Below, piece after piece: positions 1 to 64,000 of a DNA stretch of 64,000 nt (positions are counted from its first letter, which is position 1; the number at the start of each line of letters is the position of its first letter). The position numbers and the translations under genes are program-made. The notes beneath the pieces were generated by a model. That model was not told the origin of the DNA. It searched no databases and saw only the letters and a list, made by a program, of their open reading frames with translations. This DNA comes from Nitrospira tepida (GTDB lineage: Bacteria; Nitrospirota; Nitrospiria; Nitrospirales; Nitrospiraceae), in assembly GCF_947241125.1 (NCBI RefSeq), contig NZ_OX365700.1, positions 4,126,461 through 4,190,460 on the forward strand, written 5' to 3'.

Positions 1-529
1 CCGCGCCGCGCAGCCTGCGGCCGGACTCTGTCGCGACCAGATCCCAGGGGCTGGGCAGGTACCGTTCCTTGATCGGCGCATCCGGCGGCAGGAACGCGCG
101 GGTGTTCGTGCCGGAGTGACAGCAATCCATGATGACAGTCAGCGCCACACCGGCCCGCAGCTTGTTGAAAGTCTTTCTGAGCCAGTCGTCCCGGAGGGGA
201 TCTTTCCAGTCCAAGTCGGTCGGACAGAGGATTTCATCCCGTTTATCGGCCTCATCTCCGTCATCGTCCGGCACATTGGAACCATGTCCCGAATAGTGCA
301 GCAGGAGCACGTCCCCTTTCTTCGCGCCCGAGATCAGCTTGGCAATGGCTTTTTCCATAGCCGTCTTCGTGGCGGCATAATCGGTCAACGTCACGATGTC
401 TTTTGCGGCAAACCCATAATAGGTCGTCAGGACCCCTTGCAGGTTGCGCACATCGTTCACGCACCCGCGTAGGTCCGCTCCCGGCACCCGATACTTGTTG
501 ATTCCGATCAGGACGGCGCGTCGTGCCAT
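1..529 (-). CDS. Metacaspase-type caspase family protein (peptidase C14), 3' end outside window
   Basis: The 176 N-terminal residues are present; the rest lies beyond base 1. The start ATG at 529 follows an AGGAGGTG ribosome site. Family knowledge: clan CD cysteine peptidases cleave after basic residues and often need calcium. The protein opens with MARRAVLIGINKY, has the catalytic His in HYSGHGS (His82) and the Cys in DCCHSG (Cys137), so both halves of the dyad are intact. An acidic stretch after the His (DDDGDEADKRDE, residues 88-99) and the ILCPTD that follows fit metacaspases better than true caspases. No signal peptide is visible, so it is probably cytoplasmic. The gene stands alone. Substrate and role are unknown. 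Fold assignment is certain. Confidence 0.9.
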   Translation of the reverse strand, partial: MARRAVLIGINKYRVPGADLRGCVNDVRNLQGVLTTYYGFAAKDIVTLTDYAATKTAMEKAIAKLISGAKKGDVLLLHYSGHGSNVPDDDGDEADKRDEILCPTDLDWKDPLRDDWLRKTFNKLRAGVALTVIMDCCHSGTNTRAFLPPDAPIKERYLPSPWDLVATESGRRLRGA

Positions 530-746
530 GGTCACCTCCTTGTGCAAGGCCGCATCGCGACGGCAGGATACGGTTCATGTCCGGCTAAGTCAACGACTGC
601 TTCGGCAGGAATACGTGTATTCCCCTGACCCTTACAGTCACGAGAGCAGGCGAAGAAGTGGCGCTCAGAAGAGACTTCGTAGCCGTCAGGAGAGGATTCA
701 CAGCCACCGAGTATCGCGGAGGCCTATGGGTGGGGAGCGGGGCCGG

Positions 747-1937
747 CTAATTGACCTTGATGATGAGGCACTTCAGGTAACGGGTCTCAGGCATGGACAA
801 GCGCACCGGATGGTCCGGGCCGGCTCCGCGCCGCTCGATGATCTCGATTCGTTTCCTTGCCTGCCTGGCCGCCGCCTCCACCGCGGCACAGAGATCGCCT
901 TCGCTCACATGATGAGAGCAGGAACAAGTGACCAGGAGCCCGCCGGGACGGATCAGATTCAGCGCCAGCCCATTGATGTGTCGATAGCCCTCGACCGCCC
1001 GGCCCCGGACGGATCGGCTTTTGGCGAAGGCCGGCGGGTCGAGAATCACCAGATCGAACCGCCGCCGCGACCGGCCGAGTCGTTTCAATGCCTGCTGCGC
1101 GTCGGCCTGGCGATACTCACAGATCTGCGCCACCCCGTTCAGCTCGGCATGGAACCTGGCCGACTCCACGGCGGATCGGCTCACGTCCAAGCCTGACACG
1201 GAACGGGCGCCTCCCAGGGCTGCATGGGTACCGAAGGCGCCGGTATGACAGAAGGCATCCAGGACATCCCGCTCCTTGGCCAGGGCGGCGACGGCCAGCC
1301 GGTTGTTGCGTTGATCGCAAAACCAACCCGTCTTCTGTCCCCGCTCGATATCCACAAGAAATCGAGCCGGCCCCTCGGTGATCTCGACGCGAAGCGGCCC
1401 TTCACCGCGAAGAAACCCCCGTTCCAGAGGGAGCCCTTCGTGAGCGCGCGCCGGCGCGTCGTTCCGGAGATAGATCGCCTCCGCACCAGTGTGGCGGAGC
1501 AAGACTTCTCCTAACTCCTCGCGCCGTTGATCCATGCCGACCGTCAAGGTCTGCATGACCAGGACCAGCCCGTAGCGATCGACGATCAATCCCGGCAATC
1601 CATCCCCTTCCGAATGGACGAGCCGATAGGCGGTGGTGCCGGAAATGACAGAACGGCGACGCGCCACTGCTTCGGCGATCCGGTGATCCCAGAAGGAGGC
1701 GTCGATGGTTTCGTGACCGGACGTGAGGAGCCGCACACGGAGCTTCGACTGGGGACTATAGAGGCCCTGTCCGCACCAATGCCCGTCTTGGGCGGTGACC
1801 ATGACTAGGTCTCCGGGCTTCAGATCTCCCGAGATGGAATCGATGTCCCCCTCGTAGATCCAGAGGTGGCCGGCCAGAATCCGCCGCTCGCAACCGGCGC
1901 GGAGTCGGACGGACGCCGTCTCGCTCTTGCCTTTCAA
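747..1937 (-). CDS. Class I SAM-dependent rRNA methyltransferase, RlmI/YccW-like
   Basis: 396 residues, the usual length for RlmI-like enzymes that make 5-methylcytosine in 23S rRNA. An N-terminal PUA RNA-binding domain covers about residues 5-75. The Rossmann methyltransferase domain has QKTGWFCDQR (201-210), the SAM loop DAFCHTGAFG (227-236), ILDPPAFAKS (298-307) and the cysteine-bearing TCSCSHH (337-343). The start chosen is TTG at 1937, five bases after GGAGGG; no ATG lies nearby in frame. The gene is monocistronic. The family also contains RlmK-like and uncharacterised members, so the exact target base is inferred. Confidence 0.9.
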   Translation of the reverse strand: MKGKSETASVRLRAGCERRILAGHLWIYEGDIDSISGDLKPGDLVMVTAQDGHWCGQGLYSPQSKLRVRLLTSGHETIDASFWDHRIAEAVARRRSVISGTTAYRLVHSEGDGLPGLIVDRYGLVLVMQTLTVGMDQRREELGEVLLRHTGAEAIYLRNDAPARAHEGLPLERGFLRGEGPLRVEITEGPARFLVDIERGQKTGWFCDQRNNRLAVAALAKERDVLDAFCHTGAFGTHAALGGARSVSGLDVSRSAVESARFHAELNGVAQICEYRQADAQQALKRLGRSRRRFDLVILDPPAFAKSRSVRGRAVEGYRHINGLALNLIRPGGLLVTCSCSHHVSEGDLCAAVEAAARQARKRIEIIERRGAGPDHPVRLSMPETRYLKCLIIKVN

Positions 1938-2016
1938 CGAGACCCTCCGAGGAGCTACGGGGAATGGACGGGCGGCGGAGGCGTCACGAGCGGCGCCTCC
2001 GCCCTGATCGAGGATC

Positions 2017-3099
2017 TTACTTTTTCGGCAGCTTGGGGAGTTCCATCTTGATCGGCTCGCCGGTCAAGGCCTGAAGGAAGGCGAGCAGATCGCTTTTCTC
2101 TTCCGGCGAGAGCCCCAGCGGCTTGATGTAGGGATCGAGGTTGGGATTGGCCCCGCCCCCCTTGTCGAGAAAATCCAGCACCTCCTCCAATGTCTTGAAC
2201 GCGCCGTCATGCATGTAGGGCGCGGTTTCCGTGATGCTCCGCAACGTCGGGGTCTTGAACGAGCCCCGGTCGGTTTCAAGGCCCGTGACGCCGTAACGGC
2301 CAAGGTCTTCCTTGAGCGGGCCGACTTGAGGCACGCCCAGGTTGTGGAACTGGTTGTCGGTGAAGTTCGGCCCGTTGTGACAGAGGATGCAGCGCGCCTT
2401 GCCCTTGAAAAGGTCCATGCCCCGGACGGCGGCCTGGCTCATCGCGTTCTGATCCCCCTTCACATACTTGTCGAAGGCCGAGTTCGTGGAGAGGATCGTC
2501 CGCTCGAACGAGGCGATCGCCTCGGCAATCCCCTGCAAACTGACATCGGTGCCGAACACCGCGCGGAACTGGTTTCGATAGCCTTGGATCTTGTTCAGTT
2601 TCGCGACCACGTTCTCGTGGGTCTCTCCCATTTCGACTGGATTGTGTATGGGACCGATGGCCTGCTCCTCAAGCGAACCGGCCCGGCCGTCCCAGAACTG
2701 AACCGGATTGAAGCCGGTGTTCAGGACCGTGGGAGCCTGTCGCCCGCCGATCTTGCCGTCGATGCCGATCGAGGTTTGGCGGGGATCGGCGAATCCTGCC
2801 CCGGGGATGTGACAGAAGGCGCAGGGAATCGCGCCGTTCTTGGACAAGCGGCCATCGAAATAAAGCTGCCGGCCCAGTTCGACCTTGGCCTTATAATTCA
2901 AGTTGCCGCCCGGAGTCGGCGCGGCATTCGGCAATGGGCCGATGTCCGGAACGGTGATGCTGTCGAGGGTCACCAAGGGCCAACCGGCCTCCCCTAACTC
3001 ATGCGCGAGGGCGGCCACGCAGGCGATCGCGCCGATCCCAGCGGCGAAGGCCAGCACCGGGACGAGATTGCCCGCACCACTGCGAGGACCTGTGCTCAT
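2017..3099 (-). CDS. Di-heme cytochrome c peroxidase (MauG/CCP family)
   Basis: 360 residues with an N-terminal hydrophobic anchor or signal (about 11-33), so it acts in the periplasm. Two c-type heme sites are visible, CAFCH (93-97) and CILCH (237-241), as in bacterial peroxidases that reduce H2O2 with electrons from small cytochromes. The TETAPYMHDG-type segment near residue 290 is typical of the C-terminal heme domain. The start ATG at 3099 has GGAGGTG five bases upstream. Upstream lies a 300-bp structured tandem repeat and then the end of the cyclopropane fatty acid synthase gene. MauG-type oxidative maturation functions cannot be excluded from sequence alone. Confidence 0.9.
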   Translation of the reverse strand: MSTGPRSGAGNLVPVLAFAAGIGAIACVAALAHELGEAGWPLVTLDSITVPDIGPLPNAAPTPGGNLNYKAKVELGRQLYFDGRLSKNGAIPCAFCHIPGAGFADPRQTSIGIDGKIGGRQAPTVLNTGFNPVQFWDGRAGSLEEQAIGPIHNPVEMGETHENVVAKLNKIQGYRNQFRAVFGTDVSLQGIAEAIASFERTILSTNSAFDKYVKGDQNAMSQAAVRGMDLFKGKARCILCHNGPNFTDNQFHNLGVPQVGPLKEDLGRYGVTGLETDRGSFKTPTLRSITETAPYMHDGAFKTLEEVLDFLDKGGGANPNLDPYIKPLGLSPEEKSDLLAFLQALTGEPIKMELPKLPKK

Positions 3100-3110
3100 C
3101 GATCCACCTC

Positions 3111-3400
3111 CATACCAAGCTTTGCTTGAACCGGCGGCTCATCGGGCGAAGCCCCTCTTCATTGACGCCGCCGGAGAACCCCTCACGTGATTGGCTTCCT
3201 TCGATCTATGCTTTGCTTGAGCCGGCGCCTCTTTTTCGCTGTATCGAATATGATGGCACCGGAGAAACGCCGTCAGTGATTCTCTTCGCCTTCCTTCTAT
3301 ACCAAGCTTTGCTTGAACCGGCGGCTCATCGGGCGAAGCCCCTCTTCGTTGATGCCGCCGGAGAAAGATCTTCGGTAGTTCTTTTGGCCTTCCTTCTCTT
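3111..3400. repeat. Three-copy tandem repeat (about 95 bp period) with a conserved hairpin in each unit
   Basis: Units lie at about 3111-3204, 3205-3297 and 3298-3400. Units 1 and 3 are nearly identical over about 65 bp; unit 2 has diverged. Each begins with a CTTTGCTTGA block followed by an inverted repeat: CCGGCGGC...GCCGCCGG at 3131-3174 and 3318-3361, and CCGGCGCC...GGCACCGG at 3222-3262. Units 1 and 3 also carry inner pairings (CGAAG/CTTCG and ATC/GAT), and the differences between them become G-U wobbles in the minus-strand RNA. The array sits between the peroxidase start and the end of the cfa gene. It may be a mobile palindromic repeat or part of the peroxidase leader. Confidence 0.85.
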
Positions 3401-3409
3401 GTCCGACAA

Positions 3410-3463
3410 TGGTCCCTGCACAGCGCAGGTGGACCACGGCCCCTTCGTCACAGACCACGGCCC
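3410..3463. repeat. Hairpin plus short direct repeat in the same intergenic region
   Basis: TGGTCC-CTG (3410-3418) pairs with CAG-gt-GGACCA (3426-3436), giving an imperfect hairpin. The 11-mer GACCACGGCCC occurs twice at 3432-3442 and 3453-3463 with a 21-bp period. There is no T run, so it is not a clear terminator for the upstream cfa gene. Confidence 0.5.
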
Positions 3464-3523
3464 ATGCTTATAAGCGTTTACCTACCAGGGGTCAAGAAGG
3501 CGACGGCCGCTGCGACCGCTTGC

Positions 3524-4876
3524 TTACGACGTGCCCGGCTGGTCGGCGCGATACCAGTCGGCTCTGGTCAAGGGCAGGTCGCTTCGGCCGCCTCGCGGTT
3601 TGGACAGGAGGGTTTGATACACATCGAACAGGCCCATGTGAAATCCACGAGCACAGGCCGCCATGTAGAGACGCCAGACTCGATAGGTGCCCTCGCCGAC
3701 CAGGGTGACGATCCGATCATGCGCCGATTCGAGTCGCCGGACCCAATGCCGGAGGGTCAGGGCGTAGTGTTCCCGAAGACTTTCAACGTCCCGCACATGA
3801 AAGCCGGTCCGTTCTGCTTCGCGGGCCGTGACATGCAGCGGAACGAGCTGGCTGTCTGGAAAGACATACTGTTCCATGAAGGCCCCCATGCCCCCCGCAT
3901 CGCCTTCGCGGCATCCGATCCCGTGATTCAAGAATACGCCCCCATCGCGCAACGCCCGCCAGGCCGCGGCAAAATACTCCGGGAGCTTCTGTTCTCCCAC
4001 ATGTTCGACCATTCCGATGCTGACGACTTTATCGAATGGCCGATCCTCCGGGAGATGCCGATAGTCGCGTACCTCGATCCGACAGCGATGGGCTAGGCCC
4101 TGCTCCTGGATACGGTGCTGCGCCAGCTCCGCCTGCCGTTCGCTGAGGGTAATGCCGACCGCTTCGACGCCGTACCGTTGCGCCGCATGCAGAACCAGCC
4201 CGCCCCACCCGCATCCAATGTCGAGCAGCCGTTCGCCCGGCTGGAGGCGAAGTTTCCGGCAGACATAGTCAAGCTTCCGCTCCTGCGCGGTGTCCAACTC
4301 CTCGTCCAGCCGCGCGAAGTAGGCGCAGGAGTAGACCATGCGGCGATCCAGCCACAACCGGTAAAACTCGTTGGACGTGTCGTAGTGGTAGGACACCGCC
4401 TGCTTGTCCCGCCCGGCTGAATGCGCGGCGCCGCGCAGGGAGACAGGCGACCGTCCTCCGGCGGCCGGCCTGTTCGCCGGAAGTCGCCAGAGCCACCAGC
4501 CGTATCGAGCCAAGTCCTTGAACGTCCAGCGCCGGCCGGCGAGGAACCACCCCAGATCCGTCGCGGCCTCCAAGTCGCCTTCCACATCGATGTCGTCATT
4601 GACAAAGGCTTCTCCCACCGCCAACTGACTGGGGCGGAAACAGAGGGCTCGTAAGGCGCCCGGATGTTTGAGCACCAGGGTAAAGCATCTGGGTTGTCCA
4701 GCCTCCGGTTCCCAGATCCGTCCGTCCCAACAGCGCACGGCGAAGTTCCTTGGTCGATAGGTACCGATCAGGCGTTGCAGAACCAAAAGGGATTGGAAAC
4801 TGAGGTCCGTCGTCTCATTCTTGGTGCGGGCGACGTCGCGGAACGCCTCATTCTTCCGGCAAGATTCGACTATCAT
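3524..4876 (-). CDS. cfa: Cyclopropane-fatty-acyl-phospholipid synthase family protein
   Basis: 450 residues. The family transfers a methylene group from SAM to cis double bonds of membrane phospholipid acyl chains. The N-terminal lipid-binding region is followed by HYDTSNEFYRLW (164-175), the SAM loop LLDIGCGWGG (217-226) and KVVSIGMVEHVG, which has the conserved acidic and histidine positions of this family. A downstream FLNHGIGCRE segment also matches. The start ATG at 4876 is six bases after AGGAGGTG. The gene is transcribed alone, with 362 bp of non-coding DNA upstream. SAM-dependent methyl-branching enzymes (BfaA type) share this fold, so product chemistry is inferred. Confidence 0.9.
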   Translation of the reverse strand: MIVESCRKNEAFRDVARTKNETTDLSFQSLLVLQRLIGTYRPRNFAVRCWDGRIWEPEAGQPRCFTLVLKHPGALRALCFRPSQLAVGEAFVNDDIDVEGDLEAATDLGWFLAGRRWTFKDLARYGWWLWRLPANRPAAGGRSPVSLRGAAHSAGRDKQAVSYHYDTSNEFYRLWLDRRMVYSCAYFARLDEELDTAQERKLDYVCRKLRLQPGERLLDIGCGWGGLVLHAAQRYGVEAVGITLSERQAELAQHRIQEQGLAHRCRIEVRDYRHLPEDRPFDKVVSIGMVEHVGEQKLPEYFAAAWRALRDGGVFLNHGIGCREGDAGGMGAFMEQYVFPDSQLVPLHVTAREAERTGFHVRDVESLREHYALTLRHWVRRLESAHDRIVTLVGEGTYRVWRLYMAACARGFHMGLFDVYQTLLSKPRGGRSDLPLTRADWYRADQPGTS

Positions 4877-5238
4877 ACGACACCTCCTGCTGAGGTGGCT
4901 ACGATTATCCAGTAGAAAACTGCAACGTCGGTGCCAAGAGAGTTTCCCGCTACTTATGCGCAGTAACCGCCATCCGCTCTGTTGCGGGATGCAACAGGCT
5001 GTTGCAAAACGGGGCTGATTCGCCCCTGTCCAGCCTTTGTTGTCGCACGCAAATGAGAATACTATGACCGACGTGGTGGCAGGGGGATCTGGTGATTGGC
5101 CTAGTCTATGGGAATCCCAAAGCTTTCCAGCAGGTTAGAAAAGATTTCGTCCGAATCCACGACCAGAGTGTTTGGTTATAGAATAAAGGAAGGTCCGATC
5201 TCAGTGGAGTAATGAATCCGAGGAGGTGAAGAACCATC
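4877..5238. other. Divergent intergenic region with two palindromes
   Basis: 362 bp between the divergently transcribed cfa and PstS-like genes. It contains a perfect inverted repeat TGCAACA-GGC-TGTTGCA (4990-5006) and, five bases later, GGGGC-TGATTC-GCCCC (5011-5026). No confident -35/-10 pair was found. No coding frame with recognisable protein features is present. It should hold the promoters of both genes. Confidence 0.5.
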
Positions 5239-6162
5239 ATGACGACACAGCGATCAAAGCCGATCTGTGGGATCGATGCGAAGTCCAGACCGTGGTTCAC
5301 GATGGCCCTGGGTGTCCTATCGGTCCTGTGGTTCTCAAGCGGAGGCACGACCGGGCTGGCGGCTGAGTCTCATCGCATTCTTGTGGTGGGCCACGGTCCT
5401 GAGCAGCCGGTCATTCAAGAACTCGCGCGCGCTTATGAAAAACGCCATCCTGGAACGGTCATCGATATCGAGTGGGACCGGGTGTTGGACACGGTGGCGA
5501 TGGTCAAGAGCGGGCAGGCCGATTTGGCCGTGACGGGCCAACGGGATCCGGAGTTGCGCGCCGCGCAGGTTGCGTGGGACGGCATCGCCGTCATCGTGAA
5601 TTTCGCGAATCCGCTGTCCGAGGTCACCACCGATCAGGTCCGCGCGCTCTTCAGCGGAGAGGTTCAACGATGGTCTTCATTCGAAGGCTCCGATGCGCGG
5701 GTCGAATTGATCCGCCGGACGCCGGATCAAAATATCGACAGCGGATTTGAGGAATCCCTCGGGATCGTCGGAAAAATGCCGGAATCCTCCAAACCGGCCC
5801 GATCCGATCAAAAAACATTGGCCAGCGTGTCGGGCAAGGACAACGCCGTGAGCTACATCTCGCTCAAGGCGGCGCTGGATGCGCAGGGATTGGGAATTCC
5901 GATCCGAATTCTGACCATCGACAAGGTCGAGCCGGGAGAGCCGACGGTGAAGGAAGGACGGTACAAGCTGCGGCGGCCGGTGCTGTTCCTGTCGAGGAAG
6001 GAGGCGCACCCTTTGGTGGATTCGTTCACAGCCTTTGCGCAGTCGGCCGAAGGGCAGGCCATCCTGTCGAAGATGTATACGGCCTATACCCCGCCTCCGA
6101 ATCAGCCGAAGGAAGCGAAGCCCCGGGACTCCAACGCTCCAGAGGCCAAGCAGGCAAGCTGA
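5239..6162 (+). CDS. PstS-like periplasmic substrate-binding protein
   Basis: 307 residues with a signal-like segment (about 22-42, ending near GLAAES), so it is exported. The body matches the PBP-like-2 / phosphate-binding family: ILVVGHG at the start, then ANPLSEVTTDQVRALFSG, the stretch that typifies PstS-type proteins, and NAVSYISLKAA near residue 210. The C terminus is a proline- and lysine-rich tail (PPPNQPKEAKPRD). The start ATG has AGGAGGTG 11 bases upstream. No pstC, pstA, pstB or phoU gene is adjacent, so this is an orphan binding protein; a sensory or scavenging role is as likely as transport. The ligand is not established. Confidence 0.75.
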   Translation: MTTQRSKPICGIDAKSRPWFTMALGVLSVLWFSSGGTTGLAAESHRILVVGHGPEQPVIQELARAYEKRHPGTVIDIEWDRVLDTVAMVKSGQADLAVTGQRDPELRAAQVAWDGIAVIVNFANPLSEVTTDQVRALFSGEVQRWSSFEGSDARVELIRRTPDQNIDSGFEESLGIVGKMPESSKPARSDQKTLASVSGKDNAVSYISLKAALDAQGLGIPIRILTIDKVEPGEPTVKEGRYKLRRPVLFLSRKEAHPLVDSFTAFAQSAEGQAILSKMYTAYTPPPNQPKEAKPRDSNAPEAKQAS

Positions 6163-6199
6163 CAGCGGTACGCAACGACCATGGAGGTGCGGCGGCGCG

Positions 6200-6799
6200 C
6201 TATGGTTGCAGCACCGTCGATCGCATGAGTCCGTCCGCCTGGGGAGGCGAAAAGCCCTGATAGCCGGCATGGCGTTCGGTCAGCTCCAGCACCGAGAAGG
6301 GCTCGCCGTCGACCGATTCCGGAACCGTGAAAATTTGTCGGAGCGCGCTGCCGGGCGCGCCGACGATCTCACCGGCGAAACGCACGCCCTTGGCCTTCAA
6401 CCGGGCGATCGACTTGTCGATGTCTTCCACCCGCACCGCGAGATGGTGAAAGACCCGGTCTCCGAACTTCGCGACCCACCGCGGGATCACGCTGGTCTTG
6501 CCTCGGTCATCCGCATAGGCCTGATCGACGAAGAGCGCCGGATAGCCTGGCGCGCGATAGACCTTCGCATACCAGTCACTGTACTCGATGGTTTCGGCAT
6601 ACTCATAGCCGAGGTCCACAAACTCCTGCGCGCGCCGATCGATATCGTCCGTCCGGATCGTCAGATGGTCGATCACCGGCAGCAGTCCCACCGCGATGCT
6701 GTCCAGATCCGCCTTGATCGCCTGAGCGGCGCGGTTCTTCGCCACATAGTCCGCCACCATCGGTTCGATCAACGCATCTAACTTGACCCCATCCCGCAT
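6200..6799 (-). CDS. VOC-superfamily (glyoxalase/dioxygenase fold) protein
   Basis: 199 residues with two beta-alpha-beta-beta-beta modules: the first starts at VIDHLTIRTDD (about 42-52) and the second at VFHHLAVRVEDID (about 116). Candidate metal ligands are the His in each module and the Glu in VLELTER near residue 170, the pattern used by glyoxalase I and extradiol dioxygenases. It follows the aldehyde dehydrogenase gene on the same strand (115 bp gap), which follows the saccharopine dehydrogenase-like gene. A role in the same catabolic route is inferred from position. The reaction is unknown. Confidence 0.7.
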   Translation of the reverse strand: MRDGVKLDALIEPMVADYVAKNRAAQAIKADLDSIAVGLLPVIDHLTIRTDDIDRRAQEFVDLGYEYAETIEYSDWYAKVYRAPGYPALFVDQAYADDRGKTSVIPRWVAKFGDRVFHHLAVRVEDIDKSIARLKAKGVRFAGEIVGAPGSALRQIFTVPESVDGEPFSVLELTERHAGYQGFSPPQADGLMRSTVLQP

Positions 6800-6839
6800 A
6801 GTCCTCCTCCCTCTTTGGAATCAGGCCTCATTCGCCAAG

Positions 6840-6911
6840 CGTCAATCGTCAACGGTAAGAGGGCCGGCCAACCGAGAAGCCCGATGAACGAATGACGAAT
6901 GACGATTGACG
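6840..6911. repeat. 12-bp inverted repeat between ALDH and VOC genes
   Basis: CGTCAATCGTCA at 6840-6851 is perfectly complementary to TGACGATTGACG at 6900-6911, with 48 bases between. The right arm continues a GAATGACGAATGACG run. A similar GACGAATGACG string occurs near 18460. This could be a small dispersed intergenic element; there is no T run. Confidence 0.5.
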
Positions 6912-6914
6912 GCT

Positions 6915-8441
6915 TCATTCTCCGAATCGGATGCCCTGGGCCAGCGGCAGGTCGGTGCTCCAATTGATCGTGTTCGTCTGTCGCCGCATGTAGGCCTTCC
7001 AGGAATCCGAGCCGGCTTCCCGCCCCCCGCCCGTCTCTTTCTCCCCGCCGAAGGCGCCGCCGATCTCCGCGCCGGATGTGCCGATGTTCACGTTGGCGAT
7101 GCCGCAATCGCTCCCGGCCGCGGACAGAAACCGTTCGGCTCTGCGGACACTGTCGGTGAAGATGGCCGAGGAGAGGCCCTGCGGCACGTCGTTGTGCATG
7201 GCGATCGCTTCATCGATCGTCTTGTAAGTCATCAAATACAGGATCGGCGCAAAGGTCTCCCGTTGAACCGCTTTCCACCGGTGCTGGGCCGAGACGATCG
7301 TCGGCTCGACATAGAACCCGGGCCGGTCCAACACCGACCCGCCGACGAGGACCTCTCCGCCTTCCCGCCGCACCTCATCCAAGGTCTCCCGGTACCGTTC
7401 CACGGCGGCCCGATCGATCAGCGGCCCCATGAGCACCCCCGGTTCAAGCGGATCTCCGATCCTCACTTGCTTATAGGCGGCGATCAATTTGGTCAATAAC
7501 GTATTTCGCACGGACTCATGCACGATCAAACGGCGGGTGCTGGTGCAGCGTTGCCCCGCCGTGCCGACCGCGCCGAACACGATCGCGCGGGTGGCAAGTT
7601 CAAGGTCCGCCTGTTCATCGACGATGATGGCGTTGTTGCCGCTCAATTCCAGCAGCGTGCGGCCCAGCCGTTTCCCGACCAACTCCGCCACCCGGCGCCC
7701 GACCGGGACCGAGCCGGTGAAGGAGATCAACGGAAGGCGCGCGTCTTCCACCATCCGCTCCGCCAGGCTCACATCATCCGAGAGCACCAGACCGAAGACG
7801 TCGGGATAGCCCTGTTCTTCCAGCACGGCCCGGAAGATCCGCTGGACGGCGAGCGCGCATAAGGGGGCCTTGGGAGAGGGCTTCCACAGGACCGTGTCGC
7901 CCGCCACCGCCGCGATAAAGGCGTTCCAGGCCCAGACGGCGACGGGAAAGTTGAAGGCCGTGATGACCCCGACCACACCGAGCGGGTGCCACTGTTCGTA
8001 CATGCGGTGCGCCGGCCGCTCGGACTGCATGGTCAGCCCGTAAAGCATCCGCGATTGGCCGACCGCGAAATCGGCCATGTCGATCATTTCCTGCACCTCC
8101 CCGTCTCCCTCGGCCTTGATCTTGCCGACCTCCAGGGAAACCAGCGTGCCCAGGAGATCCTTCTTCTCCCGCAAGGCCTGGCCGATCAGGCGAATGACCT
8201 CGCCCCGCTTGGGCGCCGGCACCATCCGCCAGGCGAGGAAGGCCTGCTGCGCCGCGCCCACAACCTGCTCATACTCCTGAATCGACGCGCGAGAGACCGT
8301 CGCGAGCGCCAAGCCCGTGGCGGGATTCAGCGACTCAAACGTCCGGGTCTGATCCGGCGCCGGCGACCAGGCTCCGATCGTGGCGCCCGGATTCAGTTGC
8401 GACAGACCCAGTCGATCCAGAATGTGCGCCGCATCCACCAT
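6915..8441 (-). CDS. Aldehyde dehydrogenase, ALDH7 family (aminoadipate-semialdehyde / piperidine-6-carboxylate dehydrogenase type)
   Basis: 508 residues. Family: NAD(P)+-dependent oxidation of an aldehyde; ALDH7A1/AmaB oxidises 2-aminoadipate 6-semialdehyde in lysine breakdown. Visible residues are LWKPSP (Lys187, cofactor), the general base in LLELSGNN (Glu265) and the nucleophile in GQRCTST (Cys299). The C-terminal blocks [12 protein letters not shown] and [16 protein letters not shown] are hallmarks of the ALDH7 (antiquitin) subfamily. It lies 46 bp downstream of a saccharopine dehydrogenase-like gene on the same strand, which supports a lysine role. The start ATG is at 8441. Subfamily is well supported; the substrate is inferred. 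Confidence 0.88.
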
Positions 8442-8487
8442 CGTCGTTTCCCGCTGTCAGCCTGATTTTCGTCCGGCACTCGACCGC

Positions 8488-9576
8488 CTATCGATAATAA
8501 ATTCCGAACCGGTTCTCCAGAAAACCCTGAAGCGGGAAGGACTCTTCGGTGATAAAGCCCTTGTAGGCCTCCGGCTGTTGCAGCACGAGATCCACCACCG
8601 CGCAGAGTGCCGAAGCGGTCGTCACTTGGATCGCCGACCAGAGCCGCCCGGCGATCGTTTGCGGATAGACCTTCTTCACGTAGGTCTCTTCGAACAGCCC
8701 TCCCTGCTGCTGGCCGGTGACCGCCACATAGATCAGCACCACGTCCTGCAAAGTACGGGGGACCGCCCGTTCCAGAATCCGTTTCAAGGTCTCCCGATCC
8801 TCGTTCAATTTGAGGTCTTTCATCAGCAGGTGGATCTTCTCGCAATGGCCGGGATAGCGCAGGGTCTTGTAGTTGAGCGTCCGGACCTTGCCCACGTAGG
8901 TATCGGCCAACGTGCCCAAGCCGCCGGAGGTATTGAAGGCCTCGTAGAGCAAGCCGTCCACTTCGATCGTTTCGTACCCTTCCAGCGGCTGTAAGGGGAC
9001 CTTTTCTCCCTCCTCGATGCCGTAGCAGATGTTGCCGTACTCGTTGATGAGGCCGTCGGTGGACCAGGTCAGCGAGTATTTCAACGCATTGCTCGGATGG
9101 ACCGGCAGCGCGCCGACCCGCATTTTGACGGTATCCAGCGATTCAAAATGCGTCATCAATTCATGGGCCACGATGCTGATGAACCCGGGCGCCAGCCCGC
9201 ATTGCGGCACAAAGGCCGTGGACCCGCCATGGCTGAGGATCTTGATCTGGTCGGTGACGCCGACATCCTCGGTCAGGTCGAAATAATGGACCCCGACCTC
9301 CTGCGCCGCCCGGGCGACCGCCAGGTTGCAATAATAGGGGAGGCTGGAGATGACGGCGACCGGAGCATGCAGTGTCAAGTAATGGAGCAGAGCGCCCCGG
9401 TCGTTGACATCGAGGCTACAGGGTGTGAAATGGGAGAGGTCCAGATCCTTCCCGAGCTGGAGCGGGACATCAATGTCGAGGTCAGCCAAATGCACGGCAT
9501 AGTCGCCGCTCTTCGCGAGCAAACAGGCGATCAAGCCCCCGATCTTTCCGGCCCCGATGACCAGCACGGTGTGCAT
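8488..9576 (-). CDS. Saccharopine dehydrogenase-like protein
   Basis: 362 residues from the ATG at 9576, which has GGAGAG eight bases upstream; a longer frame opens at 9678 but its first 34 residues look random. The N-terminal NAD-binding fold begins MHTVLVIGAGKIGG. ISSLPYYCNL and CGLAPGFISIVAHEL are characteristic of the LYS9 / lysine 6-dehydrogenase family. The family makes or splits saccharopine, or oxidatively deaminates lysine to the semialdehyde. The next gene downstream oxidises that semialdehyde class. No lysine-ketoglutarate reductase gene is in the window, so a direct lysine 6-dehydrogenase activity is possible. Confidence 0.82.
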   Translation of the reverse strand: MHTVLVIGAGKIGGLIACLLAKSGDYAVHLADLDIDVPLQLGKDLDLSHFTPCSLDVNDRGALLHYLTLHAPVAVISSLPYYCNLAVARAAQEVGVHYFDLTEDVGVTDQIKILSHGGSTAFVPQCGLAPGFISIVAHELMTHFESLDTVKMRVGALPVHPSNALKYSLTWSTDGLINEYGNICYGIEEGEKVPLQPLEGYETIEVDGLLYEAFNTSGGLGTLADTYVGKVRTLNYKTLRYPGHCEKIHLLMKDLKLNEDRETLKRILERAVPRTLQDVVLIYVAVTGQQQGGLFEETYVKKVYPQTIAGRLWSAIQVTTASALCAVVDLVLQQPEAYKGFITEESFPLQGFLENRFGIYYR

Positions 9577-10008
9577 CGATTCAACTCTCCGTCGCCTCAT
9601 TATAACGTGCCGGCAGAAAAGGAAAACCCTTAACCTCTCATTGAACATCTCATTGCGCAGCCCCTTGTCTCCCGGCACTCATGCTCTGCATGAACTTTAT
9701 TCTTGCAGCCGATTTCGCCGGGATTGTTCAGGCAAGGCTGGAACCGGCGCGGCGATTCAGGACCCATTGGCTGAATGAGCGCTACTCAGACGGTCGGGCT
9801 CTCTGAACAATCATCAAGAATGGGGGGATGCGAAACCAGGCTGATTGAAATCCGCAACGCATTGATAACACGTTGTTTTTTGACTGAGGATGGCCCAAGG
9901 CCGAATATGTTAGGCTCTTACTGCCCGAATCGAATCGCAATCGAGAGAGCGGGCGCGGCATCTCTTTTCAACACTCACACACATATATGGCATCTGGAGA
10001 TTGGTCTC
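9577..10008. other. Divergent intergenic region, no convincing gene
   Basis: 432 bp between the divergent saccharopine dehydrogenase-like and ImmA/IrrE-like genes. An open frame from 9775 runs into the latter but encodes a compositionally random stretch, so it is treated as untranslated. No clear promoter or terminator was recognised. Confidence 0.45.
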
Positions 10009-10257
10009 ATGCTACGAATCCCGGCTCACGTGATATTGCCGTTCGGATATCGGATCCTGGTCAAGCAAGTCACGGACAGCGAGATGGACGCCAGGGACAA
10101 GGACGCCGACGGCATCTGGGACAGCGATACCAGGACGATCTATATTCGGAAACGGTTGCCTGTGACACGCCGGCGCTACATCCTGGCCCACGAACTGGGC
10201 CATGCCTGGTTGGATTGGCAACATCGCCACCTCGACAACGGCAAGGCCAGCACCTGA
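10009..10257 (+). CDS. Small ImmA/IrrE-type zinc metallopeptidase
   Basis: 82 residues starting at ATG 10009, which has GGAGA about ten bases upstream. The zinc-peptidase motif HELGH lies in YILAHELGHAWLDW near residue 60. RTIYIRKRLPVTRRRY before it is the usual strand-helix approach in ImmA/IrrE-like proteins. Family members cleave repressor or regulator proteins, often encoded beside them with an HTH domain. Here there is no fused or adjacent HTH domain, and the third zinc ligand would have to lie in the short tail. An in-frame extension back to 9775 exists but looks non-coding. Target unknown. Confidence 0.72.
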   Translation: MLRIPAHVILPFGYRILVKQVTDSEMDARDKDADGIWDSDTRTIYIRKRLPVTRRRYILAHELGHAWLDWQHRHLDNGKAST

Positions 10258-10341
10258 TCTGAAACATCTCCGCAAGGGATCCGGCCGTCTGGCCTGCCTA
10301 ACAGAACCCTGGGTTGACGCCCTCGCCGCCAGCGCGCCCGG

Positions 10342-10815
10342 TCATTCATCTGCGAGCTTCAGGATCGCCTTCCACTCGTCCGGCTTTACCGGCTGGACCG
10401 ACAGCCGCGACCCTTTTCTGAGCAGCTCCATGCGCTTGAGCGGAGCCTGTTTTCTCAGCAGGTCCAGGCCGAGCGGCCGGAGAAACTTCCTTACGAACTT
10501 GATGTCCACCATCTCCCAGACCGGCTTGGAGGGATGGCTCTTCGGATCGTAGTGCTTGTCTTTCTTGTCGAAGGCGCTGTCATCCGGATAGGTCGTGCGC
10601 ACGACTTCGGCGATGCCGACCACAGCCGGCGGGTCCGCGTTGCTGTGATAGAACAGCACCTGATCACCAACCTGCATGGCCCGCATGTAGTTGCGGGCTT
10701 GGTAGTTGCGCACGCCGTCCCAGCAAGTCCGCTGCCCCGGCGAGGCGGCCAGATCATCGATTGAAAAGGCCGAGGGCTCCGATTTCATCAGCCAATACCG
10801 TCCGCTCGTCTTCAT
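10342..10815 (-). CDS. EVE domain-containing protein (thymocyte nuclear protein 1-like)
   Basis: 157 residues, a full-length EVE domain of the PUA superfamily. It begins with RYWLMKSEPSAFSIDDL and continues with CWDGVRNYQARNYMR and GDQVLFYHSN, the three signature blocks that form the cage for a modified base. Family knowledge: EVE domains read modified cytosines in DNA or modified RNA. When free-standing, as here, they are usually treated as housekeeping, possibly RNA-related. No restriction gene is adjacent. It is monocistronic. The fold is certain, the ligand unknown. Confidence 0.9.
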   Translation of the reverse strand: MKTSGRYWLMKSEPSAFSIDDLAASPGQRTCWDGVRNYQARNYMRAMQVGDQVLFYHSNADPPAVVGIAEVVRTTYPDDSAFDKKDKHYDPKSHPSKPVWEMVDIKFVRKFLRPLGLDLLRKQAPLKRMELLRKGSRLSVQPVKPDEWKAILKLADE

Positions 10816-10979
10816 GGCCCATCCCTTCTTCTGCGTTTCTCTTGTCGCCCGCTGAGAGACTCGTTAAGCTGCCCTTCTACACCACGTTGAGAAGGCCGAG
10901 GCCTGAACCAACTCGATGGACCCCCTCGGCCCGATCACGGCCGCAGCCCATCGATGGACTGTCATGAGGAGGACGCTGC

Positions 10980-11792
10980 ATGGAGCTCTCCCCGCTGCTC
11001 TTTGGACTCTATAAGTTCGCAAAATTCTTTCTCTACCCCGTGACCTGGCTGGCCTTCTCCCTCGGCTGGCTCACGCTGATCCTGCTGCTCCCCTATTCAC
11101 CGCGCCGGCACAACAAGCTCCGCTTGTTTGGATTGTCGGCCTGTTTCATCCTGCTGCCGCTCGGCACTCCCATGGTGTCAGGCTCATTGCTCGCCTGGTG
11201 GGAAACTTTGGCGCCGCCGTTCGACGAATCCGTTTCCCGCCGGTTTGACGCCATTGTCGTGCTCGGCGGCGGGGTCAAGGCCCACGGCACGCTGCGTCCG
11301 GACGACAGCCTCAGCGAGTTCAGCCTGGAGCGGACGACTTGCGGCGCAGACCTCTTCCTCCGGAACTTCGCCCCCAAACTGGTCCTCACCGGGGGAGACG
11401 CCCGGGTGTTCGGCCGCGGCCCGGTCGAATCCGTCGTCATGGCCCAATGGGCGACTCGTTTGGGAGTGCCACGGAATGCGATCGTCGCCGAAACCAAATC
11501 GCGCACCACCTACGAGAATGCAGTCGAAGCACGGGCGCTCCTGGGCCCCGGCTCCGTGCTCCTCGTGACCTCCGCGGGCCATATCCCTCGGGCCGTCGCA
11601 CTCTTCCGCAAACAAGGCTTTCAGGTCACCCCCTACCCCTGCGGCTACCTCTCGAAGGACCGCCCGGAGGATCTGTCGGACACCTTCACGCCCTTCGATG
11701 CCATGCCCCAACTCGGCGGTCTCGCGGCCGCCGAGTTTCTCATCAATGAAGTGATGGGCTTCGCCGTCTATTGGTTGGCAGGCAAGGTGTGA
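10980..11792 (+). CDS. YdcF/ElyC-family (DUF218) membrane protein
   Basis: 270 residues. Two N-terminal transmembrane helices (about 15-35 and 42-62) are followed by the DUF218 domain starting FDAIVVLGGGVKAHG. LVLTGGDARVFG, NAIVAETKSRTTYENA and LLVTSAGHIPRAVALF are the three conserved blocks. Relatives such as ElyC affect envelope or peptidoglycan carrier metabolism; the biochemical reaction is not settled. The gene stands alone and converges on the sugar dehydrogenase gene. Confidence 0.85.
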   Translation: MELSPLLFGLYKFAKFFLYPVTWLAFSLGWLTLILLLPYSPRRHNKLRLFGLSACFILLPLGTPMVSGSLLAWWETLAPPFDESVSRRFDAIVVLGGGVKAHGTLRPDDSLSEFSLERTTCGADLFLRNFAPKLVLTGGDARVFGRGPVESVVMAQWATRLGVPRNAIVAETKSRTTYENAVEARALLGPGSVLLVTSAGHIPRAVALFRKQGFQVTPYPCGYLSKDRPEDLSDTFTPFDAMPQLGGLAAAEFLINEVMGFAVYWLAGKV

Positions 11793-11819
11793 ATCGGCCG
11801 GCGGCCGGCTAGGAACCTG

Positions 11820-13061
11820 CTACCGCAAGGTCGCGAGCCGATAGATTCCTCCTCCGTGATCCACCACGTACAGCTCGCCCTGTTCATCCTCACCAAACGA
11901 GGAAATGCGAACACCGGTCTGGAGGGCCACGTGAGGTCCCTGAGAGACCGGAGCCGAACGAGCTGAGCCAGCCCGTACCAGGTCGAACACCTCGCCGCTG
12001 CAATAGTCCGCGTAGAAATAGACGCCGCGGTACTCCGGCATCGCACTTCCTCGATAGACGTAGCCGCCGATGATGGAGCAGCGCCCGGATTCGTGGCCAT
12101 ATTCGGCCACCGGCAAGATCAAGCCATCGGCCTCGCAGCCGTCGGGGGGAGAAAAACAGTGGGTCCCTTCCATGACCCGCCAGCCGTAGTTGCCTCCGTT
12201 GGCGACGAGGTCGATCTCTTCCCAACGATATTGCCCCACGTCGCCAGCCCAGAGATCCCCGGTCTGCCGATCGAATGAAAATCGCCAGGGGTTGCGGAGG
12301 CCCGACGCATAAATCTCAGGGCGCCCTCCGCTTCTCGCGAAGGGATTATCCGGGGGAATCGCAAACGGCCTGCCTCGATCCACGTCGATCCGCAGAATCT
12401 TGCCCAACCGTTCCTGCCTGTTCTGCGCGCGATTTTGGGGATCACCACCGGAGCCCCCGTCGCCGAGCCCGATGTAGAGGTATCCGTCCGGGCCGAACGA
12501 CACCATCCCGCCATTGTGGTTCGCATAGGGTTGATCGATCACCATCAGGATGGCTTCGTCCGGCGACGCCATCAGTGGATCGTGTGGTGACCGGGCAAAT
12601 TCGGCGATCACCGTCGCCCCGTCAGGCTTGCGGGTATAGTTCACGAAGAACCGGCCGTTCGTGTGGTAGCGCGGATGAAAGGCCAGCCCGAGCAGGCCGC
12701 GTTCGCCGCCGGACAGCACCCGATCGGTCAGATCGAGAAAGGGACGTTTCAGCGGAGGCGAGGGTTTGCCGGCCGTCGGCAGCACGCGAATCCGCCCCGA
12801 TTGTTCAACGATGAATAGAGAGCCGGTCCTATCTCCGGCATGGGTCAGATACAACGGCTCTTCGAGATCGCCGCGCGTCACCGGGATGAGCTGCAAGGCG
12901 GGACGGTCGGACGACCCCACGGAAGCGGCGCCACGCTCCCCCTCCGCCGATCCGGCCACGACCCAGCCGATTCCGATGACCAACAGCAGGCCGGGCCACG
13001 CCACCCGCCGGCCTGTTGCGCCGGCCCGTTCCGCCCCGTTCGCGCGACCCTCCGTCGTCAT
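11820..13061 (-). CDS. PQQ-dependent sugar dehydrogenase (glucose/sorbosone family, six-bladed propeller)
   Basis: 413 residues from the ATG at 13061, which overlaps the preceding gene's stop by four bases (ATGA), implying translational coupling. An exported N terminus is suggested by a GRR...hydrophobic segment (18-40), possibly a Tat signal. Family blocks are GERGLLGLAFHP, NHNGGMVSFGPDGYLYIGLG, LGKILRIDVD, GLRNPWRFSFD and WEEIDLVANGGNYGW. These belong to the soluble-glucose-dehydrogenase-like propeller, whose members oxidise aldose sugars with PQQ in the periplasm. The His near residue 200 (ANHNGG) is the probable catalytic base. No pqq genes are nearby, so cofactor use is inferred. Confidence 0.87.
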   Translation of the reverse strand: MTTEGRANGAERAGATGRRVAWPGLLLVIGIGWVVAGSAEGERGAASVGSSDRPALQLIPVTRGDLEEPLYLTHAGDRTGSLFIVEQSGRIRVLPTAGKPSPPLKRPFLDLTDRVLSGGERGLLGLAFHPRYHTNGRFFVNYTRKPDGATVIAEFARSPHDPLMASPDEAILMVIDQPYANHNGGMVSFGPDGYLYIGLGDGGSGGDPQNRAQNRQERLGKILRIDVDRGRPFAIPPDNPFARSGGRPEIYASGLRNPWRFSFDRQTGDLWAGDVGQYRWEEIDLVANGGNYGWRVMEGTHCFSPPDGCEADGLILPVAEYGHESGRCSIIGGYVYRGSAMPEYRGVYFYADYCSGEVFDLVRAGSARSAPVSQGPHVALQTGVRISSFGEDEQGELYVVDHGGGIYRLATLR

Positions 13062-13441
13062 CGTTGCAGAAACGCCAAGAGCGCGCGATAGGTCAACTCC
13101 CTGACCCGCGCGCGGGAGCCGTCGGGACCGTTCGCCGCGCCAACCGGACCGGCCTGGCCGAGATTCGATTGGAGCCAGACCTGTTCCTTGATGAACGGCT
13201 GCGCGTCGTTGCACAGGGTCCACATCTGATGAAGGAACTCTTCTTCGAGCCCGACTTGAAGCCCTTCGGATTCGATCCGGTCGTCCAGAATGGCCAGTAA
13301 ATCGGAAATGGCCTGATCCGGCCGGTAGGGATCGGAGCGAAAGCCGAACGATCGGACAGCTTCGTCTTCCTGCGCCGCTTGATCGACCAGATCCTGCATG
13401 TAGGAGCGCAGCACGCCGATTTGATGACCGGTGAGCGCCAT
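13058..13441 (-). CDS. Hypothetical protein coupled to the sugar dehydrogenase gene
   Basis: 127 residues, no family recognised. It is acidic and mainly helical in the first 90 residues (MALTGHQIGVLRSYMQDLVD, then LLAILDDRIESEGLQ), with no signal peptide or membrane segment. Its stop codon overlaps the start of the sugar dehydrogenase gene by four bases, so the two are surely co-translated. A role in controlling or assembling that enzyme is possible but unproven, since one protein looks cytoplasmic and the other exported. Confidence 0.72.
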   Translation of the reverse strand: MALTGHQIGVLRSYMQDLVDQAAQEDEAVRSFGFRSDPYRPDQAISDLLAILDDRIESEGLQVGLEEEFLHQMWTLCNDAQPFIKEQVWLQSNLGQAGPVGAANGPDGSRARVRELTYRALLAFLQR

Positions 13442-13694
13442 CGCCAGTTCTCCGCTTTCGCGATTATGTGCGAATCCGTCAGGCGGGGCAAGCCACGCCG
13501 CCCGCTGATCGCGGACTGTTGCACTCCGGAGGTGGACGGCCTGGATGAACGCACGGTTGGCGACCGCCGCTCCGATTCGTGCCGTTTCTTGACCCTGCCG
13601 CGAAGCCTCACTTATGATGAGCGCCCGCGCGGTCGCGCGGATGAATCAACCAGCGAGCCGCAACCACCATTCACAGGTCACGAAAGGCAGGACG

Positions 13695-14315
13695 ATGCAG
13701 AACCCCGTCATGGTGTGTTTAGACCTGGAAGGCGTCCTGGTCCCGGAAATCTGGATCAACGTGGCCGTCAGGACCGGCATTGAGGACCTCAAGATCACCA
13801 CCCGCGAGATGCCCGACTATGACGCACTGATGAAGCGCCGGCTGAGCATCCTGGATGCCCACAAGTTGACCTTGACGGATATCCAGGAGGTGATTGGCAC
13901 CATGAACCCGCTGGAAGGCGCTCCGGCCTTTCTCAACTGGCTGCGCGAACGGTGCCAGTTCATCATCCTGTCCGACACCTTTTATCAGTTTGCGCTGCCG
14001 CTGATGCGGCAGCTTGACTATCCGACCCTCTTCTGTAACCAGCTCGAAGTCGACCAGGCAAATTGCATCACGAATTACTGCCTGCGCCTGCCGGACCAAA
14101 AGCGCCAATCGGTGAAGGCGCTCAAGGCCTTGAACTTTTTCGTGATGGCAGCAGGCGACGCCTACAACGACACGCCGATGCTCGGAGAGGCCCACGTCGG
14201 CCTGTTCTTTCGCCCACCGGACAAGATCGCCAAGGAGTTCCCGCAGTTTCCGGTCACCCACACCTATGAGGAGCTGCAAGCGCATCTCGTTCAGAAAGGC
14301 GGGCTGCGGGCCTAA
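13695..14315 (+). CDS. thrH: ThrH: phosphoserine phosphatase / homoserine phosphotransferase
   Basis: 206 residues, the normal ThrH length. HAD-fold motifs are intact: CLDLEGVLVPEIW (motif I with the DxE variant typical of ThrH rather than SerB), IILSDTFYQF (motif II), the Lys in PDQKRQSVKALK, and AAGDAYNDTPML (motif IV). In Pseudomonas, ThrH moves phosphate from phosphoserine to homoserine and thereby by-passes ThrB. The start ATG at 13695 has only a weak GGCAGGA site; an upstream in-frame ATG at 13614 adds unrelated residues. This activity may matter because the threonine gene block at 57-63 kb has no ThrB. Confidence 0.9.
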   Translation: MQNPVMVCLDLEGVLVPEIWINVAVRTGIEDLKITTREMPDYDALMKRRLSILDAHKLTLTDIQEVIGTMNPLEGAPAFLNWLRERCQFIILSDTFYQFALPLMRQLDYPTLFCNQLEVDQANCITNYCLRLPDQKRQSVKALKALNFFVMAAGDAYNDTPMLGEAHVGLFFRPPDKIAKEFPQFPVTHTYEELQAHLVQKGGLRA

Positions 14316-14348
14316 TGTCGTGTCCCCTTACCGCCTCCTCTCCGGGGT

Positions 14349-14375
14349 GCCCGTTGCTCTGCCATTGCAACGGGC
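14349..14375. repeat. Perfect 9-bp stem hairpin after thrH
   Basis: GCCCGTTGC (14349-14357) pairs with GCAACGGGC (14367-14375) around a 9-base loop, 34 bp after the thrH stop. A purine-rich tract follows instead of a T run, so termination would not be the standard intrinsic type. Confidence 0.55.
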
Positions 14376-14467
14376 CATGGGAGAGGGCAAGAGAGAGGGG
14401 GATGCAAAGTCGATCGGTTAGAGTGGGGAGAGAGACGATCCAGTGACGCGACGCGGCCGGCGGTCGT

Positions 14468-14725
14468 TTACTTGTTCTCGACCTGCTTCCAGCCTTTTTT
14501 TTGCAGGCAGGCGGCGATGCGCTGCTTCTGAATCGTTTGGTTGGTGTGCATGGAGGCCACGCCCGGATTGGTCTGCATCAACGTGAGAAACTCCCGTTCA
14601 CAGGCGTTCCAGTCGTAGGTGAGATGTTCTTCCTTCTTCGTCGGATGAACCCACGTGGTCGTCTCGCAGGCGGAAGACAACAGGCAGACCGCAAGCACCG
14701 GCAGTAGACGGATACTCCACATCAA
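14468..14725 (-). CDS. Small hypothetical lipoprotein
   Basis: 85 residues. A signal peptide ends in the lipobox LSSAC with the acylated Cys at position 20. The mature part of about 65 residues is charged, with TYDWNACEREF and RIAACLQKKGWKQVE. The two mature cysteines (in WNACER and AACLQ) could form a disulfide. This resembles the many short lipoproteins whose C terminus ends in a CLxxxGW motif. It is probably anchored in the outer membrane. No partner gene is apparent. Confidence 0.75.
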   Translation of the reverse strand: MMWSIRLLPVLAVCLLSSACETTTWVHPTKKEEHLTYDWNACEREFLTLMQTNPGVASMHTNQTIQKQRIAACLQKKGWKQVENK

Positions 14726-14830
14726 CGCCTCCGTGACCCGGATTCCATGCCAGACGGGTCACGGAGAATAGTCCAGTTTCCTTCAAGCGGTCAAGCCTGG
14801 TTGGTCCCAAGTTCACCGTTCTCCCTCGAA

Positions 14831-15589
14831 TCAAGACCGAACTCGTGTAGGCCAGATCTCCTGCAGGTGCATCACCGCCTGCTCCAACGCTTCATCACCG
14901 GCGATGCTCCGGGTGATATCTTTCGCGTTCTCCTCCTTCGGATAGATTGGCGCCACCCGCAGCGACCGATGGATGACCGGGTAGGAATTCGACTGCACCG
15001 GCACATACAGCCGATTCAACCTGGTCCAGGCCCGCCCATCCGATCGGGCCAGCACCCGTCCCGTCTCGACCTCGATCAGGGCCAATTCCGCCAACGCATT
15101 CGTCCTCATCTCAAATCCCGGCACACCGGGACGGGTGCCTCCCTGTTCCAGATCACCGGTCAAGGGCAGGCGCATCGGCACCTCCGATTCGGCGTTGGAG
15201 AACACGACCAAGAGCACATAGGGCAGCGCCTGTTCTCGGCCAAGACGCGCCACTTCGGGAGGCTGCTGTCCATCGGAAATGCGGAACGGAGTGAACCGCT
15301 TGATGATTCGAATCGGCAACGCTTCTTCCACACGCTGCTTCACTTGGTCCGTCAAGAACGCCGTCCCTTCTTCAGTCAGCGCAGGCGCGGAGTCGCGATC
15401 CGATGTGTCGTTTACCACCAGCACCCCTGCTTCAAGCGGACCACCGGCCCGTTTCATCAACTCCTCTGAAAGCGTCTTGCCCCCATCGGGCGGAGGCTCC
15501 ACATAGGCATCCATTCGAGAGACCGGTTTGGTTGTACAGGCGACAAGCAGACAGACCGACACCAGCAAAGCCCCTGTGATGCGGCGCAT
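14831..15589 (-). CDS. Hypothetical lipoprotein, divergent from the caspase-like lipoprotein
   Basis: 252 residues from the ATG at 15589, preceded by GAGGAGGGG. The lipobox is LVAC (Cys18). The mature domain contains LTDQVKQRVEEALPIRIIKR, ALPYVLLVVFSNAESE and LAELALIEVETGRVLARSDG. The last block is the alternation seen in domains of the CsgG/LpoB or DUF4136 kind, where a periplasmic alpha-beta unit processes an envelope signal. I cannot name a family. Its start is 153 bp from the divergent lipoprotein gene at 15742, so promoters overlap and co-regulation is plausible. Confidence 0.75.
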   Translation of the reverse strand: MRRITGALLVSVCLLVACTTKPVSRMDAYVEPPPDGGKTLSEELMKRAGGPLEAGVLVVNDTSDRDSAPALTEEGTAFLTDQVKQRVEEALPIRIIKRFTPFRISDGQQPPEVARLGREQALPYVLLVVFSNAESEVPMRLPLTGDLEQGGTRPGVPGFEMRTNALAELALIEVETGRVLARSDGRAWTRLNRLYVPVQSNSYPVIHRSLRVAPIYPKEENAKDITRSIAGDEALEQAVMHLQEIWPTRVRS

Positions 15590-15741
15590 TGCGACCCCTC
15601 CTCTTTGAGTTCGGTGCAGCCAAACCCACCTGCCTGTATGATCCTCGCCCCTTTGCGGAGGAGTCAAGCGGACCCACTCGGCGGCGCTTCCGGTCGCACC
15701 CTGTTGCACCGGGCTGCCCATTCCGGTACCGTACCCCGACC

Positions 15742-17613
15742 ATGCTTTCTCAAAGACAGATTCGGCTCCTTGCAGCAACATCGATCGTCTGGGCGCTGAG
15801 CACCGCGTGCGACAAGTTCAACGTGCCTCGGTTCAGCCATGATCCGGTCGGAGGACCGGTCGCTCCGATTTCGGTCCGGGTAGTCTTGGACCAACAGTTG
15901 GAGAATGCGATCTTCACCCAACCGGTTTGCGATAACCAACTGTGGGAAGGCCGGATCGCAGAGGCGTTGGCGCAGAACATTCGAGATGCGGGGCGGACCA
16001 GGTTCAAATCTACACAGGTCGTCGCCGCCTCCGAGACCGCCGCGTCGTCACAGTTCCCGGCCGACTATCAAGTCCTGTTGCGGCTGGTGAACAAGGACTT
16101 CGTCGGCAAGGACCGGACCGGCTCCACCGATCAGTATATGGCGCGCATCGACTTGGATTTGGCAGCGACCTACCAGGCCGTGCTCCCGGATGGGACCGTG
16201 CGAACGATGGGGGAAGGGCCGCTCCGGTACTCCGATAATGTCAGCATCTTCACGCCTCGCGTCGGACAGGCCGGAGGACGCTGTTTGACCGGTGGGTTGG
16301 ATGGGACGCTCGCTAAGGCCTCCCGTGCGCTGACGGACCAACTTTTTGCCGTCGTGGCGCAGTTGCCGGCAGGAGGCCCCACCTCCACGGCTGTAGCAGG
16401 GGCAGCTTCGAGTCCGGTCGGAGCCATGGCTGTGCCTCAACCGCCCGGCGCCGCGCCAATGATTCTTCGCGTGAGTCTGTTGGACGACAACCAGAATCAC
16501 ATCCTGGAGCCGGGCGAGAAGATCGGGCTCAGGGTGGACGCGACCAACACAGGGGCCGGCGTCATCACCCACGCACCGTTGTCCTTGGGTGGGACTCCGT
16601 CTCTGATCGACGCCTTCGCCCAATCCGGCGCCGGATCGCAGGACCTCGGTCCGATCAATCCCGGCGCCACCAAGAGCACGGTGCTCTGGGGGAGAATGCC
16701 CTCGTCCCTCTCAGCCGATCGCGGGGAACTCACCGTCTCAGTGACTCCTTCGTGGATCGATCAACGGGGCACGGCTCTCGCGTCCGCGCCGGTCGGACAG
16801 ACGCTGGTGGCGGCGATCAGATCGGGAGGGAGCACAATTGCGGAAGGTCAGAATGTGGGCGGCAGGGCATCCGTCTCCCCCGCCGACCACAATCGCCTCG
16901 CGCTCGTCGTGGCCGTCCGGCATTATCGCGATCCCTGGCCGGGGGGGGACGCCAAACCGGCCGCCGATCCCGCCCGGCTCGCCGCCTCCTTGCAGCAAAA
17001 ACTCGGCGTCTCGAAGGACCGTCTCATGCTGCTGGAGGATGAGCTGGCCAACCGGCTCGATATTGAAGAAGCCCTGACCCGCTGGCTTCCGGAGCGGGCC
17101 GGACGCGAGACCGTCCTGTTCGTGTATTTCGTCGGCCACACGATCGTCGATGCGCAAACGGGCGAGGTCTATCTCGTCCCTTATGACGCCGCGCCCGATG
17201 CGCCGCTCTACCGGTTTCTGCCGCTTCGCCGGCTTCATAGTCATCTGAACCAGCTCGACGCGAAACTGTCGCTGGTGTTTATCGACGGTTCGATGTCCCG
17301 CGTCAATTCAACCTCGGCCTCGACTACTCCGTCCAAATCCAAGAAAGCGGCCACAGCGGCTTCGCCCAACTGGCAGGGGGCCCTCGACAGGGTATCGAAC
17401 GGCAAGGGTCTAATCATCCAGTTTGCGCGCCGAGAGTCTCAACAGCCTTTCCAGGCCGAACATTTCCTGGCAGGGTTCGACGGACAGTCCGATCTCGATC
17501 AGGACGGCCAGGTGACAGTCGGCGAACTCCTCCGTTCTCTCAAGGGCCAGGCCGTCACGGTGCCGCTGATTTCCGCCTCTTCGCCGGAACTCAGCATCGT
17601 CCTGTCGCGCTGA
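15742..17613 (+). CDS. Lipoprotein with a degenerate caspase-like (peptidase C14) domain
   Basis: 623 residues. The signal peptide carries lipobox LSTAC (Cys23). Residues 45-210 form an unassigned domain; 240-350 is beta-rich with ILEPGEKIGLRVDATNTGAG, like adhesion or CARDB modules; 385-580 is caspase-like. There LALVVAVRHY opens the fold and VYFVGHTIVD keeps the His (466), with YLVPYDA after it. The nucleophile block that should read DACHSG reads DGSMSR, so Cys is replaced by Ser517. Proteolysis by the usual dyad is therefore unlikely. A Ca-binding-like DLDQDGQVTVGELL follows near residue 585. A G8 run at 16941-16948 lies inside the gene; the frame stays open across it. Start chosen just upstream of the signal; no good ribosome site. 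Confidence 0.75.
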   Translation: MLSQRQIRLLAATSIVWALSTACDKFNVPRFSHDPVGGPVAPISVRVVLDQQLENAIFTQPVCDNQLWEGRIAEALAQNIRDAGRTRFKSTQVVAASETAASSQFPADYQVLLRLVNKDFVGKDRTGSTDQYMARIDLDLAATYQAVLPDGTVRTMGEGPLRYSDNVSIFTPRVGQAGGRCLTGGLDGTLAKASRALTDQLFAVVAQLPAGGPTSTAVAGAASSPVGAMAVPQPPGAAPMILRVSLLDDNQNHILEPGEKIGLRVDATNTGAGVITHAPLSLGGTPSLIDAFAQSGAGSQDLGPINPGATKSTVLWGRMPSSLSADRGELTVSVTPSWIDQRGTALASAPVGQTLVAAIRSGGSTIAEGQNVGGRASVSPADHNRLALVVAVRHYRDPWPGGDAKPAADPARLAASLQQKLGVSKDRLMLLEDELANRLDIEEALTRWLPERAGRETVLFVYFVGHTIVDAQTGEVYLVPYDAAPDAPLYRFLPLRRLHSHLNQLDAKLSLVFIDGSMSRVNSTSASTTPSKSKKAATAASPNWQGALDRVSNGKGLIIQFARRESQQPFQAEHFLAGFDGQSDLDQDGQVTVGELLRSLKGQAVTVPLISASSPELSIVLSR

Positions 17614-17761
17614 CCCGCAAGAGGAGGTCTTGTTTTTGGATCTTGACGTCCCACCGAGAACGATGGATGAGCCACGCGCCCGTGTTTCCCTTCGGAACCG
17701 CCGGCCATAGGCTGGTCATCCATACGCGAGTAGAGCCCTGCCTTGGAAGGAGGGTCCCAGT

Positions 17762-18291
17762 CTAGGAATGAAGGTCGAGGAGTGTCCGCACTTCTTGCCC
17801 GACTCCCAACGCCTCGGCCTGGGCGATCAAATTTTCCCGATCTGCTGGGCTCGGTTGTTGCACGGCGACAATGCTTCTGGCGTCCCGGAGATCGATGGGT
17901 CCCCCCGCATAAACTTTCAGGAGCACCAGCGCTTGCCAGTTCACCACTGGCACCGCACAACCACTCCCCTGAGCGCGACATCAGCCCACTTCGGCTGGAG
18001 GACGATGAGCTGAACCGGCACATCTTGCCCTGCGCACTTCAGGACAAGCCGGAACACGCCACGCAAGGGATCATCGGTACCGCCAGGCTGATACATCGCG
18101 TCGAGGTGAGCGGCGAGCGCCTTCGGCTCCGCTGTTCCGAGTGCAACGGCAAGATCGATATCCTGCGTGGCTCGTGCGAGGCCCCACACGGACGCGGCGA
18201 AACCGCCGACCAGCGCATAGGATTGCAGCAGACGTTTCTCTCGCGCCTTGTCGAGGCGTTCAACAGCCTGGGTTAGAGCTTCCGGGAACAC
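17762..18291 (-). pseudogene. Frameshifted nucleotidyltransferase (AbiEii/MNT-like)
   Basis: Two overlapping frames together give one protein. The first (18291 to 17941) has YALVGGFAASVWGLARATQ followed by DIDLAVAL, the NTase strand-helix with its Asp pair. The second (17953 to 17762) continues with WQALVLLKVYAGGPIDLRDA, the conserved lysine-containing tail of such domains. The frame changes around 17945-17955, where one extra base or two missing bases would explain it. Family members act as antitoxin-like or toxin nucleotidyltransferases, or in drug resistance. No HEPN or AbiEi partner is adjacent. It may be a decayed gene or a sequencing error. Confidence 0.7.
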
Positions 18292-18512
18292 ACGTGGCTC
18301 AGGTCAAGGCAGAAGTCCGAGGCTCATGGACAGCGGGCGCTTGCATTGCCGGAGGTGTTAATAAGTCAATACTCATGCCTGACCCCATATCCCCATTATC
18401 CACATTCGAACAGCGATGAAGAGGACTGACTGCATCGGTTGTGACTTCTTTACGTTTGACGAATGACGCGTGACGCATGTCCGTCTGCGGGCAAACTGCG
18501 TCGTGGCGGGCC

Positions 18513-18550
18513 AAAAAAAATCCCGCCGGGGAGATGACTCCCCGGCGGGA
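18513..18550 (-). terminator. Rho-independent terminator of the porin gene
   Basis: On the minus strand a perfect 13-bp GC-rich stem (TCCCGCCGGGGAG with its complement, loop TCAT/ATGA) is followed by eight T. It lies 20 bases after the porin stop codon. Confidence 0.92.
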
Positions 18551-18569
18551 ACAGCAAGAACCCTGCAGG

Positions 18570-20207
18570 TTAGAAGTTGATGTGCAGTTGGGTGTAGGCC
18601 CAGGTCTGATTGACCGGTTGATTCCCTGCGCCGGCCTGATTGTCGAGGAAGCCCCCCGCAAACATGTAGCTGGCACCAAGTTGCCAAGCCACCTTGTTGT
18701 TCTTGAAGAACAGCGTGTAGATGAAATCGATTTCGTCCGCCAGATGGTTGGCGGTATTGGTGGCGGTTGGTGCGTAGTAGCAGTTCTGCGCCGCCCGGTA
18801 CCAACAGTCTCCGGCCGTCTGCCTGCGGAAGTTCCAGTAGCGGAACTCAAAGTGGTTGGCCGCATAGTCGAATGGAATGAATTGCAGGCTGGCGCTGTAG
18901 GCCACCATGTTCCGCCAGGCCATGATATCCGCGTAGCCCATCACGATGTGGTTTGTCGGATAGAGGTTCTCGAAGGTGTTGGCGGTGCCGCCGCAACCGG
19001 CCGGATTGGCGCTGGTGCAATTCCCGGCATCGCCGTCGCCGGAAGCCATGTTGAACTCGAGACCGATCCGAGGCGCCCAGGGAATCGGCAAGGTCACGCC
19101 GCCCTCCGCCGCAAAGGCGTAGGCATTGATGTGGGCACGTTGACCTGACTGCCCAATATCCATTGAACCGAACTGATAGTAACCTTCGGCCGATCCATCG
19201 AAGATGCTCTTGCGCAACGCAACCCGCATACCGGCTGTATGCCGGCTCTGGCCATTGGCGTGAGCCGCTAATACGCCGTTTATCGGGCTGGCAGCGTTAG
19301 CTTGCGCCGCACCGTTACGCTGCCAGACCCACAAGGGTTCGATCGCCAGGCCAGCCATCGGCTTGAAGGCCAGCCTCGTGAAGAACAGGTCGGAATCCGC
19401 TCCTGCTTTAGACGCCGTGCTGGTCGGAGCCCCCTGGGGCATCACGCCGAAGGAGGTGCTCTGCTGTCCGAACCCGTTGAACTCCTGATCCATCGGCTTC
19501 AACCAGCCGCCCCAGAGCTCCCAGGTCGGCTGTTGATACTGGAACGTCACGCCGTCATGCGAAAATCCGGTATTGGCCCAGTCGAAGTGGCCAAACAGCC
19601 GGTGATCGCCCATGACGATCAATTGACGGCCGGCCTTGAGGCTGAGTCCCTGGATTCCTATGTTGCGGATCATGATGAAGGCCTGACGGAGGAACAGGCT
19701 GTCCGCCTGGCCGTTGTTGAACGCGTCGTTCGAACAGATGCTGCCGCCGGCACTGCAGCCGGCACCGTTGTTGATTGTATTATCTGCTGCGCCCCAGTTT
19801 TTGGCCCATTGGGGCTGTGCAAAGAAGTCCACGTCGGGCGACAGGGCATAGTTCAACCCGATGCGGACCCACTGTTGGACATACCAATCATTGGCGCCAC
19901 CTACCCGACCGGTGGTCGGTTGGCCAGGAAGGCTCTGCGTCACGCCGAAATTGGAATTGGTCCGGATTTCCGGCCGGACCCTCATATCACCGTTGACGGT
20001 GAAGTTCTTGAGATCGAAGAGAGGGCTTTTGGGGGGATCGAAGTTCCAGTATGGGATCAAGTCCGGCATCCCCCGCGGCACCGGCTTGACGTTGGTCGGT
20101 TTGTCGATCACCTTGTCGGCGACCGGCGGATCAGCGAAGACGAGATTGACCGGACCTCCCAGCAGTAGTGCCCCTACCGCCAGCCAGAGCAATCCACGTT
20201 TACACAT
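18570..20207 (-). CDS. Alginate-export-family outer-membrane porin
   Basis: 545 residues with a signal peptide (GALLLGGPVNLVFA, cleaved near 25). Mature sequence is beta-strand rich: FTVNGDMRVRPEIRTNS, WVRIGLNYALSPDVDFFAQP, LSLKAGRQLIVMGDHRLFG, and a C-terminal strand ending in Phe (YTQLHINF), the usual BamA recognition signature. The GRQ...GDHRLFG and FSHDGV blocks match the alginate_exp family, which forms 16-18-strand barrels in the outer membrane. Two disulfide-prone loops (GCSAGGSIC, GNCTSANPAGC) are present. The gene is monocistronic with a strong terminator. The substrate in this organism is unknown; the family name should not be read as proof of alginate. Confidence 0.85.
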   Translation of the reverse strand: MCKRGLLWLAVGALLLGGPVNLVFADPPVADKVIDKPTNVKPVPRGMPDLIPYWNFDPPKSPLFDLKNFTVNGDMRVRPEIRTNSNFGVTQSLPGQPTTGRVGGANDWYVQQWVRIGLNYALSPDVDFFAQPQWAKNWGAADNTINNGAGCSAGGSICSNDAFNNGQADSLFLRQAFIMIRNIGIQGLSLKAGRQLIVMGDHRLFGHFDWANTGFSHDGVTFQYQQPTWELWGGWLKPMDQEFNGFGQQSTSFGVMPQGAPTSTASKAGADSDLFFTRLAFKPMAGLAIEPLWVWQRNGAAQANAASPINGVLAAHANGQSRHTAGMRVALRKSIFDGSAEGYYQFGSMDIGQSGQRAHINAYAFAAEGGVTLPIPWAPRIGLEFNMASGDGDAGNCTSANPAGCGGTANTFENLYPTNHIVMGYADIMAWRNMVAYSASLQFIPFDYAANHFEFRYWNFRRQTAGDCWYRAAQNCYYAPTATNTANHLADEIDFIYTLFFKNNKVAWQLGASYMFAGGFLDNQAGAGNQPVNQTWAYTQLHINF

Positions 20208-20545
20208 AGCGCTCCTCCTGTAAAAGATAGATAGAATGATAATAGGACCTCTGCGCTCGACATCGGCAGATCAGTTCCGCTCCGCCGATGTTGCAGGCGC
20301 TGCTGCGCCTGACACGACCTTGCATAACCGGGATCCACCGTCTCCTGCGAGACGTGACGCGCATGCTGAACTGGAAAAGGTACGGACGGAGGCTCTGTGT
20401 GACCTTGCCTCAGCCTCGTGCTGCAGAACAGGGTCACGGGAAGGATACACCGTGACAGCTACGAACGAACCAACGTCACCCCCCTTCGTTGGTCATCGCG
20501 AGTCTTGGTGAATGGCGTGGGTCTCTCCCGTCGAATCCGACGCCG
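20208..20545. other. Intergenic region with several short hairpins
   Basis: 338 bp between the porin start and the end of the tatA gene. It holds CAGGCGC-TGCT-GCGCCTG (20294-20311), CGTCTC-CTGC-GAGACG (20339-20354) and ACCAACG...CGTTGGT (20469-20493). The last could terminate tatA transcription weakly. The porin promoter should be in the lower-coordinate part, but no clear consensus was seen. Confidence 0.45.
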
Positions 20546-20836
20546 TCAGGCGTGCTTCGACGAATCGGTACTCTGCTCTTGTTCCTGTGTGGCGTTGGTG
20601 ATTTCCTGCTCGGCTTCCTTGATCGACATTTCGATGTCTTGCTGGGCCAGCTTCACTTCGGATTGAATCAGATTGATTTCCGGCTCGACTGTCTTGCGCA
20701 GATCGTCCGCTGTTTCCTTGAACCCCTTGACCGCCTTCCCGACCTGCCGGCCGATTTCAGGCAGCTCCTTCGGGCCGAACAGCAGGAACGCGATCACCAG
20801 AATGATAAGAATTTCTCCAGCCCCCAGGCCAAACAT
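20546..20836 (-). CDS. TatA/E-family twin-arginine translocase subunit (first paralogue)
   Basis: 96 residues: one N-terminal transmembrane helix (GEILIILVIAFLLFG), the hinge GPKELPEIGRQVGKAV, then an amphipathic helix and a charged, glutamate-rich tail. The FGPKELPEIG hinge is the TatA/TatE hallmark. TatA oligomers build the pore for folded proteins in the inner membrane. It follows a second tatA 57 bp upstream on the same strand; no tatC is present. Confidence 0.9.
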   Translation of the reverse strand: MFGLGAGEILIILVIAFLLFGPKELPEIGRQVGKAVKGFKETADDLRKTVEPEINLIQSEVKLAQQDIEMSIKEAEQEITNATQEQEQSTDSSKHA

Positions 20837-20893
20837 GTCGGAAGACCTTGTTCCTTTTCGTCCCGACGCCTCGAGGTCTGCGTATCCGGATCT

Positions 20894-21160
20894 CTATCCC
20901 TGCTTGACCGTAGGCTGCGTGGCGGACTCAGCGGGCGCCGTTGCCTGAGCCTGCTGGGTGACTTGCGGAGGGGCTGTCGGTGGAGGCGGTTCGCCGGCCG
21001 GCGTGACATCAATGGCGTCCGGCTCGTGAACCGTCTTCTTGAAGCCCTTGATGGCCTTCCCAAGTCCCTCGCCCAACTGCGGCAGCTTGCCGGCCCCGAA
21101 AATGATCAACACAATGACCAGAATCAGGAGTAATTCCATCCACCCAAATGATCCGAACAT
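20894..21160 (-). CDS. TatA/E-family twin-arginine translocase subunit (second paralogue)
   Basis: 88 residues: transmembrane segment [15 protein letters not shown], hinge [21 protein letters not shown], then a proline/alanine-rich disordered tail ([19 protein letters not shown]). The [14 protein letters not shown] hinge is closest to actinobacterial and delta-proteobacterial TatA. It is probably co-transcribed with the paralogue downstream. The tails differ strongly, so the two are not recent duplicates. Confidence 0.92.
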
Positions 21161-21381
21161 GGCCTGTTACTCGTCTTTCCGTCTGCGTTTTATGCGGAAT
21201 CCGTTATTGCCGTCGGCAGCTATGTCGAATCACCCCGCCCCGCGATCGCCGATTCCTCAACCCAACATCCCCTCGTTTGGGGGGCGTCTCCCTCTTGGCG
21301 CGGGAAGGTAAAGAAACTCATGCAAATAGTCAAGGGGTTTTCATCTTCCGGGCCGCATGAGACGTCGGCGGAGGGACTGGA

Positions 21382-22797
21382 TCAGGGTCTGAAAGACCAA
21401 TGGGCGTAGTCTACTCCGGCCGGAGGGATGCCCCAAACAATATCGATTTCGTCACGCTCATAGCCCAGCGTCTCCAGGTCCCGCAGGCTGGCCAGGATTT
21501 CCTCTTCGGTCAGATAGGCGACGGTGTCCGGCACCCCGTCCTGCTTCATGGACAGCAACGTGCCTTGAACCGCTTCCCGTTCCTCCGGCGGGAAATCGGG
21601 CGACAGGGGAAAGTGCAACGTTCGCCGGTAGGGACTGTGGTAGGACTCGTTCAAGGCGCGAATGGTCTGGACGATCAGCCGGTCCTGTTCCCACTTCGCC
21701 AGATTCTTGGCCTTGGGGTGCGTGGCCAACAGATCCGTCAGCGTGATCACGTTCACGCCGAGGCTCCGGCCGACGAATTCGCGCTGCGGCTCGATCAGCG
21801 CCTCGCGAATCCCCAGATGGTTGGCGACCGCTCCGACCAACGCCAGATTGACCATGACGCTGTAGAGTCCCCCGAATTGCCCCGAACAGGGTTTCTCCGG
21901 GTTGTTGAGCACGGCTACGTCGGCGGTGCCGGCATCAAAACTGCTGAACCCGATGGCGCCGGCCATCAACAGGCGCTTCGCTTCCTTCACGGTGGCAAAG
22001 GCCCCTAAATTCACCGGCACGAGCACCTGCTCGTCGATCTGTTTCAAGAATTCCATGATCGTTTTCCGGTAGGGCACGTCCTTCCACTCGACCTTGCGGT
22101 ATTCACGCTCCCAAATGACATCATCAAAGAAGGGCGGGAACCCGGCCAGCGCCGCCGCGTCTTTCTTCACAAAGGCGCGGATGAACCCCGACCAATCGGC
22201 GATCGCCGCGTGTTTCGCTTCGCTGAGATTCGGCCGGACGTGTTCCTCTTCGACCTCGCCGTCCTTCTTGGTCAAGAGCTTGGTCGGCATCTCGTTCCAG
22301 AGTTCGTTACAGAAGATGCGATCCACCGTCCCCGCCTCGACCGCCGGGAGATCTTCGACGTTCCCGCAGATGGTCTCGACCCGTTCCCGATGGCCGGCCA
22401 GATCCGGATGCGCCAGTGCCCGCTCCAAGGCCTGAGGCCGCTGGTCCACCAGGACGTACCGGATGCGCGGATAGATCGTGCCCTCCCGGTCCAGCGACTT
22501 CACGTGAGACAGGAAGCAGGCGGCGAGGTTGCCGTGACTGGCGCCCCATTCATGCACCACCAGCGGCGCCGCTCGCCGCTCGTCCGTCCATGTTCGATCG
22601 CGCGTCCGGACCCGTTCCACATAGTCCGCCGCCAAGGCATGCGCCAGTCGATAATCGGAGGAGGTAAAGGTCTGAAAATACTCGCCAGCCCGCTCGCCCC
22701 GCAGTTGATGAAACAGGTCGTTGACATGCGCTTGCCACTGGTCCACCGGTTGATAGTCGCCGAGCGGTTGGGGGACGACTTCGGTATCCTGCAACAT
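21382..22797 (-). CDS. SAM-dependent methyltransferase, MidA-like
   Basis: 471 residues from the ATG at 22797 (GAGGAAGGG about nine bases upstream; an in-frame ATG at 22830 is an alternative). VVHEWGASHGNLAACFL holds the SAM-binding turn, YVLVDQRPQAL supplies the acidic residue of strand 2, and RIFCNELWNEMPTKLL corresponds to the MidA block where Asn-Glu precede a DxxP motif. Human NDUFAF7/MidA methylates a complex I arginine; bacterial relatives are poorly studied. The C-terminal 200 residues (PYRRTLHFPLSPDFPPEE onward) have no domain I recognise. It is monocistronic. Confidence 0.65.
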   Translation of the reverse strand: MLQDTEVVPQPLGDYQPVDQWQAHVNDLFHQLRGERAGEYFQTFTSSDYRLAHALAADYVERVRTRDRTWTDERRAAPLVVHEWGASHGNLAACFLSHVKSLDREGTIYPRIRYVLVDQRPQALERALAHPDLAGHRERVETICGNVEDLPAVEAGTVDRIFCNELWNEMPTKLLTKKDGEVEEEHVRPNLSEAKHAAIADWSGFIRAFVKKDAAALAGFPPFFDDVIWEREYRKVEWKDVPYRKTIMEFLKQIDEQVLVPVNLGAFATVKEAKRLLMAGAIGFSSFDAGTADVAVLNNPEKPCSGQFGGLYSVMVNLALVGAVANHLGIREALIEPQREFVGRSLGVNVITLTDLLATHPKAKNLAKWEQDRLIVQTIRALNESYHSPYRRTLHFPLSPDFPPEEREAVQGTLLSMKQDGVPDTVAYLTEEEILASLRDLETLGYERDEIDIVWGIPPAGVDYAHWSFRP

Positions 22798-22998
22798 ATG
22801 TCTGTGCCCTTCCTCTTGAGAGTTCTTCAAACGGCGACCATTCTAACAAACGGGTTTTCCGGCCAGCAACGGGCCATTGCCAGGCATGCCGCATTCCGGC
22901 CCGCCACCTTGCTCGCTCCAGCCCTCCGGTCGGTCCGGAGAAGTTGGGAACAGGAGCGCTTCCTTGACACCGGTCCAGGCGCAGTGTACCTAGAAAGC

Positions 22999-23607
22999 AT
23001 GAATCGGAAAGGTCACCGAGACGCACCTCACGGGACGGGAGCCAGGATGCTGAGCCTCGGCTTGTCCGTAGGGCTCCTCATCTGCACCGCTACGGCCGGC
23101 CACACGGAAGACCTGCAACTGACCCCGAATGTCCCGATTCCGGAGTTTCAGAACCGCGCCGACGACGTCCGCCCCTACAATTTCGATGCCCCGCCGGAGG
23201 GCATGTTTCGCTCGATCCTGACCGCCCAGGGTTACGAGGAGGAGCCGGGTTTTCGGCGCACCCATGAAATTGTGCCCGTGAATCCGCGCGAAACCTTTCC
23301 TCCGGACACCCCGGCCGTGTACATCGTCTTCCAGTTGCATCAGCATTATCAGTTCTTCAAGGTGTTCGGCCTCTGCTTTCCGGAATCGGTGGAGGGACTC
23401 GATCCCAAAACCGTCGTCACCCGGGACGTGATGCAGATCGTCTCCGAAGACGAGAGCGGCTACTTGCAACTGCTTCCTCCTTCGGGCGGCTGGAAGCCCG
23501 GCCGGTATAAGGTCGAAATCTACGCCGGTGAAGCCGTCAATGACGTGACGATGTTCGGAACCGTGCGGTTCTCGATCAGCACGACGGCCGCATCCCACGC
23601 TCAGTAG
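22999..23607 (+). CDS. Hypothetical exported protein
   Basis: 202 residues. A hydrophobic signal (MLSLGLSVGLLICTATAG, residues 17-34) ends before HTEDLQL, so the mature protein is about 168 residues in the periplasm. Its beta-sandwich part has TPAVYIVFQLHQHYQFFKVF, DESGYLQLLPPSGGWKPGRY and KVEIYAGEAVNDV. The GGWKPGxYxVEIY strand is common in small Ig-like exported domains of Nitrospira-type bacteria, but I cannot assign a family. An ATG at 23047 with GGAGCCAGG upstream is an equally good start. It is a single gene. Confidence 0.72.
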   Translation: MNRKGHRDAPHGTGARMLSLGLSVGLLICTATAGHTEDLQLTPNVPIPEFQNRADDVRPYNFDAPPEGMFRSILTAQGYEEEPGFRRTHEIVPVNPRETFPPDTPAVYIVFQLHQHYQFFKVFGLCFPESVEGLDPKTVVTRDVMQIVSEDESGYLQLLPPSGGWKPGRYKVEIYAGEAVNDVTMFGTVRFSISTTAASHAQ

Positions 23608-23738
23608 TTTCCCTTCAACGAACCGCCCGGCGCGACCACGGCGTCGCGGCCGGTCCGTTTGACCTCGCTCGGAATCATTCGATAGAATGCGCCGATCCGG
23701 TCGGCTTGCCGCCTCTCCGGAAGGGTTTTGTGTCCGCC

Positions 23739-24494
23739 ATGAATGCATCGCCCCCTCCATGGGTGTCCGTGGTGATCCCCGTCAAGGATGAGCGGGATAA
23801 TGTGGTTCCGCTCACGGAGCATTTGTTGAAGGTGCTCCAGACCCATGAGGCCTCCCACACCGCGGCCTTTGAAATCCTGTTCATCGACGACGGCAGCACC
23901 GACGGGACCGCGGCGCTGCTCGACGAACTGGCCGAACGGTATCCGCCGGTGCAGGTGCTCCACTTCGATCGTAATTACGGACAGACCTCGGCCTTCGACG
24001 CCGGCTTCAAGCGTGCGGCCGGCGCGCTCGTCGTGACGATGGACGGCGACCTTCAAAACGATCCGGAGGATATCAAGACGCTCCTGCCGCACAGCGAGCG
24101 CTTCGATCTGGTCTGCGGCTGGCGAACCAATCGTCATGACAACCTGGTCCGCATGGTTTCGTCCCGTATCGCCAATATCGTGCGGAGCGCGGTGACCGGC
24201 GACCGCATCCACGATACAGGCTGCTCCCTGAAGATCTTCCGGCGCGCGGTCATCGAGCGGCTCCAGTTGTTCGACGGCATGCATCGATTCTTCCCGGCCC
24301 TGGCCCTCATGTACGGATTTACCGTGACGGAAGTCCCGGTGCGCCATCATCCGCGGGCGCACGGGCAGTCCAAATACGGCGTCGGCAACCGTCTGTTTCG
24401 AGGCCTGTACGATCTGATCGCCGTCCGCTGGATGCAGCGCCGAGTCCTCCGCTACCGCGCGCGCGCCTCGACCGTTCCTGCCTCGCGCGCGTGA
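23739..24494 (+). CDS. Glycosyltransferase family 2, polyprenyl-phosphate sugar transferase type
   Basis: 251 residues, a single catalytic domain without C-terminal membrane helices, as in DPM1-type enzymes. SVVIPVKDERDNV starts the nucleotide-sugar fold, IDDGSTDGTAALL and TMDGDLQNDPEDI hold the two acidic clusters (DxD equivalent), and PVRHHPRAHGQSKYG is the acceptor-side loop. It would load a sugar onto undecaprenyl phosphate at the inner membrane. It is the first of three adjacent genes with a LABN protein and an ArnT-like transferase. A GTG at 23730 with GGAAGGG upstream is an alternative start. Confidence 0.88.
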   Translation: MNASPPPWVSVVIPVKDERDNVVPLTEHLLKVLQTHEASHTAAFEILFIDDGSTDGTAALLDELAERYPPVQVLHFDRNYGQTSAFDAGFKRAAGALVVTMDGDLQNDPEDIKTLLPHSERFDLVCGWRTNRHDNLVRMVSSRIANIVRSAVTGDRIHDTGCSLKIFRRAVIERLQLFDGMHRFFPALALMYGFTVTEVPVRHHPRAHGQSKYGVGNRLFRGLYDLIAVRWMQRRVLRYRARASTVPASRA

Positions 24495-24503
24495 CCTGAC
24501 CCC

Positions 24504-24812
24504 ATGTCGACCACCGAGATCACGTGGCTGGGCATCGGCTTCTTCGGCCAGGGCCTCTTCTTCATGCGATGGGTCGTGCAGTGGCTGGCCTCGGAGCGAA
24601 GCGCGCAGAGCCGCGTCCCGATCGCCTTCTGGTACATGAGCCTCATCGGAGGGCTGATCACGCTGACCTATGCCATCTACCGGAGGGATCCGGTCTTCAT
24701 CGCCGGCCAGAGCGTCGGCAGCTTTGTCTATTTTCGCAATCTGATGCTGATCCACCGGCCGTCGCGCCCCCCCGTGGCTGAATCCGCGCCCCCTCCCGTT
24801 TCGAAAACGTGA
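24504..24812 (+). CDS. Lipid-A-disaccharide synthase N-terminal (LABN) domain protein
   Basis: 102 residues, three to four hydrophobic helices. WLGIGFFGQGLFFMRWVVQW and FWYMSLIGGLITLTYAIYR match the LABN domain, which occurs fused to LpxB in some species and free-standing here. Small membrane proteins of this kind accompany polyprenyl-phosphate sugar transferases and are suspected to assist flipping or anchoring; this is inference. It sits 9 bp after the GT2 gene and before the GT39 gene, giving an arnC/arnE/arnT-like order. Confidence 0.88.
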   Translation: MSTTEITWLGIGFFGQGLFFMRWVVQWLASERSAQSRVPIAFWYMSLIGGLITLTYAIYRRDPVFIAGQSVGSFVYFRNLMLIHRPSRPPVAESAPPPVSKT

Positions 24813-24836
24813 TTGCCGGGCGCGATCCAGATCCCG

Positions 24837-26606
24837 ATGGACCAACCTGATCCCGTCCCCATGAACCGAACCCCCGCCCTGTCCCATCTCCTGCTCCTGA
24901 TCGCCCTCGCGGGTCTGTTGTATTTTGCGGGACTCGGCACTCTAGGACTCACCGATCGCGACGAAGGCAGCAACGCGGAAGCGGCCCGTGAGATGGTGGA
25001 AACCGGCAATTGGATGAGTCCCACGCTCAATTACGAGCCGCGCTTCGCCAAGCCGGCATTCACCTATTGGCTCATGAGCACCGCCTACCTCCTCTTCGGC
25101 GTCAATGAATTCTCGGCACGGTTGCACGCGGCCCTGTTCGGGCTTTTGCTCGTCCTGCTGCAATACCTCTTCGTCGCCAGAACCCAAGACCGGTGGAACG
25201 GGCTGGCGGCAGCCCTGATGCTGGCGTTAAACCTTGAAATGGTTGCCATCAACCGCATGGCGCTGACGGACAGCGTCCTCATCTTCTTCACCACGCTCTC
25301 GCTGTACGGGTTCTGGTGGGGTCTCTATGGAGAGGGACGGACCCGGCGGGCCATCTGGCTCTTCTACGTTGGCATGGCCTTCGCGACGTTGACGAAGGGG
25401 CCGGTCGGGTTGCTGGTTCCCCTCGTCGCCGCCGGCGCCTTTCTCACGGCCACGAAGCGGTGGCGGGACTACCGGGCGCACGGCCGTCCGTTTGCCGGCT
25501 TCATCCTCACGGCCATGCTGACGATCCCTTGGTATGCCGGCATGCTCTGGCTCCACGGCGCCAACTACAGCGCCTCGGCGCAGGCCGATACGGTCGGCCG
25601 GTTCTTGAACCCGATCGGCGGTCACGGCGGCACCATCTTTTTCTATCTTCCCGTGTTGCTGCTCGGCTTCTTTCCCTGGTCGGGCTGGTTCGTCCTCTCG
25701 TTCATCCAGACCCTGAAGCACTGGTGGGCAGAGCGACGGGCGGGCTTGGACCAGACCGCCGACGCGGGACCGTCTGCCTCCGTTCCTTCCCTTGAAGCCT
25801 TCGCCGCCTGGTGGTGCCTCTCCGTGGTGATCTTTTTTTCCCTTTCGGCGACAAGACTCCCCCATTACATCGGTCCCATGTTTCCCGCGGCGGCGATCCT
25901 GGCTGCCGGGTTGTGGCGGCGCTCGCTCGATCAGGCCGACAGCCCCGGCGCCAAGGCCGCGATGCACCTGACCACCATCCTGGGGTATCTCCTCGCGATC
26001 GGGCTGGCCTCCGCTCCCTATCTGTATGAAACCTTTCTGTCCCAGGTCGAAAAGGAATTTCCGATGGCCGGCACGGCGACGCCGGGGCTTGGCCCCGTGG
26101 CGGCAGGCGGCGTGCTCCTGATTGGCACGTCCTTGGCCGGCTATTTCGGCCGGTCGGAGACCCGCCGGGCGGGCATGCTCTGGGTGATGGCCTGCTCGCT
26201 CGGCGCGGTGATCCTCATCCTGCTCCATGTCACTGGGCCTCGCTTTCAACAGTTGTTCATCGGGCCTCCGCAACAATTGGCGGCCATTGCCGGGTTGAAT
26301 CTGGGTCCAAACGACCGGTTCGTGACCTATGGACCGCACAAGCCTTCGTGGATCTTCTACGCCCGACGCAAGACCATCGTGATTCGGCCCGGCGAAGAGG
26401 ACAAACTAACGCCTTACTTGTCCTTGCCGGGACGCACCATCATCCTGCTTCCCACCAGACTCAAGTCCAAGCTGCCAAAGGAGACCGAGTCTTACGAAGT
26501 GCTGTTGGCGCACGGCGGATACAGCCTCCTCGCCAACGAAGCGATGGTCAAGCTGCCGGCTCGCTCTCCAGAGAGTGAGCCGCCGCGCATGCCGCCGGGT
26601 CATTGA
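24837..26606 (+). CDS. Glycosyltransferase family 39 (ArnT/PMT-like) integral membrane protein
   Basis: 589 residues. About eleven transmembrane helices are visible. The catalytic first loop has LTDRDEGSNAEAAREMV, the Asp-Glu pair of C-type glycosyltransferases, followed by PRFAKPAFTYWLMS. A KGPVGLLVPLVAAGAF segment is typical of ArnT-like enzymes, and the last 90 residues form a periplasmic domain. It should transfer a lipid-linked sugar to an envelope acceptor such as lipid A. The start could also be TTG 24813 or ATG 24861. It closes the GT2-LABN-GT39 cluster. Sugar and acceptor are unknown. Confidence 0.88.
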   Translation: MDQPDPVPMNRTPALSHLLLLIALAGLLYFAGLGTLGLTDRDEGSNAEAAREMVETGNWMSPTLNYEPRFAKPAFTYWLMSTAYLLFGVNEFSARLHAALFGLLLVLLQYLFVARTQDRWNGLAAALMLALNLEMVAINRMALTDSVLIFFTTLSLYGFWWGLYGEGRTRRAIWLFYVGMAFATLTKGPVGLLVPLVAAGAFLTATKRWRDYRAHGRPFAGFILTAMLTIPWYAGMLWLHGANYSASAQADTVGRFLNPIGGHGGTIFFYLPVLLLGFFPWSGWFVLSFIQTLKHWWAERRAGLDQTADAGPSASVPSLEAFAAWWCLSVVIFFSLSATRLPHYIGPMFPAAAILAAGLWRRSLDQADSPGAKAAMHLTTILGYLLAIGLASAPYLYETFLSQVEKEFPMAGTATPGLGPVAAGGVLLIGTSLAGYFGRSETRRAGMLWVMACSLGAVILILLHVTGPRFQQLFIGPPQQLAAIAGLNLGPNDRFVTYGPHKPSWIFYARRKTIVIRPGEEDKLTPYLSLPGRTIILLPTRLKSKLPKETESYEVLLAHGGYSLLANEAMVKLPARSPESEPPRMPPGH

Positions 26607-26631
26607 GCGAGGGGGAGATGAAGGGGACGGA

Positions 26632-27744
26632 TTATTGCGGAGGAATCAGGCCCTGCAGGCCCTTGATGACGACCAGAGAGACCAAGACCGAAGCGGCCAG
26701 CGCCGCCTCAGAGACGAGGCGCCAGCGGGGAGAGGCCGCGATTACGTCAGGCCCCCTGTCTTGTTGGGTCTGGTGACTGAGCCATAACCCAGACAGGACC
26801 AGGGCTCCAATCCCGATCACGGCGGGAGACCCGGTCGCCAACAGCAGTCCAATTCCGACCAGGTACCCGCTCTGAAGGCGAAGAAACGGCCACACCCCCC
26901 GACCATCTGTCCGGCCGTTGGGCGGCTTCACCAACAGCCGTGCCAGCGTGCCGCACAGCGCCACGCAGGTTCCCGTCACAAATGTGGCGGCCATGACCCA
27001 GTCGAACTGCGACGGGTGGCTGCCTGTCCAGAGCAGGGCGAAGATAACCAGAGTCAAGGCTGTGGCAGCCGACACCGCTTCCCAGACGGACGTTCGCCAC
27101 CGCTCCAGCGGACGGCTGATGATCCACCCGGCCACGAGCCCTAGAATTGCACCGGCCATCACATCCGTGACGAAATGCGACCCTCTCAATATCCGGCTGA
27201 ATGTCACCAACGCTGCGGTTCCGTACCAGATCCATCTGGCCGAGGGATAGCGCCGGGCCAAGACGGCCGCGACCGTGAACGCGGCAGCAGCGTGACCGGA
27301 GGGAAACGAGTCAAACCCGTTGTCCATCGAAGGCCAGAGCTGAAATCCGCCGGCATGATTGAACTTCGGCCTGGGCCTCCCGACCACATGCTTCAAGAGC
27401 GTCACCAGCAGCGCCACGGCCCCGTGGGCGATCAGGCTTTGCCATCCAGCCTCCATCACGTTTCGTCTGCCGAGCCACCATCCGCCGGCCAGCAGCCCTG
27501 CGCTGAACAGCGCCAGATAGAGCCCGTCGCCCACCCAATTGCCGATCCAATTGGTCCAGAACAACCACGGGTTGGGGAAATAGCCGATCGGATGTTCAAG
27601 CGACCGAATGAAGCGCGCGAGCGGGACATCCACTTGAAACAGCCCAAAGAAGAGCAGGAGCAGAGCTAGACTGATCAGCAGCCGTCCGACCGAGAGGCCG
27701 AAACGCGGTGGCCGGCTGTCAGCGGAGTCAGCGAGCGCAGTCAT
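26632..27744 (-). CDS. PAP2-superfamily phosphatase, extended membrane form
   Basis: 370 residues. The PAP2 catalytic motifs are complete: KHVVGRPRP (motif 1), PSGHA (motif 2) and SRILRGSHFVTDV (motif 3). Such enzymes dephosphorylate undecaprenyl pyrophosphate or phosphatidyl lipids on the periplasmic face. After motif 3 about 150 residues add roughly four more helices, longer than the usual 200-250 residue enzymes. Its start overlaps the end of the TolB-like gene by four bases (27741-27744). It is the last gene of a four-gene operon that begins with a response regulator. Confidence 0.9.
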   Translation of the reverse strand: MTALADSADSRPPRFGLSVGRLLISLALLLLFFGLFQVDVPLARFIRSLEHPIGYFPNPWLFWTNWIGNWVGDGLYLALFSAGLLAGGWWLGRRNVMEAGWQSLIAHGAVALLVTLLKHVVGRPRPKFNHAGGFQLWPSMDNGFDSFPSGHAAAAFTVAAVLARRYPSARWIWYGTAALVTFSRILRGSHFVTDVMAGAILGLVAGWIISRPLERWRTSVWEAVSAATALTLVIFALLWTGSHPSQFDWVMAATFVTGTCVALCGTLARLLVKPPNGRTDGRGVWPFLRLQSGYLVGIGLLLATGSPAVIGIGALVLSGLWLSHQTQQDRGPDVIAASPRWRLVSEAALAASVLVSLVVIKGLQGLIPPQ

Positions 27745-28895
27745 GGAATCCAGTCGGCCAGGAACACATTGAACTCACCGGGCTGTTCGGCCTGTCGATC
27801 CGACACCCAGACAAGACGCTTGCCGTCCGGCGAGAACATCGGGAAACTGTTGAACTGCCCTTCGAACGTGAGTTGCTCAAGGTCGGTGCCGTCGTCGTTG
27901 ATGAGATACAGGTGGAAGGCCCGTTCTCCGGGACGAGCGTTCGACGCAAAAATGATCCGGCGCCCATCAGGGTGAAAATAGGGCGAGAAATTGGAGGCGC
28001 CATTGGACGTCACCTGGCGGCGTCCGCTGCCGTCCGCATTCATGACGAAAATCTCCAACCGGTTGGGTTTCACGAGTTTTTGCTTGAGCAGGGCTTGATA
28101 CTCGTCGACCTCCTCCAAGGTCTGTGGGTGTTGCGCACGGTAGACGATGCGCCGGCTGTCGGGAGAAAAAAACGGCCCGCCATCATAACCCACCTCCGTG
28201 GTCAGGCGGCGGACATGGGTGCCGTCGATGTTCATCGCATAAATGTCCAGGTCACCGTCCCGCAAGGAGGTCCAGACGATCGTCTTGCCGTCCGGAGAGA
28301 TGGTCGCCTCCGCATCATAGCCGGGCGTGTGGGTCAACCGCTGCATTTGCTGGCCGTCCAGCCTGACCGAGTAGATGTCATAGTCGTCCAAGGCCCACCG
28401 GTATCCCTCTTCGCGGCTCGGCTTGGGAGGGCAGCTCGGCGCCACATGATGGGTCGATGAATATAGCACCCGTCGCCCGCCGGGGAAGAAATAGCCGCAG
28501 GTGGTGGCGCCGACCCCGGTGCTGACCAGTCGGATTGATTCGCTCTCCAGATCCATCACATAGATTTGATAGCACCCCAAGCCCCGCTCCGCCTTCGTCT
28601 TGGCCGTCGGCAACATGTCGCCCTTCGCATCGCGCCAATCGTTGGTGGATTGAAACACCAGTTTCGAGCCTTCAAAGGAAAAATACGCTTCCGCATTCTG
28701 CCGCCCCACGGTGAGTTGGCGAATATTGGCGAGGTGTCGTTCCACGCCCGTTTTCGCCGGGGCCATGGATGATCCGCCCGGCGCCGCAGGCTCGCCCGCG
28801 CCATAGGCCAACGCCTGCGCCAGGATCAACGACAAGACCCCTACCCCGATCACCCCGGCCAGCCCCTTACCGAACCGATAGACGTTCAGACTCAC
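27741..28895 (-). CDS. TolB-like PD40 beta-propeller protein
   Basis: 384 residues; exported (signal about 10-35, ending near LAYG). Repeating blades carry the PD40 pattern: ATISPDGKTIVWTSLRDGD, FFSPDSRRIVYRAQHP, FHPDGRRIIFASNARPG and FSPDGKRLVWVSDRQ. The family includes TolB and DPP-type propellers that bind partner proteins in the periplasm. The GTG at 28895 has GGAGG five bases before it; a second GTG at 28913 is possible. The gene overlaps the end of the aminopeptidase gene and the start of the PAP2 gene, so its product may act with the secreted peptidase. Confidence 0.85.
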   Translation of the reverse strand: MSLNVYRFGKGLAGVIGVGVLSLILAQALAYGAGEPAAPGGSSMAPAKTGVERHLANIRQLTVGRQNAEAYFSFEGSKLVFQSTNDWRDAKGDMLPTAKTKAERGLGCYQIYVMDLESESIRLVSTGVGATTCGYFFPGGRRVLYSSTHHVAPSCPPKPSREEGYRWALDDYDIYSVRLDGQQMQRLTHTPGYDAEATISPDGKTIVWTSLRDGDLDIYAMNIDGTHVRRLTTEVGYDGGPFFSPDSRRIVYRAQHPQTLEEVDEYQALLKQKLVKPNRLEIFVMNADGSGRRQVTSNGASNFSPYFHPDGRRIIFASNARPGERAFHLYLINDDGTDLEQLTFEGQFNSFPMFSPDGKRLVWVSDRQAEQPGEFNVFLADWIP

Positions 28896-31161
28896 GGTCT
28901 CCTCCGAAATCACCTCGAGCCACGACGGCCCCGTCCCGAAAAATAAGGTAGCTCTGCCATCCGTAAAAGAACAAGAGGCGCGTGACCCGCCCTGCGGCCT
29001 CCGGCGTCATGCCGTAAAACAGCGTGGCCACATGCCCCGGCGCCTGCTTGACCGGACAGGATACGAGGACCGCCAGATTCGTTCCTTCGACGACCGATTG
29101 ATCAATGGCCACCCGCGCCTCGTCCAATTGCACCCGCGCTGCACAGTGTGGGTCCGAGGCGTGCCGCCAGGCATCGCGTTGAGTTGGACCGAGGAATAGC
29201 ACGGATCCTCCCGACCGGCCGAGGTCCGCCCCTTCCGGAGGCAAGACCGCCGTGGTCACTTTCTGTGAATCAGCGGCCTCCTGCGTCGTGAGCCGTTCGA
29301 CCACGCGCCGGTAGATACTGGACTCCTCCCGGGCTGTCGTCGGCGGGACAATGACCGTTCGCGTCCGGTCAGTGACGAACAGGTTCAGCATCGGCGGCAG
29401 GACCGCCCGGTCGATCCGTCGAAACACCATGTAGTCAGGGTCCAACTGGACCGATGCAGGCATGAACGACAGCGGGACTTGAACGCGATCGGATGACGAT
29501 CCGACCTTCACGGAGATGGTTTCCTGGTGCCCCTCTTCGCCGCTCACCGCCAACGGGAGGGTCAGCCCATAGGGTTCTCCGCGCTGGACGATGGTCACAT
29601 CAAGACGATGTTGCGATCTGCCTGCGCCCTGTGGATCACGGGCTAGAACGGCCTGGACCAGGCTCAATTGTGGCGCGCCTGGTTGCTCGATCCACTGGGC
29701 GAAAAACCGGCGCAGGTCCCGCCCGGTCAAAGCGGCGTAGAGCCGCTCGATCCCGCGCCAGTCCAGGTAGCGGCCGCCGTATTCCCGGACCAACGTTCGC
29801 AGACCCTTCCAAAACTGCTCCTCCCCCACCTCCTGGCGCAGCATATGAAAGACCATGGCCGCCTTCTGATACCCGATGGCGTTATCCTTCTGGTCCGTCT
29901 TACGCATGAACTTCGCGACGGCGTAATCATCTTCCGCCGGGACATAGACCGCATAGCCGGCCAGCATGAGCCGCCGTTGTTCACGCGCCTGCTCCGGCGT
30001 TCCCGTCAGCTCCTCGTAATAGTAATTGGCCAGATAGGTTGTCAGTCCTTCGACCCAATTTCCCGTCTCCGGCCGATTGAACACATAATTGCCGATCCAG
30101 GAGTGCACGATTTCATGGCCCAAGGCGTACGGCTGCACGTACCGCCGTTTGATGACCCCGCTGCCCAGGAGGGTGAAGGACGGCATCCCGAGACCGGCCG
30201 GGAAAAAATTCTCCACGACAGCGAATTTCGGGAACGGATAGGGGCCCAGCAATCGGCTGTAGACGTCCAGGTATCGACCGGCCGCATCGAGATAGTCCTG
30301 TGCCAGCGCGGCTTCCTCCGGGAACAAATAGGTTTCAATCAGCACCGGATCGCCGTGCTCCCCTTTCCACTCGCGCGCCGTGCGGACGAATTGGTTGGCG
30401 ACCAGCGTCAGGGCTTCGGTCGGCTCGTTGACCTCCCATTCCGTGACCGGCGCTTCGGCGGGCCCGGCCTCCGAATCCAACGGCGTGAGCCGCCGGCCAT
30501 GGGTGACCGCCGTCCAGCCGGAAGGCAGCGTCACGCGCAGGGCGAATGTGGCGATGGAGCCGGCACGATCAGGGTACCAACGGGATTCGCTGCTCAGGTA
30601 GACTCCTTCCAGCCCGATGTAGCCCGATGTGTCGCTGGGCGTGACGAACCGGAGATGGCGCGGTTCTTTCGGCGGATCATGGATCACGCCGTCATATTCC
30701 CAGTCCATGGTGACGGCTTGGCTGCCGATCGGCTCCCGGAACTCGATGGTGACGATTTGGGTCGGTTCCCCGGCCAGCTCCCGGGAAAGTTCCTGGCGGC
30801 GGGTGACCTTCAGCGGCAGTCCGTGCCCGTTCCCCCGAGCAGACACTTTCGTAACGTTCAACGTGGGAGCCAGCTCAAATTCGAGCCGATCGATCGCCGA
30901 TCCGGATAGTTGCACGGTCATCTGATCGGACGCTTTCAACCGGTGTGACTGAGGAGTGAGTTCGACGGTGAGGCGATGCTGCGAGATCGAACCCGACTGA
31001 TTGGACTTGAATGAAGCTGTCTCTTGGGCCGCGAGAGTCGAAGGCGCATCGCTGTCGCCGACGGCCCAGGCCGCCACCGGCAGCGAGCCCCACACGATTG
31101 CTCCAACCGAGACGAGAATCCTACAGAGTCTGCGAACGGAGGGACGGCCGCTGAGGGTCAT
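28867..31161 (-). CDS. Exported M1-family metallopeptidase
   Basis: 764 residues from the ATG at 31161, whose first bases overlap the upstream stop (ATGA at 31158). A signal peptide ends near AAWAVG. The gluzincin motif is HEIVHSW (349-355) with the distal ligand in NWVEGLTTY (Glu371). The usual exopeptidase loop GxMEN is replaced by GLGMPSFTLLG (324-334), as in the bacterial group whose free-amino-terminus recognition differs, so activity as a classic aminopeptidase is doubtful. The region after residue 600 resembles no domain I know. It lies between a double-receiver regulator and a TolB-like propeller. Confidence 0.88.
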   Translation of the reverse strand: MTLSGRPSVRRLCRILVSVGAIVWGSLPVAAWAVGDSDAPSTLAAQETASFKSNQSGSISQHRLTVELTPQSHRLKASDQMTVQLSGSAIDRLEFELAPTLNVTKVSARGNGHGLPLKVTRRQELSRELAGEPTQIVTIEFREPIGSQAVTMDWEYDGVIHDPPKEPRHLRFVTPSDTSGYIGLEGVYLSSESRWYPDRAGSIATFALRVTLPSGWTAVTHGRRLTPLDSEAGPAEAPVTEWEVNEPTEALTLVANQFVRTAREWKGEHGDPVLIETYLFPEEAALAQDYLDAAGRYLDVYSRLLGPYPFPKFAVVENFFPAGLGMPSFTLLGSGVIKRRYVQPYALGHEIVHSWIGNYVFNRPETGNWVEGLTTYLANYYYEELTGTPEQAREQRRLMLAGYAVYVPAEDDYAVAKFMRKTDQKDNAIGYQKAAMVFHMLRQEVGEEQFWKGLRTLVREYGGRYLDWRGIERLYAALTGRDLRRFFAQWIEQPGAPQLSLVQAVLARDPQGAGRSQHRLDVTIVQRGEPYGLTLPLAVSGEEGHQETISVKVGSSSDRVQVPLSFMPASVQLDPDYMVFRRIDRAVLPPMLNLFVTDRTRTVIVPPTTAREESSIYRRVVERLTTQEAADSQKVTTAVLPPEGADLGRSGGSVLFLGPTQRDAWRHASDPHCAARVQLDEARVAIDQSVVEGTNLAVLVSCPVKQAPGHVATLFYGMTPEAAGRVTRLLFFYGWQSYLIFRDGAVVARGDFGGDRESERLSVR

Positions 31162-31943
31162 CCCTCCCGACAGACCAGCACCAACTGAACCGCCATCAGC
31201 AGGCGGTCGAGATCGACCGGCTTGTAGAGGACTTCTTGGATGCCGAGATCCCATGCGGTTCGAAGCAATTCCTCGCTCTGGCTGCCGGTCAAGACGATGA
31301 TGCCGCCGGCGAATCCCCGCGGCTGTAAGGCTTTGATGACTTCCACGCCGTCCAACCCCGGCATGATGATGTCTAACAGAATCACATCGGGGGGGTCCCT
31401 TTCAACCAGCGCAAGGCATTCCTCTCCGGAGGCGGCGCCTTGGACCGCATAGCCGCGCATCTCCAGGAATTGCACGAGCAGCTCGCGAACCAGCGGTTCG
31501 TCGTCGACGACCAGGATGCGTTCGGATTGGGCCCCTTCCGTCGACGGGGCGGTCGAAAAGTACCGCGACTCCTGGGCCTGCGCGGCGGGACGAGCGACCC
31601 GGTTGACCGTTCGGATCAGCACGTCGAGCGACAAGCCCTTCCTCAAGAAGTCGGTTACGCCGAGTTCCCGCGCAAGGTTCTCGTGAATGTCCGTCGCACC
31701 GGCCCCGAGCATGACGACCGGCGCCAAGGGATCTCGGGCGCGTATCTCCTTGAGCACGGCCAGCCCATCCACCTCGGGCATCCGTAGATCCAACAGGGTC
31801 ACGTCCGGTTGAAGGGTTTGAAAACGTCCCAACCCTTCGCGCCCGCTTTGCGCCGTGACGACTTGGAAGCCATGGCGAGCGAAGATGACCTGCAACATGT
31901 CGCAATTCAGCCGATCGTCGTCGATCACCAGCATGGTCGGCAT
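31158..31943 (-). CDS. Response regulator with two receiver domains and no output domain
   Basis: 261 residues from the ATG at 31943 (GGAGGAGGG upstream). Receiver 1 spans about 4-120 with TMLVIDDDRLN and the phospho-acceptor in TLLDLRMPEVDG. Receiver 2 spans about 140-258 with ILVVDDEPLV, VILLDIIMPGLDG and the signalling lysine in LYKPVDL. Receiver 1 has LRKG in place of the usual KP, so its switch may differ. There is no DNA-binding or enzymatic part, so the output must go through protein contacts. Its stop overlaps the peptidase start. No histidine kinase gene is in the window. Confidence 0.9.
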   Translation of the reverse strand: MPTMLVIDDDRLNCDMLQVIFARHGFQVVTAQSGREGLGRFQTLQPDVTLLDLRMPEVDGLAVLKEIRARDPLAPVVMLGAGATDIHENLARELGVTDFLRKGLSLDVLIRTVNRVARPAAQAQESRYFSTAPSTEGAQSERILVVDDEPLVRELLVQFLEMRGYAVQGAASGEECLALVERDPPDVILLDIIMPGLDGVEVIKALQPRGFAGGIIVLTGSQSEELLRTAWDLGIQEVLYKPVDLDRLLMAVQLVLVCREG

Positions 31944-32066
31944 CGAGGTTTCCCTCCTCCGGCAGGACTGCACTGAATCCGGTTCGATTCACCGGCAGAT
32001 TAACATACGCCCAATTACATGAGAAGAAAGACTTCTTTTCCAACAGCTTAGGAACGCTGGGAAGGA

Positions 32067-33008
32067 TCAGGGCCTTGAGGAGGTTACGACATCCCCGAAT
32101 AAGGCCTGTACGAACTCTGGTGCGCGAAAGTCTTGCAGATCTTCCACCCGCTCGCCGACGCCGATCAGCCGCACTGGGATCTTCAACTCTTGCGCGATGG
32201 CCACCACGACTCCGCCGCGGGCCGTCCCATCCAGTTTGGTCAGCGCCAAGCCTGTTACCCCCACAGCCTCCTGAAATTGCCTAGCCTGGGAGACGGCGTT
32301 CTGTCCGACCGTGGCGTCCAGCACGAGCAGCACTTCATGGGGTGCTCCTGGAATTTCGCGCGAAATGACGCGCTGCACTTTTCGCAATTCATCCATCAGA
32401 TTCGCCTTTGTATGGAGCCGCCCAGCCGTGTCGATCAACACGACATCGACGGAGCGAGCCTTGGCTGCGGCAAGACCGTCAAAGACAACAGCGGCAGGAT
32501 CGGCCCCTTGCCGCTGATGAATAAGCTCGACGCCGATTCGCTGGGCCCAGACCTGTAATTGCTCGATTGCGGCGGCGCGGAACGTGTCGGCCGCGACCAG
32601 CAAGGGGATCTTTCCGCTTTCCTTGAGCCGTTGCGCGATCTTCGCCATGGTAGTGGTTTTGCCGACGCCGTTCACCCCGACCGCGAGCAGCACAAAAGGT
32701 CGCGGAGATCGCTCAATCAACGTCAGCAAGTCTTCTCCCTGACAGGCTGACAGGACTTGCAGGATCTCATGCTGCAAAACGGCACGAACCCCGTGCTCAC
32801 CCTCCCCGCTGCTTCGCGTCACCCCTTGGCGCAACCGTTCCATGAGGTGATCGACGGTACGGACTCCCAAATCGGCGCCAAGGAGGGCGACTTCCAGCTC
32901 TTCCAAGGTTTCCGGATCCGGCCCTCTGCCGAGCAGCCGATCCAAAGAACTCTGCATGGCCTGGCGAGTCTTGGCTAATCCCTGGCTGAGCCGGTCAAAC
33001 CATCCCAT
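32067..33008 (-). CDS. ftsY: Signal recognition particle receptor FtsY
   Basis: 313 residues, the NG core without a long acidic A domain. GTPase elements are GVNGVGKTTTMAKIAQRL (P loop), DTAGRLHTKANLMDE (G3) and LTKLDGTARGG (G4/G5 region). FtsY docks ribosome-SRP complexes at the inner membrane. It lies seven bases after ybeY and in the same operon as phoH. The family assignment is unambiguous. Confidence 0.96.
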   Translation of the reverse strand: MGWFDRLSQGLAKTRQAMQSSLDRLLGRGPDPETLEELEVALLGADLGVRTVDHLMERLRQGVTRSSGEGEHGVRAVLQHEILQVLSACQGEDLLTLIERSPRPFVLLAVGVNGVGKTTTMAKIAQRLKESGKIPLLVAADTFRAAAIEQLQVWAQRIGVELIHQRQGADPAAVVFDGLAAAKARSVDVVLIDTAGRLHTKANLMDELRKVQRVISREIPGAPHEVLLVLDATVGQNAVSQARQFQEAVGVTGLALTKLDGTARGGVVVAIAQELKIPVRLIGVGERVEDLQDFRAPEFVQALFGDVVTSSRP

Positions 33009-33015
33009 CGTAGTC

Positions 33016-33474
33016 TCATCTCGCTCCGGTCGGCACGAGTTTCCCTATCGGCACCCGCCGCAGAATCGCACGCTCGCGCCGCTGCATCCGCCGGGCTTCC
33101 TCGATCCCACGCTCATGGTCGTACCCGCAGAGATGCAAAATCCCATGAACCAACAACACCGTCAATTCCCGATCGAGCGAGCGATTGGACTCCCTGGCCT
33201 GTCGCCGCGCCATCGGCACGGAGATTACAACGTCCCCCAACAACACCGTCCGAGGCCCGGGTCCTTCCTGCAGTGGAAACGCCAACACATCGGTGCTCTT
33301 GTCTCGCTTCCGATATTGCTTGTTCAACCGGCGCATGCGCCGATCGCCGACAAGGAGCACACTTACCTCAGCATGCGGTTTCCGGATCAGACGCAGAATG
33401 TCCTGGCCAAGCCTCTCCCACACCGCTCGCTTGATCCGAGCCCGACCGAGTCGGGAAGCCACGATAACCGGCAT
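33016..33474 (-). CDS. ybeY: Endoribonuclease YbeY
   Basis: 152 residues, normal length. The metal site is HGILHLCGYDH, giving the HxxxHxxxxxH triad for zinc. LNKQYRKRDKSTDVLAFP is the second signature. YbeY matures the 16S rRNA 3' end and supports ribosome quality control. Its start overlaps the phoH stop by one base (TAATG), the classic phoH-ybeY pairing. Confidence 0.96.
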   Translation of the reverse strand: MPVIVASRLGRARIKRAVWERLGQDILRLIRKPHAEVSVLLVGDRRMRRLNKQYRKRDKSTDVLAFPLQEGPGPRTVLLGDVVISVPMARRQARESNRSLDRELTVLLVHGILHLCGYDHERGIEEARRMQRRERAILRRVPIGKLVPTGAR

Positions 33475-34541
33475 TAATGGGGTTGGCTCCCCGATGATCC
33501 CTGATGAGGAAAGTCGGGGAACCTTCCGGAAGCCTGGCGGCGAGACGCGTGGCTGGAGCCTGCTGGCTGATTCGCACGGTCGGAATGTTGTTGTTTTCCT
33601 GTTTGGTGGCGGTCATAGGCGCGGATGATCTCTTGAACCAACCGATGCCGCACCACATCCTTCTCGTCAAAATACACAAACTGAATGCCGTCGATATTTT
33701 TCAGAATATTGCAAATTTCGATGAGACCGGACACGCGATCCGACGGCAGGTCCACCTGGGTAATATCGCCGGTCACGACGGCTTTGGAATTGTTTCCCAG
33801 ACGGGTTAAGAACATCTTCATCTGCTCTGCGGTCGCGTTTTGCGCCTCATCAAGGATCACAAACGAGTCATTTAATGTCCGTCCACGCATAAACGCCAGT
33901 GGAGCGATTTCGATCTCGCCCCGTTCAATCAGGCGATTCGCCCGATCAAGATCCATCATGTCATACAAGGCATCATACAGAGGACGGAGATACGGATTCA
34001 CTTTTGCGTACATGTCTCCGGGAAGGAAACCCAACTTTTCCCCCGCCTCCACGGCCGGCCGCGCAAGAATGATCCGGCTCACTTCTTTCCGTGTGAGCGC
34101 CTGAACCGCCATCGCCATGGCCAGATAGGTTTTCCCCGTCCCTGCAGGGCCGATGCCGATCACGACATCGAACTTCTCGATCGCTTCAATGTAGATTTTT
34201 TGAGTCGGCGTTTTGGGCACGACCGCGCGTTTATTCGTCGCGACAGCGATGGGAGCAGCAAGGAGATCGCGCAGAGAAGTGTCGCTCCCCTGACGGAGAG
34301 CGGAAAGAGCAAAACTGACATCCTCCAATCGAAGATCGTATCCCTCCGTGGTCAGCGCCGCAAGGTCGCCAAGGATTTGCTCTGCCTTGCGTTCCGCTTC
34401 GGATGGGCCGGCGATCAGGAGCTCATCGCCGCGAGCTGAGATCCGAACGCTCAGTTCGGCCTCGACCAGCTTGAGATGCCGATCGTGGTGACCGAACAGT
34501 GCTGGGATATTCGTACCGTCTCGGAGCTTCAGTTTTCGCAC
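33474..34541 (-). CDS. PhoH-family ATPase
   Basis: 355 residues. An N-terminal KH-like region (about 25-75) precedes the ATPase domain: GIGPAGTGKTYLAM (Walker A), LNDSFVILDEAQNAT (Walker B) and VVTGDITQVDLP. PhoH proteins work in RNA metabolism, often with YbeY, which follows here. The start is GTG at 34541; upstream sequence has a stop 24 bases back in frame and only a distant AAGAGG. The C-terminal 35 residues are basic and low-complexity. The IS element begins 77 bases upstream, which may affect its promoter. Confidence 0.93.
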   Translation of the reverse strand: MRKLKLRDGTNIPALFGHHDRHLKLVEAELSVRISARGDELLIAGPSEAERKAEQILGDLAALTTEGYDLRLEDVSFALSALRQGSDTSLRDLLAAPIAVATNKRAVVPKTPTQKIYIEAIEKFDVVIGIGPAGTGKTYLAMAMAVQALTRKEVSRIILARPAVEAGEKLGFLPGDMYAKVNPYLRPLYDALYDMMDLDRANRLIERGEIEIAPLAFMRGRTLNDSFVILDEAQNATAEQMKMFLTRLGNNSKAVVTGDITQVDLPSDRVSGLIEICNILKNIDGIQFVYFDEKDVVRHRLVQEIIRAYDRHQTGKQQHSDRANQPAGSSHASRRQASGRFPDFPHQGSSGSQPH

Positions 34542-34617
34542 GCCGTGGCTTATTCGCCTCTTTTACCGCTGCTAGGAGGAATTCTAACAAAGCGACTTCC
34601 TCTCTCACAAGAGATTG

Positions 34618-35500
34618 GAAGTCATTTCAAAACCTTCCGAAGCGTGATCAGGGTACAGGCCAGATGAAAGAAGCCCCCATAAGTGTCCATCAGGCGATCA
34701 TACCGGACGGTCAGTCGCCGGAAGTTGCCCAGCCAGCCGATCGTGCGCTCCACGATCCAGCGGCGCCGGTAGCGGCGCAACTTGCGCCCGTCCTGAGGGG
34801 TGGCCCGCTGGTTATTGGCCCTGGCCGGAATGATCGGCTCAATCCCGCGACGGACCAACAGGGCCCGGGCGGCATTGCTGTCATATCCCCGGTCCGCAAT
34901 CAGCCGCTCCGGCCGCTTGCGGGGCCGCCCCGGCCGATGCGGGCGTGTCACGGCGATCGTGTCGAGCGTCGCGTCGAGGAGCCGGACCTCCGCCGGGGAC
35001 GCCGAATCCAGGTATGCTCCCAACGGAGTACCCGCGCCATCGACCAATACCATCCATTTTGTGCCCTTGCCGCGCTTGGTCGGCCCGACGTTGGCGCCCC
35101 CGTTTTCGCCGGCGCGAAGCTCCCATCGAGGAAGCACTCGTTCCAGCGCAGTTTCTGCGCGTCATTCAAGTGGGCCAGCAAGGCCCGCCACAGCGTCAGC
35201 AAGACCCCGCTGGCTTCCCACTGCCGCAGCCGTCGCCAACAGGTGCTCGGGCTGCCATACCGCTTGGGCAGTTCGCTCCACGGTGCGCCGGTCCACAGAA
35301 TCCAGAGTATCCCTTCGAAGCAGCGCCGAGCGTCGGCAGGCGGTCGGCCGCCCTTCGGTCGGCGCGGGGCCGGGGGTAAATGGGGACGAATCTGGTCCCA
35401 TTGCGCATCGGTCAGCTGGCGCCACGCCATGTGTCCTCCTTTCCTTGAAGGCCGTCATGGCGCGGATTCTACTCCTTTTCCGAGGTTTTGAAATAACTTC
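34618..35500. mobile_element. IS5-family (IS427-group-like) insertion sequence, complete
   Basis: 883 bp. Terminal inverted repeats share 17 of the first 18 bases: GAAGTCATTTCAAAACCT at 34618 and GAAGTTATTTCAAAACCT read inwards from 35500. The element encodes one transposase split over two frames. A possible 2-bp direct repeat, TG, flanks it (34616-34617 and 35501-35502). It sits between the end of the Ig-like pilus-region gene and phoH. Only one copy is in this window. Confidence 0.88.
34622..35430 (-). CDS. IS5-family transposase, two frames joined by a predicted -1 frameshift
   Basis: The first frame starts at 35430 (MAWRQLTDAQWDQIRP, typical IS5 N terminus) and runs to 34948. The second, to 34622, holds VDGAGTPLGAYLDSAS with the first Asp, LIADRGYDSNAARALL with the second Asp, and RWIVERTIGWLGNFRR with the catalytic Glu, the full DDE set. 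Sequence similarity crosses from the first to the second frame at an AAAA tract (35103-35106, read on the minus strand), after FLDGSFAPAK. Slipping back one base there gives the continuous product, about 268 residues, as in the IS427 group. No other disabling change was noticed. Confidence 0.88.
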
Positions 35501-35566
35501 TGGCTTAAAAGCACGGCGCTGGCAAGGGAGGAAGGAACGATACGGCAGGCCACGCAGTGGCACAGC

Positions 35567-36652
35567 CTACGCGCCTGGCATAGCAGGCAAGGCTGGAACA
35601 GTGACGTCAAACTCTTGGTAGGCGGTGCCTCCATGGCCATCACGTACTTCGATTCGCACATGGTGAATTCCCTTGTCCTCGGCACGGAGCGTCCATTCTA
35701 TTCGCCCGGAGTGTTCATCAATCACCATGCCGGGAGGTCCAACCGTCAAAGCATAGGTCATGGTATCTCCATCCGGATCAATCGCACTGAACGTGTAGAC
35801 ATACCGTCCGTCGTTGATGACCGATGTGGGAGTGGAAGTAATACGAGGTAATCCATTTAATACTTCCACGGGGGCTGTCCTCATCCCTTTACCTGGGCCT
35901 TCCGCATCATGTGGAACCACCTCCACAACAACCTTGTCCCCGCGCGCGATTGGCAGATGGGAAAGTACATCGGAGTCGGTCTCCGCAACCGGCATATCAT
36001 TCTTCCACCAGCGATAGAAGATCCGCGTTTCATCGCCATCCGGATCTGCCACTTCGGCAACAACTCGGACCTGATCACCTGCACGAAGGGGATCGGGCTG
36101 TAGGGCCATTTGGCTCACTCTTGGGGGAGTATTGCGGACGACAACTGGCATGATTCGATGCAGTGGTCCTTGGCCCTTCCCGTCCAATGGAATGACTTCC
36201 GCGCTTACCGTATCACCTGCCTTCAGAAGAGTTTGGTCGAGGGTGGGGCCCCGCTGGTCGGTCAGAGGACGTCCATTGATAATCCACTGGTAACGGAAGG
36301 ACACCGCATCATTGTCCGGATCATCTGCCTCAAGCCGTAATGATAAAGGGTTTTCCCTTGTCAACGGACTTGGGAGGATACCTCCGGTTCGAATAACGGG
36401 CAGATGGTTATCTGTCCTTGTGCTGGACACAGCCGACGGGGTGGTAATGAGAGCGCCGAAACTGGACCAAAGAAACGCGACGGCTCCGATCACACAAGTG
36501 CCAACAAGACTAATGCCAATTATTTTTCGAGGGAGTGCGTCTGCTGGTGGCTGCTTCCCGTCGGAGTCATCCGGAAGCTTCACAAATTGTGGATGGCGTG
36601 AGGGCGCTGATGTTGGAGTCCAACGCCCTCGAGAAATGACCGGAGCTGGCAT
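35567..36652 (-). CDS. Single-pass membrane protein with Ig/cadherin-like repeats, in pilus operon
   Basis: 361 residues. A cytoplasmic N terminus of about 40 residues is followed by a membrane helix (IIGISLVGTCVIGAVAFLW, about 44-62) and an extracytoplasmic part of three to four beta repeats. Each repeat has the calcium-friendly DPDNDAVSFRYQW, DPDGDETRIFYRWW or DPDGDTMTYALTV strand, as in cadherin-like or He_PIG domains. The start is one base after the pilY1 stop, so it is co-translated with it. A role at the pilus base or in surface adhesion is inferred from position. The IS element lies 66 bp after its stop. Confidence 0.8.
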   Translation of the reverse strand: MPAPVISRGRWTPTSAPSRHPQFVKLPDDSDGKQPPADALPRKIIGISLVGTCVIGAVAFLWSSFGALITTPSAVSSTRTDNHLPVIRTGGILPSPLTRENPLSLRLEADDPDNDAVSFRYQWIINGRPLTDQRGPTLDQTLLKAGDTVSAEVIPLDGKGQGPLHRIMPVVVRNTPPRVSQMALQPDPLRAGDQVRVVAEVADPDGDETRIFYRWWKNDMPVAETDSDVLSHLPIARGDKVVVEVVPHDAEGPGKGMRTAPVEVLNGLPRITSTPTSVINDGRYVYTFSAIDPDGDTMTYALTVGPPGMVIDEHSGRIEWTLRAEDKGIHHVRIEVRDGHGGTAYQEFDVTVPALPAMPGA

Positions 36653-36653
36653 T

Positions 36654-39600
36654 TTAGTCTCGATTGTTGACCCAAGAAATGTAGCGGCTGTACACCGGAC
36701 TCACCGGCGTCGTGCAGCGACCACTCAGCGCGCCCATACTGGACTGCATAATGACGGAGACTCTCCCTTGGCAACCGGTACCGCTCGAGGTGCCGGATGA
36801 ACCGCTCCCCTGCGCTCCAATATGGATGGCGGCCTGAGACATCATGCCCTCGCCCATGCTGACACGCCGATTGGCATAGTTATTGCCTGCCGATGTGGTG
36901 ACCCCGAGAATCGGGTCCTTATGCGCGGTGCCTGTTTTATAAAACAGGCCGTAAAGTTGTGAGGTGCCGATTCCAGTGCAAATGTCGTTTACCGGCGTGA
37001 AACTCGGAAAGAACACCACACCGCCCAACAACGCCGGAGCCGCAAGCACCCGCTCACGACTGTCTGGCATGGTGGTCACCCAACCGTCTTTGGTCTTGAC
37101 TAACTGAACTAAGGACGTGTTGGCCGAAGAATTGTCAAAATCAGTGACGGTCACAGACCCAGCCCCAACCGTTGCTGTCACACCCGTGACATTGCCATTG
37201 GCTGCGCAGGTTGTACAGATGGTCGCGCCGCTGACATTCACCAGATCATTATCCAAGCAATTTGTCGTGGAGGATTGCGTACAGTCATAACTGAGAACAG
37301 AATCCTTGATGCCAAAGAAATACTGGGTGCTGTTATCGGTCTTATCCGAGGCACTATAGTATCGACCCGTTCCGAAGAAGACCCACACTTTATTGGCATC
37401 GTCCAGTGTGATCGTCGGAGCAGCCACTATCGGACCCGTTTCTTTTGTTACAGGGGTCGTCCCATCAAGAATGAATGTATCGATGACCTCGGTCGGTTCC
37501 TGCAGTTTCCCCCACTTGGTAGGATCTGTGCTCATGCCGAATGCCACAGGCGTGGGTGATACAGAGATATCACCAGTGGTCAATCGGTACATCTTGCCGC
37601 GCCAGGGGGCGGATCCATCATCGATAACGGACCCCCCGTATACGACGTCGGCCCGATAATCGAGATCCCGATCCATCGAGATCAAATCTCCAAAGAACTC
37701 TTTCTGAGTTGAATTTGCACTGTTTACATTAAAGGACACCACGTTCCCGGATGTGGGTCCTGTGGCCAGATTCACCGCCCACATCTTTCCCTTTTGACTG
37801 ACCCCTCCTTCATAGACCGACGGTTCGCCAGCATATGGGTCGCCATTCGGACCAGACCCGAATACGACAAACCACTTGGCATTTGTATTATCCGTCTTAC
37901 TTCCTCCACTCGGCTTCACCCTGACGACGGTCGGGTAACTTGTGGTCATGCCGAGATCCGAGGTAGAAAATGACCAGAGCAACTTGGGATCCTGTGCCGG
38001 ATTGGTGATATCCAAGACGAAATAGGCACTGTAAAAATCTCTGGTTGTGGTACCCGAACCGGTGAAGTCCGCGGTCACACTCATCTTCCGGCCTTTTTGT
38101 CCGATTGCGCAGTTACAGCTCCCCCCCATACGGAATCCGCCGATGAGGATGGTTCCCCAGCCCTGAGGATGGTCGGCATCAGGCGTGAAAATACGAGCAT
38201 CGGTGATTTTTGGTTTTAGATCAACATAGTAGACATGCGAATAGTCTCCCTGCGCCAACCATTTGAGATGCGGCAAGAGTTGATAGGGAATGAAAGCCCA
38301 TCTCTCCTCGCCGAGTTGAGTCGGGGTGGTCGTTTGTGAGGAGCACAGATCGTTCAGATTGGCCGTGAAACAGCCACGGTGCGCTCCATCCGCTCGATGA
38401 TAGAAGCCGCCGTCGAAGGCATGCAGCATCCCATCGTTGGCGCCGACATAGATCATCTGCCGCCGGTTTCGATACTGCTTGAAAAAGTCTATATAGGTCC
38501 CGTCGCCGTAGACTACGTCATACCGCTCCCGCGGTGATGCCACGACCGTGGGCGTCGAGTGAATGGGGTCTCCATACTTCCAGACCTTGGTGACGGTGGC
38601 ATTCGTGTCGTCCTTCACCGACAAACGACGCTCTCGAAGGCTTGCCTGCGCCGCACAGGTAGCAGGCTCGCATCCCAGAACAAAGTCAATGAGGTTGTCC
38701 GTCGTATAGACCGATGGAGAGGCCTCCCCTCTCAAGTATTTGGCCAATTCAGCCTTGTTGGTCGCGTTTGTCCCGAATGGGATCACTTCGCCAGCCGTGA
38801 TATCAGTGTGAATACCATTATCCTTTCCACCATCAACGATGCCGTCTCCATTCTTATCGATCCATGTGAGTATCCTGCGACTGGTGTGGGGCTTCAGGGC
38901 CAGACGTCTCCCAGCCTCCCAAATGCTGTTCACCAACTCCAGATCAACCGTATCAACCAGTGAATCCGCCTTACCGTCGTTGTCACTATCGACATAACGA
39001 TCCGCCTTGACCTTTCCATTATTGACGTCGTAGTAGGGCTTGATGATGTAATCCTGATTATAGATCAGCTTGCCGTCATGCACCGTGTCTTCGCGAACAT
39101 TGCCGAAGCTATCGACCCATAGGCCGTGTGTGTATCCCACCCACGTGACATTCGGATTCTCGATCGACTTCGGAAAAAAGTAGGCCTGGTACAGCGACCC
39201 TTCACCAGTTGATGAGTTGGCCAACACCGAAGCCGATGTTCCCGACGCGCTCCGAGCCAAGATACTATTAATCGTCGAGACCAGCTTGTCCCGCATATCA
39301 TCCGCGTTGGCGGATTCGAAGTACGTATCCGGCAGCCCATCGGCTCCGGCTGCACCAGTATAGTTATTCACCCGATCGAAGACATCGACTCCTGGATCGA
39401 AGGCATTGTTGTTGTTCCTGTCTTCGAATCCTCCGAATTTCGCCGCATCCTTGAGGATGTTCGCACCGGTTCCAAAGGCATAGAATGTGTAGATAATCAG
39501 GTTCTGATTTCCATCCAGACATTTTCCAGTCTCATTAATGCCTGCGATCGTCCCGTTCGCGGCACCGTTGCAGGGACGGAGATCCGCCGTATGTGCCCAG

Positions 39601-40877
39601 TACGCCACGTCATCCAGATAGTGCGACCCGTTACTTACACATGAATCCGCGTTCAGCCCTCCATAGTAGGAGGAGCAGTTGTCGTGATGGTCGACTTGAC
39701 TCGCCCCGGCACTGTGGTCTGTCAACCCACCCCCATGGTTGCTGTGAATTGCATTTGAGTGGGGGACTGTACAGCCGGCAGGCGTATCACAGTGTCCTGG
39801 TCCATTTACATTGATGAGGGCGTGCGCTCCGGTCGAATGGGCATAGTCGTACACCGTCGACGGCACTGAAGTATCGTACGTTGGCTGTCCGTCGGTAAAA
39901 ATGATCACGAAGCTTTTGCAACATTTTACGTACTGATCAGGAGAGGCCCAGGGCGACCTGTAGTAATACGGATCATCGTTCTGGTTGTTATTGGGATAGT
40001 TGGAGTTGGCATAAGCTGGTGCAACCTGAGCAAAGTACCTTGTCGCCTCGTAGAGCGATTCGCTCAATGGCGTCCATTCGGTCGCGTTGGTATTTTCAAT
40101 TGCATTGACCATGCTGGTCATATTGCCGCCGAGCGGCGCCGTCACATCACCACCTTGAACTGATCCACCACCGGTCTGTTTGTTGAAAACCATTAACCCG
40201 AAACGCGCCTTGTCGGCACCTACCTGCTGAAAAACCCCAGCAGGTTCGGCATAAATCTCAAGGTTGATCTTATAAGTATCTTTATTGGTTCCACAGCCGC
40301 TGTCATAGACGAGGAGGTTGTCGCCATCCCGAGAAAAACATTTCGTGCCGGCATAAGGCGCGAGGCCGTCGGCGGTGACGTTGTTCACGCTCGTCACCCG
40401 CTCGAGCGTTTCAGCTACCAGCTTTCCCCCTGGATAGCAGGTCCCATTAACTGCCCGTGGCGCGCACTTCCCGCCCATCATGACCCACTTGGTGATCTCG
40501 AACCGGGTCATGGTCATGTAGTTGAGAAAGTTGCCGTCCCACGGATCAGGATTGCTGCAGCGGGGATCACTGGCCGCTCGATTGGCGCCCGCGTTGAATT
40601 TAGACGACGCATAGTTGTAGCACTTTGTCGGCTCGAAGTAGCCGTAGTAGGTCTTGGCAGGGTCATAGGCTTCGCTGTTCATGTGATAGGCCGATTCGTT
40701 CATGCTCCCGGAATTATCCATGAGCATCAGCACGTTCGGCGGCACCGCACTCGCAATAAAAGCGGGCACGGATGTGTAATCACTCATGGATTGAGCCCTT
40801 GTCTCCGGTGCAGCCCCCAAAGCGATGACGAACAGAAGGGCGGCACTCACACGTGTCGCAAGCATCTGACGTCCCAT
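36654..40877 (-). CDS. pilY1: PilY1-like pilus tip adhesin / assembly protein
   Basis: 1407 residues from the ATG at 40877, with GGAGGGG six bases upstream. A signal peptide ends near RAQS. The N-terminal half is a von Willebrand A domain with the MIDAS site VLMLMDNSGSMNES and VIIFTDGQPTYD. The C-terminal half is the PilC/PilY propeller: IYVGANDGMLHAFDGG, RWAFIPYQLLPHLKW and GWGTILIGGFRMGG. Acidic loops such as DKNGDGIVDGGKDN and DSDNDGKADS probably bind calcium. PilY1 sits with minor pilins at the pilus tip and senses or sticks to surfaces. It follows a minor-pilin cassette, the standard arrangement. Confidence 0.93.
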   Translation of the reverse strand: MGRQMLATRVSAALLFVIALGAAPETRAQSMSDYTSVPAFIASAVPPNVLMLMDNSGSMNESAYHMNSEAYDPAKTYYGYFEPTKCYNYASSKFNAGANRAASDPRCSNPDPWDGNFLNYMTMTRFEITKWVMMGGKCAPRAVNGTCYPGGKLVAETLERVTSVNNVTADGLAPYAGTKCFSRDGDNLLVYDSGCGTNKDTYKINLEIYAEPAGVFQQVGADKARFGLMVFNKQTGGGSVQGGDVTAPLGGNMTSMVNAIENTNATEWTPLSESLYEATRYFAQVAPAYANSNYPNNNQNDDPYYYRSPWASPDQYVKCCKSFVIIFTDGQPTYDTSVPSTVYDYAHSTGAHALINVNGPGHCDTPAGCTVPHSNAIHSNHGGGLTDHSAGASQVDHHDNCSSYYGGLNADSCVSNGSHYLDDVAYWAHTADLRPCNGAANGTIAGINETGKCLDGNQNLIIYTFYAFGTGANILKDAAKFGGFEDRNNNNAFDPGVDVFDRVNNYTGAAGADGLPDTYFESANADDMRDKLVSTINSILARSASGTSASVLANSSTGEGSLYQAYFFPKSIENPNVTWVGYTHGLWVDSFGNVREDTVHDGKLIYNQDYIIKPYYDVNNGKVKADRYVDSDNDGKADSLVDTVDLELVNSIWEAGRRLALKPHTSRRILTWIDKNGDGIVDGGKDNGIHTDITAGEVIPFGTNATNKAELAKYLRGEASPSVYTTDNLIDFVLGCEPATCAAQASLRERRLSVKDDTNATVTKVWKYGDPIHSTPTVVASPRERYDVVYGDGTYIDFFKQYRNRRQMIYVGANDGMLHAFDGGFYHRADGAHRGCFTANLNDLCSSQTTTPTQLGEERWAFIPYQLLPHLKWLAQGDYSHVYYVDLKPKITDARIFTPDADHPQGWGTILIGGFRMGGSCNCAIGQKGRKMSVTADFTGSGTTTRDFYSAYFVLDITNPAQDPKLLWSFSTSDLGMTTSYPTVVRVKPSGGSKTDNTNAKWFVVFGSGPNGDPYAGEPSVYEGGVSQKGKMWAVNLATGPTSGNVVSFNVNSANSTQKEFFGDLISMDRDLDYRADVVYGGSVIDDGSAPWRGKMYRLTTGDISVSPTPVAFGMSTDPTKWGKLQEPTEVIDTFILDGTTPVTKETGPIVAAPTITLDDANKVWVFFGTGRYYSASDKTDNSTQYFFGIKDSVLSYDCTQSSTTNCLDNDLVNVSGATICTTCAANGNVTGVTATVGAGSVTVTDFDNSSANTSLVQLVKTKDGWVTTMPDSRERVLAAPALLGGVVFFPSFTPVNDICTGIGTSQLYGLFYKTGTAHKDPILGVTTSAGNNYANRRVSMGEGMMSQAAIHIGAQGSGSSGTSSGTGCQGRVSVIMQSSMGALSGRCTTPVSPVYSRYISWVNNRD

Positions 40878-40923
40878 CGTGATCCCCTCCCATCCATGCA
40901 TAACCATTCCCCAACCGCGAAGG

Positions 40924-41292
40924 TCAACTTGGCTGGATGACGATAATCTTTACGATCATCCCATCCTGAACCAGATACCTGATGCGGTCGCCGGCTTCGA
41001 TTTTGCGGTACTCCACCGGCTGCCCGGACTGATCCTTAACTTCTACCGAACTCTTGACGGCATATGGCCGCTCGTCGACGTAGATAGCTTTGTCCCTTAT
41101 CGCCGTCACAGTCCCGTCTATAAAACCCCGGTGGGGGTCGACTTCTTCACTACTAAAAGTCGTGCGCACGTCCAGACATGTGACACACAAACTCCACACG
41201 AAGACCTCCACAACAACTCGAGCCCAGAGAGACCCGCTCCAATACCTTCCGGGGTTGTGTATGGATAGATCAAACCGACTTGTATTTCTCAT
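40924..41292 (-). CDS. Small exported hypothetical protein in the pilus operon
   Basis: 122 residues from the ATG at 41292, 11 bp after the pilX stop; a TTG at 41322 is a longer alternative. A hydrophobic stretch (VVVEVFVWSLCVTCLDV, about 26-42) could be a signal or anchor. The mature part repeats short beta strands, GTVTAIRDKAIYVDERPYAV and EAGDRIRYLVQDGMIVKIIV, like the OB or SH3-type modules of small pilus periplasmic proteins. No family is recognised. Position between PilX and PilY1 makes a pilus role likely. Confidence 0.7.
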   Translation of the reverse strand: MRNTSRFDLSIHNPGRYWSGSLWARVVVEVFVWSLCVTCLDVRTTFSSEEVDPHRGFIDGTVTAIRDKAIYVDERPYAVKSSVEVKDQSGQPVEYRKIEAGDRIRYLVQDGMIVKIIVIQPS

Positions 41293-41303
41293 GAGGGTGC
41301 CCC

Positions 41304-41924
41304 CTAAATCTTTCTCTGGCAACTCTCACCCGTTGCCGTACAGGCATAGACCGCGCTGGTCCTGGCTGTGGTCCCAGTTGCTGCATTGGTCGTGGAACAG
41401 GCGATGCTGTACAGAATCTCAACCCCCCCGCCGGCTGCACCCGCTCCCATGCCCTCATAGCCAGCCGCAAACTGCAACGCGCCTCCACCAGGTGCACGAA
41501 TATAGAGCCGGTCGATATCGCCATTGACTGTATACCCGCCAACCGACTGCACCAGATTGGCAGAACCAGTGGTCGGGGTATCAGGGTTATTATCAGACTG
41601 TCCTAAGATTTCCTGTGCAAGCTGTGTGCGCATCGCTGTCGTTGGCACAGGGTCCGGCACGAAGGTGCTGGGAACATCGGCTTGATCAATCGTCTGCTGG
41701 ATGACATTGACCGCTGTCTGGATACAGGACTCTATCGCGCTGGTTGCAGCCTCGGCATTCCGAGACAGCCCGGCAACTCGATTCTCAAATCCCGTGACGG
41801 TAATTGCTGCAATGCCAAGCACAGTGAGAATCAGCAGCAACATCATGACGGTCAAGAAGGCCACGCCATTCTGCCCGCCGAGTACTGTGAACATCTTCAC
41901 CCGTCCAGTGCACGGTCGATTCAT
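41304..41924 (-). CDS. PilX-family minor pilin
   Basis: 206 residues. After a leader ending GGQNG comes VAFLTVMMLLLILTVLGIAA, the PilX N-terminal segment. Unlike the other pilins here, it has no Glu at position 5 of the mature helix, which is usual for PilX/GspK-like proteins placed first at the tip. Mature sequence contains a disulfide-capable pair (IACSTTN, VYACTATGESC). The start ATG at 41924 follows GAGGGA. It lies between pilW and the small hypothetical gene. Confidence 0.85.
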   Translation of the reverse strand: MNRPCTGRVKMFTVLGGQNGVAFLTVMMLLLILTVLGIAAITVTGFENRVAGLSRNAEAATSAIESCIQTAVNVIQQTIDQADVPSTFVPDPVPTTAMRTQLAQEILGQSDNNPDTPTTGSANLVQSVGGYTVNGDIDRLYIRAPGGGALQFAAGYEGMGAGAAGGGVEILYSIACSTTNAATGTTARTSAVYACTATGESCQRKI

Positions 41925-41952
41925 CGTTCCCTCACCAACAATCACTAATCAC

Positions 41953-43005
41953 TCAGAGTCGAGCGTTCCGTAATTCAATAGTCCGCGTCAAAAGACGTCT
42001 CCGAAACTGCTGTGTACCTGCCAGATTCATCGTGTGGTCACTCACCTGTAAGGAGGGAGGAGAATAGAGCCCAGCTTGTCTACCTTCGCCGAACCCTTGC
42101 TCGCCCCCCAACTGCCTTGCCACAATCGAAACCTGCACAAGCTTGATGGTACTCGCTCCTGTCGTCCAAAGGCTGTTTGTCACAAAATCGGCCTGATCGA
42201 AACTGTTGTTGCCGTTCTGATCGTCAATCACTCCATCTGGGACCCCTCCGTTGATTGCCGCCACGCATCCGTCGCAACCATAGGCAAACTGAATGTTTTC
42301 GATCCCATCAACGACCGGGACCCCGTTTCGAAGAAGGCATGGGCTCGATCCCCCACTACAGGCAGCTGAAGTTGTTCCGATTGAGTAAGTAATACACTGT
42401 AGTAAATAGACAGGCGTCCCTGCAGGAAACGTTGCCGGCGGCGGCACTGAGTTGCTTAAATTGATGGTGCCCGCGTTGACGTCGAACGCCGACACGGTGC
42501 CGCTGACAGCTCCTCCAATATTTAAAATCGATCCGTTTCCCATCCCCATCGATTGCAGATTGGCTACCGCCCCGGCCGCCCCACTGGAAAGCACAAGTTG
42601 ATTGAATCCTGCTCCACTGGCTCCAACCGCTCCAGCCAATGTCCAGGTGCCACTGCCGGTGGGGGTGACGAGGGAGATGGTATCCGGTCCCGTATCCGCA
42701 CCGGCCGGCGTCTGATCCGCGGGGACAACCGCGGTGGGACACGCACCGATGACTCCGATCATCCCCATCCCGGCACCCCTGATATCTCTGGCAATAAGAT
42801 CCATCGCAATCCGGGCGTTTTGTTGCGTATCCACGGTCTGCTCATTCGCACGCGACGCCTTCTCTGTAGTGACAAGCGCCGTAAACCCGGCAGCGAGAAT
42901 TACGATGCTGATGAGAATTGCAACGACGAGTTCGATCAAAGTCATCCCACGCTGCCCGCCGAGAGTAACGGTAATCACTTGCGCGCGTCGCACGTTCACT
43001 TGCAT
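41953..43005 (-). CDS. PilW-family minor pilin
   Basis: 350 residues. A type III prepilin leader ends GGQRG, then MTLIELVVAILISIVILAAG, with Glu at position 5. The N-terminal helix continues NARIAMDLIARDIRGAGMG, the PilW signature. The mature body is large and Gly/Ala-rich with cysteine pairs (QCITYS, SAACSGGSSPC, GCDGC). The start ATG at 43005 shares its A with the pilV stop (TAATG). PilW works with PilV, PilX and the tip protein PilY1 to prime assembly. Confidence 0.9.
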   Translation of the reverse strand: MQVNVRRAQVITVTLGGQRGMTLIELVVAILISIVILAAGFTALVTTEKASRANEQTVDTQQNARIAMDLIARDIRGAGMGMIGVIGACPTAVVPADQTPAGADTGPDTISLVTPTGSGTWTLAGAVGASGAGFNQLVLSSGAAGAVANLQSMGMGNGSILNIGGAVSGTVSAFDVNAGTINLSNSVPPPATFPAGTPVYLLQCITYSIGTTSAACSGGSSPCLLRNGVPVVDGIENIQFAYGCDGCVAAINGGVPDGVIDDQNGNNSFDQADFVTNSLWTTGASTIKLVQVSIVARQLGGEQGFGEGRQAGLYSPPSLQVSDHTMNLAGTQQFRRRLLTRTIELRNARL

Positions 43006-43508
43006 TACTCCCGGGCTATTACAGTGGTCAGGGTGACCGATTTTTGACGGCTGATCTTTGTCAAGCCTTGACCCGTTGATGTCACCATGCCGCCTGTCCA
43101 ACTCACTCGCACCTGCACAGTCGTCCGATTGAGATTCAGCGGATCGATAGCGGGAGGAATTGGGGCCAATACGACAGTCCCCGTCGTGCCGGCCAATCCT
43201 GCGTTATTCAACATCGTCTGCCATTGGAGACAGTCGCCGCGCGCCATGGGTTGGGCAGTCGCACTTTGCGTACAGGGCGTCGCGGCCGCCGTGTCAATCC
43301 CGTGGTAGGCCGTCACGTTAAATCGGTTGAACTGGATTCGTTCGATCATGTCCGAAGCCAATGTCGTCGCCCTCGTGAGTTCATTCGCATCTACATTGCT
43401 TCCCAGAGAAATGGCTTGCATGCCGGAGAGCGCGAGAAGTCCTACCGCCAACACCACGGCGGCCAGCATGCCTTCTATCAATGTGAACCCGCCTTCCCGC
43501 TGAGACAT
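43005..43508 (-). CDS. PilV-family minor pilin
   Basis: 167 residues. The leader MSQREGG is followed by FTLIEGMLAAVVLAVGLLAL; Glu5 is present and cleavage would be before Phe. NELTRATTLASDMIERIQFN and a CTQSATAQPMARGDCLQW disulfide loop fit PilV. An ATG at 43544 gives 12 more residues but a leader longer than usual, so 43508 is preferred. The gene starts 26 bases after the gspH-like stop. Confidence 0.88.
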   Translation of the reverse strand: MSQREGGFTLIEGMLAAVVLAVGLLALSGMQAISLGSNVDANELTRATTLASDMIERIQFNRFNVTAYHGIDTAAATPCTQSATAQPMARGDCLQWQTMLNNAGLAGTTGTVVLAPIPPAIDPLNLNRTTVQVRVSWTGGMVTSTGQGLTKISRQKSVTLTTVIARE

Positions 43509-43534
43509 TTGCCGACCCGCTTCCTTCGTTATAC

Positions 43535-44008
43535 TCACGGGCATGTGCTCTTCGGGCACCATGTGGCCTTTCCACCGGCATTGACCCACACCGAATAGGT
43601 TTGATTCTTGACATTGGATACCTGAACGAGCGCACTCGACCCACTCGCCAGCAATCCCAAGGAGGAAAATAGAACCGGCCCACCTGTTACGCCATTGATT
43701 GTTCCCATCATGGTGGATGGAGGAAGAAATTGCTGAGCCCCCGTTGCATCTGTTACGTTCAGTTGGACCTTGCCGGATACCGTGCTCAACGCCACACGGA
43801 CGGTGGTGTTGCGGTTCATCGCAATCCAGCGAGCATGGGTCATCTGACTTTGAATCTCCGATGCGGCTTGCCTGAGTTGATACTGCGTTATCCACTGGTT
43901 GTAGGCAGGCACGGCCAGCCCTGTCAGAATACCGACAATGGCGGTGACCGTGACCAATTCGACCAGTGTGAAGCCTGCTTCTTGATTCCGCATTGTGAAT
44001 GGGCTCAT
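43535..44008 (-). CDS. GspH/FimT-family pseudopilin
   Basis: 157 residues. The leader MSPFTMRNQEAG precedes FTLVELVTVTAIVGILTGLA (Glu5 present). The helix runs into YQLRQAASEIQSQMTHARW, the FimT/GspH block, followed by a small beta domain ending TWCPKSTCP. First gene of the lower-coordinate minor-pilin cassette. A sigma-54-type promoter lies 42-58 bases upstream of its ATG. Confidence 0.88.
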   Translation of the reverse strand: MSPFTMRNQEAGFTLVELVTVTAIVGILTGLAVPAYNQWITQYQLRQAASEIQSQMTHARWIAMNRNTTVRVALSTVSGKVQLNVTDATGAQQFLPPSTMMGTINGVTGGPVLFSSLGLLASGSSALVQVSNVKNQTYSVWVNAGGKATWCPKSTCP

Positions 44009-44464
44009 AGCCGCGCACCCGTACGGTGAGATCGGCCCTCAATATGGCTGGCAAGGCGTGTGCCGGCGCAGAGAAACCTTCGACGTTCTCCTCAACTCAT
44101 TGCATTTTCAGAAGTTCCTTACTGTTTGCCATGGTCATCTTCGGCCATTTCTCGGCATTCAATTCGACATAATTTGTACGAAGGACTCCCTTTCTCGAGC
44201 CACCAGAAAGAGATTCCGAACTCCACCTGACAGACTGGCTTGCGACCTCCACTAAGGAAGCATAGCACCTGCCTAGAAAGTCGTTTTCCTAGCTGCTCCT
44301 CTATGAACACGAAGGAAGGGTCGCGCCACGGCGGTCAGTGATCGAGCAAGTATTGGGACGGATAAGACTACAGATATGTGAGACCGATCTTGGAAAACCC
44401 ACGCTCAATAAGAGATCTTGGATGGTCAGCCCTGCAGACCATTGGAGTAGCTCGCGTTACTGTC
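44009..44464. other. Intergenic region between the pilB-like gene and the second minor-pilin cassette
   Basis: 456 bp with lower G+C than the flanks and no credible coding frame. It contains the sigma-54-type site near 44050-44066. No strong terminator for the upstream pilB-like gene was seen. An activator binding site (enhancer) would be expected in this stretch. Confidence 0.5.
44050..44066 (-). promoter_or_regulatory. Candidate sigma-54 (RpoN) promoter for the gspH-pilVWX-pilY1 operon
   Basis: Read on the minus strand the site is CGGCAC-ACGCC-TTGCC, matching the -24/-12 consensus TGGCAC-N5-TTGCW at nine of the eleven listed bases with exact GG-N10-GC spacing. It is 42 bases from the ATG. 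Type IV pilin genes in several phyla use sigma-54. An enhancer site and a transcription activator gene were not identified. Confidence 0.6.
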
Positions 44465-46354
44465 TTATCTTATTGCCACCTTTTTAACCTCTTGAAGAGT
44501 CGTATCCCCCCGTAGAACCTTGTCAATTCCATCCTGAACAAGGCTTATCATCCCTTCGGCTTTGGCACATTGACGCAATTCGTGGGTTCGCGCATGGGAC
44601 TGGATAAGCCGTTTCATCGTATCCGAACCCAGCAGAAGCTCATACAAACCTACTCGTCCCTTAAAACCAGTCCCATTGCATTCCTCACACCCTCGGGGCC
44701 TCCACAATATCGACACGGATCCCCCATGCCGTTCCATACGACCCACCCAATCCTCAAGGCCATACGCATGGACCAATGCTTGCCGCTCCTCATCCATCGG
44801 CTCATATGCTTCCTTACACGCTAGACACAATCTTTTACAGAGGCGCTTGGCCAGCACGGCCAAGACCGCATCCGCAAAATTGAAGGAATCGCATCCCATA
44901 TCCAGAATCCGCGTGACGGTCTCGACTGCACTGTTTGTGTGCAAGGTACTGAGCACCAAATGACCGGTCAGGGAGGCCTCGATAGCGATATCCGCTGTCT
45001 CCTTGTCTCGCATCTCTCCCACCATAATGACATCCGGGTCTGCCCGCAGAAACGCGCGGAGCGCCGTGGCAAAGGTCAACCCAATTTTGGGTTGAACCTG
45101 GAGCTGACGAAGCCCTTCCTGAGTAATTTCGACAGGATCTTCAACGGTCCAGATCTTACGTTGATCCGTATTGATCTCAGCCAGCAACGCATGGAGCGTG
45201 GTGGTCTTCCCCGATCCAGTTGGTCCGACACAGAGCACGATCCCATAGGGCTTTTCGACGGCCTGCTTGAGGGATGAGATCAATGGATCTGGAAGATCCA
45301 TGGCGGTCAGCGGCAGGGGACTCTTTGCGGTCAGGATTCGCATGACAACATCTTCGTTGCCGGATGTCGTCGGTAAGGTGGCGACTCGCAATTCGATTTC
45401 ATTTCCCTGCCCGTTCTTAAATCGAATCTTTCCATCCTGCGGTTTTCGGCGCTCGGCGATATCCAAGTTGGCCATGATCTTGATCCGCGACACAACGGCT
45501 CGGCGATAAGCCGCCGGGATTTTCATAAACGTCGCGCATGTCCCTTCCACTCGAAAACGCACCACGGTTTCTTTTCGATCACCGTACGGTTCGAGATGAA
45601 TGTCGGACGCACCCATGCGATAGGCTTCAGCAATGATCTGATTGGTTAGCCGGACGATGGCCGAGTTATTTTCATCGATCGCGTCGCCACCGGAGTCGGG
45701 CTTCTTCTCTTGATCGATCTCCCGGACGAGTTCCCCCAGAATATCGGGAATTGATTGTTCCGTACCTTGCCCGGCCAGGCGATCAAGGACCCGTTCAATA
45801 TCGCGGCGCAGCGCAACAGCCGGTTGGACCGTACAACCGGGGAAGGCATATCGAATGTCCAGGATTCGCCTCAAGTCAGCCGGGTTATCCATAGCCACCT
45901 GTACGACGTTGCCTTCCTTGCGAATGGGAACCCAGTGATGCCGACGCAGATAGTCCAATTTGAGGTTTCTAAAGAGCTCTGGAGCGATGAGTTGACGCGT
46001 CTCGAAACTGACAAACGGGCACCCGTAGAATTCACTGAGCGCCTGCCCGACTTCCGCCAACGGAATTTCCGCATCGAGCATCTCTTCTATTCCAACACCT
46101 CTTGCGGATGCCTGTTTGATAGCTGACAGCAACGCTTGCCGCGAAGCCATCCCCCTCGTAACGCGCCGGCACGATAGCCTGCTGCAGCTCGATTGAACCA
46201 CTGTATCAGCGGCGATGCCCGAATCCGCCCGCGGTGATGCGTTTGGCGCATCCTCGCCGACTTTCAACTCACCCTGGCGTTCAGGTAGTGTGCTCATGTT
46301 GCTCCCATCGCGACCATCAAATGCGTCCTCTCTTGCATGTCCCTGCCCAGTCAT
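44465..46354 (-). CDS. GspE/PilB-family type IV pilus assembly ATPase
   Basis: 629 residues from the ATG at 46354, which overlaps the previous stop (ATGA) and has GGAAG five bases upstream; an ATG at 46297 is an alternative. An MshEN-type N-terminal domain (about 65-200) is followed by ASDIHLEPYGDRKETVVRFR, GPTGSGKTTTLHALL (Walker A), the Asp/His boxes and DPDVIMVGEMRDKETADIAI (Walker B). A tetracysteine zinc motif, CLACKE and CEECNGTGF, distinguishes extension ATPases (PilB/GspE) from PilT. It drives pilus polymerisation at the inner membrane. It closes the first cassette; no pilT or pilC is in the window. Confidence 0.93.
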   Translation of the reverse strand: MTGQGHAREDAFDGRDGSNMSTLPERQGELKVGEDAPNASPRADSGIAADTVVQSSCSRLSCRRVTRGMASRQALLSAIKQASARGVGIEEMLDAEIPLAEVGQALSEFYGCPFVSFETRQLIAPELFRNLKLDYLRRHHWVPIRKEGNVVQVAMDNPADLRRILDIRYAFPGCTVQPAVALRRDIERVLDRLAGQGTEQSIPDILGELVREIDQEKKPDSGGDAIDENNSAIVRLTNQIIAEAYRMGASDIHLEPYGDRKETVVRFRVEGTCATFMKIPAAYRRAVVSRIKIMANLDIAERRKPQDGKIRFKNGQGNEIELRVATLPTTSGNEDVVMRILTAKSPLPLTAMDLPDPLISSLKQAVEKPYGIVLCVGPTGSGKTTTLHALLAEINTDQRKIWTVEDPVEITQEGLRQLQVQPKIGLTFATALRAFLRADPDVIMVGEMRDKETADIAIEASLTGHLVLSTLHTNSAVETVTRILDMGCDSFNFADAVLAVLAKRLCKRLCLACKEAYEPMDEERQALVHAYGLEDWVGRMERHGGSVSILWRPRGCEECNGTGFKGRVGLYELLLGSDTMKRLIQSHARTHELRQCAKAEGMISLVQDGIDKVLRGDTTLQEVKKVAIR

Positions 46355-47832
46355 AAAGTCTTCCACGTACCTGGCGCCACGTGAACGACGGGTACGCCCC
46401 GGTAGAACCCCTGTCGCAAGTCGTGGTTGTACCATACCTCCAACACGCTATTTGGAGAGTCGTCTGCCTTCACGGTTCCCTGAACGACCACGGCGCCATA
46501 TACTCGAGAAGTCGCGTGAACGAACACGTTTCCCGCCGCATAAAGCACGCCGTTGAGGTTAATTCCTCCCAACTGCACGGGCGTTCGAGTCACGAGAGAT
46601 GTTTGCCCCGCCGCGGGCGGAGCCAGTGCGGGGATCGATTTTCCTCCTGCCGCAGGCTTGAGGAGGAGATGTCCGTTTACGATGAATACGCCTTCCGCAT
46701 ACGACGTGGGCACGATGAAGGTTGGCAGGTTGTCGGCGCGCGGAGCCTGCTGATCCAAGGTGTCCACGAAGACCAGACCCTTATGATCACCCACAAACTC
46801 AGACCTCATAACTTGGTCAATCGTTACTCCTCGCCCCGATTCGATCACTCCTCCCGGATACAGCAATCCTTCACGGTCAACCGCGTAATAGGCGCCGAAG
46901 GACTTGGCGACCTGTTTGAGTGCCTCATAGTTCCATTGGTCGAATGCAATCCCAGGAACCGGTTCCTGTCGTTGATACATATTTAATAACGATGACGGCG
47001 ACGCGACGCGAACCGAAGGACGAACAGAGAGCAGCTCACCTCCAACCCGCATTTCGTGCCACCGATCTTCAGGCGTTCCCATCTCGGCATAGGATTGTCC
47101 GGAAATCGGGGCCAGAACCGTTTTCTGAGGAATCTCGTCCATCGTTCCGATCCACGCGTTTCCTCGAACCTTGAGATCGCCCCAGTGAACCAACACGGGC
47201 AATTGTGGATTGGACCTCGCGGCGATTTCCTCCGCCTGGACGCCTGCACGAAGAGGCGGAATTTCCACCGCGCCGAGCTGCACCTGTACGCTGCTGCTCG
47301 GCGAGAGAATCTCATGAGACCTCGCCGCCGTCACCTCTACGGTACAGACCAAGCCGGGCCGAAGCGGGCCATACAGTTTGAGTCGCAGGATTCGGCCGAG
47401 CGACCGCAGTGAAGGGCCTGTTCCGGAAGCAAGATCGTTCAACCACGCATCGTGCCGTGGATCGGCGGCGTCGAGAAGGAGGTCAGGATGGTCTGCCGTT
47501 CCTACGAATTGGGAACGCCCTTGAGCATCAAAATACGACGGACCGCGCTCGGGTGTTTCATTCCGCCGGGCAAGAACCGCAGCCACGGGATCCGCCCCGG
47601 TTCCTGCCGCCGCATGGATCCGCGCCATGATCAAGTCCGCTCCCGCTTCGGCCAGATGCAGCAACGCCGCCTGATCCCGCACCGCCCAGGAGGCCTGCAA
47701 CTCCTGACCGGCCAGGTGCAAGGACGTCAGCCCCAGCAGGGCCAGCGCCAACACGAGGAAGAGGGCCGTCAGCATGGCCACCCCTTGCTCGCCACTTCGC
47801 TGATTCACGTTCGGTCGTGTATCTGTCCGCAT
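46351..47832 (-). CDS. PilX-like large minor pilin
   Basis: 493 residues. The leader ends GEQG before VAMLTALFLVLALALLGLTSL; Glu5 is absent, as in PilX/GspK-like proteins. DQAALLHLAEAGADLIMARI continues the N-terminal helix. The remaining 420 residues are unusually long for PilX. A stretch with NGVLYAAGNVFVHATSRVYG and GAVVVQGTVKADD resembles beta-helical, polymer-forming surface domains. The start ATG at 47832 has AAAGGAG upstream. It overlaps the ATPase start. Confidence 0.75.
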   Translation of the reverse strand: MRTDTRPNVNQRSGEQGVAMLTALFLVLALALLGLTSLHLAGQELQASWAVRDQAALLHLAEAGADLIMARIHAAAGTGADPVAAVLARRNETPERGPSYFDAQGRSQFVGTADHPDLLLDAADPRHDAWLNDLASGTGPSLRSLGRILRLKLYGPLRPGLVCTVEVTAARSHEILSPSSSVQVQLGAVEIPPLRAGVQAEEIAARSNPQLPVLVHWGDLKVRGNAWIGTMDEIPQKTVLAPISGQSYAEMGTPEDRWHEMRVGGELLSVRPSVRVASPSSLLNMYQRQEPVPGIAFDQWNYEALKQVAKSFGAYYAVDREGLLYPGGVIESGRGVTIDQVMRSEFVGDHKGLVFVDTLDQQAPRADNLPTFIVPTSYAEGVFIVNGHLLLKPAAGGKSIPALAPPAAGQTSLVTRTPVQLGGINLNGVLYAAGNVFVHATSRVYGAVVVQGTVKADDSPNSVLEVWYNHDLRQGFYRGVPVVHVAPGTWKTL

Positions 47833-47859
47833 GGGGCTGTTGCTCCTTTCTAGGCAAGG

Positions 47860-48606
47860 TCATAATTGAGATCGGATCGCAATATCTTTGGTCACCGAAA
47901 GATGGGTGGCGGCGGATTCAGCTTCGATACGGACGAGCGCAACCGATGCTGAATCGATCGCCGGCGCCCCGCTCCGTGCGAAATAGGAGAATCGCGCGGC
48001 CTTCAGATTGCCGATCAGCGCGTTGGCTCCACCATCCACCATGCGCATCAACCGCACGGTTCCCGCCTGGTTGGGCAAGACATAATATCGCACACGGTTC
48101 AGAACGCTGATGTCGGTTCCAGCGGGAAAGGCGTCCGTCAGTGGTTGGGCCAGGACGATTCGATTGCGCTGTCCGTCACGGGCCAACCGATTGTCGATGC
48201 AGCGCATCTTCGAGCAAAGCACGACGTATTTGCCAGACGGCCAGTCGCGGGCGTCATCCACGTTCAACTCGGTCTGACCCTGGAGGGCTGCCGATTTCAA
48301 GGTGGTCGCGAGTCCGTTGAGATTGGCGGTGAATTCGAATGAGGCTGGGCCCATGGCCTGAAGGGCCGGACCCCCTAAAAGACCGGTTCCTTTGGCCATC
48401 CGCACCTCGCTCTCCCAGACTTCAAGCCCTGATCGGATATCTTGAGTCGCGGCCATCGCGGTCTGCTGAGATCGAAAGCGTCGATCCAAGGCACTCAGGG
48501 TTTCGAAGACGGCCGACATTACGACGAGTCCCGTGGCCAGCGCGATCAGCAGTTCGATCAAGGATGCTCCGTCGTGGTTCTGAAGCGGGCTCATTGGCTG
48601 TGTCAT
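47860..48606 (-). CDS. PilW-like minor pilin (first cassette)
   Basis: 248 residues. A leader ending NHDG precedes ASLIELLIALATGLVVMSAV, with Glu5. The downstream helix TQDIRSGLEVWESEVRMAKG fits PilW-like proteins. The mature domain is smaller than its counterpart at 41953-43005, with one cysteine pair (CSKMRC). The start ATG has GGAG four bases upstream. It lies 27 bp after the PilX-like gene's start region, in the order GspH-PilV-PilW-PilX. Confidence 0.82.
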   Translation of the reverse strand: MTQPMSPLQNHDGASLIELLIALATGLVVMSAVFETLSALDRRFRSQQTAMAATQDIRSGLEVWESEVRMAKGTGLLGGPALQAMGPASFEFTANLNGLATTLKSAALQGQTELNVDDARDWPSGKYVVLCSKMRCIDNRLARDGQRNRIVLAQPLTDAFPAGTDISVLNRVRYYVLPNQAGTVRLMRMVDGGANALIGNLKAARFSYFARSGAPAIDSASVALVRIEAESAATHLSVTKDIAIRSQL

Positions 48607-48629
48607 GACACTCCGTGCTCAAAAGGAAT

Positions 48630-49154
48630 TTAGGATGCCCCGACATAGCGGGGATTGGCCCGAACGGTCCCCAGTTCAATCTCGCGCCACCGATCCCGCT
48701 TGATCCGATACCGCGCCGTCACATGGATGAGAGCGTACGCACTGGCCGAGAGATTCCGCGGTTGTGCCGGTTGCACCGTCCACATCAGTTCGACAGGCCC
48801 ATGATGGGCCCGCACGGTATAGACTCCGTCGCCGGCGGTTGCATCGCCGTCCTGGCCGTCATCCCGCATCAGCGTTTCGTACCGCCCATCGGCATCCAAG
48901 TCCTCCGCCAACAAATGCTCCCAAGGAACCGCCCGCTTGCCTTCCAGTTTCGACTCCGCCAAGGCCAACGCCTGCAGAGCCGTTTCTCCCTGACGCATCC
49001 CGCCTTCCGCCCACTCGAACAGGCTGAGGCTTCCCATCATGGCCATCGCCAGAATCATCATCGCGACCATCACTTCGACCAAGCTGATCCCCTGCTCGGC
49101 GCTTCGGCAGGTGGATCCATGACTATCGGCTGTATGCCCATCCGGCGACATCAT
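48630..49154 (-). CDS. PilV-like minor pilin (first cassette)
   Basis: 174 residues from the ATG at 49154, overlapping the GspH stop by four bases. The leader ends SAEQG and is followed by ISLVEVMVAMMILAMAMMGS (Glu5). The mature domain has a Ca-friendly AEDLDADGRYE and DDGQDGDATAGDG loop, and ends in basic strands (ARYRIKRDRWREIELG). The leader of about 20 residues is longer than usual. No cysteine pair is present, unlike the paralogue at 43005-43508. Confidence 0.82.
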   Translation of the reverse strand: MMSPDGHTADSHGSTCRSAEQGISLVEVMVAMMILAMAMMGSLSLFEWAEGGMRQGETALQALALAESKLEGKRAVPWEHLLAEDLDADGRYETLMRDDGQDGDATAGDGVYTVRAHHGPVELMWTVQPAQPRNLSASAYALIHVTARYRIKRDRWREIELGTVRANPRYVGAS

Positions 49155-49585
49155 TGCACCGTGACTCTCCCCGCCATCGAAACCGTCAACCGCCACACCT
49201 TCCGTGAGTCCCCGCGAAGCGTCAGCGTGGTGGCACTGGCGGTTCGCCCGCTCGGATAGAACCAGACGCTGATGCCTTCGCTGGCTCCATCAATCGATAG
49301 GCCACGGCCTCGAAAGTCGAATCGCCTCATCGGAGCGGATTGGTCTCCCTCCCGCTCCAGACTCAGCGACCGTCCGTCTTCGTCAATGACGGCGCGGACG
49401 CGGCTGGCCTGGGTTATGGCCAGAGTCCGCGCCGTCCGGAGCTCCCCGGCCAGCTCGGTGACCACCGCCTGTTCCCGATAGCGCGTCGCCATGGCGGCCA
49501 CATCGGGAACGGCCAGCGCAACGGTCACGGCCGTCACGGCCATCACCATGGTCAGTTCCATCAGGCTGTACCCATTCTGGTTCAT
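49151..49585 (-). CDS. GspH/FimT-like pseudopilin (first cassette)
   Basis: 144 residues from the ATG at 49585 with GGGAGAAG upstream. The leader is only MNQNG before YSLMELTMVMAVTAVTVALA (Glu5). ELAGELRTARTLAITQASRV is the GspH/FimT block. First gene of the higher-coordinate cassette, which continues with PilV, PilW, PilX-like and the PilB-like ATPase. It shows little similarity to the second GspH beyond the N-terminal helix. Confidence 0.85.
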   Translation of the reverse strand: MNQNGYSLMELTMVMAVTAVTVALAVPDVAAMATRYREQAVVTELAGELRTARTLAITQASRVRAVIDEDGRSLSLEREGDQSAPMRRFDFRGRGLSIDGASEGISVWFYPSGRTASATTLTLRGDSRKVWRLTVSMAGRVTVQ

Positions 49586-49871
49586 TGCTTCTTCTCCCTG
49601 TTGGGCCTTGAATCCGTCAAATCGGCTCTGGCAGCCGCCTCGCAGGTATTCCAAGAGCCGTGCCTGATCGTCGGCATCGGGATTCCCGAGAGACGCCTCG
49701 ACAGATTGGTAGCCTAAGTGTTGTGAATTGCTCTGAAATATCGAAAGGCCGAAGGTCGTTCCATGCAGACCGGTGAGGAATCAAGACATCCAGTGCAAGG
49801 AACGATCACCGAAGTGAGAGCAGAATGGATACAGTGCCAAGACAAACAGATACAGCACGAAAGGGGGGATC

Positions 49872-50648
49872 TTAGGGCAGGGGGCCGAGCAGCCCCCAAT
49901 ACCAGTCAAACAGCCGTTGATGGAAGAAGAGTGAGACGAGAGCCCCGAGAGCCAGAAACGGCCCAAACGGAATATATTGATCACGCCTGAGGATCTTGAG
50001 CCCGATGAGACTGAGTCCCACAATGGACCCCGTCAATGCTCCAATCATCATCGTCAGCAGGACCGGTCGCCAGCCTAAAAAGGCTCCGACCATTGCCAGC
50101 AGCTTGATATCCCCACCTCCCATCCCTTCCTTGCCAAACAGGTAGGGACTGAGCCAGGCAAGCACCCACAGCACTCCCCCGCCAACCACTATCCCGAGCA
50201 GGCTGTTGATCCATCCGACGGGCAGGATGGTGACGGCGCTGACCAGTCCAATCAGGATGCCGGGCAAGGTGACCACGTCGGGGATGATGGTATGCGAGAG
50301 GTCCGTACCGGTAATGACGATCAAAGAGGAGAAGAGCGCCGCATAGACGGCGGCAGCGGGCGTCCAACCGAACTGCCAGACGATAACCAGATACCCGAGT
50401 CCGTTGGCCAACTCCACCAGGGGATAGTGCCAGGCAATGGGCCGACGGCAATTCCGGCAGCGCCCGCCCAGCCATAAGAAGCCGACCACCGGAATGTTGT
50501 CGTAGGCGGCAATGGGCTGCGCGCAGGCGGGGCAATGCGAGGCGGGCCACACGATCGATTCATGGCGGGGCAATCGATAGATACAGACGTTGAGAAAACT
50601 ACCGATCACCAGCCCAAAGACGAAAACTACTATTAGTAGAGGGTCCAT
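49872..50648 (-). CDS. pilD: Type IV prepilin peptidase / N-methyltransferase
   Basis: 258 residues. The N-terminal methylation domain has two zinc-binding pairs, HCPACAQ and RCRNCRR. The aspartyl protease part has GTDLSHTIIPD (first Asp) and GMGGGDIKLLAMVGAFLG (GxGD motif). About eight membrane helices. It cleaves leaders of all prepilins in this region and methylates the new N terminus. It is 286 bp upstream of the first pilin cassette on the same strand and divergent from a LuxR-type gene. Confidence 0.95.
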   Translation of the reverse strand: MDPLLIVVFVFGLVIGSFLNVCIYRLPRHESIVWPASHCPACAQPIAAYDNIPVVGFLWLGGRCRNCRRPIAWHYPLVELANGLGYLVIVWQFGWTPAAAVYAALFSSLIVITGTDLSHTIIPDVVTLPGILIGLVSAVTILPVGWINSLLGIVVGGGVLWVLAWLSPYLFGKEGMGGGDIKLLAMVGAFLGWRPVLLTMMIGALTGSIVGLSLIGLKILRRDQYIPFGPFLALGALVSLFFHQRLFDWYWGLLGPLP

Positions 50649-50814
50649 CTTCCTAGCCCACTACGAATCCATCACAGCCCCATCTTCCGCTCATCGGTCA
50701 ATTATTTTATCTAAGGTATTGAAAATCATCGTCCAAATCTGAAATACTCCCATTTTGTCATCGTTTGGCCTACAGACCTATCACCCACATGGCGGATCTT
50801 AAGGAGACCTAATT

Positions 50815-51096
50815 ATGGCAAAATCCACGAGCGCCAGACCGAGACCCAAACGTATTACCAGCGCCGTGAGTTTACCGCCGCGGAAGAAGAGGCCCGAGGC
50901 GCTGACCAGCCGGGAGATGGAAATCCTTCAACTCATTTGGTCCGGATTCAAAAACAAGGAAATTGCGCAGCGGTTGCGAATCAGCGTTAAGACGGTTGAG
51001 GCCCATCGGGCGAACATGATGAAGAAGATCCGCGTCTCCAACACGGCCCAACTCATCAAGGCCGCCATCCAGGACGGGATGATCAAGGTACGCTAG
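50815..51096 (+). CDS. Orphan LuxR/GerE-type helix-turn-helix regulator
   Basis: 93 residues. A basic, disordered N terminus of about 28 residues (PRPKRITSAVSLPPRKKR) leads into LTSREMEILQLIWSGFKNKE and IAQRLRISVKTVEAHRANMM, the four-helix GerE domain. No receiver, PAS or autoinducer domain exists, so it is a stand-alone DNA binder. AAGGAGA lies seven bases before the ATG. It diverges from pilD, so it may control the pilus genes. Its last 14 bases overlap the convergent rlmB gene. Confidence 0.9.
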   Translation: MAKSTSARPRPKRITSAVSLPPRKKRPEALTSREMEILQLIWSGFKNKEIAQRLRISVKTVEAHRANMMKKIRVSNTAQLIKAAIQDGMIKVR

Positions 51097-51868
51097 GCCC
51101 TGCCTGGGGCGGAGCCGCCCTCCGCTGCCGCACGACCTCGAAGCAGACCAGCGTCGCGGCTGCGGAGGCGTTCAGCGAGTTGATCCGCCCCGACATCGGA
51201 ATCCGCACCCGTTCATCGCAGCGCTCGAGGACGCTCTTGCGGACGCCTATTCCTTCCCCACCGACCACCAGCGCCACCGGCCCACGATAGTCCGGCGCGG
51301 TATAGAGTCTCTCGCCGGACGGGTCCAACCCATAGACCCATAGGCCTGCTTCCTTGAAGGCCCCCAGCAGGCGGTTGATATTGGTTGTTTGGGCCACCTT
51401 GATGTGCTCGACCGCGCCGGCCGACGCTTTCTCCACCGTTCCCGTGAGCCCAACAGCACGCCGATCCGGAATGACGACCCCGTGAACCCCTGCCGCCTCG
51501 GCGCTTCGCAGAATGGCGCCGAAATTCTGCGGATCTTGAACGCCGTCGAGCACCACGATGAAGGCCGGCTCCCGCCGCGACCTGGCCACGGCGAGGATTT
51601 CCTCAGGTTCCGCATAGGTCCTGGCAGCGGTACAGGCCACCACTCCTTGGTGACGACCGCCGAGCGCCAATCGATCCAGCGCCGCCCTCGGTTCGACATG
51701 GACCGGAATATGCCGGATGCGCGCGAGGCGCACCAGTTCCTGAAACTGGCCGTGCAGACTGACGACCTGAAGACGGATGAACGGGCGCCCGGCGCGGAGC
51801 GCCTCCTTCACGGCATGGAGACCATAGATGATCTCGGGCCGGTCAGCGCTTCCAGCGGCTGGTGCCAT
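51083..51868 (-). CDS. rlmB: 23S rRNA 2'-O-ribose methyltransferase RlmB-like (SpoU/TrmH family)
   Basis: 261 residues. The N-terminal substrate-binding domain begins EIIYGLHAVKEALRAG. The knotted SPOUT core has VVLDGVQDPQNFGAILRSAE (motif 1), VALVVGGEGIGVRKSV (motif 2) and IPMSGRINSLNASAAATLVC (motif 3). RlmB makes Gm2251 in the peptidyl-transferase loop. The start ATG at 51868 lies inside cysS, overlapping it by 26 bases, as in other genomes where the two are adjacent. Other SpoU paralogues are possible. Confidence 0.9.
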   Translation of the reverse strand: MAPAAGSADRPEIIYGLHAVKEALRAGRPFIRLQVVSLHGQFQELVRLARIRHIPVHVEPRAALDRLALGGRHQGVVACTAARTYAEPEEILAVARSRREPAFIVVLDGVQDPQNFGAILRSAEAAGVHGVVIPDRRAVGLTGTVEKASAGAVEHIKVAQTTNINRLLGAFKEAGLWVYGLDPSGERLYTAPDYRGPVALVVGGEGIGVRKSVLERCDERVRIPMSGRINSLNASAAATLVCFEVVRQRRAAPPQAGPSVP

Positions 51869-53312
51869 CGGGCCGGTCCTCGATCGTGATGCCCTGTGAG
51901 GCGAGGCGTTGTCTGATCTCGTCGGCTTTTTTGAAATCTCGGCGGCGCCTGGCTTCGTTGCGCTCATCGATCTGCTTCTGGATCTCGGCTTCGTTTAAGA
52001 CCACCGATGTCTCGTCCATGGCGGACACATGATCGGAGGCACGGGCTTTGAGCACAGGATTGAACTGCCACCGGTCCAATTGAAAGAGCCCCAATACATC
52101 ACCGAGCCTGGCAAATTCCTGCCGCGCCGCTTGCCGTCCCTCAACCGATAGGCCGTCGGCCATCAGCTTGTTCACTTCATTCCGGAGTTTCTGCATTTCG
52201 GCCAGCGCCGCCGGCGTGTTGAGATCATCGTCCATCGCCTGGGAAAACCCAAGGTGGGCCTGCTCCAACACTGCGCGCAGCGACGTGTCGCCCTGCCCCT
52301 TCACTCTGTCAGCTTCACCCAAGCGATAAAACAAATCATAGAACCCGTTCAAGGCGTTCTTGGCTTCGGTCAAGCTCTGATCCGAAAAGTCGAGCGGGCT
52401 GCGATAGTGCGTCGCCAACAGGAAATAGCGCAGCATCTCCCCCGTCACCTCTTCCGGCCAGTCGGACTTCTCGAAAATTTCCCGGATCGTGAAGAAGTTG
52501 CCCAGCGACTTGGACATCTTCTCCTGATTGATCTGCACAAACCCGTTATGGACCCAGTAACGCGCAAAATCCTTTCCCGTTGATCCGGAGGATTGAGCCA
52601 TTTCGTTTTCATGGTGAGGGAAGATGAGATCCATTCCTCCTCCATGGATATCGAACGTGCCCCCGAGATGCTTCATCGACATGGCGGAACACTCGATGTG
52701 CCAGCCGGGGCGCCCCTGCCCCCACGGACTCTGCCACCAGGGCTCTCCCGGTTTGCTGCTCTTCCACAGGGCAAAGTCCATCGGATGGCGCTTCCGTTCG
52801 TCCACCTCCACGCGGGCACCCGCTTGTAGCTCGGCGAGCTTTCGTTTGGACAGGCGGCCATAGTCCGGATAGCGCTCCACCGAGAAATACACGTCTCCGT
52901 TCACCCGATAGGCCAGGCCCTTCGCCATCAACGTCTCGATCAAGGCGATGATGTCGGCCATGTGCTCCGTGGCCCTGGGCTCTTTCCAAGCCCGCCGGAC
53001 CCCGAGCCGTCCCATATCCTCATAGTATGCCGCAATGTACTTCGCGGTCACCGCGTCGCAACTCACGCCCTGCTCATTTGCTCGTTGGATGATTTTGTCG
53101 TCGACATCTGTGAAGTTCTTCACGAACTCGACGGAGAGACCGGAATATTCCAGGTACCGCCGCAGGACATCGAACACCAACGCGCTGCGCGCATGGCCCA
53201 GATGACAATAGTCGTACACCGTGACGCCGCAGACGTACATCCGCACGACTCCCGGCACAAGAGGTTCGAACACGTCTTTCCGTCCGGACAGCGTGTTGGA
53301 GAGCTTCAACAT
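51843..53312 (-). CDS. cysS: Cysteinyl-tRNA synthetase
   Basis: 489 residues, full length. The class Ia HIGH motif appears as CHLGHARSAL with the first zinc ligand in RMYVCGVTVYDY; WHIECSAMS and DLIFPHHENEMAQS are further zinc-site blocks, and KMSKSLGN is the KMSKS loop. The C-terminal KADEIRQRLASQGITIEDRP is also typical. The reaction is ATP-dependent charging of tRNA-Cys. The gene overlaps rlmB at its 3' end and the DedA gene by seven bases at its 5' end. Confidence 0.97.
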   Translation of the reverse strand: MLKLSNTLSGRKDVFEPLVPGVVRMYVCGVTVYDYCHLGHARSALVFDVLRRYLEYSGLSVEFVKNFTDVDDKIIQRANEQGVSCDAVTAKYIAAYYEDMGRLGVRRAWKEPRATEHMADIIALIETLMAKGLAYRVNGDVYFSVERYPDYGRLSKRKLAELQAGARVEVDERKRHPMDFALWKSSKPGEPWWQSPWGQGRPGWHIECSAMSMKHLGGTFDIHGGGMDLIFPHHENEMAQSSGSTGKDFARYWVHNGFVQINQEKMSKSLGNFFTIREIFEKSDWPEEVTGEMLRYFLLATHYRSPLDFSDQSLTEAKNALNGFYDLFYRLGEADRVKGQGDTSLRAVLEQAHLGFSQAMDDDLNTPAALAEMQKLRNEVNKLMADGLSVEGRQAARQEFARLGDVLGLFQLDRWQFNPVLKARASDHVSAMDETSVVLNEAEIQKQIDERNEARRRRDFKKADEIRQRLASQGITIEDRPDGTSRWKR

Positions 53313-53962
53313 GACGGCGGTTTCGCATCGGCGCCCTGTCCGCGGGCCGGCCAGTGCGACCAGAGAAAATACGCCGCGGCGGCCGCCAGGCAGAGGCCGA
53401 TGACGACATCGATATAATGGAAATGCTCACGCAGATCCGCCCAGTGCTCGCCCATCACGACGCCGATGTAGGCCAACAGAAAACACCAGGGCAGCGCGCC
53501 GATGAACGTGAAGACCACGAAACGCCAAAACGGCATCCGGGCGATCCCCGCCGGCAGGGAAATAAACGTGCGGATCACTGGCAGCATCCGGCTGATCAAC
53601 ACCGCCGCCTCGCCGTACCTGGCAAACCACCGGTCCGCCTGTTCAAGATCCTGCGACCGAATCAATGCGTACCGGCCATACCGTTCCACAATCGGCCGCC
53701 CGCCGAGAAGGCCGACATAGTAGGCCAGCGCCGAGCCGATGACGTTCCCGATCGTCCCGGCCAGCGTCACCCCCCAGAGCGAAAATCGGCCGTCCAGGAC
53801 CAGATAGCCGGCGAACGGCATGATGATCTCGCTGGGCAGGGGAATACAGGCGCTTTCGATCGCCATCGTGACGACGATGCCCGCGTATCCCAACGCGGAA
53901 ATCGTCGCGATGATGAAGCGACTCAACTCCGCCACGACCGCTTCGATCAATTGACCAATCAT
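53306..53962 (-). CDS. DedA-family membrane protein
   Basis: 218 residues from the ATG at 53962, overlapping the surE stop by four bases. The family signatures are ESACIPLPSEIIMPFAGYLV and ISRMLPVIRTFISLPAG. Five or six membrane helices. DedA proteins help recycle undecaprenyl phosphate or move phospholipids across the inner membrane. The overlap with cysS and surE suggests one transcript. Confidence 0.92.
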   Translation of the reverse strand: MIGQLIEAVVAELSRFIIATISALGYAGIVVTMAIESACIPLPSEIIMPFAGYLVLDGRFSLWGVTLAGTIGNVIGSALAYYVGLLGGRPIVERYGRYALIRSQDLEQADRWFARYGEAAVLISRMLPVIRTFISLPAGIARMPFWRFVVFTFIGALPWCFLLAYIGVVMGEHWADLREHFHYIDVVIGLCLAAAAAYFLWSHWPARGQGADAKPPSC

Positions 53963-54768
53963 CGTGTCCTCACCGGCGTCCCGCCGCGGACCGCTCGCGA
54001 TCCCTGCGAAGAGCCCAATCGGCGAAAGTGGTCCCACTGCTGCAACGCTTCAAGCGCTTCCTCGTTGGTCATATCCAAATGCAGCGGCGTGACGGACACG
54101 AACCCCCGCCGAAGCGCGGCGTAATCCGAATCGGCCTGCTTGGTCCAGGTAATCCGCGTTCCCGCGATCCAATAGTATTTCCTGCCGCGCGGGTCGGTCT
54201 TCTCGATAATCGGATTCTCGAAGCGCCGCCGGCTGAGCCTGGTTACGCGGATGCCCTTGATCCCGGCCCGCGGGCGATTGGGGACGTTGACGTTCAGCAA
54301 GGTGCCCGGCGGCAGGCCGTGCCGCAACACGGCCCGCGCCACAACAAGCGCATAGTCGGCGGCCGCCTCAAAGAAAAACCGGTCACGGCCGTCCTGAGAC
54401 ACCGCAATCGACGGAATGCCCAGAATCGCCCCTTCCAACGCGGCGGAAACCGTCCCGGAATAGGTCACGTCGTCCCCCAGGTTCACGCCGCGATTCACCC
54501 CCGAGACCACGAGCGTGGGCGGGCGGCGCAAGACGTGCTTGACGGCGAGATTCACACAGTCGGTGGGCGTCCCGTTGACCGCAAACCACCGGGGCTTGAC
54601 CGGCGTCAACCGAAGCGGTTTATGGAGCGTCAAGGCATGCCCCACGGCAGTGCGCTCCCGATCCGGGGCGATGACCCAGACGGTGCCGAGGCGCGCCAGC
54701 TTGCGGGCCAGCGCCTGGATGCCCGACGATCCGATCCCGTCGTCATTGGTCACCAAAATGGTCATCAT
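53959..54768 (-). CDS. surE: 5'/3'-nucleotidase SurE
   Basis: 269 residues from tandem ATGs at 54768/54765. ILVTNDDGIGSSGIQAL carries the two metal Asp residues; VVSGVNRGVNLGDDVTYSGT holds the remaining site. SurE hydrolyses nucleoside monophosphates and short polyphosphate. An upstream in-frame extension would run into the tRNA gene and is rejected. The first of an overlapping chain surE-dedA-cysS-rlmB. Confidence 0.95.
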   Translation of the reverse strand: MMTILVTNDDGIGSSGIQALARKLARLGTVWVIAPDRERTAVGHALTLHKPLRLTPVKPRWFAVNGTPTDCVNLAVKHVLRRPPTLVVSGVNRGVNLGDDVTYSGTVSAALEGAILGIPSIAVSQDGRDRFFFEAAADYALVVARAVLRHGLPPGTLLNVNVPNRPRAGIKGIRVTRLSRRRFENPIIEKTDPRGRKYYWIAGTRITWTKQADSDYAALRRGFVSVTPLHLDMTNEEALEALQQWDHFRRLGSSQGSRAVRGGTPVRTR

Positions 54769-54792
54769 ACCCCGTCCATCTGGCGTAGGCAC

Positions 54793-54817
54793 AAAAAAAG
54801 CTGCCTGCGGCAGCTTC
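54793..54817 (-). terminator. Rho-independent terminator after tRNA-Pro
   Basis: On the minus strand AAGCTGCC-GCA-GGCAGCTT is followed by seven T. It lies 38 bases after the tRNA and before surE, so it should separate the two transcripts. Confidence 0.88.
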
Positions 54818-54854
54818 CCGGACTCATGGCTCTGCTCTTCCCAATCAGAAAAAA

Positions 54855-54931
54855 TGGTCGGGGCGGCGGGATTTGAACCCACGACCCCTCGCACCCCAAG
54901 CGAGTGCGCTACCGGGCTGCGCCACGCCCCG
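54855..54931 (-). tRNA. tRNA-Pro (anticodon TGG), CCA encoded
   Basis: 77 bases including the encoded CCA. The acceptor stem is CGGGGCG/CGCCCCG with A as discriminator; the anticodon loop reads CTTGGGG, giving anticodon TGG; the T loop is GGTTCAAATCC. All four arms fold normally. Confidence 0.97.
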
Positions 54932-54994
54932 ACCCTATGTTCCGATGACCGATCTTCTCACGCACGCGACATCCGTGGGAGGCTCTGTCCGGCT

Positions 54995-55399
54995 CTAGCT
55001 CCCGTCCGATTTGGAATGGGCCTCCAGCAACCGCAGGATGGCCTGCAGATCGCCTTTCAACCGCGTGGCGATTTCCCGCGGCGTCCGCTTGCCCGGGGTG
55101 TGCCGTCCCTTTCGAGTCCAATACCGTTTCACGCCGGCGATCGTATGGCCTTCCTCGTACAACATCCGTTTGATCTCAAGGACGGTGTCAATATCCCGCT
55201 GCTCATACAACCGTTGGTTGCCGCGGCTTTTCTTCGGCTTGAGAAAACTGAACTCCGACTCCCAGAACCGTAACACATACGCGGGCAATTTGACGATATC
55301 GCTGACCTCGCCGATTTTGTAGAAGATTTTGGTGCCCAGTCTGGGGCTGCCCGACGTCAGCGTTCGGCGTGTCGCTGGGAGTGCCGTTCTCAATTCCAC
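54995..55399 (-). CDS. MerR-family transcriptional regulator
   Basis: 134 residues. The winged-helix domain has [20 protein letters not shown] and [19 protein letters not shown], the MerR hallmark, with [13 protein letters not shown] after it. No C-terminal metal or drug pocket exists, as in the short HspR-like MerR proteins paired with IHF genes. Its GTG start shares the final G of the IHF stop (TAGTG), so expression follows IHF. Target genes are not evident. Confidence 0.9.
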
Positions 55400-55674
55400 T
55401 AGGAGTTCACGTATTTTTTGAACACTTGACTGGGCCGGAAGGTGACGACGCGACGGGGCGTAATGCCAATCTCTTCGCCGGTCCGCGGATTCCGCCCTTT
55501 CCGCGGCCCTTTGCTTCGCACGATGAAGTTGCCAAATCCCGCGATCTTGACCGATTCGCCCTTTTGAAGCACCGACTTCAACAAATTCAGGATGAGTTCG
55601 ACAATGTCGGCCGCGTCATTCTTCGGGATGCCGACCTGTTTGAAGATCTCGTTCGCAATATCGGATTTTCTCAT
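55399..55674 (-). CDS. Integration host factor alpha / HU-family DNA-bending protein
   Basis: 91 residues. The body matches HU/IHF with GFGNFIVRSKGPRKGRNPRT (the beta-arm that inserts into the minor groove) and FRPSQVFKKYVNS. The GEEIGITPRRVVTFR segment favours IHF alpha over HU. It bends DNA for recombination, replication and, notably, sigma-54 promoters, one of which may occur near 44 kb. Co-transcribed with the merR gene. Confidence 0.93.
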   Translation of the reverse strand: MRKSDIANEIFKQVGIPKNDAADIVELILNLLKSVLQKGESVKIAGFGNFIVRSKGPRKGRNPRTGEEIGITPRRVVTFRPSQVFKKYVNS

Positions 55675-55814
55675 GCGACCTCCGGCAGCCGGTTCTGGGT
55701 CATCTCACAGGAACGCGATACGCAGGATGGAATCAAGCCAGAGAAGACTGATATGAATTCTGCATAAGTTACGCGAGGTTACCAAGTCTGTCAAGCTGTC
55801 ATTCCGCACCCTGC

Positions 55815-57470
<1,656 letters not shown>

Positions 57471-57496
57471 AATCGTGGCTCAGTGTACCCTGCGGA

Positions 57497-57518
57497 AGAG
57501 GCCGCCTGCCAGGCCTCT
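57497..57518. repeat. Hairpin between lysC and cimA
   Basis: AGAGGCC (57497-57503) pairs with GGCCTCT (57512-57518) across an 8-base loop in the 57-bp spacer. No T run follows on either strand, so it may adjust messenger stability or cimA expression rather than stop transcription. Confidence 0.5.
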
Positions 57519-57527
57519 CCGGATTCT

Positions 57528-58757
57528 TCAGGCTCCGACGCGCGCCGCGTCCAGCCCGAAGGCGGAGTGCAGGGCGCGCATCGCCAACTCCATGTACTTT
57601 TCCTCGACGACGCAGGAAATCTTGATCTCCGATGTGCTGATCATCATGATGTTGATCCCTTCGCGGGACAGCACCTCGAACATTTTAGCCGCCACGCCGG
57701 AATGGGAGCGCATGCCTACCCCCACCAGCGAAACCTTTGCCATTGCTTCCGTCACCGCGACGGATTTGGCGTCGATCTCCTTGGCGATCCGCTGGACCAG
57801 ATCGACGGCCTTGGCCAGGTCCGCGCGTGGGACGGTGAAGGAGATGTCCGTCAGGGAGCCCTGGCTCACGTTCTGGATGATCATATCGACCACGATGTTG
57901 GCCTGTGCCACAGGTCCAAAGATCTTCGCCGCGATCCCAGGACGGTCCGGCACCCCGACGATCGTGAGCTTGGCTTGATGGCGGTCTCCGCTCACTCCCG
58001 AGACCATGACCCGTTCCATATCCTCGTCTTCACGTGTCACGAGCGTCCCCTTTCCCTCTATAAAGCTCGACTGGACTTCGACGGGCACGTTGAATTTGGC
58101 GGCGAACTCGACCGATCGGCTCTGAAGCACTTTCGCGCCCAGGCTTGCCAATTCCAGCATCTCTTCATAAGAAACCCGATCCAGCCGCCTGGCGGCCGGC
58201 ACGACATTGGGGTCGGCCGTGTAGACGCCGTCGACGTCGGTAAAAATAATGCATCGGTCGGCCTTGAGCGCCCCGGCCAGCGCCACAGCCGTCAAGTCCG
58301 ACCCTCCGCGGCCCAGCGTTGTCACGTCGGATCGCGCATTGATCCCCTGAAACCCCGCCACGATGGGAATGACCCCCTCCGCGATGGCCTCCTTGATCCG
58401 CTCGGCCGTCACCCTCGTGATGCGCGCCTTGGTGTGGGAACTGTCCGTCATGATCCCGACCTGTCTCCCCGTAAACGAGCGGGCATTGATCCCCCGCCCC
58501 TGTAGCTCCATGGCGAGCAGCGCGATCGTGACGCGCTCTCCGGTCGAGAGCAACACGTCCAGCTCCCGCTCGTCCGGATGGGCGGTCACCTCCCTGGCGA
58601 GACGGATCAGCCGATCGGTCTCTCCGCTCATGGCGGACAGCACGACGACCACATCGTGTCCCTCGCCCTTGGCCTTCGCCACCCGGTCCGCCACGCGATG
58701 GATCCGTTCCACGGTGCCCACCGACGTGCCGCCATATTTGTGCACGAGCAGCGCCAT
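57528..58757 (-). CDS. lysC: Aspartate kinase
   Basis: 409 residues, monofunctional. The kinase domain begins [17 protein letters not shown] and includes [13 protein letters not shown]. Two ACT domains follow (about 265-330 and 345-405, the latter [19 protein letters not shown]), the feedback site for lysine or threonine. It makes aspartyl phosphate, the first step toward lysine, methionine and threonine. It is six bases downstream of the apgM-like gene in the threonine block. Confidence 0.96.
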
Positions 58758-58762
58758 AGTGG

Positions 58763-60007
58763 CTACCGTTTCAACAGCCGCGCGAGCAGTCGCAACCCAT
58801 CGCGCGGAGGCGCGCCCGGTTGGGTCGCGTGGGTTTCGTCAAATCCGACGCCCGCCGACCCCTCACCCTGTTGCGACGTATCGAGTAGGGCTGCAAGCGC
58901 CTGATAGCTCGGAGGCTTCTGTTCGGTCAATTGCTCCGACTGGTCGCAGACTACGAGCAGACGGGACGGCCCGTTCTGCGTCAGTTCCTCCAGTAGCGGC
59001 CCAACCAGATCCTGATCAAATGCCGACACCGCCTTGGCCTTGCCCTGCTCATCCGAATCCGGCGAGGCCAGATCGGCCAAGCTCACGTGGAGATAGACCA
59101 AGTCTTTCCGTGACAATTCCGCCAGGGCGCGTTGCCGGAGAAGCGGCAAGCCAGCCGGGCCTTCCTGCGCCCCATCCACATCCACCGCCTCGAATCCCGC
59201 GCAAATGCCCAATCCGCGATGAAGGGTGCTCAACGCGACCATCGAACCGGTGATCCCGAACCGTTCCGTGACCGGAGGCCACAGGGGAGCGCGCCCCTGC
59301 CCCCACAACCAGAGGCAGTTGGCGGTCTTCAAGCCGGCGTCGCGCCGATCCAGATTGACGGGATGGTCGCGCAGAATAATCATCGAAGCGTCCATCAGCT
59401 TGCGCAGAATATCCGCTCCATCCCCGGTCGGCAGATACTCCCCGATCTGATGTCCCTCCACGGCCTTGGGATTGTGGCAGACGGCCCGGGCCTTGCCATT
59501 GACCCAGACCATGAAATGTTCGTGGCGGTCGCCGGGATAAAACTGGATCGTCTCGGACCCCACCTGTTCATTGAGGGCATCGATCAGTTCGCGCGCCTCA
59601 TCGGTTTCGATTCCACCCGCTCTGGCGTCCTCCAGCACCGCCTGCGGACTCAGTTTCTTGGGATCGGCGGAGGCGGCTCGGCTGGCCTGGGGCTGGTCGG
59701 CCCGCATCGTGACCAGGTTGCATCGGTAGACGACATCCTGTTCCCCCACTGTGATGCCGAGGCCTGCGGCTTCCAGCGGCGCCGGTCCCGTCGAGTATTT
59801 GTGCGGATCGTATCCAAGAATTGTCAGCCCGGTCAGCTCGCCGGTCGGCGCCATCCCTTCGGACGGAATCGCCGCCCATCCGAATTCACCACAGCGCGCA
59901 ATGCGATCGAGATTGGGCGTCTTGGCCACCTCGAGCACCGATTTCCCCGCTAATCCCGGCTGAGGTCCGTCCGCAAACCCTTCTGCGTGGAGTATCAGAT
60001 ATTTCAT
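58763..60007 (-). CDS. Phosphoglycerate mutase / proposed homoserine kinase-like protein (apgM family) with a degenerate metal site
   Basis: 414 residues from the ATG at 60007. The full length aligns with the cofactor-independent mutase family: [63 protein letters not shown]. Relatives between lysC and thrC have been proposed as homoserine kinases in genomes without ThrB, which fits this position. However, residues that bind the two metals look lost: DGMAD reads EGFAD, GSD reads PTG, DEAGH reads DLASP and DH reads DQ. A non-catalytic or altered function is possible. Comparison is from memory of the family. Confidence 0.75.
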
Positions 60008-60027
60008 AGGCTGTGATCCGCCGTCCT

Positions 60028-61086
60028 TCACAACCGGAGCAACCGCGCAACCTCCTCACGGTTGGCCTTGACCGTCACCGGCTGAACGGACACACCCATG
60101 GCGGTATCCGGGTCCTTGAGCCCATGGCCCGTGAGCGTGCAAACCACCACCGCTCCCTCCGGCAGCGCCTTGTTCCGCCACAATTTGGCCACGCCGGCCA
60201 CAGAGGCGGCCGAGGCCGGCTCGCAGAAGACTCCCTCTTCGCGGGCCACCAGTTTATAGGCGTCCAGAATCTCTTCATCGGTCACCATGTCGATCAAGCC
60301 GGAGGACTCCTCCACCGCCGCCAACGCTCCCTGCCAACTGGCCGGGTTGCCGATCCGGATGGCCGTGGCGATCGTCTGCGGCTGCTCAACGATATGGCCG
60401 AGCACGATCGGCGCCGCGCCCGCTGCTTGAAATCCGACCATGCGCGGGCGTCGCGTCGTTTGTCCCGCGCGGTGATACTCGCAATAGCCGCGCCAGTAGG
60501 CCGTGATGTTTCCCGCATTGCCCACCGGCAACGCATGGATCGTCGGAGGCTCCCCCAACTGATCACAGACCTCCATGGCCGCGGTCTTTTGGCCCTCGAT
60601 CCGGAACGGATTGATGGAATTGACCAGTTCGATCGGCTGCGTCGCCGCCAACTCCTTCACGATCGTCAAGGCCTGATCAAAATTCCCTTCGATTTGGATC
60701 ACGACCGCGTGGTGCATCATCGCTTGAGACAACTTGCCCAGCGCGATCTTCCCGGCCGGAATGAGCACATAGACAGCAAGGCCGGCGCGCGCGCCATAGG
60801 CCGACGCGGAGGCCGACGTGTTGCCGGTGGAGGCGCAGATCACCGCTTTGGAGCCGGCCTCGACCGCCTTGGAGATCGCCAAGGTCATGCCGCGATCCTT
60901 GAACGATCCCGTGGGATTGGCCCCTTCGAACTTCAGATAGAGGCGGGCGCCGGGAGCCACTCGCGCGGCCAATCGGCCGGCTTCGATAAGCGGAGTATTC
61001 CCTTCTCCCAACGTGATCACGGGGGTGCGGTCCGTGACAGGAAGGAATTTACGGTATTCTTCGATCAGGCCGCGCCAGCGAGGCAT
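60028..61086 (-). CDS. thrC: Threonine synthase
   Basis: 352 residues, the short bacterial type. The PLP lysine is in NPTGSFKDRGMTLA; ASTGNTSASASAYGARAG forms the phosphate cradle and GNAGNITAYWRGYCEY the second glycine loop. It converts O-phosphohomoserine to threonine, so a homoserine-phosphorylating enzyme must exist. It lies between hom (45 bp upstream) and the apgM-like gene, which is 20 bp downstream. Confidence 0.96.
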   Translation of the reverse strand: MPRWRGLIEEYRKFLPVTDRTPVITLGEGNTPLIEAGRLAARVAPGARLYLKFEGANPTGSFKDRGMTLAISKAVEAGSKAVICASTGNTSASASAYGARAGLAVYVLIPAGKIALGKLSQAMMHHAVVIQIEGNFDQALTIVKELAATQPIELVNSINPFRIEGQKTAAMEVCDQLGEPPTIHALPVGNAGNITAYWRGYCEYHRAGQTTRRPRMVGFQAAGAAPIVLGHIVEQPQTIATAIRIGNPASWQGALAAVEESSGLIDMVTDEEILDAYKLVAREEGVFCEPASAASVAGVAKLWRNKALPEGAVVVCTLTGHGLKDPDTAMGVSVQPVTVKANREEVARLLRL

Positions 61087-61131
61087 GTCCGTCAGGCTTT
61101 CATCCGTGGAACAGGTCGAGAGACGGGTTTC

Positions 61132-62445
61132 CTATTCGTCCGGACCTTCAACGCGGATCAACATCGGCGGCTCCGACACGAACGACATCCGTCCGATCTT
61201 GCGCAACGCGGTTTGCACGGACCGCTCGGCGGCCTGGTGCGTCCGGATGACCACCGGGACCGTTTGTCCCTCTTTCCGCCCCTGTTGCAGAACGGAGGAG
61301 ATGCTAATGCCATGTTGGCCAAGCACCCCCGCAATCTGCGACAAGACGCCGGGGCGATCCACGACCATGAACCGCAGATAATAAAGGGATTCAATGTCGG
61401 CCATGGGCCGCACGCGAAGCGGACGCCGCTGGTCCGGCTGGAAGGACGCGGCAGGCACGCGCCCGACGCCGCCCGTCACAAGGTTGCGCGCAATGGAGAG
61501 AATGTCGCTGACGACCGCGCTCCCGGTCGGCATGGAACCGGCCCCTTGTCCATGGAGCATCACGTCGCCAACCGCATCGCCGACCACTTGAATGGCATTG
61601 TAGACGCCGTGCACCTGCGCGATCGGGGACGAAACTGGAATCATGGTCGGGTGCACTCGCGCTTCAATCTCTCCTTCCATCAATTTGGCGATGCCGAGCA
61701 ACTTGATGACGTACCCGAATTCTTTCGCATAGGCGATGTCGAGCGGCGTCAGCTTCGTGATGCCTTCCGTGTAAATATCTTTGACGTCGACCGGCGTCCC
61801 ATAGGCCAGGCTCACCATGATCGCGAGCTTGTGGACGGAATCGATCCCCTCCACATCGAACGTCGGGTCCGCCTCCGCGTAGCCGGCCCGCTTGGACTCC
61901 TCCAGCACCTCTTCGAAGGCCAGTCCTTCCTGGGTCATCCGGGTGAGGATGTAATTCGAGGTGCCGTTGATGATGCCGTAGATCGACAGGATGCGATTGG
62001 CCGCCAACCCCTCGGTCAGCGCGCGGATAATGGGAATGCCTCCGCCCACGCTGGCCTCGAAGGCCAAATCCACCTTCTGGCGGCTGGCCGCTTGGTACAG
62101 CTCTTCCCCATGAACGGCCAGCAAGGCCTTATTCGCGGTGACCACCTGCTTGCCCTTAGCGATGGCTTCGAGAATGAGGTGCTTCGCGACCTCGTAGCCT
62201 CCGATCAACTCGACCACGATATCGACGTCAGGATCGTCCAACACCTGGCGGCTGTCCTGCGTCAACATTCCCGCAGGGAGCGACAGGCCTCGGTCCCGCG
62301 CCACATCCAGGTCCGCAATCCGGATCAGTTCCACCGGCACGCCGACGCGGCGGCGGATCAAGCCCGCGTTGTCCAGCAGAATTCTGGCTACGCCGGTCCC
62401 GACCGTGCCGAATCCAACGATGCCGACTCCCACCCGCGACTTCAC
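61132..62445 (-). CDS. hom: Homoserine dehydrogenase
   Basis: 437 residues. The NAD(P) domain is [19 protein letters not shown]; the catalytic part has [14 protein letters not shown] and [21 protein letters not shown]-terminal ACT domain ([20 protein letters not shown]) gives feedback control. It reduces aspartate semialdehyde to homoserine. Its start overlaps the aminotransferase stop by four bases, so the two are coupled. Confidence 0.96.
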
Positions 62446-63632
62446 GGCTCAGGCCCTTCCAGCTTCAACGCCCGCTTGATCCCCCGCACCGCTTGCCTGG
62501 TCCGGTGCTCATTCTCGACCAGCGCAAACCGGACGTATTCGTCCCCGCCCTCCCCGAAGCCGATGCCGGGCGAAACGGCGACCTTCGCCTCGCGCAACAA
62601 CAGCTTGGAAAATTCCAGCGATCCCATGGCGCGATAGGCCGGAGGAATGCGGGCCCAGACGAACATGGTGGCCCGTGGCAGATCGACCGCCCATCCAATT
62701 CGGTTCAGCCCGTTCACCAGCACATTGCGCCGCTTTTGATAGCGTTGGACCGTTTCTTTGACGCACTCCTGCGGACCGTTGAGCGCGATGATGCTCGCGA
62801 TCTGCAACGGCTGAAAGATCCCGTAATCCAAGTAGCTCTTGATCTTGCCTAACGCCCCGACGATCTCCCGATTCCCCACGCAGAACCCCACGCGCCAGCC
62901 CGGCATGTTGTAGCTCTTGGACAGGGTGTAAAACTCCACCCCTACGTCCTTGGCCTCGGGAATTTGCAACAAGCTGGGCGCCTTGTACCCGTCGAATACG
63001 ATATCCGCGTAGGCCAGGTCATGAATCACGATCAGATTGTGCTCCTTGGCGAACACGACGATCTTTTTAAAAAACTCCAGGTCCACGACCGCGGTCGTCG
63101 GATTGTGCGGAAAGTTGATGACCAGCACCTTGGGTCGCGGCAGCGTTTGCTTATAGGCCTGCAACAGATCCGAGAAAAAGTCGCTGTCCGGACGGAGAGG
63201 AACGCCGCGCACTTCGCCGCCTGCAATGATCACGCTGTACATGTGAATGGGATAGGTCGGGGTCGGGGTCAGGACGACGTCGCCCGGCCCCAGCATAGCC
63301 AGCGCCAGGTGCGCGATCCCTTCCTTGGACCCGATCGTGACGATCGCCTCCGTCTCGGGGTCCAGCTCGACGTCGTAGTTTCGCCGGTACCAGGCCGTGA
63401 TCGCATGGCGGAGCTTGGTGATGCCGCGGGACGCCGAGTAGCGATGGTTGGTCCCCTTTCGCGAGGCCTCGATCATCTTCTCGACGATATGCGCGGGCGT
63501 CGGTTGGTCCGGATTGCCCATGCCGAAGTCGATGATGTCTTCCCCGCGGCGCCGGGCCTCCTGCTTGAGGGTTTGGACCTGAGCAAAGACGTAGGGAGGT
63601 AATCGCTTGAGACGAGGAAAACTATCGAACAT
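62442..63632 (-). CDS. alaC: PLP-dependent aminotransferase, AlaC (alanine transaminase) type
   Basis: 396 residues, fold type [20 protein letters not shown] and [16 protein letters not shown] are the substrate-side blocks, and [19 protein letters not shown] holds the PLP lysine. Blocks such as [20 protein letters not shown] agree with the AlaC/YfdZ group rather than with aspartate or LL-diaminopimelate transaminases, though these are neighbours in the family. First gene of the block hom-thrC-apgM-lysC. Substrate is inferred. Confidence 0.88.
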
Positions 63633-63846
63633 GGTGATGCCGTTTCAATGCCCTCATGTTGCTGGCCCGAATGGAATGTGAAGGGGTCATTCTAGAGAAC
63701 CCGCGGGATATAGTCAATTTTCACAAGACCTTACACTGCGGCTCCCGTCGGATACCCGGCCCGCTCAGTTCGATGTAATCGGGGGCCGCCTGCTTGCCGG
63801 GAGGGGGTATCTCTATGCCATAATGCGCCCGCTTCTCAATAGGCTC

Positions 63847-63876
63847 TCACGGCTGCCGTGAAGTCCTTCCGAAGGC
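63847..63876. repeat. Two short palindromes in the pdxJ leader
   Basis: TCACGGC-T-GCCGTGA (63847-63861) and CCTTC-C-GAAGG (63866-63876) lie 46 and 31 bases before the pdxJ start. A CATAAT -10-like hexamer lies near 63818 with TTGCCG 19 bases upstream, so they would fall in the leader or operator region. Confidence 0.4.
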
Positions 63877-63906
63877 CTTTCCAACCTGAGAATCCCAGGA
63901 GGTGTT

Positions 63907-64000
63907 GTGGCACGGTTAGGGGTCAATGTCGATCATGTGGCAACGCTCCGTCAAGCGCGCGGGGGCAGCGAACCGGATCCGATTGAAGCGGCAGTGCTGG
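63907..64000 (+). CDS. pdxJ: Pyridoxine 5'-phosphate synthase, 5' end only
   Basis: 31 codons are inside the window. [19 protein letters not shown] followed by SEPDPIEAA is the conserved PdxJ N terminus (phosphate and substrate binding). The start is GTG at 63907, preceded by AGGAGG. PdxJ forms pyridoxine phosphate from deoxyxylulose phosphate and aminoacetone phosphate. The cut is due to the window edge. Confidence 0.93.

Follow-up and report, generated by a model that had tools for sequence, protein, structure and literature searches.

Proteins of the TIGR02535 family, also called ThrB2, have been proposed as homoserine kinases. Bacteroides thetaiotaomicron needs one of them, BT2402, to grow when threonine is absent, and this protein did not rescue an Escherichia coli thrB mutant (PMC7311316). 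The zinc ligands of BT2402 are conserved (PMC9765024), and in gut genomes ThrB2 and ThrB show complementary occurrence (PMC9026213). A non-orthologous homoserine kinase has a precedent in Desulfovibrio, in which the shikimate-kinase-like enzyme DvMF_0971 is a proven alternative (PMC5764234).

The ApgM-like gene and its operon

We analyzed a 64,000-nucleotide stretch of the Nitrospira tepida genome (the window), in which a gene of this type lies in a threonine operon with the order aat-hom-thrC-[ApgM-like gene]-ask-cimA, so that hom and aat are upstream and cimA is downstream of it:

62442-63632, minus strand: aat, alanine transaminase family
61132-62445, minus strand: hom, homoserine dehydrogenase
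60028-61086, minus strand: thrC, threonine synthase (TIGR00260, 317 bits; cut-off, 167)
58763-60007, minus strand: ApgM/TIGR02535-like protein gene (414 amino acids) with a dismantled metal/nucleophile site, assigned from family profiles, alignment and fold
57528-58757, minus strand: ask, aspartate kinase, the next gene downstream (5 nt from the ApgM-like gene)
55815-57470, minus strand: cimA, citramalate synthase

The original prediction had put the gene in the genomic slot of the proposed homoserine kinases, and hom-thrC-gene-ask is indeed the arrangement of TIGR02535 relatives; in the Nitrospirales loci compared, the ApgM-type protein stays in the threonine operon throughout. The open reading frame starts with the ATG at 60007, a GTG eight codons upstream being an unlikely start because the orthologues begin MKY or MKx. 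No second TIGR02535-type locus was found in the genome, which is a single contig of 4.73 Mb. The only Rfam match near the gene was a tRNA; a tRNA gene lies at 54858-54931 on the minus strand.

The protein passed the gathering scores of PF10143, the PhosphMutase domain (146.3; threshold, 21.5), and PF01676, the metalloenzyme superfamily (33.3; threshold, 24.3). With TIGR00306 (ApgM) it scored 300.5 bits, under the cut-off of 320, which the N. defluvii orthologue passed at 351.9. Its predicted structure (mean pLDDT, 92.5) matched that of archaeal ApgM along the whole chain (Z scores of 38.5 for 2zkt_B, over 359 residues at 3.0 Å, and 33.2 for 3kd8_A). Thus, in fold the protein is like the archaeal phosphoglycerate mutase along its entire length, whereas the identity is only ~23% and the catalytic residues are not kept. 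Likewise, it is homologous to BT2402 over the full length and has the same neighbors, thrC, hom and ask. However, BT2402 keeps its zinc sites (PMC9765024), whereas the window protein has lost the Ser nucleophile and the ligand His residues, and its TIGR02535 score is 287.6 bits (E value, 1.3e-85) against a cut-off of 446.3.

Loss of the catalytic site within the order Nitrospirales

In cofactor-independent mutases, one metal is bound by Asp-His-His and the other by Asp-Ser-Asp-His. We scored eight aligned positions, namely, these seven ligands and the Asp that follows the Ser. The window protein reads EGEDPDQP at these positions, in contrast to DSDDHDHH in all 30 canonical Nitrospirota homologues, which were the best-scoring loci in the TIGR02535 search and thus a chosen rather than a random set. 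The affected blocks, all on the minus strand, are as follows:

59975-59983, minus strand: EGF, residues 9 to 11 (canonical DGM); Glu in place of the first metal-ligand Asp
59837-59845, minus strand: TGE, residues 55 to 57 (canonical GSD); Gly in place of the Ser nucleophile
59060-59074, minus strand: DLASP, residues 312 to 316 (canonical DEAGH); Asp kept, His lost
58940-58945, minus strand: DQ, residues 355 and 356 (canonical DH); Asp kept, His lost, and the next ligand His also absent

The nucleophile and all three ligand His residues are therefore gone, D312 and D355 are retained ligand positions, and the change of D9 to Glu is conservative. By alignment, these two Asp residues (and E9) are all that remains of the two-metal site of PF01676. 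Pairwise alignment with the solved 2zkt placed the N-terminal blocks and DAAGH/DLASP in this register as well. The block readings of the original prediction, including the missing following His, were correct throughout, and its comparison with TIGR02535 relatives and a solved ApgM, now carried out on the 30 canonical rows and 2zkt, confirmed the losses. Nor do the canonical ligands reappear elsewhere in the chain: the remaining His residues are at 7, 69, 162, 164, 178, 186, 215, 263, 307 and 393, with none in the segment from 351 to 372. A sequencing slip is ruled out because the site is likewise incomplete in a sister genome (L102, 62% identical) and in every other Nitrospiraceae row.

We found that the change is order-wide. 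An intact eight-position site occurred in 0 of 104 rows from the same family, Nitrospiraceae (f1; some rows are near-duplicates), 0 of 17 from a second Nitrospirales family (f2) and 0 of 6 from a third (f3). The last ligand His was missing from all 104 Nitrospiraceae rows. Closest to intact was a group of 29 rows of the N. defluvii type (DSDDHDP-), which lack the last two His residues and keep six of the eight positions, Ser included. The f3 proteins keep His, but Asp is changed to Asn in six of six and Ser is changed in four of six. Replacements at the site thus differ between lineages, and in a quick tree f1 and f2 were separated from f3 and the canonical proteins with an SH-aLRT of 100. Together, the split and the differing patterns imply erosion along more than one path, and the alignments indicate that the machinery of the phosphatase domain has been dismantled differently by lineage. 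In another order, an operon homologue (L152:5076-6296; N S D D P D H P) has lost ligands as well, and its genome encodes a GHMP ThrB that scores above the cut-off.

Search for another homoserine kinase

Growth of Nitrospira in mineral medium, together with the kept thrC, suggests threonine prototrophy in these organisms. Among the 99 Nitrospirales genomes sampled, none had a GHMP ThrB (TIGR00191) above the cut-off of 168.25; above-cut-off GHMP ThrB does occur in other families of the class. Only one of the 99 (G283, a member of f3, in which the sites are not intact) exceeded the TIGR02535 cut-off, with 468.8 bits. In the N. tepida genome, the search for ThrB_alt (TIGR00938; cut-off, 255.9) gave at best 22 bits, to an AmgK-like gene, and the sole GHMP gene is IspE.

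We listed the GHMP and APH genes of twelve Nitrospirales genomes, eleven of them near-complete. Those examined were IspE, HddA/fucokinase-like, AmgK-like or maltokinase-like, the rest being without assignment. As substitutes, the GHMP kinases were rejected, since those examined were IspE or an HddA/fucokinase-like gene. The AmgK-like APH kinase was judged an unlikely substitute: in both G081 and G179 it adjoins a MurU-like gene, and it is also found in ThrB-bearing relatives, and it therefore reads as a cell wall recycling enzyme, although it falls below the AmgK cut-offs. This APH-family kinase, at L230:1267-2409 (G000:C1:3638321-3639460) in N. tepida, is present in nearly all sampled Nitrospirales and lies far under those cut-offs. 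A second shikimate-kinase-type gene would follow the DvMF_0971 precedent, a family unrelated to the window protein, but the Nitrospirales mostly have a single SKI match per genome; a bifunctional AroK may be considered. A ThrC with a changed substrate was rejected as well, 152 of 161 outgroup-invariant columns being mostly kept. ThrC residue 153 (gene at 60028-61086) is Thr in 20 of 20 outgroup rows and is kept in essentially no Nitrospirales row, with Glu in the window.

Thus, no known homoserine kinase was found as a replacement in the Nitrospirales sampled. A literature search yielded nothing relevant on a Nitrospira homoserine kinase, on ApgM pseudoenzymes or on the Nitrospirales case. The complete genome G081 has IspE as its only GHMP gene, an AmgK-like gene as its strong APH match, one SKI match and no ApgM-type gene.

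Constraint, absence and the probable role of the protein

An ApgM-type match was present in 125 of the 147 genomes of the order. In the fetched loci of the f2 genera g13 and g15 and of f40, hom, thrC and ask are present and thrC is directly followed by ask, with a gap of 31 to 215 nt and no gene between them. In G206, the slot (L201:9751-11008) holds a frameshifted, stop-ridden ApgM-like remnant in an otherwise intact threonine operon, and G137 and G243, of the same genus, have full ApgM-like genes. The gene is therefore absent or wrecked in some relatives in which hom and thrC are intact, a finding that, like the order-wide change, adds to the original prediction.

Where the gene persists, its sequences indicate purifying selection. 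The dN/dS ratio had a median of 0.108 and a maximum of 0.249 over 244 pairs (thrC, 0.048; ask, 0.044), and protein distance relative to ThrC/Ask was 1.29 in canonical proteins, 2.79 in f1 and 2.76 in f2, i.e., about twice as fast in the last two. From canonical proteins to f1, column entropy fell from 0.98 to 0.70 in the PF10143 domain (residues 123 to 240) and rose from 0.71 to 1.95 in residues 276 to 300, from 0.82 to 1.44 in the C-terminal metal core and from 0.76 to 1.12 in the N-terminal core, a rough comparison in that the two samples are unequal in size and divergence. Judged from these alignments, the constraint is inverted, with the metal core released and the PF10143 domain held tighter in the Nitrospiraceae than in the canonical enzymes. 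H164, N218, R221, W233 and W235 are among the residues retained in both f1 and f2.

The original prediction left open a pseudoenzyme or a changed mechanism. We consider it somewhat probable that the window protein is a pseudoenzyme descended from an ApgM-type homoserine kinase candidate and has been retained to bind a ligand or to serve in regulation, while another enzyme provides the homoserine kinase activity. This branch fits best because the nucleophile and most ligands are lost, the losses vary among relatives, the gene is under purifying selection and the PF10143 domain is kept; both the inactivity and the regulatory role are inferred. The empty or wrecked slots beside intact hom and thrC, and the ligand losses of L152 in a ThrB-bearing genome, also speak for it. 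Pointing the other way, D312 and D355 are kept, the N. defluvii type retains six of eight positions, the searches turned up no substitute kinase, and the residues fixed in the Nitrospiraceae (H7, 98%; C354, 95%; C231, 99%) would also be expected of a rebuilt active site.

The main rival, which we regard as unlikely though it deserves attention, is that O-phosphohomoserine is still made by a changed mechanism, using one metal or none together with new residues such as H7, C354 and D355 and the retained PF10143 pocket, and that the gene-less relatives use something else. The presence of the gene in 85 of 86 listed same-family genomes is in keeping with this, as are the lack of any other known homoserine kinase among the genomes searched, the purifying selection and the lineage-fixed H/C/E residues, two of which adjoin old site residues. 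However, the old site residues vary freely in close relatives (at least 30 combinations among the 104 rows), which is unusual for a working active site; moreover, the metal core is less conserved than the PF10143 domain, and the gene is missing or wrecked where hom and thrC are intact. It is improbable that the protein now serves an unrelated reaction, either as its enzyme or as a binding protein: new Nitrospiraceae-wide residues and a conserved PF10143 domain would suit that idea, but the gene is always inside the threonine operon and the PF10143-region residues common to canonical proteins (R163, H164, N218 and R221) are kept. A decaying relic without function, to which the faster evolution relative to its neighbors, the G206 wreck and the absences in g13, g15 and f40 might point, is very improbable given that the frames of the aligned Nitrospiraceae rows are open over their full length, that dN/dS is ~0.11 and that PF10143 is conserved above the canonical level. 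That the protein is the cell's phosphoglycerate mutase is scarcely credible: although a GpmI match is absent from the genome and the one histidine-phosphatase protein tested scored 58.8, below the pgm_1 cut-off of 81.7, the Ser nucleophile and ligand His residues are absent and the genome has four histidine-phosphatase loci.

If the protein is a retained pseudoenzyme, the ancestor of the order may have gained another homoserine kinase, which would have freed the ApgM-type protein from catalysis; the protein would then have been kept for its ligand-binding domain. It would probably act noncatalytically, as a partner or by sensing homoserine, O-phosphohomoserine or threonine, with ThrC, Ask or Hom, from the same operon, as proposed targets. 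More tentatively, the Nitrospirales as a whole may make threonine through an undiscovered type of homoserine kinase, with the ApgM-type protein of the threonine operon now binding a ligand as a noncatalytic partner or sensor.

Going by its name, one would take the gene to encode a mutase or the homoserine kinase that is missing, and it very probably encodes neither. The relatives offer a natural series within one operon, from intact enzyme to disarmed protein, wreck and empty slot. What was a vague gap is now well defined: hom and thrC are kept, but no homoserine kinase is recognized, in a whole order to which the Nitrospira nitrifiers belong. Small complete genomes are places to look for the missing enzyme, and G081 is the sharpest case.
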